Source: Fimbriimonadia bacterium
GTDB lineage: Bacteria; Armatimonadota; Fimbriimonadia; Fimbriimonadales; Fimbriimonadaceae
Assembly (NCBI GenBank): GCA_029824475.1
Contig: JALGYA010000013.1
Coordinates: 1-33,840 of the forward strand
Reading direction: 5' to 3'
DNA length: 33,840 nucleotides
Shown here: piece after piece, positions 1-33,840 of the stretch
Layout: each line of letters starts with the position of its first letter
How positions within the stretch are numbered: position 1 is the first letter of the stretch
Translations under genes and position numbers: made by a program
Notes under the pieces: model-generated
Told to the model about the DNA's origin: nothing
Database searches by the model: none
The model's input: only the letters and a program-made list of their open reading frames with translations

Positions 1-2
1 GA

Positions 3-62
3 ATCTCTGAAGCCGTCTCTCTCTTTGGTGGAGGCTAGAGGACTCGGACCCCTGACCCCCTG
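3..62 (-). repeat. Decayed partial copy of the tRNA-Ala 3' part and its terminator arm
   Basis: Positions 3-62 match 1373-1432 with two mismatches (39/1409 and 47/1417). The shared stretch holds the distal arm of the tRNA terminator, the CCA end, the 3' acceptor strand and the T arm of the tRNA-Ala at 1396-1471. Past position 62 the anticodon stem-loop no longer matches. A D-arm-like stretch can be traced weakly to about 100, and no matching 5' acceptor strand is visible. It is therefore a tRNA remnant, not a working gene. It could be the leftover half of a tRNA-targeted insertion or a decayed tandem tRNA duplicate. The window starts inside it. Confidence 0.8.
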
Positions 63-138
63 TCCCGGCTAGCTGGGATGCTCATCCAACAGCTGGCGGA
101 TTGTCTCGGAGGACTTCGAGGACTTGATCTGCTTCTCA

Positions 139-172
139 CGCGCTCGACTGGACCCCATGGCAGTCGAGCGCG
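139..172. repeat. Perfect 12-bp inverted repeat (hairpin)
   Basis: The arms at 139-150 and 161-172 are exact reverse complements (CGCGCTCGACTG / CAGTCGAGCGCG) around a 10-nt loop. No T-run follows on either strand, so it is not a standard intrinsic terminator. It lies in the gene-free stretch between the tRNA remnant and the first REPIN, and its sequence is unrelated to the REPINs. I see nothing else in 63-243. It could be the end structure of an element or the remains of another repeat family. Confidence 0.6.
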
Positions 173-243
173 CTTGGCGAGGGAGGACGACAGTGGAGAT
201 TGCACCGATCTAGGAGCGGATACTCAACGCAGAGGCCCGATAT

Positions 244-339
244 CACAGCTGTTGTTCGCTTTGCTCTCAACAACAGTGCCACACGGCTAAATTCTAATTC
301 GAGTGCCACTGTTGTTTGGGCTTGGACAAACAGCAGTGC
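244..339. repeat. REPIN-like 96-bp palindrome, copy 1
   Basis: Two hairpin-forming halves lie in inverted orientation. Half A (244-282) has TGTTG/CAACA arms around a 13-nt loop. Half B (303-339) has CACTGTTGTTTG / CAAACAGCAGTG arms around an 8-nt loop. The inner edges (GTGCCAC) and outer edges (cactgctg-like / cagcagtg) are also inverted, so the whole 96 bp is a palindrome of hairpins, the usual build of a REPIN/BIME. The first bases of half A deviate (cacag instead of cactg). Confidence 0.85.
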
Positions 340-429
340 TGTTGATCACCTTGCTCTCAGCAACGGGGCCACGCGGCTGATGTCGAGTTCGTGTGCCACT
401 GTTGTTTGGGCTCGGACAAACAGCAGTGC
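334..429. repeat. REPIN-like 96-bp palindrome, copy 2 (left half degenerate)
   Basis: The right half (393-429) is a near-identical copy of half B, with one change in the loop. The left half (334-376) has drifted: its right arm reads cagcaacgg in place of caacaacag. The unit shares its first 6 bp with the end of copy 1. It ends 25 bp before the RAYT start codon at 455. Confidence 0.75.
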
Positions 430-454
430 TGCCCGTATCAGTAGAATACTGTCA

Positions 455-943
455 ATGGGAGAGCGCAAGCTGCGACGAACCTACGATGAGCCTGGTCACG
501 CTCGTTTCTTGACATTCAGTTGTTTCCACCGGCGGCAGTACTTGGCAGCAGATCGATCAAAGGACGTGTTCTTGGAGCATCTGGACGCTTCCAGGGCTCG
601 ACTTGAATTCGAGATCTGGGCATTCGTCGTCATGCCGGAGCATGTTCACCTGCTGATCAATCCTTCCGATGCATCGGTCGCTCAGATCCTGCAGTCAATC
701 AAACAGCCATCTTCACGCAGGCTTCGTAAATTGATCGGGTGTGGAACACCCTTTTGGCAGGCTGGAGGAGGCTATGATCGGAATATCTGGTCTCAAAGAG
801 CCATAGAAGTGACGGTTGACTACATTCACGAGAATCCTGTGCGTCGCAAACTCTGCACGGCATCAATCGACTACCCGTGGTCTTCTGCAGCTGCGGACGA
901 GGGCTTTGACAGCAGAATCAATGTTGACTCGTGGAGAGCTTGA
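455..943 (+). CDS. REP-associated tyrosine transposase (RAYT, Y1_Tnp/IS200-like fold)
   Basis: This 162-residue protein belongs to the HUH single-strand nuclease family that includes IS200/IS605 TnpA and TnpA_REP. Family knowledge says such enzymes nick single-stranded REP hairpins through a catalytic tyrosine. Visible signatures are the N-terminal 'GHARFLTFSCFHRR' block, the HUH motif in 'MPEHVHLLI' (about residues 62-70), 'FWQAGGGYDRNI', and the C-terminal 'VDYIHENPVRRKL' block with the likely catalytic Tyr. The open frame runs upstream to 200 through the REPINs, but conserved sequence begins at ATG 455, so I start it there. REPINs lie on both sides (244-429 and 951-1355), as expected for a RAYT and its substrate repeats. 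By eye the region is more AT-rich than the flanking operons, which suggests transfer. No second transposase or integrase is present. Confidence 0.92.
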   Translation: MGERKLRRTYDEPGHARFLTFSCFHRRQYLAADRSKDVFLEHLDASRARLEFEIWAFVVMPEHVHLLINPSDASVAQILQSIKQPSSRRLRKLIGCGTPFWQAGGGYDRNIWSQRAIEVTVDYIHENPVRRKLCTASIDYPWSSAAADEGFDSRINVDSWRA

Positions 944-950
944 CCCACCC

Positions 951-1046
951 CACTGCTGTTGTTCGCTTCGCTCTCAACAACAGTGGCACGCGGTTGACCT
1001 CGAGTCCGTGTGCCACTGTTGTTTGGGCTTGGACAAACAGCCGTGC
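951..1046. repeat. REPIN-like 96-bp palindrome, copy 3
   Basis: Same architecture as copy 1. Half A is 951-989 (CACTGCTGTTG / CAACAACAGTG around a 13-nt loop) and half B is 1010-1046, with one change in its last arm (cagccgtgc). It starts 8 bp after the RAYT stop. It is the first of three units starting at 951, 1106 and 1260, so the right-hand array is a tandem repeat with a 154-155 bp period. Confidence 0.88.
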
Positions 1047-1105
1047 GGAAACAGCCGCCACACAATCTGAAGTCGAATTTCTTCGGCCTAGTCGTGAGTC
1101 GATCT

Positions 1106-1201
1106 CACTGCTGTTGGTCGCTTTGCTCTCAACAACAGTGGCACGCGGTTGATATCTAATTCGTGTGCCACTGTTGTTTGGGCTTGGACAAACAGCAGTG
1201 C
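1106..1201. repeat. REPIN-like 96-bp palindrome, copy 4
   Basis: This is the cleanest copy. Half A is 1106-1144 and half B is 1165-1201, and both keep their full arms. The roughly 60-bp spacer before it contains 'cttcggcc' and 'gtcgtgagtcgatct', which recur before copy 5. The spacer was therefore copied together with the palindrome. Confidence 0.88.
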
Positions 1202-1259
1202 AGAAAAGCCCGCGCGTGACCTGAAGCCGCATATCTTCGGCCTTGTCGTGAGTCGATCT

Positions 1260-1355
1260 CACTGCTGTTGGTCGCTTCGCTCTCAACAACAGTGGCACGC
1301 GGATAACCTCAAGCTCGTGTCACTGTTGTTCAGGCTTGGACAGACCGCAGTAATA
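1260..1355. repeat. REPIN-like 96-bp palindrome, copy 5 (right half degenerate)
   Basis: Half A (1260-1298) is intact. Half B (from about 1317) has several substitutions, including cagaccgcag for caaacagcag, and loses the terminal arm. Its right edge abuts the A-run (T-run on the minus strand) of the tRNA-Ala terminator at 1355-1360. The array thus ends exactly at the end of the tRNA transcription unit. Confidence 0.75.
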
Positions 1356-1386
1356 AAAAACGGCTTCAGAGCATCTCTGAAGCCGT
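1355..1386 (-). terminator. Rho-independent terminator of the tRNA-Ala gene
   Basis: A perfect 12-bp stem (1360-1371 with 1375-1386, ACGGCTTCAGAG and its complement) closes a 3-nt loop. On the minus strand it is followed by a T-run (plus A's 1355-1360). It lies about 10 bp past the CCA end of the tRNA. One arm of the same hairpin recurs at 3-16 in the decayed copy. Confidence 0.9.
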
Positions 1387-1395
1387 CTCTCTCTT

Positions 1396-1471
1396 TGGTG
1401 GAGGCTAGGGGACTCGAACCCCTGACCCCCTGCTTGCAAAGCAGGTGCTCTCCCAACTGAGCTAAGCCCCC
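1396..1471 (-). tRNA. tRNA-Ala, anticodon UGC
   Basis: Read on the minus strand, the 76-nt sequence folds as a full cloverleaf. The acceptor GGGGGCT pairs with AGCCTCC (one G-T pair). The D arm contains TTGGGAGAGC. The anticodon loop CTTTGCAAG has TGC at plus 1438-1436. The T arm is AGGGG-TTCGAAC-CCCT and the CCA end is encoded. It has its own promoter and terminator and is transcribed divergently from the operon at 1564. Its 3' part is repeated at 3-62, on the far side of the RAYT/REPIN block. Confidence 0.97.
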
Positions 1472-1486
1472 ACGCGAGAGAAGCCG

Positions 1487-1492
1487 ATTATA
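1487..1492 (-). promoter_or_regulatory. Extended -10 promoter element for tRNA-Ala
   Basis: On the minus strand the sequence reads TGG-TATAAT, a consensus -10 with an extended TGn, 15 bp before the mature tRNA 5' end. No good -35 is seen at the usual distance, which fits an extended -10 promoter. It lies in the 92-bp gap shared with hisN. Confidence 0.75.
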
Positions 1493-1563
1493 CCAGCCGC
1501 CAAACAGGTCCCAGGGTCGCTCCGGCCAACCTTCGGGACCTCCGATCAGCCACAATCCGGAAC

Positions 1564-2316
1564 ATGATCTCGACTCGCCTCGAATTCGCCATTGAGGCGG
1601 CCACGAAAGGCGCGGCAGCAACCCTGGAGCATTTCCAGAAGGGAATCGGCTGGGAGCGCAAATCCGACGACAGCCCAGTCACCATTGCCGACCACCTGGC
1701 AGAGCAGATCATCCGCGACGAGATCGCGAAGCACTTCCCTGGCGAAACGATCCTCGGCGAGGAACAGGGTCTGACCGGTGAGCACGGAGACCGCTGGGTG
1801 ATCGACCCGATCGACGGCACCAAGTCATTCGCTGCTGGCGCACCTCTCTACGCAACACTGCTCTCTTACGAAATGGAGGACGAGCCGGTACTCGGCGTCT
1901 GTGTCCTGCCCGCCCTCAACGAGGTCTATGCAGCTTCAAAGGGCGAAGGCGCCTACCTGAACGGAGTTGAAACCCACGTGAGAGAGGCCAGCCTGGAAGA
2001 CAGCATCATCTGCACCGGCAGCATCCCCTCACTCATCGAATTCCATCGCATGAACGGCATGCAGATGATCGGAGAACGCGTGATGGCGGTTAGGGGCTGG
2101 GGCGACGCCTATGGCCACATGATGGTCGCGGCAGGCCGAGCACAGGCGATGATCGACCCGATCGTCAACCACTGGGACATCAGCGCACCATCAATCATCG
2201 TTCGGGAAGCAGGCGGCTGCTTCACAGATTTCCACGGCGGCGAGACACTTGCGCATGAAGGGATCTCCTGTACGCCGGGGCTGCAGCGCAAGATTCTAGA
2301 GGCATTCCAGGCATGA
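1564..2316 (+). CDS. hisN: Inositol monophosphatase-family phosphatase, probably HisN-type histidinol-phosphatase
   Basis: This 250-residue protein belongs to the Mg-dependent IMPase/FBPase superfamily. Metal-binding motifs are present: GEEQG (about 65-69), DPIDGTKSF (81-89) and WDISAP (204-209). The RGWGDAYG stretch (177-184) resembles that of HisN-type histidinol-phosphatases rather than inositol or fructose-bisphosphate phosphatases. The likely reaction is L-histidinol phosphate to L-histidinol plus phosphate in histidine synthesis, in the cytoplasm. It is the first gene of a six-gene operon and shares an ATGA overlap with ruvX (2313-2316). No other his gene is in the window, so the substrate is inferred from sequence type only; a general inositol or nucleotide phosphatase is the alternative. 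The superfamily call is firm. Confidence 0.85.
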   Translation: MISTRLEFAIEAATKGAAATLEHFQKGIGWERKSDDSPVTIADHLAEQIIRDEIAKHFPGETILGEEQGLTGEHGDRWVIDPIDGTKSFAAGAPLYATLLSYEMEDEPVLGVCVLPALNEVYAASKGEGAYLNGVETHVREASLEDSIICTGSIPSLIEFHRMNGMQMIGERVMAVRGWGDAYGHMMVAAGRAQAMIDPIVNHWDISAPSIIVREAGGCFTDFHGGETLAHEGISCTPGLQRKILEAFQA

Positions 2317-2729
2317 GGCTCGTGGGCATCGACTTCGGAGGGACCAGGATCGGCGTCGCTGTCACCGACACCAAACCCGGCATCCCCAGCGCAAGGCCAC
2401 ATCTTAAGGCCTCCGGAAAACTATCCACAGATGCCGCAGCCATCGCCCAGATCGTCCGTAAGGAAGAGGCAGACGCCGTCGTGCTCGGCCTACCCTTAGA
2501 CAAGGGCGAAGAGACTAAAATGTCCAAGATTTGCCGAAAACTGGGCGCAGAAATTGAGGCCCGAGGCGTTGTTCTCTTTGTAGTCGACGAGGCGTTGACA
2601 AGCGTCGAGGCTGAATCCGACCTCTCTGGCATGGGTTTGAAGGCAAGCCAGGTGAGAAAGCAGGTCGATGGTGAGGCTGCGGTGAGAATTCTATTGAGGC
2701 ACTTGGAGGCGCATGAAAACGGCAGCTAA
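2313..2729 (+). CDS. ruvX: RuvX/YqgF-type Holliday-junction resolvase-like nuclease
   Basis: This 138-residue protein is the usual size for the YqgF/RuvX family, which has an RNase H-like fold. It shows the N-terminal 'GIDFGGTRIGVAVTD' strand with an acidic residue at D7, 'VVLGLPLDKG' (about 57-64), 'VDEALTS' (91-97) and a late acid in 'VDGEAAVRILL' (118-127). Known members act in pre-16S rRNA 5'-end maturation and as putative Holliday-junction nucleases; the first role is the better supported in bacteria. Its start overlaps the hisN stop by 4 bp and its end overlaps mltG by 17 bp. The ruvX-mltG pairing occurs in several bacterial phyla. Confidence 0.92.
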   Translation: MRLVGIDFGGTRIGVAVTDTKPGIPSARPHLKASGKLSTDAAAIAQIVRKEEADAVVLGLPLDKGEETKMSKICRKLGAEIEARGVVLFVVDEALTSVEAESDLSGMGLKASQVRKQVDGEAAVRILLRHLEAHENGS

Positions 2730-3714
2730 AATCCTAGTCGTCCTCATCCTGCTCGCTGCAGGAACCGCCTGGTACGGCTGGTCTTGGCTCAAACGCGAGA
2801 CAGCGCCAATGCCGACTGCTGCCAACTTCTACATTAGATTTGAGCCTGGCACCTCAGTGCAGGCAGCGCTGACGGAGCTCCAGGAGCGGAAGGTTGTCAG
2901 GAATCCTGAGGCGGCAAAGTACTGGATCAAGTACAAGGAGCTGCCCTCCACAATCCAATCCGGCAGCTACGAACTGCACGCCGGTATGTCCCTGGGGGCG
3001 ATCATGCGAGCCCTTCAGGACCCGATTACACAGATGGTCCGTGTGCCGGAAGGCTGGTGGATCGCTCGTGTCGCTAAACGGCTTGAAGAGCACGATGTCT
3101 GCAGCGCTGCGGAATACGTGCGGCTCTCCAAGCGCCCTGACCTGTTCATAGACGCAGTCGAATTCTCACTACCCGAAGGATCGCTGGAGGGCTATCTCTA
3201 TCCAGACACCTATGACCTCCCGCCGCTGATCGGAGCGGAAGAGACAATCCGCAGACAGCTCAGAGCGTTCAGCGACAAAGTCGAAGTGCCGGAAGACGCC
3301 GATCTCCACAGGGCTGTCACGTCAGCCTCGATCATTGAGCTCGAAGCCGCTTTAGATGAAGAACGGGCGGTCATTGCTGGCGTCATAGAGAACCGGATCA
3401 AGGACCGGATGACTCTCGATATGGACGCCTCGGTCCTGTACGCCCTGCAGGAGTGGAAGGTGCTCGGACCTGGCGTGGTCAAGACGATTAAGTCTCCATA
3501 CAACACCTACCTCCATCCCGGACTCCCGCCCGGTCCGATCGGCTCCCCCTCTGCCAAGAGCATCGCGGCAGCGTTGGCGCCAGCTGAGCATAGGCTGTAC
3601 TACTACGTCGCCCGGCCCAACCGGAGCCATCTCTTTGCCACAACTTACGCCGCCCACAGAGGCAATATTCGCAAGGCCCGCAAGGAATGGAGAGAGCAGG
3701 AGGATGACGCATGA
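2713..3714 (+). CDS. mltG: Endolytic murein transglycosylase MltG
   Basis: This 333-residue inner-membrane protein cleaves nascent glycan strands and so sets glycan chain length. A single N-terminal membrane segment (about 5-26) anchors it, and the catalytic YceG-like domain faces the periplasm. Family motifs are 'LPEGSLEGYLYPDTY' (153-167), 'ASIIELEAALDEER' (205-218, containing the catalytic Glu), 'ENRIKDRMTLDMDASVLY' (226-243) and 'SPYNTYLHPGLPPGPI' (261-276). The length is normal. The gene begins inside the ruvX 3' end and is coupled to the next gene by an ATGA overlap at 3711-3714. Confidence 0.95.
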   Translation: MKTAAKILVVLILLAAGTAWYGWSWLKRETAPMPTAANFYIRFEPGTSVQAALTELQERKVVRNPEAAKYWIKYKELPSTIQSGSYELHAGMSLGAIMRALQDPITQMVRVPEGWWIARVAKRLEEHDVCSAAEYVRLSKRPDLFIDAVEFSLPEGSLEGYLYPDTYDLPPLIGAEETIRRQLRAFSDKVEVPEDADLHRAVTSASIIELEAALDEERAVIAGVIENRIKDRMTLDMDASVLYALQEWKVLGPGVVKTIKSPYNTYLHPGLPPGPIGSPSAKSIAAALAPAEHRLYYYVARPNRSHLFATTYAAHRGNIRKARKEWREQEDDA

Positions 3715-4778
3715 GACACCCAGGCGCTGGTGAATACGACAAGGAGTCGATGCCGAAGGGGCTGCGAAGATTCTCCCCCAAATGGGCGCTCAACGAACTC
3801 ACAGATGCTGATCTAGGTCAGCTGAAAGAGAGCGGATGCAAGCTCGTTCTGCTTGATGTTGACAACACGCTCCTGCCCTGGCGGGAAGAAGAGATTGATC
3901 AGTCTGTACATGACTGGATTGCAGAAGGCAAAGCGCATGACATGCAGTTCTGCATCCTGAGCAACACCAAACGGCCTGACAGGCTGGCGCGCATCTCCGA
4001 AAAGCTTGGCGTGGACCACATCCGCGGCAAGTTCAAGCCGAGCCGCCAGATGTACTTCCAGGCTCTCGAAAAATACGGTGTCGAACCGGGCGAAACCGTC
4101 ATGATCGGCGACCAGCTCCTGACCGACATCCTCGGAGCAAACCGAGCCGGCATCGATGCGATCTGGGCAAAACCGATCAACAAGCGGGAGTTTGTAGGCA
4201 CACGCTTCCTCAGCCGAAATGTGGAGAAGGTGATCGGGGTTTTTATCGCCACCTACTTCTCACCAGAAAGAGGAGACCTCAAGAAGGGGTTGATGCACAG
4301 CGAGACCTTCCGCCAGGCGCTTAAGTTCATCGTCGTCGGCGGCACGAGCTTCATCATCGACTACAGCATCACGATGACGATCTGGAAGGGTCTGCCCGTG
4401 GGTGATGTCCTTGGCCAGGCCGGGCTGGACAATCTGCCGAGTCTCTTCACGTGGGCCGAGGATGCTTCATCTGCCGGCTTCCCAATCGCGAAAGCTCTTG
4501 GTGCTGGAACCGCGATGGTCTACAACTTCTGGCTCAATCGCCGCTGGACCTTCAGGGCCACGGCACATGCCGGCAAAAAAGAGCAGTTCGCGAAGTTTCT
4601 GCTCATCTCCGGCACGGGGATGCTCTGGAATATCTTCCTCGCATCATTCTTCAAGCAGATTCTGCCGTTCACTGATGTCAACAACGCGCGCGTCGGCATT
4701 CTGATCGCGACGGGCTTTGTTGCTGTCTGGAATTTCACTGGCCAGAAGCTGTTTGCATTCCGCAGGAAGGATGCATGA
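3711..4778 (+). CDS. YqeG-type HAD IIIA phosphatase fused to a GtrA-like membrane domain
   Basis: Two families are joined in one 355-residue chain. Residues about 14-190 are a HAD phosphatase of the YqeG/GEP4 type: motif I DVDNT (49-53), motif II in ILSNT (82-86), Lys in GKFKPS (106-111) and motif IV GDQLLTD (133-139). Residues about 200-352 form a four-helix GtrA-like domain with 'ALKFIVVGGTSFIIDY', 'YNFWLNRRWTF' and 'WNFTGQKLFAF'. Yeast GEP4, a relative, dephosphorylates phosphatidylglycerophosphate; GtrA proteins are thought to move polyprenyl-linked sugars across the membrane. A membrane-tethered lipid phosphatase is therefore an inference. AGGAGG at 3698-3703, 7 bp before ATG 3711, supports this start; ATG 3750 is the alternative. 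The next gene is aroE, as near yqeG in Bacillus. No frameshift or stop separates the domains. Confidence 0.9.
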   Translation: MRHPGAGEYDKESMPKGLRRFSPKWALNELTDADLGQLKESGCKLVLLDVDNTLLPWREEEIDQSVHDWIAEGKAHDMQFCILSNTKRPDRLARISEKLGVDHIRGKFKPSRQMYFQALEKYGVEPGETVMIGDQLLTDILGANRAGIDAIWAKPINKREFVGTRFLSRNVEKVIGVFIATYFSPERGDLKKGLMHSETFRQALKFIVVGGTSFIIDYSITMTIWKGLPVGDVLGQAGLDNLPSLFTWAEDASSAGFPIAKALGAGTAMVYNFWLNRRWTFRATAHAGKKEQFAKFLLISGTGMLWNIFLASFFKQILPFTDVNNARVGILIATGFVAVWNFTGQKLFAFRRKDA

Positions 4779-5602
4779 ATAAGTTCTTCGAGTGGCAAGA
4801 GAGTCCTGAATGTGACTTCGCCGTCCTCGGGTCTCCTGTTGGACACTCTCTCTCACCGGCAATGCACTCGGCGGCGTATGCAGCCGCAGGGCTCGATTTG
4901 GACTACATCGCCATTCAATGCGAGCCTGATGACTTCCCGGCGGCCTTGGAGCGGCTCAGCAGCCAAGGCTGTCAGGGCGTCAACGTCACGGTCCCCAACA
5001 AGTTTGCGGCATACGAGTGGGCTCAAAGCCACGGAGGCCTTGCTGGAGAAGACGTGGGCGCTGCCCCAACGGTCAGCGTGAACACAATCTGCCTCGATTC
5101 CGGGGCTGGCATCAGCACCGATGAGCCTGGGTTTATGGCGAGTCTGCGCGCATTTGGCATTCTGCGCAAGAAGAAAACGCTGCTCCTTGGTGCGGGCGGT
5201 TCGGCGCAGGCTCTTGCGCTGAGGCTTCTCAAAGATGAATGGCCTCTGACCGTCTGGAACCGGACCTCTTCGAAGTGGGACGACTTCTGCGATCAGCGTG
5301 GGGTGGATATCCCCATTCTGGATCAGCCCGATCCGACCGACTTCGAGCTTATCATCAACGCGACCTCCACCGGGCTCACCCAGACATCGCTCGGCATCGA
5401 ATGGTCGAAGGCAGACCCGAGCGCACACGTCGTTGACCTCGCCTATGGGGAGCGCCTGCCCGTGCTCCTGGCGGAAGCGAGAACAGCAGGGCTGAAAGTC
5501 CATGATGGTCGGCAGATGCTGATGGAGCAAGGGGCCCTCTCTTTTGAGTGGTGGCTCGACATTGCTGCCCCCAGAGCAGATATGCTGAAGGCGATCTCAT
5601 GA
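4775..5602 (+). CDS. aroE: Shikimate dehydrogenase (NADP+)
   Basis: This 275-residue enzyme reduces 3-dehydroshikimate to shikimate with NADPH in the aromatic amino acid pathway. It has the substrate Ser pair in 'GHSLSPAMH' (23-31), the catalytic Lys in 'NVTVPNK' (K76), 'SVNTI' (101-105), the catalytic Asp (D116), a Rossmann 'LLLGAGGSAQALAL' (136-149), 'NATSTGL' and a closing 'HDGRQMLMEQGA'. The usual G-x-NTDGxGF segment reads GISTDEPGF here, with Asn to Ser and Gly to Glu changes next to the kept Asp. This may alter kinetics or substrate choice, so a paralogue-like AroE or YdiB-type activity is possible. Translation is coupled to the preceding gene (ATGA 4775-4778) and to tsaC (5599-5602). 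Confidence 0.93.
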   Translation: MNKFFEWQESPECDFAVLGSPVGHSLSPAMHSAAYAAAGLDLDYIAIQCEPDDFPAALERLSSQGCQGVNVTVPNKFAAYEWAQSHGGLAGEDVGAAPTVSVNTICLDSGAGISTDEPGFMASLRAFGILRKKKTLLLGAGGSAQALALRLLKDEWPLTVWNRTSSKWDDFCDQRGVDIPILDQPDPTDFELIINATSTGLTQTSLGIEWSKADPSAHVVDLAYGERLPVLLAEARTAGLKVHDGRQMLMEQGALSFEWWLDIAAPRADMLKAIS

Positions 5603-6537
5603 GCATCATTAGGCCGACTCAAGAAGCGTTAGAAGAAGCTGCAAAAACGATCCGCAGCGGCGGCGTGGTCGTGATGCCGACAGAGACGGTCTATGGCCTC
5701 GCCTGCAGTGCTTTGAAGAAGAAAGCTGTCACACGCGTATTTGAGATCAAAGGCCGGCCGATGGACAATCCGCTGATCGTCCACCTCGCCGACGTTTCTC
5801 AGCTCGGGCTGGTGGCTTCGTCGTGGCCAAAAGAAGCCGAACTGCTCGCCGACAGATTTTGGCCAGGGCCTCTCACCATGGTGCTGCCCAGAAAGGACAG
5901 TGTGCCGCTCGAAACAACTGGCGGCCTGGACACCGTAGCCGTGAGAGTCCCGAGCCATCCGATCGCTTTAGATCTGATCCGCATGGCGGACTGCCCTGTT
6001 GCCGCACCCAGCGCAAACCTCTTCATGGGCCTCTCACCAACTCGCCCTGATATGATCGATCCTGCGATTCAAGTGGACGTCGACATCACTCTTGACGGCG
6101 GGCCGTGTGAAGTGGGCCTGGAGTCGACAGTTGTTGATCTCACAGGCGACCACCCCCGCATATTGAGGCCGGGCGGAGTCACCAGGGCTCAGATTCAAGC
6201 GGTAATCGGTCAACCACTTGGTCAGTTTCCGCCGAACTCCGTTAGAAAGTCGCCTGGAATGCACCGCCGACACTACGCGCCTGACGTTCCTGTCGAACTG
6301 GTCAAATCCGTGACCAAAAAGGCGGCTGGCCTCGTTTTTGGGGAGCCTGCAAACAGCCTTCAGGTGAGGATGCCGCAGGACGCCAGAGGCTACGGTGCGC
6401 TGCTCTACAGCGCGATGCAGAAAATCGAACAAGGTGGCGCGAAGAAGATCTTCGTCGAATCCCCGCCAGAGACGCCGGAATGGGAGGCAGTCAATGACCG
6501 CCTCACCAAAGCCAGTGCAGAGAAGAGCGGCAGCTAG
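5599..6537 (+). CDS. tsaC: L-threonylcarbamoyladenylate synthase, Sua5 type
   Basis: This 312-residue protein makes threonylcarbamoyl-AMP from Thr, bicarbonate and ATP, the first step of t6A37 modification of ANN-decoding tRNAs. The YrdC domain is clear: 'MPTETVYGLACSA' (26-38), 'KGRPMDNPLIVHL', 'FWPGPLTMVL', 'VAVRVPSHP', 'VAAPSANLFMG' and 'GLESTVVDL'. After the linker 'PGMHRRHYAPD' a C-terminal Sua5 domain follows, so it is Sua5-like rather than the short TsaC form. I chose ATG 5599, which overlaps the aroE stop, over the longer frame from 5548 because family homology begins there and GAAGG precedes it. It is the last gene of the operon; its stop overlaps the S9 peptidase stop on the other strand by 4 bp. 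Confidence 0.94.
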   Translation: MSIIRPTQEALEEAAKTIRSGGVVVMPTETVYGLACSALKKKAVTRVFEIKGRPMDNPLIVHLADVSQLGLVASSWPKEAELLADRFWPGPLTMVLPRKDSVPLETTGGLDTVAVRVPSHPIALDLIRMADCPVAAPSANLFMGLSPTRPDMIDPAIQVDVDITLDGGPCEVGLESTVVDLTGDHPRILRPGGVTRAQIQAVIGQPLGQFPPNSVRKSPGMHRRHYAPDVPVELVKSVTKKAAGLVFGEPANSLQVRMPQDARGYGALLYSAMQKIEQGGAKKIFVESPPETPEWEAVNDRLTKASAEKSGS

Positions 6538-9321
6538 CCTTTCTTCTCTTTCTTTTCGCCTTTCAGCTCCGTGCCCATCGTGCGGCCCTTCATCACTGCC
6601 GGGACACCGTCTGTCATCCAGACAGGCGCGGGTGCACCCTTCAGGAAGTGGTCGAAGAACTGGCTCAGTCTGATCGACAGATCCTTCCGGTTCTTTCGTT
6701 GCATGAGGTTGTGACCTTCATCGTTGTAAACGACCATCCAGCTCGGCTTCTGCAGCCGCCTGAGAGCCGCGAAGAGCTCAATCCCCTGGGCATGTGGAAC
6801 AGCTCCGTCATTGTCGTTTGACATGATCGCCAGCGGTGTGTTGATCTTGTCAACGTAGAACAGCGGCGAGTTTTCGAGATAGCGCAGGTGCTCATCCCAG
6901 ATCGTTCCGCCGATACGGCTCTGGCCGACTTCGTACTGCATCGCTCGCACTAGTCCGCTGCCCGTTCGAATGCCGCCGTAAGCGCTGAACATATTTGAAA
7001 CAGGAGCTCCCGCCCAGGCGCAATTGAACATGTCTGTCCTGGTCACCATATGCGCGATCTGATAGCCGCCCCAGCTCTGGCCTTCTAGCCCGATCCGCTT
7101 CTCGTCAACGAATCCGAGGTCAACCACCTTGTGCACTCCAGGCATGATCGCGCTCATCGCGCTCTCACCCGGATAGCCGATTTTGTAGTTGATGTCCGGA
7201 ACGAAGATCACATAGCCCTGGCTGACGAACAGCGGGAAGTTGATCACCGAGGCGCTGGGAGCCGGTGACCGGAACCGGTGCAGCCCGGATGCACTCTTCT
7301 CGTAGAAGTAGGTGATCATCGGGTGCTTCTTGCTCAGGTCGAGGTTGTCCGGGACATAGACGATGCCATCGAGTTTTTGACCGTCATTGCCAGTCCAATG
7401 AACCAGCTCAGCCTTGCCCCATCGGTAGGGCTCCAGCTGTCGCTGGAGATCTGTGAGCTTTGTCGGCTCACCGAAGGCTGTGGTCGAAGCGTGAATGTCA
7501 GGAGCTACATCGAATCGCTGGATTGTGTAAGTGACGGCATCCGAGTTCTTGGCTTTGCGAAGACCGCTGACGTTGCCGTCAGCTTCTAGAGCTGTTACAG
7601 GAATTGCCCCATGCTCGAAATTGCCCCATGCGTATCGCGACGTGTAGTCGATCTTCGAGTTTGAGCTGAGGAGGACCGGTTTGGAGACATCAACGTGAGT
7701 CTCTGTTGAGCCCAGGCGATTGAGTCGGAACTGGATCTGGCGTCGCCGACCGGTGCGGCTTGTTACGCACTTTGGTGCCGCCTCACCTGATGGATCGATC
7801 GACCAGACGTCGAAGCTCGAATTGAGGAAGATTCTGTCGTCATTCGTTGTCGAACCGGCCATGCCCAGCCAGCCAGGGACACTCGGATGATCGTCAAACT
7901 CGTTGAAGAAGTGGTCGTGCGTATTCTCAGTCAACTCGACCTTCTTCTTGGTCTTGACATTGATCGAATAGACCTTCTGCTCCTTTGCATCCGCCGCGAT
8001 GACGTACCTGCCGCCAGGCGTGAGACTCGCTGAGCCGAAGTGAGTCTTGAGCAGGAGAGTCCTGCGCCCAGACTTGGCATCCAGCAGATAGACGTCGCTG
8101 GGAACGTCGCCCCAGGATCTGATCTGGAGGTAGGGCATTGAATCTCTGCCAAGGGCGTAGTCAGAATCCCGATCACGATCGAACGACCACGAACTAATGG
8201 CCTCATCGCCAGCCTGGACGATCTGGCCCGTCTCTGTCGAGACATAGGCCATGAAGGACATGTTCTCGAGCCTGGAGCGGATCAAGAGCTGATTCGGCAT
8301 CAGGAGTGGATCTTTCCAATTCCAGATATCTACGGAGACTTTTTCGTCGTCTGGAATGTCGAGTTTTTCTGGGAGAGCAGGAGGCTTTGTGCTGAAGAAA
8401 ACTCGCTTGCCAGACTTGGAGAAGCTGACGTTCGATTTTGAAATAGACCAGCCTTCGTTCAGGCCCTCGTCGCCCGCCTTCGCTCTCAATTTCGCCTTGC
8501 CTGCAGACCAAACATAGAGCGAAACAGCCGGCTTCTCAGCATCGTAGTCGTCCTTGTCTGTCAAGAAGGCGATCTGGGAGGCGTCCTCGGTCAAACTAAC
8601 ATTGCTGTAGACGCCTTTCTGATTGATCACCTTGGTGACTTTGCCGCTGGCCAAGTCGCGCAGATAGATTCCGTCTGCCTCGCCTTCCTTGTCAGAGAGT
8701 ACGTAGTAGAGCTTCCCGTTCTTCTGGCTGAATCCACTGGCGGAGATGAATTCGATCTCCTCTTCAGCACCTGTTGCCAGATTCCAGAGCGTGTATTTGG
8801 ATCCAGGCTTGTGGGAGGAGCGCTTGTTCGGCTTTTCCTTCTCCTGCTCTCCTTCCTCCTTCTTGGGCTCCTCTTTCTTCGCCTCAGGCTCTGCGGCTTT
8901 CTTGGCATCAGCTATCTTCTTGGCTTTCCTTGACTGTCTGCTCGCCAGAGGCGAGGTCTACGACGACGAGAGACTTCTTGGGCTGGTCAGCAGGCTTGAC
9001 TTTGTCCTTCTTTGCCTTGTCCAGGTCCTCCTTTTTGGGCGACACGGTGAGGACTGCAAACTTGCCGTCGGAAGTGAATCTCTGGCTGCCGCCGAGTTCG
9101 ATCTTGATCTCAGTTTTGCCGTCGATCGTTTTCAGGAACAGGTCAGCGTCGCCCTCTTGCGGGGCCTCCTGGAAACCGATCCACTTGCCGTCGTCTGACA
9201 TCGACCACGTGCGGATCGAGCGCCAGCCGTCATAGACTGAGTGGTCGAGGGGCTTGCCTTGACCGAGGACGACCGCCGCCGCCAAAACTGCGGCGGCGAA
9301 TGCCAGACTGCGAAGTCTCAT
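6534..9321 (-). pseudogene. Exported S9-family (prolyl oligopeptidase) peptidase interrupted by a frameshift
   Basis: The N-terminal frame (9321-8908, 137 aa) has a signal peptide (MRLRSLAFAAAVLAAAVVLG) and beta-propeller sequence, then stops. The sequence resumes one base over and runs without a stop to 6534. The full span is one nucleotide more than 929 codons. Dropping one A from the AAA at plus 8925-8927 gives a smooth join (TVKEAKKIADAKK) into a Lys/Glu-rich linker. The C-terminal alpha/beta-hydrolase domain is complete: nucleophile in GQSWGGY (Ser codon near 7074-7076), Asp in 'NDNDGAVPHAQG' and His in 'EGHNLM'. As written, the N-terminal product is short and lacks the catalytic domain. 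A sequencing or assembly indel is at least as likely as true decay. The gene is last in the metallophosphoesterase-GH31-S9 run, 12 bp after GH31. Family is certain; functional state is not. Confidence 0.85.
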
Positions 9322-9333
9322 AGTGCCGGGAGG

Positions 9334-11370
9334 TTACCCAGCACCCACCTTAAGCAGCTTGATTCGCTTATAGATCGATTCCCAGGCACCGGCCTCGACG
9401 GTTTGGGTCACGGTTTCGCCGACGACGGAGAGGTCGATCCAGGCGCCTTCACCCTTCTCGTAATCGAAGGTTTCGCCGTCGTCATCGTACAGATCAGCCT
9501 GTGCCGGGCCCGTGCCGTACCTCCTGAGGATGAGCAGTGGATCGTCCAGCGCGTCCTTCAGATGCAGGGCCGGCTCGATCGTGGGAATCACTGATCCAGA
9601 TCGCACGTAGATCGGGATCTGGTCCAGCGGCGGCTCGACTTCGATCGTGCTGCCGCCTTCAAACCTATCGCCAGAATAGTAGTCATACCAGAGGCCTTTG
9701 GGAAGCCGAACGTTCCGCTTCTTGGTGCCCGTGATGATCGGTGCAACGAGCAGGTCCTGGCCGAGCATGTACTGGTCTGTTTCTGTTCCGCCGTCGACTA
9801 AAGCCATCGGATAGATCGGAGGCGTGCCGTCTCGCCAATACTTCGCAAATGAGGTGTAGAGGTAGGGGAAGAGGCTGATGCGCTGCATCATCGCGGTGCG
9901 GACTTCATCCTCGACTTCAGGGAAGCTCCACGGCTTGGTGCCGCTCGACCAGGCGTTGAGCTGGGCGATATGGGAGAGGCAGGCAGACTGCATCCGGCGC
10001 ACCCACTCCTCAGAGTTCGATGCTGACCGAATCTCCGCGCACCAGAGTACACCTGCCAGCCCCGTGCTGATTTGGGCGGCGATAAACTCACCATGGTCAT
10101 AGTGGTCGGAGTAGATAGCGAACGGCAACTTCGCGGCCCCGGCATTTGATGCCCGCACAAGCCCGAGTGTTCGCTGGTTGCGACTCCGGAACATTCCGTC
10201 TAACTCGCGCTGCCACACCGAGCCATAGATCTGACGCATCTGCTCACCGCCGATACCGCTCGGGAACATCGCGTGGTCGGGCCAAAGCCACTGGTCATAA
10301 CCGTCGACTTCGTCGATCTTGTAGCCGCTGACGCCGATATCCAGGTGCGTACGAGCGTGGTGAGCCATCACCTTTTCAGAAGCACCTTTGTGAAGAAGAT
10401 CCGGCACGGCTCCCATCCAGACCATGTGCGTGGCGAAATGCGGCTTCATCTCTTCATAGATGGAGGATTGGGGAGAGAAGTAGGGATTCTCCCACAGGTT
10501 CACGTGGAGCCCTTTCTCGGTCATCTTCTTGACGAAACCACTCGGATCAGGATAGAGCCGGTCGCTCCAGTCAAACGTGCCGGGATACGCTTTGCTCTGC
10601 CAGCCAGGTTCGAGCCCGATAACATCGAGCGGATAACCGCGCTCTTCAAATTCGGTGGTCTCAGCTTCAATAGCCTCCGCAGTCGCGTTTGTGGGAGTGC
10701 GATGCCAAAATCCGAGGCTCCACTTCGGCGGCAGGGTGCCGCCACCGCTGTACAGATTGTAGCGCTCAATCGCCTCCATCGGTGTCGGGCCCTCGAAGAT
10801 CAGGATCTCCATGCCAGGCGCAGTTGCACTCGCCTCGACCATGCCAGAAAACGGCTGAGCCTGCCACTTCGGATCGGTGTTCCGGTCCCTTATGGGTGGG
10901 TTCGAGGGTTCATCAAGCCGATTGCCGAGACCCGGATAGACCGCAAGGTGCCGTGGGCTGTTGAACAGCACCGCGTAGCCCTCTTCGCTCACATAGAGCG
11001 GCACAGGAGCATGAGTCTCATCCTGCCCGTCATCGTAGTGGTCAACCTTAAGGTGGAATACCCTTCCCCGCCGGACTGATCCTTGGAACTGGAGGCCGAA
11101 GCCAAAGATCTTCTCTGTCTTACCAAGCGGCACGGACGCAAACGCACGGCCCGCTGCCAAACCACCCCTCACAGCATCAAGATCGAATGGCAGCGCTCGC
11201 TTGGCAGGCGAGGACATCCGATCTAGCGCTGGTTCAGCTCCAGCAGCCTCCAGCAGAGTCGGCGAGTCCTTTTTGCCGATCTGCGCCCGCCAGACACCGG
11301 GCGCAGCCTCTGTCCAACTCAATTCAGGCGTCGACATCATGGAAACGGCCAGAGTGACAAGCCCGATCAT
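9334..11370 (-). CDS. Glycoside hydrolase family 31 (alpha-glucosidase/alpha-xylosidase type)
   Basis: This 678-residue protein has an N-terminal GH31 beta-sandwich (to about 210), a TIM barrel starting at 'GTLPPKWSLGFW' (211-222), and C-terminal sheets including 'RLPKGLWYDYYSG'. The probable nucleophile is Asp353 in 'YKIDEVDGYD' and the acid/base lies in 'YSDHYDHGEF' (420-429). GH31 enzymes are retaining glycosidases or transglycosidases acting on alpha-linked gluco- or xylo-oligosaccharides. The substrate cannot be read from sequence. The hydrophobic first 12 residues could be a short signal peptide, which would place it in the periplasm with its neighbours. It starts within the stop of the metallophosphoesterase gene (ATGA, 11367-11370) and precedes the S9 gene by 12 bp. 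Confidence 0.92.
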   Translation of the reverse strand: MIGLVTLAVSMMSTPELSWTEAAPGVWRAQIGKKDSPTLLEAAGAEPALDRMSSPAKRALPFDLDAVRGGLAAGRAFASVPLGKTEKIFGFGLQFQGSVRRGRVFHLKVDHYDDGQDETHAPVPLYVSEEGYAVLFNSPRHLAVYPGLGNRLDEPSNPPIRDRNTDPKWQAQPFSGMVEASATAPGMEILIFEGPTPMEAIERYNLYSGGGTLPPKWSLGFWHRTPTNATAEAIEAETTEFEERGYPLDVIGLEPGWQSKAYPGTFDWSDRLYPDPSGFVKKMTEKGLHVNLWENPYFSPQSSIYEEMKPHFATHMVWMGAVPDLLHKGASEKVMAHHARTHLDIGVSGYKIDEVDGYDQWLWPDHAMFPSGIGGEQMRQIYGSVWQRELDGMFRSRNQRTLGLVRASNAGAAKLPFAIYSDHYDHGEFIAAQISTGLAGVLWCAEIRSASNSEEWVRRMQSACLSHIAQLNAWSSGTKPWSFPEVEDEVRTAMMQRISLFPYLYTSFAKYWRDGTPPIYPMALVDGGTETDQYMLGQDLLVAPIITGTKKRNVRLPKGLWYDYYSGDRFEGGSTIEVEPPLDQIPIYVRSGSVIPTIEPALHLKDALDDPLLILRRYGTGPAQADLYDDDGETFDYEKGEGAWIDLSVVGETVTQTVEAGAWESIYKRIKLLKVGAG

Positions 11371-12929
11371 GACTTTTCGATTCTAAGTCCTCGAGTGGCG
11401 TAGTAGATCTGGCCAAACATGTCGGTCGTCCGCACATGGATCGGCACGACACCCTCACTCGGCCCTGCAGGAAGGGCAATCTTCCACAGATGTGTTGAAT
11501 TGACTGCTCCCGGCAGCGGTCGATTCGGCGCCTTCAAGTCTCTATCCCGCGCAACGAGCTTCAGATACTCAGGGTCTTGTTCAACCGAACGCTCCATCTT
11601 CACCCACTCGTCACTGCCGGCGAAGCGCATTTCGACAACTGACTTCGCACTGCCGCCAAACACGTTGGCGTAGACCATCGTTCCCTCGACATCCGCTGCG
11701 GCCAGAGTGGCAGGAGCATGGATGTCCATCTGATACTCTTCAGGAGCACCGGCGGCGCGAAACTCGATCTTGTATTGACTTCCGTCAAACGAAAATACCG
11801 AGTGTCCGTTGGGCGCGCCGTCGCGCATGGTTGTGTGAGGGATTCCTCGGTCGTCCGGTCGGCCCTGCCACCAGCTGCCGCACGCGGTGACGCTGATGAA
11901 GTGGTGGTGGCCCTTGGGCAAGGCTGCGTCCCTAATGAACTGGTGCTCCTGGTAGTGCGTGTGAGCCGAGGCCGAAAGCGCGTACTCGCGCTGGCCGATC
12001 AGGCGGTAGAACTCAGCCTTGTCCGCACTGCCCTGAACCGGGATATGCATCATCGCGACGACAAGCTTGTCTTTGGGGGTCATCGCCAAGTCTTTCTCAA
12101 GCCAGGCCAGCTGATCCGGGCCAAACTTGCCGGTGTAGCCGCCCGCTCCACCCTTCGACTTGTGCCCGCGATACCAGACATTGTCCAGCACCACAAAGTG
12201 GACCGGGCCGTGATCGAACGAGAAGTACGCAGGGCCGAACCAGCGGTTGAACGTCTCATCTGACTCCGCGTCGTTCGCCACATCAAAGTTGATATCGTGG
12301 TTTCCGATCACGCTGTACCATGGAATGCCGATGAGCGACAGCGCCTCCACATATGGCTGCAGTACGGAGAGATCATCAAAGACAAGGTCGCCCAGAGTCA
12401 CTCCAAACACTGCGTCTGTGTTCCCTACAATCGGGTCGATCACATCGTGTGTCAGGTAGTCAACTTCCGTCCGATTCCGAGTCTGCGTGTCGCCAAAGAA
12501 GAGTGCTTTGAACTTGTCCGGCTCGTCCTGCGGCACCAGCGGGAAATCTATGCTGGATGGCAGGGGGCCGGTTGGGGCGACACCGGGAAACTTGGTCTTG
12601 GGCGAGCCGTTCGGTTTGTGGATGTAATAGAACTGGGGGATCTGGCGCTCGTTCACAGGCGTCATCCAGCCGCGCGGCTTGATGACAAAGAAAATCGTGT
12701 CGTCGGTGGCTGGCAGGGTCCAGGCTCCACTCCAGTCCGTGGTGACGATATCGAGCTGATTGGAGACTCGGACGCCCCCAATTCCAAGCTCGCCTGCATC
12801 ACGAACCCCGTTCGAATTTACGTCATGAAAAACGACTCCTTTGGCGGTCTGGGCTTGGCCGGCCACGGGGATGGCGGCCAAAAGAACCACTGAGGCGACG
12901 AGACTGCGTCTGCTCATGCCTCCAAACAT
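11367..12929 (-). CDS. Exported calcineurin-like metallophosphoesterase with N- and C-terminal accessory domains
   Basis: This 520-residue protein has a signal peptide ending near 'GQAQT'. An N-terminal immunoglobulin-like domain opens with 'GVVFHDVNSNGVRDAGELGIGG', a Ca-loop-like Dx(D/N)xNG pattern. The central metallophosphatase domain carries 'FFGDTQ', 'GVTLGDLVFDD', 'VIGNHDINFD' and the later His motifs 'MMHIPVQG' and 'SAHTHYQ'. A C-terminal beta domain follows 'DIHAPATLAAADVEG'. This matches the MetallophosN-Metallophos-MetallophosC layout. The family contains phosphodiesterases and phosphatases with two metal ions; the substrate is unknown. ATG 12929 and ATG 12917 are both possible starts, and the latter gives the more typical signal peptide (MSRRSLVAS). 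It is the first gene of the exported-hydrolase run, only about 40 bp from the divergent rlmI. Confidence 0.9.
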   Translation of the reverse strand: MFGGMSRRSLVASVVLLAAIPVAGQAQTAKGVVFHDVNSNGVRDAGELGIGGVRVSNQLDIVTTDWSGAWTLPATDDTIFFVIKPRGWMTPVNERQIPQFYYIHKPNGSPKTKFPGVAPTGPLPSSIDFPLVPQDEPDKFKALFFGDTQTRNRTEVDYLTHDVIDPIVGNTDAVFGVTLGDLVFDDLSVLQPYVEALSLIGIPWYSVIGNHDINFDVANDAESDETFNRWFGPAYFSFDHGPVHFVVLDNVWYRGHKSKGGAGGYTGKFGPDQLAWLEKDLAMTPKDKLVVAMMHIPVQGSADKAEFYRLIGQREYALSASAHTHYQEHQFIRDAALPKGHHHFISVTACGSWWQGRPDDRGIPHTTMRDGAPNGHSVFSFDGSQYKIEFRAAGAPEEYQMDIHAPATLAAADVEGTMVYANVFGGSAKSVVEMRFAGSDEWVKMERSVEQDPEYLKLVARDRDLKAPNRPLPGAVNSTHLWKIALPAGPSEGVVPIHVRTTDMFGQIYYATRGLRIEKS

Positions 12930-12965
12930 ACCTCCGCCCAGGCGTGTTTAAGGCATGCAGGTATC

Positions 12966-14147
12966 TTGCTCCGCGTGAAGCCGACCGCGTCGATCAAATT
13001 GGCCAAGGGCCGTGAGAAGAAGATCAAGGGATTCTATCCTTGGGTTCAGAAGGAAGAGGTTCGACGCCCAGAAGGCGGCAAGCACGTCTGCCTGGCCGAC
13101 CTTTACAGCGACGACGGCGACTGGCTGGCGATCGGCACTTATAACCGGGTCAGCCGCTTCCCCTTCCGTGTTTTATCCCTCGAAAGAGAGGATATCGACG
13201 AGACTTTCTTCCGCGAGCGGATCCGCCAGGCGATCGATCATCGAAAGGGCTCCATTGAGGACACCAACTCGCAGCGCATCATCTTCAGCGAAGCAGATCG
13301 GCTTCCAGGCCTGATCGTTGACCAGTTCGGTGACCACCTCGTCGTCCAGGTCAGAACGGCCGGCATGGACATGCTCCGCCACCTCTGGCTTCCCGCTCTA
13401 ATTGAGGAGACCGGCGCCGAGTCGATCATGGAGAAGAGCGAAATGGCAGGCCGCAGAGAAGAGGGCCTGGAGCCGATCTCTCAAGTCCTCCACGGGGAGC
13501 CACCGGCCAAGATCGAAGTGATCGAATCCGGATTCAAGATGACCGCGCTCGTTGAGACCGGCCTCAAGACCGGCTTCTATCTCGACCAGCGAAACGCTCG
13601 CCGGGAACTCGCACGCCGCGTCAAGCCGGGCGATAAGGTTCTCGACTGCTTCTGCTACACCGGCGGCTTCGGCATCTATGCAGCGAAGGCTGGCGCAGAG
13701 GCCGTTGGTGTCGACATCCATCCAGTCGCTCTCGAAGAAGCCAGGGCGACAGCCGAGCGAAACGACGTCAAGGTCGACTTTGTCGAGGCGAATGCTTTCG
13801 AGTACCTGGCGGAAGGCGCAGGCGCAAAAGGGCCGTTCGACTGGATCATCCTTGACCCGCCGGCCATCGCCAAGACGCAGGACAAGAAGAACAGCTTGAA
13901 ATGGGCGATCTGGAAGCTCGTCTATGCTGCGCTGCCGCTCCTGAAGCCGGGAGGACGACTCTTCGTCTGTTCCTGCTCATATCAGCTGAGCCAGCAGAAG
14001 CTGATCGAGGCCTGCCGGCTAGCAGCCAGCGACCGCAAGGTCCGCCTTATGCTAGAGGGCATCACGATCCAGGACCTGGATCACCCGGTCTCCACGCAGT
14101 TCCCTGAGAGCCTCTATCTCAAAGGCGTCTGGCTCCGGCGCGACTAG
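12966..14147 (+). CDS. rlmI: Class I SAM-dependent rRNA methyltransferase, RlmI-like (23S rRNA m5C)
   Basis: This is a roughly 390-residue protein with an N-terminal PUA-like RNA-binding region (to about 85), a linker domain containing 'DRLPGLIVDQFGDHLVVQ', and a Rossmann methyltransferase domain from 'GFYLDQRNARRELARRV'. The latter has SAM motif I 'VLDCFCYTGGFGIYAAKAGA', acidic motif II 'GVDIHP', motif IV 'ILDPPA' and the Cys motif 'CSCSYQLS'. RlmI relatives methylate C1962 of 23S rRNA, but some members of this COG1092 group have other sites. The frame opens with TTG 12966. GTG 12975 (VKPTASIK) is an equally good start, and no strong Shine-Dalgarno decides between them. The gene is convergent with the stress protein, with stops overlapping by 4 bp. 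Confidence 0.9.
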   Translation: MLRVKPTASIKLAKGREKKIKGFYPWVQKEEVRRPEGGKHVCLADLYSDDGDWLAIGTYNRVSRFPFRVLSLEREDIDETFFRERIRQAIDHRKGSIEDTNSQRIIFSEADRLPGLIVDQFGDHLVVQVRTAGMDMLRHLWLPALIEETGAESIMEKSEMAGRREEGLEPISQVLHGEPPAKIEVIESGFKMTALVETGLKTGFYLDQRNARRELARRVKPGDKVLDCFCYTGGFGIYAAKAGAEAVGVDIHPVALEEARATAERNDVKVDFVEANAFEYLAEGAGAKGPFDWIILDPPAIAKTQDKKNSLKWAIWKLVYAALPLLKPGGRLFVCSCSYQLSQQKLIEACRLAASDRKVRLMLEGITIQDLDHPVSTQFPESLYLKGVWLRRD

Positions 14148-15028
14148 ACGCGAAGGATCAAGAGGTTTGAGTCTCCGGCCAATGCCATGTGCATTGAAGT
14201 GCTGCCCAGAGTGTGGCGCTCGATGAAGCCGTGGCCTGCGGCCCCCAGCACGACCAGGTCGGGCTGAAGCTCCTTGGCTGTCTCCAAGATCACTTCGTCA
14301 GCATGGCCCTCGACGACCTTAACTTCGATATCTGCACAGATCGGCTCCAGCCTCGCGGCCAGCTCCATTCCATCATCCGTCAGCTTGCTGGCCCGGCTTG
14401 CGGGAGCGAATGCAGCTGCTTCTGGGTGCGATGCCCAGGCTGCAGATCTCGCCAACTCATCCACTTCATAAGCGGAGAGGATTGTGATCTTCGAGATGCC
14501 TGCAGGGGCCCATTCAACCAAACGGTTAAGGCACTGGTTCATGTAGTCAGAGTGGTCTGTCGCGATCATCGCATGAAGGCCTTCTGTAGAGCAGTCGACT
14601 TTTCCAACGAGAACGCTCCGCTGAGCCTCGATCACGATTCCTTTCGTGACGCTCCCCAGGAACAACGATGAAAGGAAGCTGCGCCGACGAGATCCGATCG
14701 CAATCAGATCGGCCTCTTTTGACCGAGCTGCATCAGTCAGCGCAGGGAGGGCTCCCGCCAGCGGCGTGTGCCCCTCAATCGATGTCGTGTGTCCGGCAAG
14801 CCTTTCGCACACCGTCTTCACCTCGGATTCAGCGCACGTGCGCTGACTGCCCAATGCTTCAGCAAGCGGGTGATCGTGGGACAGGCCGGTCGGATCAATG
14901 TCCGGAATGATCGGTTCAATTGAGCAGACGGCTGAGACGTGAAGATCGGGAATCTTCAGCTCGGCGAGCAGCTTTTCTGCGTTCTTGTAAACGCCGCCCA
15001 AATCGACCCCGAGAATCGCCTTTCTCAT
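14144..15028 (-). CDS. Tandem universal stress protein (two Usp domains)
   Basis: This 294-residue protein contains two Usp folds. The first ends in 'GSRRRSFLSSLFLGSVTKGIV' and the second in 'GAAGHGFIERHTLGSTSMHMAL'. The second fits the ATP-binding pattern G-x2-G-x9-G-S/T; the first keeps its outer part but has Arg where the second Gly is expected, so only the second site probably binds nucleotide. Tandem Usp proteins are cytoplasmic and linked to stress, starvation and redox survival. The first domain opens with 'AILGVDLGGVYKNAEKLL'. An AT-rich TGATAATAT lies just before the start codon on the minus strand and could be a -10 giving a very short leader. The gene is divergent from the sugar dehydrogenase. 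Confidence 0.85.
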   Translation of the reverse strand: MRKAILGVDLGGVYKNAEKLLAELKIPDLHVSAVCSIEPIIPDIDPTGLSHDHPLAEALGSQRTCAESEVKTVCERLAGHTTSIEGHTPLAGALPALTDAARSKEADLIAIGSRRRSFLSSLFLGSVTKGIVIEAQRSVLVGKVDCSTEGLHAMIATDHSDYMNQCLNRLVEWAPAGISKITILSAYEVDELARSAAWASHPEAAAFAPASRASKLTDDGMELAARLEPICADIEVKVVEGHADEVILETAKELQPDLVVLGAAGHGFIERHTLGSTSMHMALAGDSNLLILRV

Positions 15029-15119
15029 GCCTATATATTATCAGCATCTGGCGAGTCTCGCTTGCCTTAACTGCCTCCTGTTTGCCTGCCTGGTGTAACC
15101 TGAAACGCAGAGGACAAAA

Positions 15120-16250
15120 ATGTGGTGCCAATCGATTTCACCAGCGATTCGTCTCACCGTCATTGTCGCAGCTGTGGGTGCAGCCTGCGGGCGGGCGGCA
15201 GCTCCACCCGACGGCATCAAGGTTGAGGTCGTCGCCGAAGGGCTCGACACGCCCTGGGCGATCGATTTTCTTCCGAACGGCGATATGCTGTTCACCGAGC
15301 GGCCCGGCCAACTTCGCATCATGAAGGGCGGGGTGCTTGATGATCAACCGGTCGCAACGATCACTCGTTCAACGGAGACTGGCGGTGAAGGCGGCCTGAT
15401 GGGCCTGGCCGTCCATCCTGACTTCGAAGACAACGGGTGGATCTACATGTCGTTCACTGAATCGACCGGATCAGGCTACGAAGTTAAGGTGGTCAGATGG
15501 ACTCTTGCGGATGGTGAGTTGAAGGATTCGAAGACCATTATCGACGGCATTGAGGGAGGGAGGAACCACGATGGCTGCGCGCTCGGCTTCGGCCCGGATG
15601 GCAAGCTCTACATCACCACCGGTGAGCGATATCGCAAGCAGCTGGCCAAAGACCTGGGAAGCCTTAACGGCAAGACCCTGAGACTCAACGACGACGGGAG
15701 CATCCCAAAGGACAACCCTTTCATCACCGTTGTATCTGCTCGGCCTGAGATCTTCTCTTATGGGCATCGGAACGCCCAGGGGATCGACTGGCACCCTGAT
15801 ACAGGCGTGATGTACCAGAGCGAACACGGGCCCAGCGGAAGCGACGGACCTGGAGGCGGAGACGAGATCAATTTGGTCAAAGCTGGAGCCAACTACGGCT
15901 GGCCAGATGTCTCTCATGAGCGGCTCAAGGCAGGCACTGGGCCGTCGATCGCGCTCTACACACCCGCCGTCGCACCCGGCGCCTGCGCTTTCTATACCGG
16001 CTCGAACATCCCTGAATGGGAGGGCAGCCTGCTTGTCGCGTGTCTGCGCGGATCAACTCTGATTCGACTGGAAATTGACGGCGATCAGGTCGTGAGTCAG
16101 GAGCGCCTGTTCAAAGACACATACGGCAGACTCCGGGCCGTCGCGATGGGGCCAGATGGCAGCCTCTATTTCAGTACATCCAATAAGGATGGTCGCGCCA
16201 GGCCGAGGTCAGGCGACGACAAGATCTTGAGGGTAGTGCCCGGCAATTGA
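15120..16250 (+). CDS. Exported PQQ-dependent sugar dehydrogenase (GSDH/soluble aldose dehydrogenase family)
   Basis: This is a 376-residue six-bladed beta-propeller of the glucose/sorbosone dehydrogenase family. Signatures are 'LDTPWAIDFLPNGDMLFTERPGQLR' (about 43-67), 'GEGGLMGLAVHPDF', 'RNHDGCALGFGPDGKLYITTGE' with the catalytic-type His, 'FSYGHRNAQGIDWHP', and the Ca/PQQ region 'QSEHGPSGSDGPGGGDEINLVKAGANYGWP'. The N-terminus has a hydrophobic segment ending VGAACGR, a weak lipobox, so it may be a lipoprotein. The family oxidises aldose sugars in the periplasm and passes electrons to the respiratory chain. Many family members outside proteobacteria have unknown substrates. AGAGGA precedes ATG 15120 at good spacing. 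No PQQ synthesis gene is visible. Confidence 0.9.
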   Translation: MWCQSISPAIRLTVIVAAVGAACGRAAAPPDGIKVEVVAEGLDTPWAIDFLPNGDMLFTERPGQLRIMKGGVLDDQPVATITRSTETGGEGGLMGLAVHPDFEDNGWIYMSFTESTGSGYEVKVVRWTLADGELKDSKTIIDGIEGGRNHDGCALGFGPDGKLYITTGERYRKQLAKDLGSLNGKTLRLNDDGSIPKDNPFITVVSARPEIFSYGHRNAQGIDWHPDTGVMYQSEHGPSGSDGPGGGDEINLVKAGANYGWPDVSHERLKAGTGPSIALYTPAVAPGACAFYTGSNIPEWEGSLLVACLRGSTLIRLEIDGDQVVSQERLFKDTYGRLRAVAMGPDGSLYFSTSNKDGRARPRSGDDKILRVVPGN

Positions 16251-16310
16251 ACCAGCCTGCGGCGATATGCAAAGATTAGACGTCTTGAGGATGTCCAATC
16301 GGACAGGGCT

Positions 16311-17363
16311 ATGGCGATCGGTTTTAAAGATTTGATGAGCAGAGATCGAACCCAGCGCTTTGGCAGCGACGGGATCGCTGTGAGATGCGGGAGCCAACCA
16401 ACTCAGAACCGGGCTGAGGGCTTGGCTGAAATCGTTGGCGGCGAACCTTATGTTGCGCTCTTCACAGGGCGCAAGCTGCAGGATAACCTTTCTAAATTCC
16501 GGCAGTGCATCAGCCAAGCAGATGCATTGGCCTGCTCCGCTTGCGAAATCACAGATTCCGGAGAAATCGACTCCTGGCACGCTGCCCCACTCGATCAAGT
16601 GCTTCATCGGCTCAATACCCCCTGGCTGCCTGATGTGCTAGAAAATGGCCAGATCGAAGCCCACCTCCAGCCAGTCTGGTCCTGTGCTGAGGACCGAATC
16701 TGCGGATTCGAGGCCCTGGCGAGATCGACTCATAAACGGAAGCCGCTGAACGGCGGCGACCTTGTCGGCGCAGCCCAGGCTCACGACGAATTGATGCGAT
16801 TTGAGCGTCAGGCGGCGGAGGCTGCCATCCTCAAATGCCTGCCGACGCTTAACACCGATGAGCGCCTCTTTGTCAACCTGCTTCCGATGAGCCTCGCGGC
16901 ACCGAGTCAACTCGCTTCGAGCCTGCTCGACCCGCTAATGGCATCTGGCATGGACCTCTCACGTGTTGTTTTTGAAGTTGTTGAGTCGGAGGCGCTGCCG
17001 CCGTTCGACATCATCAAAGAGAGCCTCATGGTTCTTCGCCGGACCGGAGCAAAACTGGCCATCGACGACGTCGGGGCGGGCTATTCAGCATTCTCCTCGA
17101 TCATCGATCTTCAGCCGGACATCATCAAGCTCGACCGGTCAGTGCTGCTGCTGGAAGAGCGGCAAGGTCCGCTTGGGCTCATGGCGTCGCTGACCAATAT
17201 CGCCCACTCTGTCGGAATTCAGGTTGTTTCTGAAGGCATCGAAACAGCGGAGCATCTCAAAATCGCCCGTGACAGCGGCGCAGACATGCTGCAGGGTTGG
17301 CTTATAGGCAAGGCAAGCCCCGATCCGCAGCGTGTCCCTGAGTCAGCTTTCCTGCAGATTTAG
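16311..17363 (+). CDS. EAL-domain c-di-GMP phosphodiesterase
   Basis: This 350-residue protein's C-terminal EAL domain (about 110-345) keeps the main catalytic features: EAL in 'GFEALAR' (134-136), Asn in 'FVNLLP' (189), Glu in 'VFEVVE' (222), the 'DDVGAGYSAF' metal pair (252-253), Lys in 'IIKLDRS' (273), 'SEGIET' (308) and 'LQGWLIGKASPDP' (327-339). It probably hydrolyses c-di-GMP to pGpG. The usual DDFG is DDVG here. The first 105 residues match no domain I recognise and contain three Cys (66, 75, 78) that could bind metal or sense redox. No membrane segment or GGDEF domain is present, so it is a soluble stand-alone enzyme. It follows the sugar dehydrogenase by 60 bp and precedes sufC by 101 bp. 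Confidence 0.9.
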   Translation: MAIGFKDLMSRDRTQRFGSDGIAVRCGSQPTQNRAEGLAEIVGGEPYVALFTGRKLQDNLSKFRQCISQADALACSACEITDSGEIDSWHAAPLDQVLHRLNTPWLPDVLENGQIEAHLQPVWSCAEDRICGFEALARSTHKRKPLNGGDLVGAAQAHDELMRFERQAAEAAILKCLPTLNTDERLFVNLLPMSLAAPSQLASSLLDPLMASGMDLSRVVFEVVESEALPPFDIIKESLMVLRRTGAKLAIDDVGAGYSAFSSIIDLQPDIIKLDRSVLLLEERQGPLGLMASLTNIAHSVGIQVVSEGIETAEHLKIARDSGADMLQGWLIGKASPDPQRVPESAFLQI

Positions 17364-17393
17364 GCTTAAATTAGCCCACAGGGCCCAAATCTG

Positions 17394-17399
17394 TACAAT
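17394..17399 (+). promoter_or_regulatory. Candidate -10 element upstream of sufC
   Basis: TACAAT lies 65 bp before the sufC ATG, in the 101-bp gap after the EAL gene. A short ACAA-tc-TTGT dyad overlaps it and might bind a regulator. The -35 region (TTAGCC at 17 bp) is weak, so this is a tentative call. Confidence 0.3.
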
Positions 17400-17464
17400 C
17401 TTGTGTAGATTCATGGACCCTTCGGCAGGCTGCCCAAAACGCGAGGCCGTAGACTAGTCCTCAC

Positions 17465-18229
17465 ATGCTGGAAATCAAGGATCTGAGAGCCTCCGTCGAG
17501 GAGGACGGCAAGGAGATTCTGAAGGGGATCAGCCTCACAGTCAAACCTGGCGAAGTTCACGCGATCATGGGCCCCAACGGCTCAGGAAAATCGACTCTCG
17601 CCAATGTCATCGCTGGCCGCGACGACTACGAAGTGACCGGTGGTTCAATCAGCCTGAACGGCGAGGACATCCTGGAGATGGACCCCGACGAGCGGGCCCA
17701 CGAAGGCGTCTTCATGGCCTTCCAGTATCCCGTCGAAATCCCTGGCGTGAGCAACACCTATTTCCTGCGAGCAGCGGTCAATGCCCGCCTCAAGGCGAAA
17801 GGCAAAGACGAGATCGACGCCATGAGCTTCATGAAGATGATCCGGGACAAGATCAAACTCCTCGATCTGCCCCAGGAGCTCCTCAGCCGCAGCGTAAACG
17901 AAGGCTTTTCTGGCGGCGAGAAGAAGAGAAACGAAATCTTCCAGATGGCTGTTCTTGAACCTGAAGTCTGCGTCCTAGACGAGACAGATTCTGGCCTTGA
18001 CATCGATGCCCTTAAAACTGTCTCCGACGGCGTGAACGCGCTCCGAAGCCCCGACCGCATGTTCGTCGTGGTCACGCACTACCAGCGGCTGCTCGAGCAC
18101 ATCGTTCCTGACTTCGTGCACATCCTTATGGACGGCAAGATTGTGAAAAGCGGCGGCAAAGAGCTGGCACTTGAACTTGAAAAGCACGGCTACGGATGGC
18201 TTGAGGAAGAGCTGGCGGCCTCCAACTGA
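17465..18229 (+). CDS. sufC: SufC, ATPase of the SUF Fe-S cluster assembly complex
   Basis: This 254-residue ABC-type ATPase is of normal SufC length. It shows Walker A 'GPNGSGKST' (about 37-45), 'FQYPVEIPGV' in the Q-loop region typical of SufC, the family-specific signature 'GFSGGEKKRNEIFQM' and Walker B 'VCVLDETDSGLDID', followed by the switch His in 'VVVTHYQRLL'. SufC drives shape changes in the SufBC2D scaffold on which Fe-S clusters are built, in the cytoplasm. sufD follows after 5 bp, so the two are co-translated. sufB, sufS and sufU/E are not adjacent. Confidence 0.97.
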   Translation: MLEIKDLRASVEEDGKEILKGISLTVKPGEVHAIMGPNGSGKSTLANVIAGRDDYEVTGGSISLNGEDILEMDPDERAHEGVFMAFQYPVEIPGVSNTYFLRAAVNARLKAKGKDEIDAMSFMKMIRDKIKLLDLPQELLSRSVNEGFSGGEKKRNEIFQMAVLEPEVCVLDETDSGLDIDALKTVSDGVNALRSPDRMFVVVTHYQRLLEHIVPDFVHILMDGKIVKSGGKELALELEKHGYGWLEEELAASN

Positions 18230-18234
18230 TCACC

Positions 18235-19527
18235 ATGTCATCGGCTGTTCTCACCTACCCGTCCGATATCAGCTCGGTTCTCGATGCGGCGAAGCCCGTA
18301 ACGGTTCCTTCCCCATGGCTCGATGACCTGCGAGCGAAGGGACGCGAGTCCTTCCTAGAGCAGGGCCTGCCCACGATGAAGCAGGAGGAGTGGAAGTACC
18401 TGTCGCTCCGAGACATCGCTTCGAGATCCTGGTCCGCCAGTGAGCCGGGCCCCGCAGTATTTGACTTCGACCTTCCGTACGTCTGTCCTGGTTCAATTCG
18501 AGTTCAGATAGTCAACGGCCAGTTCGACCGAAATGCAAGCCAGGTGCCTGCTGTAAAGGGGCTCTATGTTGGCTCACTAGCCTCCGCGCTGTCTGATCAC
18601 AAGGCAATCGTTGAAGAGCACCTTGGGTCACTCGCTTCAATCGATTCGCATCCGTTTGCAGCGCTGAACACTGCACTGTTCCACGACGGTGTGTTCATCT
18701 ACCTGTCGCGCGCCGCGATGATCGAACCGATCATCGAGATCGTCCACGTCGCCTGCGGCTCAGATCAAGTTTCAGCGCCGCGTGTACTTGTGGTGGCAGA
18801 AGAAGGCGCCTCGGCGAAGATCGTCGAGCGCTACATCACAGATGGCGAGACGACTTCCCTGACAATTCCTGTCACAGAAGCCGTCATCGCACAGAACGCC
18901 TGCGTCGAGCACATCCGTGTGCAGGACGAGAGCACCGAAGCCTGCCACATCGGGCTCTGGGAATCGAAGCAGGAAGGCTCGAGCGAGTACAAAGCCTACA
19001 ACGTCGCCTTCGGCGGCAAGGTCGCCCGACTTGATCAGAACATGTCCTTCACCGGCGAGCACTCGGTCGCCAGGCTTGACGGCGTGACCGCCGCAGGCGG
19101 CACCCAGATCATCGACAACCACACGCGACTCGATCACGCGGTTCCAAACTGCAACTCGTTCGAGATCTACAAGCAGGTTGTGGATGGCAAGGCGACAGTC
19201 GTGTTCAACGGCAAAATCTTTGTCCACCTGGACGCTCAGAAGACTGACGCCGTCCAGACAAACCAGACGCTTCTGCTTTCGCCAGACGCGACGATTAACT
19301 CCAAACCTCAGCTTGAAATTTTCGCCGATGACGTGAAATGCACGCACGGAGCAACCGTCGGCCAGCTTGAAAAGGATCAGCTGTTCTATCTGATGCAGCG
19401 TGGGATCAACAGAGAGGAAGCCGAAGGCCTCCTGGTCTACGCTTTCGCTGCAGAAGTGCTTGAATTGATCTCCATCGACGAGGTTCGAGATGATCTCGAA
19501 GCTCGGCTCTATCTGAAGCTCAACTAG
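18235..19527 (+). CDS. sufD: SufD, scaffold subunit of the SUF Fe-S assembly complex
   Basis: This 430-residue protein is of the SufB/SufD family. The N-terminal helical region contains 'FLEQGLPTMKQEEWKYLSLRDI' (about 40-60), typical of SufD, followed by the right-handed parallel beta-helix. The C-terminal core has 'DNHTRLDHAVPNCNS', 'ATVVFNGKIFVHLDAQKTDAVQTNQTLLLS' and 'EIFADDVKCTHGATVGQLEKDQLFYLMQRG', including the conserved His of the SufD cluster-assembly site. SufB-type proteins have a longer N-terminal domain and a Cys cluster not seen here, so I call SufD rather than SufB. The partner SufB must be encoded elsewhere. Confidence 0.93.
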   Translation: MSSAVLTYPSDISSVLDAAKPVTVPSPWLDDLRAKGRESFLEQGLPTMKQEEWKYLSLRDIASRSWSASEPGPAVFDFDLPYVCPGSIRVQIVNGQFDRNASQVPAVKGLYVGSLASALSDHKAIVEEHLGSLASIDSHPFAALNTALFHDGVFIYLSRAAMIEPIIEIVHVACGSDQVSAPRVLVVAEEGASAKIVERYITDGETTSLTIPVTEAVIAQNACVEHIRVQDESTEACHIGLWESKQEGSSEYKAYNVAFGGKVARLDQNMSFTGEHSVARLDGVTAAGGTQIIDNHTRLDHAVPNCNSFEIYKQVVDGKATVVFNGKIFVHLDAQKTDAVQTNQTLLLSPDATINSKPQLEIFADDVKCTHGATVGQLEKDQLFYLMQRGINREEAEGLLVYAFAAEVLELISIDEVRDDLEARLYLKLN

Positions 19528-19559
19528 CCCTGCACATTTGCTGGGTTATCGGGAACATT

Positions 19560-19592
19560 GGCCTAAATCCTGCTAGTCTCACTTCTTAGGCC
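19560..19592. repeat. 7-bp inverted repeat downstream of sufD
   Basis: GGCCTAA (19560-19566) and TTAGGCC (19586-19592) are exact complements around a 19-nt spacer in the 91-bp sufD-19619 gap. No T-run follows, so it is a poor terminator. It could be an operator for the next gene or chance. Confidence 0.3.
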
Positions 19593-19618
19593 GCAACGAA
19601 GCGGTCTGGAGATGATTG

Positions 19619-21466
19619 ATGAAGATTCAGTTTCGCGGCCTTATGCCGCTGGTTTTCGCCGCTGTCTTAGCTGGGTCAGCCCAGGCGAACGACAGACTCA
19701 AGCCTGTCATGCTGCATAAACTCGGCGAAGGTGGCATCGTTGCTGATGTCGCTAAGACCGCAGACGGCATGATCGCGGTCATTGGCACATCCATGGGTCG
19801 TGAAGGGCCGCGGGCCACGATGCTCATCGATTCCAAATTTGGCGGCGATTGGGATGCGAGCATTCAGCTTCCTATTCCCGAAGGGGCTGTTGCCTCAGCT
19901 GCAGTCAGCTTCCTCGGCGGGCCCAACCATGTGGTCGGATCTGTCACTTCGAACACGAGAATCACTCAGTCTGGCGTCTGGTCCCGCGAAGGTGATCTTC
20001 CAACCTGGATCTGGTATCCGATTGCGGCTGGGAAGACCAGCTCGTACGTCCACGGCGCGACACTGATTAAGTCTGGAACCCAACCAGTCCTCGTCGGGAC
20101 GGAACTGGACGAACGCGGGCGCAAACACGGCTTCTTCTCGACTCTTGACTCTACAGGCCGGTGGTACAAGAAGAGAGTTCTTGCCGGCGAGCAGTCTCAG
20201 ATATTAGGTGTCACTAACCAGCTCATTTTTGACGACACAGATGGCAGCGAGCGTGTCTGGCTGCACGGTTCGATGAAGAGGCGAGTCAGGCAGGGCCGAA
20301 GGATCGTGACGGCCTGGGTCCCAACGGTCTGGAGCTTGGAGTGCAGGCCAGGAGCAGAGCCGGTCGCAATCGCGATTCCAAATCTGCTTGACGCCCGCAA
20401 GAGCGGCAACGAGTCTTCGGCAATTGGCACACTAAGGACCAGCAACCCGCTTTACGGTGGCGCTGATCCAGTTCGAGAGAATCCGCTCTTTGGCGCAGCA
20501 GGCGGACCGGGCGATCTTGACGGAGACGGCGATCTTGACGCGGTGATGATAGCTGGCGGATCATCCGGAACAGCATCAGGTGATTCACATCCTGACTTTC
20601 TTTGGCTGCCTACTGGCCCCTCCCTGCTTCACCGGCTTACCTGCAACGCCAAAGACGATGACTGCAATGGCGTTGAAGACTCCGCTGCCGTTATGAGCAT
20701 GATCGCGCCCGTGCCCGGCGTAGGAGCATTCCGCGCAGGCGGCATCAAGTGGTTTAACCCGACAAAGCTCTCTGCGCCGCAGGTGACCCCGGTCGTTTGG
20801 GGCAAGTTTGGCGGAGAGCCGATCGACCTCAGGCTGCTGATGAACAAACAGGACATCATCCCTGTGTTCTTGAACAAGATCAACCGCCAAGGCATCATTT
20901 TCGGTCAGGCCACTGACTCTGAGGGCAAGACCAAAGGCGGCCTGTTCATCCCTGACACGACGTTCGTTCCTGACAGTCGTGAGACACTGGTCGGCATCCC
21001 GATGCCCGACGATGGTCTTGGCGTCCTGGCCCAGGGTGATGATGGCCTCGCCATGAAGGTTCGCCCTCTCAATGACAAGATCCTCATCAAGCGAGTCGTG
21101 GTCGAAACCAGCTCCTCAACCGCGGTACTGCCGAGTTCTCCGAGAGACGGTGCCCGACCGAAGGAGAAGGCCAACAAGACCAAGTGCAGAGTAAACCTGC
21201 GGGTCAATAGCCCGACAGGCAATGCTGATCAGGTCACGATCGCGATTGAGCTCTACGACCACAGGTCTGGAAAATGGGTCGTCAAGAGAATCGATAAGGC
21301 CACTCCAGACCTCAACGTCATCTCCGCTGAAGGCGATTCGACTGAAGGTCAATTCCTGTCACGCACCGGCGAGGTCCGAATGAGGATAATCGCTTCAGCT
21401 CCCAGCCGAATCGGTTCTTGGCAGCTGGAAGTTGACAAGATCTGCACTGAGATGGTCTCTCTGTAG
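19619..21466 (+). CDS. Large exported protein with FG-GAP/Ca-loop and MopE-like metal-binding motifs, function unknown
   Basis: This 615-residue protein has a Sec signal peptide (cleavage near 'GSAQAN'). The body is beta-rich with repeated hydrophobic strands, consistent with a propeller or repeat fold. At about residues 298-308 it has 'DLDGDGDLDA', an FG-GAP/EF-loop-type Ca site. At about 342-354 'CNAKDDDCNGVED' resembles the MopE-type putative metal-binding motif (C..DDDC(D/N)G..D) seen in secreted proteins of myxobacteria and methanotrophs. The C-terminal part (about 500-615) has a Ser/Lys linker followed by another beta domain. I start at ATG 19619 because GGAG lies 7 bp upstream; the frame also has TTG at 19616. 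No membrane anchor is seen. A strong terminator follows at 21478. Role unknown; a surface or periplasmic metal-dependent protein is the safest reading. Confidence 0.8.
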   Translation: MKIQFRGLMPLVFAAVLAGSAQANDRLKPVMLHKLGEGGIVADVAKTADGMIAVIGTSMGREGPRATMLIDSKFGGDWDASIQLPIPEGAVASAAVSFLGGPNHVVGSVTSNTRITQSGVWSREGDLPTWIWYPIAAGKTSSYVHGATLIKSGTQPVLVGTELDERGRKHGFFSTLDSTGRWYKKRVLAGEQSQILGVTNQLIFDDTDGSERVWLHGSMKRRVRQGRRIVTAWVPTVWSLECRPGAEPVAIAIPNLLDARKSGNESSAIGTLRTSNPLYGGADPVRENPLFGAAGGPGDLDGDGDLDAVMIAGGSSGTASGDSHPDFLWLPTGPSLLHRLTCNAKDDDCNGVEDSAAVMSMIAPVPGVGAFRAGGIKWFNPTKLSAPQVTPVVWGKFGGEPIDLRLLMNKQDIIPVFLNKINRQGIIFGQATDSEGKTKGGLFIPDTTFVPDSRETLVGIPMPDDGLGVLAQGDDGLAMKVRPLNDKILIKRVVVETSSSTAVLPSSPRDGARPKEKANKTKCRVNLRVNSPTGNADQVTIAIELYDHRSGKWVVKRIDKATPDLNVISAEGDSTEGQFLSRTGEVRMRIIASAPSRIGSWQLEVDKICTEMVSL

Positions 21467-21477
21467 GTCAGACACAA

Positions 21478-21517
21478 AGACGCCCAGCTCACTCAGTGAG
21501 CTGGGCGTCTCTTGTTT
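21478..21517. terminator. Strong hairpin terminator between convergent genes
   Basis: The arms at 21478-21492 and 21496-21510 are a perfect 15-bp stem (AGACGCCCAGCTCAC and its complement) with loop TCA, followed by CTTGTTT. It lies between the stops at 21466 (plus) and 21516 (minus). The T-tract favours the plus strand, but the symmetric stem can also stop the minus-strand run. Confidence 0.88.
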
Positions 21518-22337
21518 ACTTCCGACTAAAAACGAGCGGATTCAGAGGACTGGCTGCCACTTCACCAGGCTTCTGACCAGGGAACCAATTCTCCAAGTCA
21601 GCCTTGCGATACTTGTGCTCCGGTTCTGAGATCACGCCGCCATCTTCGTAGAAGATGATCGTCATGACTTCCCTCATCCGGTCAGAACGATTTCCCGGTG
21701 CAGCGTGCAGCACCCAGCCATCGTGGAACGACGCGTCGCCAGGAGCCATCTCCTGAATCTGGTGGATTTTGTAGCGCTTCTCGGTGATCACCTTCTGGAA
21801 GTACACGTCCGACTCGTCGGATATCTCCACCATGTCAAACGGACCTTGCTCGTGACTATGAGGAGCGAATTTCATCGCCATCATTTCTGCCGAAACATAC
21901 ACCAGCGGCATCCACATTGTGATCGTCTTGACGCCATTCAGCGGCCAGTAGTACTGATCCTGATGCCAGGGCGTGTGTCCTCCGCCAGCTTCTTTGAACA
22001 GAGCCTGGTCGTGGTACAGACGCACGCCATCGACACCCATCAGGTCGGCAGCGATCTGTCCAAATCTCTTGGCCAGCACGTACTTGGCGACGGCCTCATT
22101 CTGCTGCCATAGATTGCCGATCTGGATGAACGCTTTGCCGTAGGTGTCACGCTTCTCCAGGCTCGGAAGCTCGCCTTTCAGGCGATCCACCGTGTCCCGC
22201 ATTGCATCAGCGTACGGCGCTAACTCACCCGGCGTACAGACTTCCCGCAGGTGAATGTAGCCATTCTCCTGATAGTCCTCGTGCATCGCCTCCGAAACCG
22301 GATAGATGCTGTCCAAGGAGGGCAATATGTCCGCCAT
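21516..22337 (-). CDS. Phytanoyl-CoA dioxygenase (PhyH) family Fe(II)/2-oxoglutarate oxygenase
   Basis: This 273-residue protein has the double-stranded beta-helix markers of the PhyH family: an N-terminal 'YQENGYIHLREVCTPGELAPYADAM', the metal His and Asp in 'HTPWHQDQYYWPL' (about 121-133), 'MWMPLVYVSAEMMAMKFAPHSH', the distal His in 'FHDGWVLHAAPGNRSDRMR' and the 2-oxoglutarate-binding Arg in the same block. Such enzymes hydroxylate varied small molecules or lipids and the substrate cannot be inferred. It starts 29 bp after the CocE-type hydrolase stop on the same strand and is the last gene of the minus-strand run that began with the PfkB kinase. Confidence 0.92.
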   Translation of the reverse strand: MADILPSLDSIYPVSEAMHEDYQENGYIHLREVCTPGELAPYADAMRDTVDRLKGELPSLEKRDTYGKAFIQIGNLWQQNEAVAKYVLAKRFGQIAADLMGVDGVRLYHDQALFKEAGGGHTPWHQDQYYWPLNGVKTITMWMPLVYVSAEMMAMKFAPHSHEQGPFDMVEISDESDVYFQKVITEKRYKIHQIQEMAPGDASFHDGWVLHAAPGNRSDRMREVMTIIFYEDGGVISEPEHKYRKADLENWFPGQKPGEVAASPLNPLVFSRK

Positions 22338-22366
22338 ATCAAAACGATACCAGAGGCCCTGCCTGC

Positions 22367-24213
22367 TTAAGTTCTCACACGCCCGAACTCAATGCCGGAG
22401 CTCTGCCCCTTCCCAAACAGCACGTTGATCGTGTTCTTGACGAAGTCTTCCTTCTTCGCCCAGTACTGACTCTGGAACTTGCCTGTGTTGCGATTCACCA
22501 GCGGGAACCACGTCGACTGAACCTGAACAATCATCCTGTGGCCCTTCTTGAACGTGTGGAAAACGTCCGGCATCTCGTAGTTCACGGTCGTCACTTTGCC
22601 GGGGGTGAATGGCTGGGGATTCGACAGCGAATTTCTGAATTTGCCTCGCATCACCTCTGCTCTGACGAGCATTTGGTAGCCGGAGTAGTCTTCGCCTTTC
22701 GGGCCCTTCGCTCCCGGAGGGAACACGTCGATCACTTTGACAATGAAGTCCGCATCCTCGGCTGTCATCGTGACCTTGAGATCAGCCTGAATCGGGCCGG
22801 CGATCGTGATCGGTTCATTGAGCTGCCGAGTCTGGAAGCTGATGACATCGCTCCGCTTGGTGGCAAATCTCTGGTCGTCGAGCATGTATTCGCGCGTGCG
22901 TCTGTTCAATTTGCCGCCCTGGTAGGGGACAGGATTGTCGGGGTCGCTCGTGTATTGGACGCTGCCTGCTGTGCCGCCATTTTCGCCAATAAAGGCCCGA
23001 CCATTAGCCGCGAGGCTGATTCGAGTCTTTTCCACCGATTTTGGAGGCCATGCATCGAACGTCGACCAAGTGTTGGCGCCACTGTCAAAGACATGGGCCT
23101 CCTTCGTATAGGCCGGGCCCTCGTCCAGCAGGTAATGGCGGAAGAAAGGCCATTCCACTTCGTCCTGGAAGTACTGAGATGTGTTGGAGCCAAAGTCCTG
23201 GCCTCCAAAGAACTGCCCGCTGCCGCGTCCGGCCCACATGCCGTGGAACCACGGTCCAAGGCAGAGGAAGTTGTCGCCGCCTGGGTTCAGCTTCTCTGTT
23301 GAGCGATACACGTTTGGCGGCCCCCAGAAATCCTCGGCATCAAAAACGCCGCCGACATTGAGAACTGCACAACCGACACCCACCATGTTGGAGGCGATGT
23401 CGCGGTTCTGCCAGTACGAGTCGTAGTTTGGATGGTTCATCATGTCCATCCAAACCGATGCCGGTTCCCCATGTACTTTTCGGTGATGGCGCTCAGCGGC
23501 CCCTCCTTCAGGAAGAACTGGTACGCGTCGCCGCCGAAGTTTAGGCCTACGCCTGGTCCGCTCGTAGGAGCAGGTTCGGGCCGAGGAGCTCCAAACCCTC
23601 CACCAAAGAAGTTGACTCCATCCTGCAGGAAGAACGCACCGTTGTGGTGGAAGTCATCACCAACAAACCAGTTCGCCGTCGGCGCCTGAGGTGATGCAGC
23701 CTTAAGGTTAGGATGGGAGTTGATGGCTCCCAGCGCCGCGTATCCGCCGGGGTATGAGATGCCCCACAAACCAACGTTCCCGTTGTTGTTTGGCACGTTG
23801 TTGACCAGGAAATCAACGGTGTCGTAGGTATCCGTAGACTCGTCGATATCGTGCTTGTCTCGGTATTCGCGCATCTGCGGACGCACGTTCCGGAATTCGC
23901 CTTCCGACATGAACTTTCCGCGCACGTCCTGATAAGCGAAGCCGAAGCCAGCCTCAACCATCTTCGGCGACCCGCCGAATCGTGTCCGGTACTGATCCGG
24001 GCCGTACGGGCGGGATGAATAAGGCGAGCGCTGCATCAGAATAGGGTGATCGCCGGGATTGTCCTTCGGCATATGGACAGCCGTGTAGAGCTTCACGCCG
24101 TCCCGCATGGGGATCATGTACTCGTACTTGGTGTACGTGTCCTTGATGGATTGGGCAGGGGCGACTGCGGCGACTAAGATCGCCGCGAGCGGCAGCCAGG
24201 AGCGCGTCTTCAT
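22367..24213 (-). pseudogene. Exported CocE/NonD-family (X-Pro dipeptidyl-peptidase-like) hydrolase interrupted by a frameshift
   Basis: The N-terminal frame (24213-23440) has a signal peptide ('LAAILVAAVAPAQS'), 'MRDGVKLYTAVHMPKD', the oxyanion region 'SPYSSRPYG', 'FAYQDVRGKFMSEGEF' and the nucleophile motif 'GLWGISYPGGYAALGA'. It stops at 'HRFGWT'. The C-terminal frame (open to 22367) continues with 'HPNYDSYWQNRDI', 'LNVGGVFDAEDFWG' with the Asp, 'LGPWFHGMW' with the His, and an X-Pro-type C-terminal jelly roll. The span is one base short of 616 codons. Adding a T to the TTT at minus 23454-23452 gives 'HRFWMDMMNHPNYD', a natural join. It would cleave X-Pro peptides or act on esters or amides (as in glutaryl-7-ACA acylases and cocaine esterase). 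It may be a sequencing indel rather than a dead gene. dapF ends 31 bp upstream. Confidence 0.85.
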
Positions 24214-24244
24214 GAGCGCAGTCTAGCCAATTGGCCGCCGGAAA

Positions 24245-25066
24245 TCAACGCTTGATGCTGCCGGTGAATGTGATTTCCGGCTTTGAGGATGCCTTGATCT
24301 CTCCAGACCAGGAGTCCATTTCCACCACGAGTACTCCGCCAGGGCTTGCGATTTCTACTGATCCGCTGAGGCCAGATTTTCGGAACCAGGCGGCAGCTGT
24401 GGCGCAGGCACCGGTTCCGCAGCCGAGCGTCTCCCCGCCGCCCCGCTCCCAGATTCTAATATCGACTCGTCGGTCAGAGACAGCGTGAGCCCACATGATG
24501 CTCGTCCTCTCAGGGAAGAGATCGCTGTTCTCGATTGCGGGCGATTTGCTGAGGAACTCAGGGTCGCCTGGCAGCTCATCCACCCAGGCAATGAAGTGGG
24601 TCGACCCGGTTGTGACAGCAGTCCCTACGACGCCGTTTACGGCCTTTTCGAGCCACTCTTCCCCAACACCTTCACCTGCCATCGGAACGATCTGCGTTTC
24701 AAAGCTGGCGGGAGCCAAGACGGAGCTCACATGACCGTCCGCAGTCACTTCAACGTGCGAGTCGTAGCCGCGCTGCTCAACAATGAACCGGCCCTTAGCC
24801 CAGCCTCTTTCTACTGCATAGATGGCAGCGCAGCGAATTCCGTTGCCGCAAAAATCTTCCGAGCCATCTGGGTTGAACATTCTGAGCAGGATGTCGCCGC
24901 CGCCCCGCTCTGAAACCACGAGCAGCCCATCCGCTCCGACGCCAAAGTGAAGCGTGCAGAACTCAACAGCAAGCTCAGAGAGTTCGAGGCCAGCGATGTC
25001 TGCCAGATCCAAAACAACGAAGTCGTTGCCGATCGTCTGCATCTTGGTGAAGGGGATGCGGCTCAT
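24245..25066 (-). CDS. dapF: Diaminopimelate epimerase
   Basis: This 273-residue enzyme converts LL- to meso-diaminopimelate for lysine and peptidoglycan synthesis. The two catalytic Cys are present: C73 in 'GSEDFCGNGIRC' and C216 in 'GCGTGACATAA', with 'GNDFVVLD' (13-20) at the N-terminus and 'ERGGGETLGCGTG' before the second Cys. The substrate loop reads 'TTGSTHFIAWV' where G-N/S-P-H is usual. I start at ATG 25066 (MSRIPFTKM); the frame is open further to 25150 but without homology. The start overlaps the stop of the preceding 650-residue gene (ATGA, 25063-25066), so the two are translationally coupled. Confidence 0.96.
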   Translation of the reverse strand: MSRIPFTKMQTIGNDFVVLDLADIAGLELSELAVEFCTLHFGVGADGLLVVSERGGGDILLRMFNPDGSEDFCGNGIRCAAIYAVERGWAKGRFIVEQRGYDSHVEVTADGHVSSVLAPASFETQIVPMAGEGVGEEWLEKAVNGVVGTAVTTGSTHFIAWVDELPGDPEFLSKSPAIENSDLFPERTSIMWAHAVSDRRVDIRIWERGGGETLGCGTGACATAAAWFRKSGLSGSVEIASPGGVLVVEMDSWSGEIKASSKPEITFTGSIKR

Positions 25067-27015
25067 GTGAGGGGTTCGACAGAGTACCGTGCGCGCTGCA
25101 TGGTCGACTGATGCCACTGGCCACTTGGACTCACCACCGACTGCCACCAAGCAGCAGGGCGATGGCCCGCCTTTTCTAAGCCATCGCTGGCGATCACAGC
25201 CTCGCGGATCAGCCGGATTCGCATCAGCTCCGCTTCCAGCGAAATCGACTGCCGGCGGGCTCGGGCCTTTTCAACTCTCTTAGAGGCGACAAGGGAGTCC
25301 TGCCGATGCTGGATGACCCTCCACTCTGCCCAGGCATCTTCGATCTCATGCTGAATCCGCTTGACTGCGTCAGTCAACTCCTCACGCGCGGCAAGGTCCT
25401 TCTGAGTGTGCTCCTTCTCGAATATCTTCTCTCGCCAGTGATCGCCCTTTGCCTTTTCAGCAGTGACTCGCTCAGCTTTGAGATGCTTGATCCGATCAAG
25501 AATAGGCTTCTTCTTGGCTCGGAGGGTGTTCAGTTCATCGTTCAGTCCGACAAACTGATCGTGAAGCCGTTCGTACTCTTTTCCGAGCGCCTCCCAGTGG
25601 CCACCTGCTTCGCCTTGCAGCCACCGGATCAAGCTGAGCGGGCGCTTTAAACCAGCCAGCTCTTCGAGCATCGACCGGCCTTCCTTGACGGCTTCTCGCC
25701 ACCTCAAGGCAAATCCTGCAGCGCTCAATTCTTCTGTCCCGAAGGGTCTGCGCAGAGGCTCTGGCAGTTTGAACCAGGCCGCGCAGTCCGCAAGCGCATC
25801 CCACGGTTCGTAACTGACACGCAGGATCGGATTCAGTTTGAGCCCATGCCCCTGCTTCGCGAGGGTTTGGTGCATTTGGCGGCTTCGCCAGACATAGCCG
25901 CTCGCACCTTCATGGAACACGAAGACGTAGTCCCTGGCGAGCATCCCGATGAGAGTGACGGCTTTGCCGATCAGGACGCAGTCTGGCCCGAAGGCGTGCT
26001 CCACCTTCTCTGCGAGCTCTGCCGCGCTCCTCAAGGGCTGCTTGAATGAGAAGGCGACCGGAATCGGCGTCATCACCACGCAGCCGCGGTTGCCCAGCCT
26101 GATCGTGCCTCTTCCCCTGCCTGGGATGTACAGATCGAAAGGAATCGCTCCCGTACCAAATCGGTCAAGCGTATAGATTTCAGATCCAGCAACAGCCTCG
26201 TTATATGCGTTCTCTGCATCCTGGCGAGTTTCGGGTCTGACGAATAGATCGAGGAGGTCAAACCGGCCCTGCCGGACCGTGCTTCGACTGAACTTGAGCA
26301 GCTGGGTTGTAGAGGTGACATCGAGGTCGATCTCTTCGCCGGCCGAAAGAGAGTAGAGCGATGGGATCAGGCGTTGGTAATACTCAGAGAGCGTCGTGTT
26401 CTCGGCATCTTCAGATGCATTGCAAACAGCTGCCAAGAGCGCATCCGCAGCCTTGCGGCTCTCTTTTCTTCGCTTGCCGGTGATCGACTGAAAGCTCGCC
26501 TCCACCGCCCACTCGAACGTGCTGTAAAGCTCTTTGAACAGCGGGGCTAGCGGCTTTTCGGCCGCGATTCTGAAGCTCTCGTTTGACGAGACGATCCCTC
26601 TCCAGCCCCAGGCCTCGGTCAGCTCGTCCATCATGCCGGGCCGTTCATGCTCGATCCTGGCGACCTTTGCGCCGGCATGGCGCATCACGTCACGTGAGAT
26701 GACGGTTTCCGATCCAAACAAGAATGAGAACTCACCTGCGGCGCTCCAGAGCCCCTTGGTGGTTGTGTCGTTGTGTGGGAGAGCCTTGAATCCGCGCTTC
26801 CGAAGCCGTATGGGTGACTTCGCGAAGTAGTCCGTATCGTGGACTCCTGCCGTGAATCGTCGCTTGTAGCCGAGACGACTGGACGTCTGAATCACTCCAG
26901 ACTTCATCGGCTCATCCCAGAAGACGGTCTGCCCGAGCGCCAAGAAAGGTGCGTTGGGGGCAGTCCGGTGCAGCTCAGCAAGAGCTGCTTCCTGGGATTT
27001 ACAAAACTCTTCCAT
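25063..27015 (-). CDS. Unrecognised 650-residue protein with C-terminal coiled coil, coupled to dapF
   Basis: I do not recognise this protein. It has no signal peptide or membrane segment. The N-terminal half is a mixed alpha/beta region with 'PNAPFLALGQTVFWDEPMK' (about 20-38), 'GVHDTDYFAK' and 'LPHNDTTTKGLWSAAGEFSFLFGSE'. A middle region has 'IPFDLYIPGRGRGTIRLGNRGCVVMTPIPV', and 'GPDCVLIGKAVTLIGMLARDYVFVFHEG' follows. From about residue 485 to 600 it is highly charged and helical, rich in E, K and R with heptad-like spacing, probably a coiled coil. A Trp-rich tail contains 'AAWWQSVVSPSGQWHQ'. It starts 9 bp after mntR and overlaps dapF by 4 bp. It could serve peptidoglycan or lysine metabolism, but nothing in the sequence proves it. 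It is a clean, full-length reading frame with codon usage like its neighbours. Confidence 0.85.
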   Translation of the reverse strand: MEEFCKSQEAALAELHRTAPNAPFLALGQTVFWDEPMKSGVIQTSSRLGYKRRFTAGVHDTDYFAKSPIRLRKRGFKALPHNDTTTKGLWSAAGEFSFLFGSETVISRDVMRHAGAKVARIEHERPGMMDELTEAWGWRGIVSSNESFRIAAEKPLAPLFKELYSTFEWAVEASFQSITGKRRKESRKAADALLAAVCNASEDAENTTLSEYYQRLIPSLYSLSAGEEIDLDVTSTTQLLKFSRSTVRQGRFDLLDLFVRPETRQDAENAYNEAVAGSEIYTLDRFGTGAIPFDLYIPGRGRGTIRLGNRGCVVMTPIPVAFSFKQPLRSAAELAEKVEHAFGPDCVLIGKAVTLIGMLARDYVFVFHEGASGYVWRSRQMHQTLAKQGHGLKLNPILRVSYEPWDALADCAAWFKLPEPLRRPFGTEELSAAGFALRWREAVKEGRSMLEELAGLKRPLSLIRWLQGEAGGHWEALGKEYERLHDQFVGLNDELNTLRAKKKPILDRIKHLKAERVTAEKAKGDHWREKIFEKEHTQKDLAAREELTDAVKRIQHEIEDAWAEWRVIQHRQDSLVASKRVEKARARRQSISLEAELMRIRLIREAVIASDGLEKAGHRPAAWWQSVVSPSGQWHQSTMQRARYSVEPLT

Positions 27016-27024
27016 GCTTAGTTT

Positions 27025-27432
27025 TTAGGGAGCATTCTCCCCCGACCTTTCGATAAACGCCCTCATCGCTTCGAGAGTTTCCGGGCTTGCGTGGTGCTCC
27101 ATGCCCTCAGCATCGTGCTCAGCCGTCTCTTCGGGCACTCCTATCTTCATGAGGAACTTCAGCACGATCTCGTGCCGGGTTCTGGCATAGACCGCCAGCT
27201 CGGTTCCCTTTTCAGTCAGGAAGATGCTTCGGTAAGGTTCGGATTTGACATACCCTTCCTTGGCCAGCCTTTGAATTGTCTGGCTGACGGTGACCGCGCT
27301 GATGCCGAAACGCTCAGCAAGATCGACGGCGCGGGCTTCGCCGCGCTCTTCAATCAAGCTGTGAATCAGCTCCACATAGTCTTCGGCAGTCTCACTGCTG
27401 TGATCTGCCCGGATCCTCTGAAAAGGGTTCAC
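27025..27432 (-). CDS. mntR: MntR-type manganese-dependent regulator (DtxR family)
   Basis: This 135-residue protein has an N-terminal winged helix 'AEDYVELIHSLIEERGEARAVDLAERFGISAVTVSQTIQRLAKEGYV' (about 16-62), wing 'SEPYRSIFLTEKG', then the dimerisation and metal region with 'RTRHEIVLKFLMKIGVPEETAEHDAEGMEHHAS'. The Glu/His residues in 'RHE' and 'DAEGMEHH' match the binuclear Mn site. It lacks the SH3-like domain of IdeR/DtxR, as MntR does. It probably represses Mn uptake genes when Mn is replete. No Mn transporter is in the window. It overlaps the upstream kinase gene by 4 bp (27429-27432). Confidence 0.93.
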   Translation of the reverse strand: MNPFQRIRADHSSETAEDYVELIHSLIEERGEARAVDLAERFGISAVTVSQTIQRLAKEGYVKSEPYRSIFLTEKGTELAVYARTRHEIVLKFLMKIGVPEETAEHDAEGMEHHASPETLEAMRAFIERSGENAP

Positions 27433-28367
27433 TTGGCAGAATTATACGCCTCAGCCAGACCTGAAGCCGCCGAGAGGGCATTGTTGACTTGATTCGGAGC
27501 TTCATCGAGGAGGCTTTCCAGCCGGCTGCGATCAGCCCGCAGCGCGCCCATATTGGTGCAGGCCAGTGAGCCAGCGCCCAACCCCAGAAGGATGCACCGA
27601 TCCATCGGTTCGCCCATTTCCAGTCCGAGCAGGACCCCGGAGCGGAACGCGTCACCAGCACCAGTCGAGTCGATAATCTCCGGGCACTCTATTGCCGGGA
27701 TACTCCACGATTGCCCGCCAGGCATGGCCGCAATCACTCCGCCTGCACCCAGGGTAACGAGCACCAGGCACCCCTGTTGGGCCGCCCATTCGACCGCAAA
27801 ATCGTGCATCTGCCCGCGAGAATCCGGGCCATCAACCCAGTTTGGGCTCGTCTGGCAGATGTCGCTCTTCCGAGTGGGCGCACCTTCAAGCGTGTCCATC
27901 ACATAGGCTCTAGCGCCGCGATCATGTGCCCACTCTATTGCCTTGATCGATGCAGACCCATGGTTGCCGTCTGTGCAGATCCAGTCCCCTCCGGATTCAG
28001 GGAGCAGAGCGAGACCGTTCCTGTCCGGCATCTGAGCAAAGCCTCGGCCGAACATCGTGCGCTGTCCATCTGGCTCGACATAGATATGGCAGACCGGCGC
28101 GTCATGGTCTCCGCCCGGAAAGACTGCGTCACCGAGGCCAGATGATTCGAGCAGACGCCTCAGGTGCTCTGCGCCTGAACCGACTCCGATTGAATTGCCG
28201 ACGAGCGTAACGTCCGCGCCAAAGGCTCGTAGCAGCATGGCCGTATTCGCAGCCTCTCCACCGAGAGCGATGGTCTCCTTCCCCAACTCCACGTACTCGC
28301 CCGAAGCCGGCAGCCGCTCAATGGGTGAGATCCGGTCGAGACAGATCGTTCCGTAGACGATGACCAT
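27429..28367 (-). CDS. PfkB-family carbohydrate/nucleoside kinase
   Basis: This 312-residue protein is of the ribokinase/PfkB fold. The N-terminal 'IVYGTICLDRISPIERLP' and 'LGGEAANTAMLLRAFGADVTLVG' (about 34-57) carry the first family signature. The second, 'IDSTGAGDAFRSGVLLGLEMG', includes the catalytic Asp and the anion hole near residue 237. ATP-dependent phosphorylation of a sugar, nucleoside or similar is expected. The substrate is open: ribokinase, fructokinase, adenosine kinase and others all fit. It is the first gene of the minus-strand run and its stop overlaps the mntR start. It is divergent from the small membrane protein at 28408, with 40 bp between. Confidence 0.9.
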   Translation of the reverse strand: MVIVYGTICLDRISPIERLPASGEYVELGKETIALGGEAANTAMLLRAFGADVTLVGNSIGVGSGAEHLRRLLESSGLGDAVFPGGDHDAPVCHIYVEPDGQRTMFGRGFAQMPDRNGLALLPESGGDWICTDGNHGSASIKAIEWAHDRGARAYVMDTLEGAPTRKSDICQTSPNWVDGPDSRGQMHDFAVEWAAQQGCLVLVTLGAGGVIAAMPGGQSWSIPAIECPEIIDSTGAGDAFRSGVLLGLEMGEPMDRCILLGLGAGSLACTNMGALRADRSRLESLLDEAPNQVNNALSAASGLAEAYNSAK

Positions 28368-28407
28368 TCGCCTGATTGTGCCTCACACCGCCGGGTAAAT
28401 TCGCAGC

Positions 28408-28776
28408 ATGTTCTGGCTTCAGGTCGGGATCAGCTTCGCTGTTTGGATCGGCGCCGCCTTCTTCGTCAAGTCGAAGACGGACCGCATCAAGGCGTGGATG
28501 GTCTTGAGGCCAACCGGCACGCGCAAAGTGATGGGAACCGTGGGGTTTGTCATCGCCATCGTTGTCCTCGCTGGCATCCTGACGCCCATCGCTGGCTCGG
28601 ACGGGATAGGCAAGGATGGATTGGCCCTGTGGGCCTGGCTGTTGGTTACAGCCGCAGGCCTGCTGTTCACCCTGATTCAAGCGATCTCCGCAGCAGCAAT
28701 TCTCAGCCTGCTGTTTCAGGGAGAAACCAATGAGCTGCCCGACACGTCAGAACCCCACGAGAGCCCAGGTCCATGA
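28408..28776 (+). CDS. Small membrane protein of unknown function
   Basis: This 122-residue protein has three predicted membrane helices: about 2-20 (FWLQVGISFAVWIGAAFFV), 42-62 and 75-102. A basic stretch (KSKTDRIKAWMVLRPTGTRK) follows the first helix, and the C-terminal tail is soluble and Pro/Glu-rich. I recognise no family. The stop overlaps the start of the next gene (ATGA, 28773-28776), so the two products are made together and may interact at the inner membrane. Confidence 0.75.
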   Translation: MFWLQVGISFAVWIGAAFFVKSKTDRIKAWMVLRPTGTRKVMGTVGFVIAIVVLAGILTPIAGSDGIGKDGLALWAWLLVTAAGLLFTLIQAISAAAILSLLFQGETNELPDTSEPHESPGP

Positions 28777-29369
28777 AGCGTTTCGCAGTCATCTTAGTCG
28801 CCCTCTTCGCATTTTCATTCTGTGCCACGGCACAGGTTCAGACCACTGTCCCGGGATCGGAGCGGGCCGACAAAATCCAGAAGAAAGTTGAGGAGCTTGA
28901 GCTGCTCAACCAGCTTCTGCCCGTTCTGCTCACCAAGGACCAGCTCAGAAAGATGCTGCCGGTGATCGAAGAAGGCAGGAAGCTTGAGCGCGACCTCATG
29001 AAGGAGGAGATCAAGATCATGAACGGTCTTGAAAAGACCCTCGACACGGCGATCTCCGATGGCTACAAGAAGAAGAAGGTCCCCAACAAGGAGATCATGA
29101 CGGAGGTCTTCACCGCCTACAGAAGGATGGCGAATGCAAGAACCGCTCTCGTGGGCATGTACGTTGGGAAAGTCCTCGCGGTGGTGAATGAAGAGCTTGA
29201 CGAAGGTCAGCGAAAGGCAGCGGCTGGTTCGATTCCGCTCAGCGCATTTGGGGCGGGCGTTGACCCTGAAAAGATCACCGACGAGCTTCGGCTCCAAGAA
29301 TGGGTGAAGCGGGTTGTTCTGGCTCCTGCGGCCTATCCAGTACTCCTGAAACTCTACAAGGGCTCGTAG
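28773..29369 (+). CDS. Exported helical protein of unknown function
   Basis: This 198-residue protein has a clear signal peptide (MKRFAVILVALFAFSFCATA, cleavage near 'ATAQVQ'). The mature part is almost entirely amphipathic helix rich in Lys, Glu and Leu, for example 'KIQKKVEELELLNQLLPVLLTKDQLRKML'. This recalls periplasmic helical-hairpin proteins such as the Spy/CpxP type, but no LTxxQ motif is found, so that link is only structural. It is translationally coupled to the upstream membrane protein. A terminator lies 20 bp past the stop. Confidence 0.8.
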   Translation: MKRFAVILVALFAFSFCATAQVQTTVPGSERADKIQKKVEELELLNQLLPVLLTKDQLRKMLPVIEEGRKLERDLMKEEIKIMNGLEKTLDTAISDGYKKKKVPNKEIMTEVFTAYRRMANARTALVGMYVGKVLAVVNEELDEGQRKAAAGSIPLSAFGAGVDPEKITDELRLQEWVKRVVLAPAAYPVLLKLYKGS

Positions 29370-29388
29370 CCAGCCAGCTCGACTCAGG

Positions 29389-29421
29389 CGGCCCAGCAGA
29401 TGCTTCTGCCGGGCCGTTTTT
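29389..29421 (+). terminator. Rho-independent terminator after the 28408-29369 gene pair
   Basis: The stem CGGCCC-a-GCAGA (29389-29400) pairs with TCTGC-c-GGGCCG (29405-29416), closing a 4-nt loop with one internal A/C mismatch. TTTTT (29417-29421) follows. It sits 20 bp after the stop codon at 29369. Confidence 0.9.
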
Positions 29422-29548
29422 GTGGGCCCCAAGGCCTGAACGGGAACCCGGCAGCGCCTGAGCCCCGTATCCACCCACAAGTCGAGACCTTTCTCGGTTG
29501 GAGTACTTACAGTTTCATTTATTGCCCGGTCCGGCTTGGGTGTGAACA

Positions 29549-30064
29549 ATGAAACTGAATTCAACAGCAGCCGCTATTTTTGGCCTACTCCTGACCGCAG
29601 GATGCGGCTCACCCTTTTCCTACGAAGCGAACATGGTTCAGGATGGTGAGGTCTGGTCTCCTGATCTGATCTCAGCACCAAAATCGCTCCGATCCGACAG
29701 CTTCACCCAGGACCCCAACAGCCTTCGGCGCGAATCCACTCTCGTTGTGGCCAACACGTGGTCAGAAGCACTCTCAATCGCCGCAAATCAGAGCAGACCG
29801 CTGCTCGTTTTTGAGGACGACGGCTCCGAAGCGGCAAAGAGTCTTCTCGCACGATCTCAGACCCAAGGCTTCAAAACGGCTGTCTCGCGCACGGTCTTTC
29901 ACCATCGCACTTGGCACTCCGAATTCCCCTTCGAGCGGCCCTGCCTGAGGATCCTCAACTCAAGGGCTGAAGAAGTCGGCAGGCTCTACGCGGATGAGCC
30001 GCTGCACGTTCTGTCGCAGAGAATGCAGGAGATCTATCGCCTGCCTGCATACGCTTCACCATAA
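29549..30064 (+). CDS. Small lipoprotein of unknown function
   Basis: This 171-residue protein has a type II signal peptide with lipobox LTAGC (Cys at about 19), so it is a lipid-anchored envelope protein. The mature region after about residue 60 reads 'TLVVANTWSEALSIAANQSRPLLVFEDDGSEAAKSLLARSQ', which could be a thioredoxin-like beta-alpha-beta unit. The CxxC site is missing (EDDGSEAA in that place), and no other family is recognised. It begins 180 bp after the previous gene, downstream of a terminator, so it has its own promoter. The nitroreductase follows after 7 bp. Confidence 0.78.
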   Translation: MKLNSTAAAIFGLLLTAGCGSPFSYEANMVQDGEVWSPDLISAPKSLRSDSFTQDPNSLRRESTLVVANTWSEALSIAANQSRPLLVFEDDGSEAAKSLLARSQTQGFKTAVSRTVFHHRTWHSEFPFERPCLRILNSRAEEVGRLYADEPLHVLSQRMQEIYRLPAYASP

Positions 30065-30071
30065 TTGAAGC

Positions 30072-30866
30072 ATGTTTGACGAATCGTTGGAGGAGGCCTG
30101 GCTCCGCAAGTATGGAGCGGCCCCTCCCAACGGCTCTCCGGAGCTGGGCCGACTTCTCACGCACCGATCCGTGCGTGATTTTTCTTCTGAGCCTGTTCCG
30201 GAGGAGACCGTGGCAGGCCTGATTGCCGCAGCACAGAGTGCATCTACTTCCAGCAACCTTCAGCTCTGGTCGGTGATCAGTGTCCAAGATTCGGCTCGAC
30301 GCACTGAGGCCGCCAAGTTGTGTGGAGACCAGAAGCAGATTCACGATGCTGCCTGGTTCTTCGCCTTTGTCGTCGACCACGCACGGCTGAGATCATTTGC
30401 CGCGGAGGAGCCAGATGCGCTCGGCTCGAATGAGTTCTTTACGATGGCCGTGGTGGACGCAGCGATCGCTGCTGAACGGATGGTCTGCGCCGCTGAATCG
30501 CTCGGTCTGGGCGTGTGCTACATCGGGGCGCTTAGGAATCATCCTGCAGAAATGGCGGAGTTCTTGAACCTGCCTGCAGGCACTTTTGGAGTCTTCGGTC
30601 TTGCCCTTGGATGGCCAGCGGAAGACTGCACGGCAGCGATGAAGCCACGCCTCGGACAGGAAGTGATTTGGCATCGCGAGAGCTATAACCATGAGCAGGA
30701 TCCGACCGATTACAACCAGCGCATGGCGGCCTTCTATGAAGAGCAGCATATGAGGGCGTCGGTCACATGGTCGATGCGCTCAGGTCGGAGGGCGACGAAG
30801 CCGAAGCTGGGCGGTCGAGCGGACCTCAAACCGTTCCTCGAATCGCAGGGCATGGACCTCGAATAG
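30072..30866 (+). CDS. Nitroreductase-family FMN-dependent NAD(P)H oxidoreductase
   Basis: This 264-residue protein matches NfsA/FRP-type nitroreductases. It has the FMN phosphate-binding 'LLTHRSVRDFSSEPVPEETVAGLIAAAQSASTSSNLQLW' (about 30-68), the FMN-contacting 'MAVVDAAIAAERMVCAAESLGLGVCYIGALRNHPAEMAEFLNLP' and 'FGVFGLALGWPAE', and the C-terminal arm with 'HRESYNHE' and 'YNQRM' typical of this subgroup. It reduces nitroaromatics, quinones or flavins using NAD(P)H; the physiological substrate is unknown. It is probably co-transcribed with the lipoprotein upstream. Confidence 0.93.
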   Translation: MFDESLEEAWLRKYGAAPPNGSPELGRLLTHRSVRDFSSEPVPEETVAGLIAAAQSASTSSNLQLWSVISVQDSARRTEAAKLCGDQKQIHDAAWFFAFVVDHARLRSFAAEEPDALGSNEFFTMAVVDAAIAAERMVCAAESLGLGVCYIGALRNHPAEMAEFLNLPAGTFGVFGLALGWPAEDCTAAMKPRLGQEVIWHRESYNHEQDPTDYNQRMAAFYEEQHMRASVTWSMRSGRRATKPKLGGRADLKPFLESQGMDLE

Positions 30867-30893
30867 AAAAAATGCCCCGCCATAAGGCGGGGC
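30867..30893 (-). terminator. Rho-independent terminator of ftsZ
   Basis: GCCCCGCC (30874-30881) and GGCGGGGC (30886-30893) form a perfect 8-bp stem with loop ATAA. On the minus strand it is followed by ATTTTTT (plus 30867-30873). It lies about 31 bp past the ftsZ stop at 30925 and directly after the nitroreductase stop. Confidence 0.9.
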
Positions 30894-30924
30894 CATGTTG
30901 GACCAGTATGAAAATGAAGGCTGG

Positions 30925-32130
30925 TTAGTCGCCGGAGCGCTGCCGGCGAAGGAAGGTCGGAATGTCGAGGTCAATCTCGTCGAGCTCCATCGGCATCTGA
31001 CCGCGATTCGGCTCTGCGCCTGCTTCTTCTCTAGCCGCAATCACGGGGACTGGGGCCGGAACAAGCGGCTGAACATCTGGGACGATCGCTTCGGGCTCAA
31101 CAGTCTCCGTTCTGCGTCGCGGCTCTGGTCGCCGTGTCGTCGCTCCAAAGACCTCTTCTTCTCTCGGTCGCTGATCCGTGCCGCCAAGGCCAGCGGCCAG
31201 GATCGTCACCCTGATCTCATCCTGCATGGATGGGTCAGAGACGTGGCCGAGGTAGATGTCGCCGGAATCTGAGTCGATGTACTGCGACAGGTGAGCCATC
31301 ACGTCCTGGATCTCGCCCAGGGTGAAGTCGTCGCCCGCTGTGACATTGACCAGGAGCCGCTTGGCGCCTTCCAGACCTGTCTCGAGCAGCGGTGAGTTGG
31401 CGGCAGCGATTGCGGCGAGCTCTGCCCGTCGGTCGCCTGTGCCGGAACCCATTCCCATGAGCGCGAGGCCTGCGCCCTTCATCACAGCCTTGACATCTGC
31501 GAAGTCGAGGTTGATGATTCCCGTGCGCAGAACGATGTCGCTGATTCCCTGCACGCCCTGCGTGAGGATCTCATCGGCTCTCTTGAAGGCCTCGCCGATC
31601 TTGGTCGAGACCTCAACGGTCTCCATCAGCTTGTCATTCGGGATCACGATGAGCGTGTCGACTTCGGCCGCGATGCGCTCGGTGCCGGAGTTGGCGGCAA
31701 CCTTGCGCTTCGGGCCTTCAAAGATGAACGGTTTCGTCACAACTCCAACTGTGAGAATGTCCATCCGATTTGCCAGTTGGGCGACGATCGGTGCAGCTCC
31801 GGTACCCGTGCCGCCGCCCATACCAGCCGTGATGAAAATCATGTCCGCGCCATCGAGAATCTCGAGAATCTTCTTCTCAGATTCTTTGGCTGCCGCAGCG
31901 CCCTTTTCAGGATCGCCGCCAGAACCGAGGCCGCGCGTGAGGCTCTCGCCGAGCTGAAGCGTCGTGTCCGCTTTGCAGTAATCGAGCGCCTGAGAGTCGG
32001 TGTTCATGGCGACGAACTCGACTCCTTGGATGCCGGATTCAACCATTCGGTTGACTGCGTTGCAGCCAGCACCGCCAACGCCGATCACCTTGATCACGGC
32101 CTGTTCTTCAAACAGATTTGTTGGGTTCAT
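30925..32130 (-). CDS. ftsZ: Cell division protein FtsZ
   Basis: This 401-residue tubulin-like GTPase forms the Z ring. It shows 'KVIGVGGAGCNAVNRMV' (14-30), the tubulin signature 'GMGGGTGTGAAP' (103-114), 'FEGPKR' and the T7 catalytic loop 'NLDFADVKAVM' (207-217). A variable Pro/Glu-rich linker follows. The conserved C-terminal peptide 'IDLDIPTFLRRQ', which binds FtsA/ZipA-type partners, lies near the end. I start at ATG 32130 (MNPTNLFEEQ), with AGGA about 10 bp upstream. The frame is open to 32244 but that part has no homology. It stands alone here, with its own terminator; ftsA and the rest of the division cluster are not next to it, at least on this side. Confidence 0.97.
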   Translation of the reverse strand: MNPTNLFEEQAVIKVIGVGGAGCNAVNRMVESGIQGVEFVAMNTDSQALDYCKADTTLQLGESLTRGLGSGGDPEKGAAAAKESEKKILEILDGADMIFITAGMGGGTGTGAAPIVAQLANRMDILTVGVVTKPFIFEGPKRKVAANSGTERIAAEVDTLIVIPNDKLMETVEVSTKIGEAFKRADEILTQGVQGISDIVLRTGIINLDFADVKAVMKGAGLALMGMGSGTGDRRAELAAIAAANSPLLETGLEGAKRLLVNVTAGDDFTLGEIQDVMAHLSQYIDSDSGDIYLGHVSDPSMQDEIRVTILAAGLGGTDQRPREEEVFGATTRRPEPRRRTETVEPEAIVPDVQPLVPAPVPVIAAREEAGAEPNRGQMPMELDEIDLDIPTFLRRQRSGD

Positions 32131-32270
32131 TTTATGTGGTCCTAAACGAAGCAGATCAATCCGCCTGCGAATCTGTCTCAAAGACGGGGCTGCGCGGAAG
32201 AAAGCACCTAGGGCCCAGCTTGAATCGGGAGATTTTTTCCACACAGCCTTAGCCGAGTATCCTGAGCGGC

Positions 32271-32765
32271 ATGAGTCATCCCAAAGTCGGGATCATCATG
32301 GGTTCGCACAGCGATCTCGATGCCATGCAGGCAGCCGAGGACACCATGAAGGAATTCGGCGTCCCCTACGAGCTTGAGATCGTCAGCGCCCACCGCACGC
32401 CGCTGAAGATGGTCGAGTACGCATCCACCGCCCGCGAGCGTGGCCTGCAGGTCATCATCGCTGGTGCGGGCGGGGCTGCCCACCTTCCCGGGATGGTCGC
32501 CAGCATGACGACTCTGCCTGTTATTGGGGTTCCGGTGCAATCGAAGGCTCTGAGCGGGGTTGATTCGCTCTATTCGATCGTGCAGATGCCCGCCGGTGTG
32601 CCGGTCGCGGCTGTCTCCATTGGGAACAGTCGAAACGCAGGGCTGTTGGCTGTTAGGATTTTGGCCACGACTGACTCAGATTTGGCCTCCAAGCTTGCGG
32701 AGTTCCACGACGCTCAAGAGAAGATGGTGGAAGCGAAGAACGAGGAGCATTCACGACGTGGCTGA
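32271..32765 (+). CDS. purE: N5-carboxyaminoimidazole ribonucleotide mutase PurE
   Basis: This 164-residue class I PurE interconverts N5-CAIR and CAIR in de novo purine synthesis. It has '[14 protein letters not shown]' (5-18), the active-site '[10 protein letters not shown]' (about 42-51), '[14 protein letters not shown]' and '[24 protein letters not shown]' with the catalytic-site loop. The length is typical. purK is not adjacent. The stop overlaps the folD start by 8 bp. The 140-bp gap to the divergent ftsZ must hold both promoters. Confidence 0.97.
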
Positions 32766-33609
32766 TCCGATATTGATGGATGGCCGTGCGCTCGCTCGCG
32801 AGGTGCGCGCTGACCTGAAAGAGCGGTCTTTGGGGTTGCGTGCTAAGGGTGTTGTTCCTAGGATTGAAGCCATAGTTGCTGCGCAGGACCCAGCAAGCCT
32901 TGCCTATGTGAACATGAAGCGCAAGTGGGCTGGCTGGTGCAAGATCGAAAGCGGCGAGTTCTCGGTTACACCTGACGTGACTCATGAGGAGCTTCTGGCT
33001 CGCGTTCACGCTTTAAATGCTGATCCTCTAGTTCACGGCGTGCTGATCCAGCACCCGCTTCCAGCTCACATCAATGAGCCTGAGATCCTTGAAGCTCTCG
33101 GGCCAGAAAAGGATGTTGACGGCATCACTTCGGCTTCCCTTGGTCGGCTCACCGCTGGCCTGCCCGGATTCCGGTGCGCCACTCCGCTGGGCATCACCAA
33201 GATTTTGGATAAGTACTCAGTGGACTGCACTGGGAAGAACGCCATCGTGATCGGCCGCAGCGTCATCCTCGGCAAGCCGATGGCTCTGATGCTGCTGGAG
33301 CGGAACGCGACAGTCACCATCGCCCATTCACGGACTGTCGGGTTGCCTGAATTGGTTGGACAAGCAGATATCGTGGTTGCAGCGGTTGGCCGAGCCGAAA
33401 TGGTCAAAGGCGACTGGCTCAAGCCAGGCGCCGTCGTGATCGACGCGGGCTATAACAAGGTTGAAGGCAAGGGTCACGATGTCGGCGACTGCGAGTTTGC
33501 CTCTTGTTCGCAGGTGGCTTCGATGATCACGCCGGTTCCCGGCGGAGTCGGGCCCATGACGGTCGCCAGCCTGCTGGCGAATACGGTTGAGTCTGCTGAG
33601 CGGGTCTAG
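32758..33609 (+). CDS. folD: Bifunctional methylenetetrahydrofolate dehydrogenase/cyclohydrolase FolD
   Basis: This 283-residue enzyme interconverts 5,10-methylene-THF and 10-formyl-THF, supplying one-carbon units for purines. Catalytic Tyr and Lys sit in '[15 protein letters not shown]' (about 45-59). '[14 protein letters not shown]', '[13 protein letters not shown]', the NADP-binding '[18 protein letters not shown]' and the closing '[18 protein letters not shown]' follow. GTG 32758 is chosen because homology begins there and the 8-bp overlap with purE fits coupling. The second motif has HPLP where QLPLP is more usual. Pairing with purE is metabolically sensible, since FolD makes the formyl donor for purine steps. 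Confidence 0.95.
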
Positions 33610-33619
33610 AAAAGTCCGA

Positions 33620-33653
33620 ACCGTATTCCATTTTCCGTAATATGGAATACGGT
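33620..33653. terminator. 12-bp inverted repeat after folD, possible terminator or operator
   Basis: ACCGTATTCCAT (33620-33631) and ATGGAATACGGT (33642-33653) are exact complements with a 10-nt loop. It lies 10 bp after the folD stop. No T-run follows on the plus strand, so it may be a weak terminator or an operator for the gene starting at 33701. Confidence 0.5.
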
Positions 33654-33700
33654 CCCTCAGCGACGAACCCAAACCCAGTAGAATCCGCCGAAGCTTCACT

Positions 33701-33840
33701 ATGAAGAATCTCAGAGCACTCCTGGCTTTGGCATCCGTGACGACCATGGCGTCGATCGCGGCTGCGCAGAGCAGCACAGCAGTTCCCACGTGAACCGGAT
33801 GACCCGGTGAAGGGAAGTTCCTCGGTTCGGGGGACATTAA
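33701..33840 (+). CDS. 5' end of an exported protein gene, cut by the window end and apparently frameshifted
   Basis: ATG 33701 opens a 30-residue frame that is nearly all signal peptide (MKNLRALLALASVTTMASIA, cleavage near 'AAAQSS') and stops at TGA 33791. Moving forward one base gives an open frame to the window end (REPDDPVKGSSSVRGTL). Removing one C from the CCC at 33785-33787 would join them as 'AVPREPDDPVKG'. The body lies beyond the window, so no function can be given. A real 30-residue peptide is the less likely alternative. Confidence 0.4.

Follow-up and report, generated by a model that had tools for sequence, protein, structure and literature searches.

A RAYT gene within an array of REP hairpins

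The window, by which we mean the whole stretch of DNA analysed here, spans the entire 33,840-bp contig C250 of a 3.08-Mb assembly (G000; 344 contigs, 92% complete). The host is a member of the Fimbriimonas ginsengisoli family in the phylum Armatimonadota, and the original prediction was right in assigning the DNA to a non-proteobacterial genome. A gene for a RAYT (REP-associated tyrosine transposase, a Y1 HUH enzyme) of 162 aa is located at 455-943 on the plus strand, amid five palindromic units (244-339, 334-429, 951-1046, 1106-1201, and 1260-1355) that are 85-92% identical to the best copy (BLAST, E 1e-23 to 1e-34). The presence of five 96-bp palindromes is thereby confirmed, as is the claim that in each of them two different hairpin halves are inverted relative to one another. 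In every unit, two REP hairpins lie tail to tail: A occupies the minus strand, B the plus strand, and the 5' tags of the two face each other across ~20 nt. The units are not, however, exactly spaced as had been stated; start-to-start distances are 90, 617, 155, and 154 bp, and units 1 and 2 overlap by 6 bp.

At this locus, ten REPs alternate in a BIME-like array, in the order A-B-A-B-RAYT-A-B-A-B-A-B. Upstream of the gene, halves A1 (244-282, minus strand; tag GTGG at its right end; 39 bits against the covariance model) and B1 (303-339, plus; GTGC at its left end; 39.2 bits) are followed by A2 (334-372, minus; GTGG; 31 bits), in which the stem is decayed, and by B2 (393-429, plus; GTGC; 40.4 bits), which directly precedes the RAYT gene. 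Directly downstream of the gene lies A3 (951-989, minus; GTGC; 41.9 bits), and the array continues with B3 (1010-1046, plus; GTGC; 37.6 bits), A4 (1106-1144, minus; GTGC; 41.9 bits), B4 (1165-1201, plus; GTGC; 40.4 bits), A5 (1260-1298, minus; GTGC; 41.9 bits), and B5 (1317-1353, plus; GTGT; 29.3 bits). The fifth unit is degenerate, its right half reading GTGTCAC where the other units have GTGTGCCAC; the tag-stem junction of B5 is shortened. Positions 1050-1320 form a tandem ~155-bp BIME-like repeat (a 117-nt direct repeat family), including the ~58-nt inter-REP spacers at 1047-1105 and 1202-1259.

The simple alternation of A and B allows a second division of the array, equivalent to the 96-bp one, into outward-tagged units. 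In this alternative phase, with tags outside, the units are B1-A2 (303-372), B2-RAYT-A3 (393-989), B3-A4 (1010-1144), and B4-A5 (1165-1298), and the transposase gene is enclosed by an inverted REP pair, the arrangement known from described REPtrons. The resulting REP-RAYT-REP core of 597 bp, bounded by the outward-tagged B2 (plus) and A3 (minus), has a like arrangement around several RAYTs of relatives.

The RAYT protein carries the HuH motif PEHVH (EHVH), a guide-contact region WQ-GGGYDRN, and the catalytic motif Y-IHENP (YIHENP). It scores 92.2 bits against NCBIfam model NF047646 (REP_Tyr_transpos), above the cut-off of 80, 46.3 bits against PF01797 (Y1_Tnp), and 34.1 against the IS200 model, below the cut-off of 55. 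A PF01797 search of the genome returns the gene at 455-943 as its only match, which bears out the description of a lone HUH transposase of RAYT type; HUH and Y---NP motifs together with low copy number (one PF01797 match) are features of class 2 RAYT/TnpAREP proteins. The only PDB match (phmmer) is E. coli TnpAREP (4er8), and alignment with this structure shows W94 and Q95 conserved in the guide-contact region, E100/H101 replaced by D/R, changes reported for subclasses 2.5 and 2.7 (PMC6006769), and R104 replaced by W. A tree built with named references places the protein among other Armatimonadota RAYTs, together with one Botrimarina (Planctomycetota) sequence, all of which share WQ-GGGYDRN. 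The protein lies outside the distinct clade of E. coli-type proteins (support 100/99) and is therefore not a member of subclass 2.2 (Bertels group 2). The suggested placement in a RAYT family tree thus yields these neighbours but no published subclass, 2.2 being the only RAYT subclass represented among the references. A tblastn search of plasmids with the RAYT gave no match, and a scan of genome contigs yielded Botrimarina and a UBP7 bin only.

On either side of the cassette lies one copy of a 60-bp direct repeat (3-62 and 1373-1432, 97% identical) that comprises the 3' half of tRNA-Ala(TGC) and its downstream flank, a layout such as integration at a tRNA 3' end would leave behind. The left copy runs into an apparent degenerate tRNA at the contig end. 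This repeat had been missed previously.

Locus hairpins and dispersed doublets in the same genome

Alignment of the ten halves and the solo copies gives a REP consensus with guide GTG[CG], stem CACTG[T]TGTTn - loop - n'AACA[G]CAGTG, and one conserved T.G mismatch. The 5' tag lies on the inner side of the hairpin within the 96-bp units and is GTGC in 8 of 13 copies in the genome, GTGG in 4, and GTGT in 1. Compared with the GT[AG]G foot of GTAG-type REPs, GTGG (4/13 here and 3/3 in the congener) fits, whereas GTGC does not strictly match that pattern; the GTGC/GTGG/GTGT foot appears to be a relative of the canonical guide. The assertion that no GTAG tetranucleotide precedes the hairpins is consequently wrong in substance, because a GTG[CG] foot (once GTGT) is present at every REP.

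A search of the genome with a covariance model finds 13 copies (E 3e-8 to 1.2e-3), ten at the locus and three solo copies on contigs C113, C199, and C254; the next matches, at E of about 1 upwards, either fall inside the array or are the same hairpins read on the opposite strand. MAFFT misaligned the REP halves owing to their unequal loops, and hand-trimmed loops were therefore used for the model. One solo copy has a compensated change in the stem, from CTG/CAG to CGG/CCG. Across copies from this genome, the congener, and genus g9, four pairs are changed on both sides and the covariation score is 0.199 compared with 0.094 after shuffling (0/500), figures that lean towards structure given the hand-trimmed loops, artificial columns, and sequences chosen with structure in mind. 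The T.G mismatch is retained in 18 of 19 copies from the same three sources.

The whole 96-bp palindrome is not found elsewhere in the genome by BLAST, and outside the locus there is just one 79% half-match. BLAST with the whole palindrome alone would thus suggest a locus-specific repeat, and it took pattern searches and a covariance model of the hairpin to reveal that the REP hairpin recurs in the genome, in the congener, and in genus g9. The flanking REP of a REPtron is commonly dispersed in many copies, whereas this one has only three outside its locus, and it is dispersed as solo copies, not as the inverted doublets of REPINs; counts for this genome come from searches that may miss diverged copies. 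With regard to singlet and paired copies, then, the hairpin does occur elsewhere (three solo copies) but the 96-bp palindrome does not, and the palindromes at the locus are not equivalent to dispersed REPINs. The refuting case named beforehand, in which the palindromes occur nowhere else in the genome or in relatives, accordingly holds for the 96-bp units within this genome and fails for the hairpin.

Dispersed REPINs are nevertheless present in the form of REP3, a second tagged hairpin family (GTGTGCCAYGGACAGGC ... TTTGTCCGTGC) that came to light in the contexts of another hairpin, REP2 (described below). REP3 has 66 matches in the genome at ≤2 mismatches and 78 at ≤3, compared with 3 at ≤3 for the reversed control, and is nearly absent from congener G051 (5 matches at ≤3 mismatches; control, 2). 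Among 69 listed copies, 42 form 21 inverted pairs at 69-77 bp with tags outside, so that there are at least 21 doublets; these have the canonical REPIN layout of ~90 bp, with two different halves in each one inspected. Inverted doublets are hence the prevalent dispersed unit of REP3, as is characteristic of REPINs. Examples are C99:39043-39130, C111:8222-8310, and C145:7126-7214 (among loci L164-L193), and 21 of 25 sampled copies lie outside ORFs of ≥200 aa.

The REP3 stems are wholly different from those of the locus REPs. The tag CGTGTGCCA is common to REP3 and locus half B, however, and REP3 half B' also shares the 10-nt loop TTTGGGCTTG. Tag and loop together give 15 matches in the genome and none in the control or in three other genomes of the family. 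Chance alone produces a 10-nt match in about 14 of 20000 shuffles per comparison, and several comparisons were possible; once these are allowed for, the shared loop constitutes modest evidence. The proposal of a REPIN-RAYT system with its own palindrome family therefore stands insofar as a REP-RAYT system and dispersed REPINs both exist, but these REPINs belong to a different, related hairpin family.

RAYTs and hairpins in related genomes

RAYT homologues are found in 35 of 85 genomes of the family (E ≤ 1e-10) and in 37 of 291 genomes of the phylum (E ≤ 1e-15), mostly in the same family. In several relatives, GTG[CG]-tagged hairpins with outward tags lie on both sides of the RAYT, and their stems differ between genera. 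In two closed relative genomes, their own REP core, GGGTGCCCCGGTCTG, is dispersed in 15 and 10 exact copies. The usual number of RAYTs per genome is one or two, and G012 and G025 of the same family have 9 and 14 RAYT-like matches. Two RAYT matches of equal score and identity lie 1.8 kb apart in another genome (G027:C1:3302420-3302923 and 3304217-3304720), which suggests tandem duplication of a RAYT unit.

The locus REP type occurs in seven copies in G029 and one in G030, both of genus g9, and in three copies in G051, which is the single congener compared. Each locus-type REP in G051 is paired, tags inward, with a GTGG-tagged GTGGTGCGGACGT hairpin (REP2) at ~20-30 nt, a layout like that of the locus palindromes. 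No RAYT was detected in the 77%-complete assembly of this congener, though REPs are present. The two congeners have six solo copies between them, none at a shared site, and at two REP sites of our genome that have alignable flanks, the REP is absent from G051; intergenic DNA is too diverged between the congeners to distinguish insertion from deletion at the compared sites. The idea that the system is vertically maintained consequently finds no support in this comparison, which reveals no REP at an orthologous site in the congener and two alignable sites lacking one there.

REP2, the GTGG-tagged hairpin GTGGTGCGGACGTCCACGTCTGC (loci L134-L163), is abundant in G051 (about 31 sites) and rare in the genome studied here, where it is located at C171:5464, C99:6262, C99:6298, and C233:15536. 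At least one outward-tagged REP2 doublet is present in each of the two genomes. A further dispersed palindrome, CCTCCACCCCCTAACCCCCTCCTCC...GGAGGAGGGGG, often adjoins REP2 in both congeners (L107, L109, L113, and L115 in G000; L100, L112, and L114 in G051); it is terminator-like, with no tag recognised.

Nature of the system and alternative explanations

The RAYT is a domesticated, single-copy gene for a DNA-cutting enzyme, and the system is of a known type, REP/REPIN-RAYT (PMC2817692, PMC3116915, PMC3733652, PMC6006769, PMC8266576), here in Armatimonadota. As in the E. coli REPtron/BIME (TnpAREP, group 2 / subclass 2.2; PMC8266576, PMC6006769), a single RAYT lies amid inverted REP pairs, REPs of two loop types alternate, and the tagged hairpin has an irregular stem position. 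The guide differs, being GTG[CG] here and GTAG in E. coli, and the Armatimonadota RAYT falls outside the E. coli-type clade, with D/R at the positions of E100/H101 and R104 not conserved. The REPIN-RAYT system of Pseudomonas fluorescens SBW25 (PMC3116915) likewise combines one chromosomal RAYT with dispersed inverted doublets of ~90 bp that have their tags outside (REP3 in the present case). Here, however, the stems of the dispersed doublets are unlike those of the gene-flanking REPs, copies number in the tens rather than the hundreds, and the phylum is Armatimonadota. The GTAG super-family of REPs (PMC3733652) likewise has tandem clusters and both kinds of heterodimer, with the tags inside (TT) or outside (HH), but its tag differs from the GTGC/GTGG found here; this comparison was made with the super-family as such, not singly with its 24 listed families. 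TIRtrons/TIRYT (PMC3733652; mostly subclass 2.1) also have a RAYT-like gene, inverted repeats, and few genomic copies, but the repeats here are REP-type tagged hairpins, and at 162 aa the protein has no room for the long C-terminal domain found in subclass 2.1 (median 238 aa).

Taken together, the data make it very likely that the locus is a REPtron, that is, a single-copy RAYT in a BIME-like array of ten REPs, in which the RAYT would mobilise both the flanking REPs and REP3 through tag and loop. By analogy with characterised TnpAREP enzymes, the protein likely binds the tagged hairpin on single-stranded DNA, uses its HUH/tyrosine site to cut beside the hairpin, and mobilises or recombines REP doublets. 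We infer that the same RAYT acts on flanking REPs and REP3 doublets alike, recognition being by the tag CGTGTGCCA (and the loop TTTGGGCTTG for one REP3 half) and not by the stem. Mobilisation of REP3 by this enzyme is plausible from the sequences because it is the only Y1 transposase detected and because a tag and one loop are shared; this enzyme probably acts for REPINs whose stems have diverged from those of the gene-side copies. Points against this reading are that in the systems of Nunvar et al. the REP flanking the RAYT is the abundant one (PMC2817692), that the REP-bearing congener yielded no RAYT, and that GTGC departs from the GT[AG]G pattern. REPtrons have also been described in species without GTAG repeats, however, so that dispersal of the flanking REP is a common rather than a strict feature of REPtrons (PMC3733652).

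The main rival to mobilisation of REP3 by the RAYT at the locus is a second RAYT, now lost or unassembled, that spread REP3 while the present one serves only the ten flanking REPs and a few strays. The dispersed REPINs do differ completely in stem from the RAYT-flanking REPs, there is no REP3 on the RAYT contig among the matches listed, and a second gene could be missing from an assembly that is in 344 contigs and 92% complete; moreover, other family members have several RAYTs each, so that loss of one is plausible. We nevertheless consider this explanation rather doubtful, if a possible one, given that PF01797 finds one RAYT only in the genome and that the tag CGTGTGCCA and loop TTTGGGCTTG are common to both hairpin families. 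An origin of the cassette as the remnant of a genomic island at the 3' end of tRNA-Ala, with the RAYT and palindromes as decaying cargo, is less probable still, indeed unlikely. The 60-bp direct repeat is laid out as tRNA-targeted integration predicts, halves A2 and B5 are decayed, and no RAYT was found in the congener, but the ORF list and translations reveal no integrase in the 1.3-kb insert, the RAYT reading frame is intact, and the left side is the contig end, beyond which the boundary cannot be followed. Such an origin concerns the arrival of the locus and does not contradict its reading as a REPtron.

An ordinary insertion sequence of IS200/IS605 type, carrying subterminal hairpins, is a highly improbable reading of the locus, even though the enzyme is of the same HUH/Y1 superfamily, inverted hairpins lie on either side of the gene, and a direct repeat brackets the cassette. 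The transposase is single-copy, it passes the RAYT model and falls short of the IS200 cut-off, its YIHENP motif fits the class 2 Y---NP signature rather than the Y---Q of IS200, and tagged hairpins are present elsewhere without the gene; the motif, the single copy, and the IS200 score together led us to reject membership of this group. The notion that the palindromes are mere transcription terminators or structural repeats unlinked to the RAYT can draw on the presence of other dispersed terminator-like palindromes (CCTCCACCCCCTAACCCCCTCCTCC...) in the genome, yet it is hardly credible when 10 of 13 copies of the hairpin are at the RAYT, the RAYTs of relatives are flanked by different hairpins that are equally tagged, and the tag and conserved mismatch are kept while stems covary.

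Returning to the REPtron with its single RAYT, we tentatively suggest an extension that is possible but far from assured: one RAYT might serve several REP families with unrelated stems, recognised by guide and loop, and REPIN populations might be replaceable within the genus (REP3-rich G000, REP2-rich G051), leaving the RAYT-side copies as a separate lineage. No earlier description of REP-RAYT in Armatimonadota was found in the literature searched, and the locus places such systems in this phylum. The dominant REP families differ between congeners and closed relatives have their own, which provides a natural comparison of RAYT/hairpin co-evolution and makes the group suited to asking which part of the hairpin (tag, loop, or stem) is recognised outside Proteobacteria.
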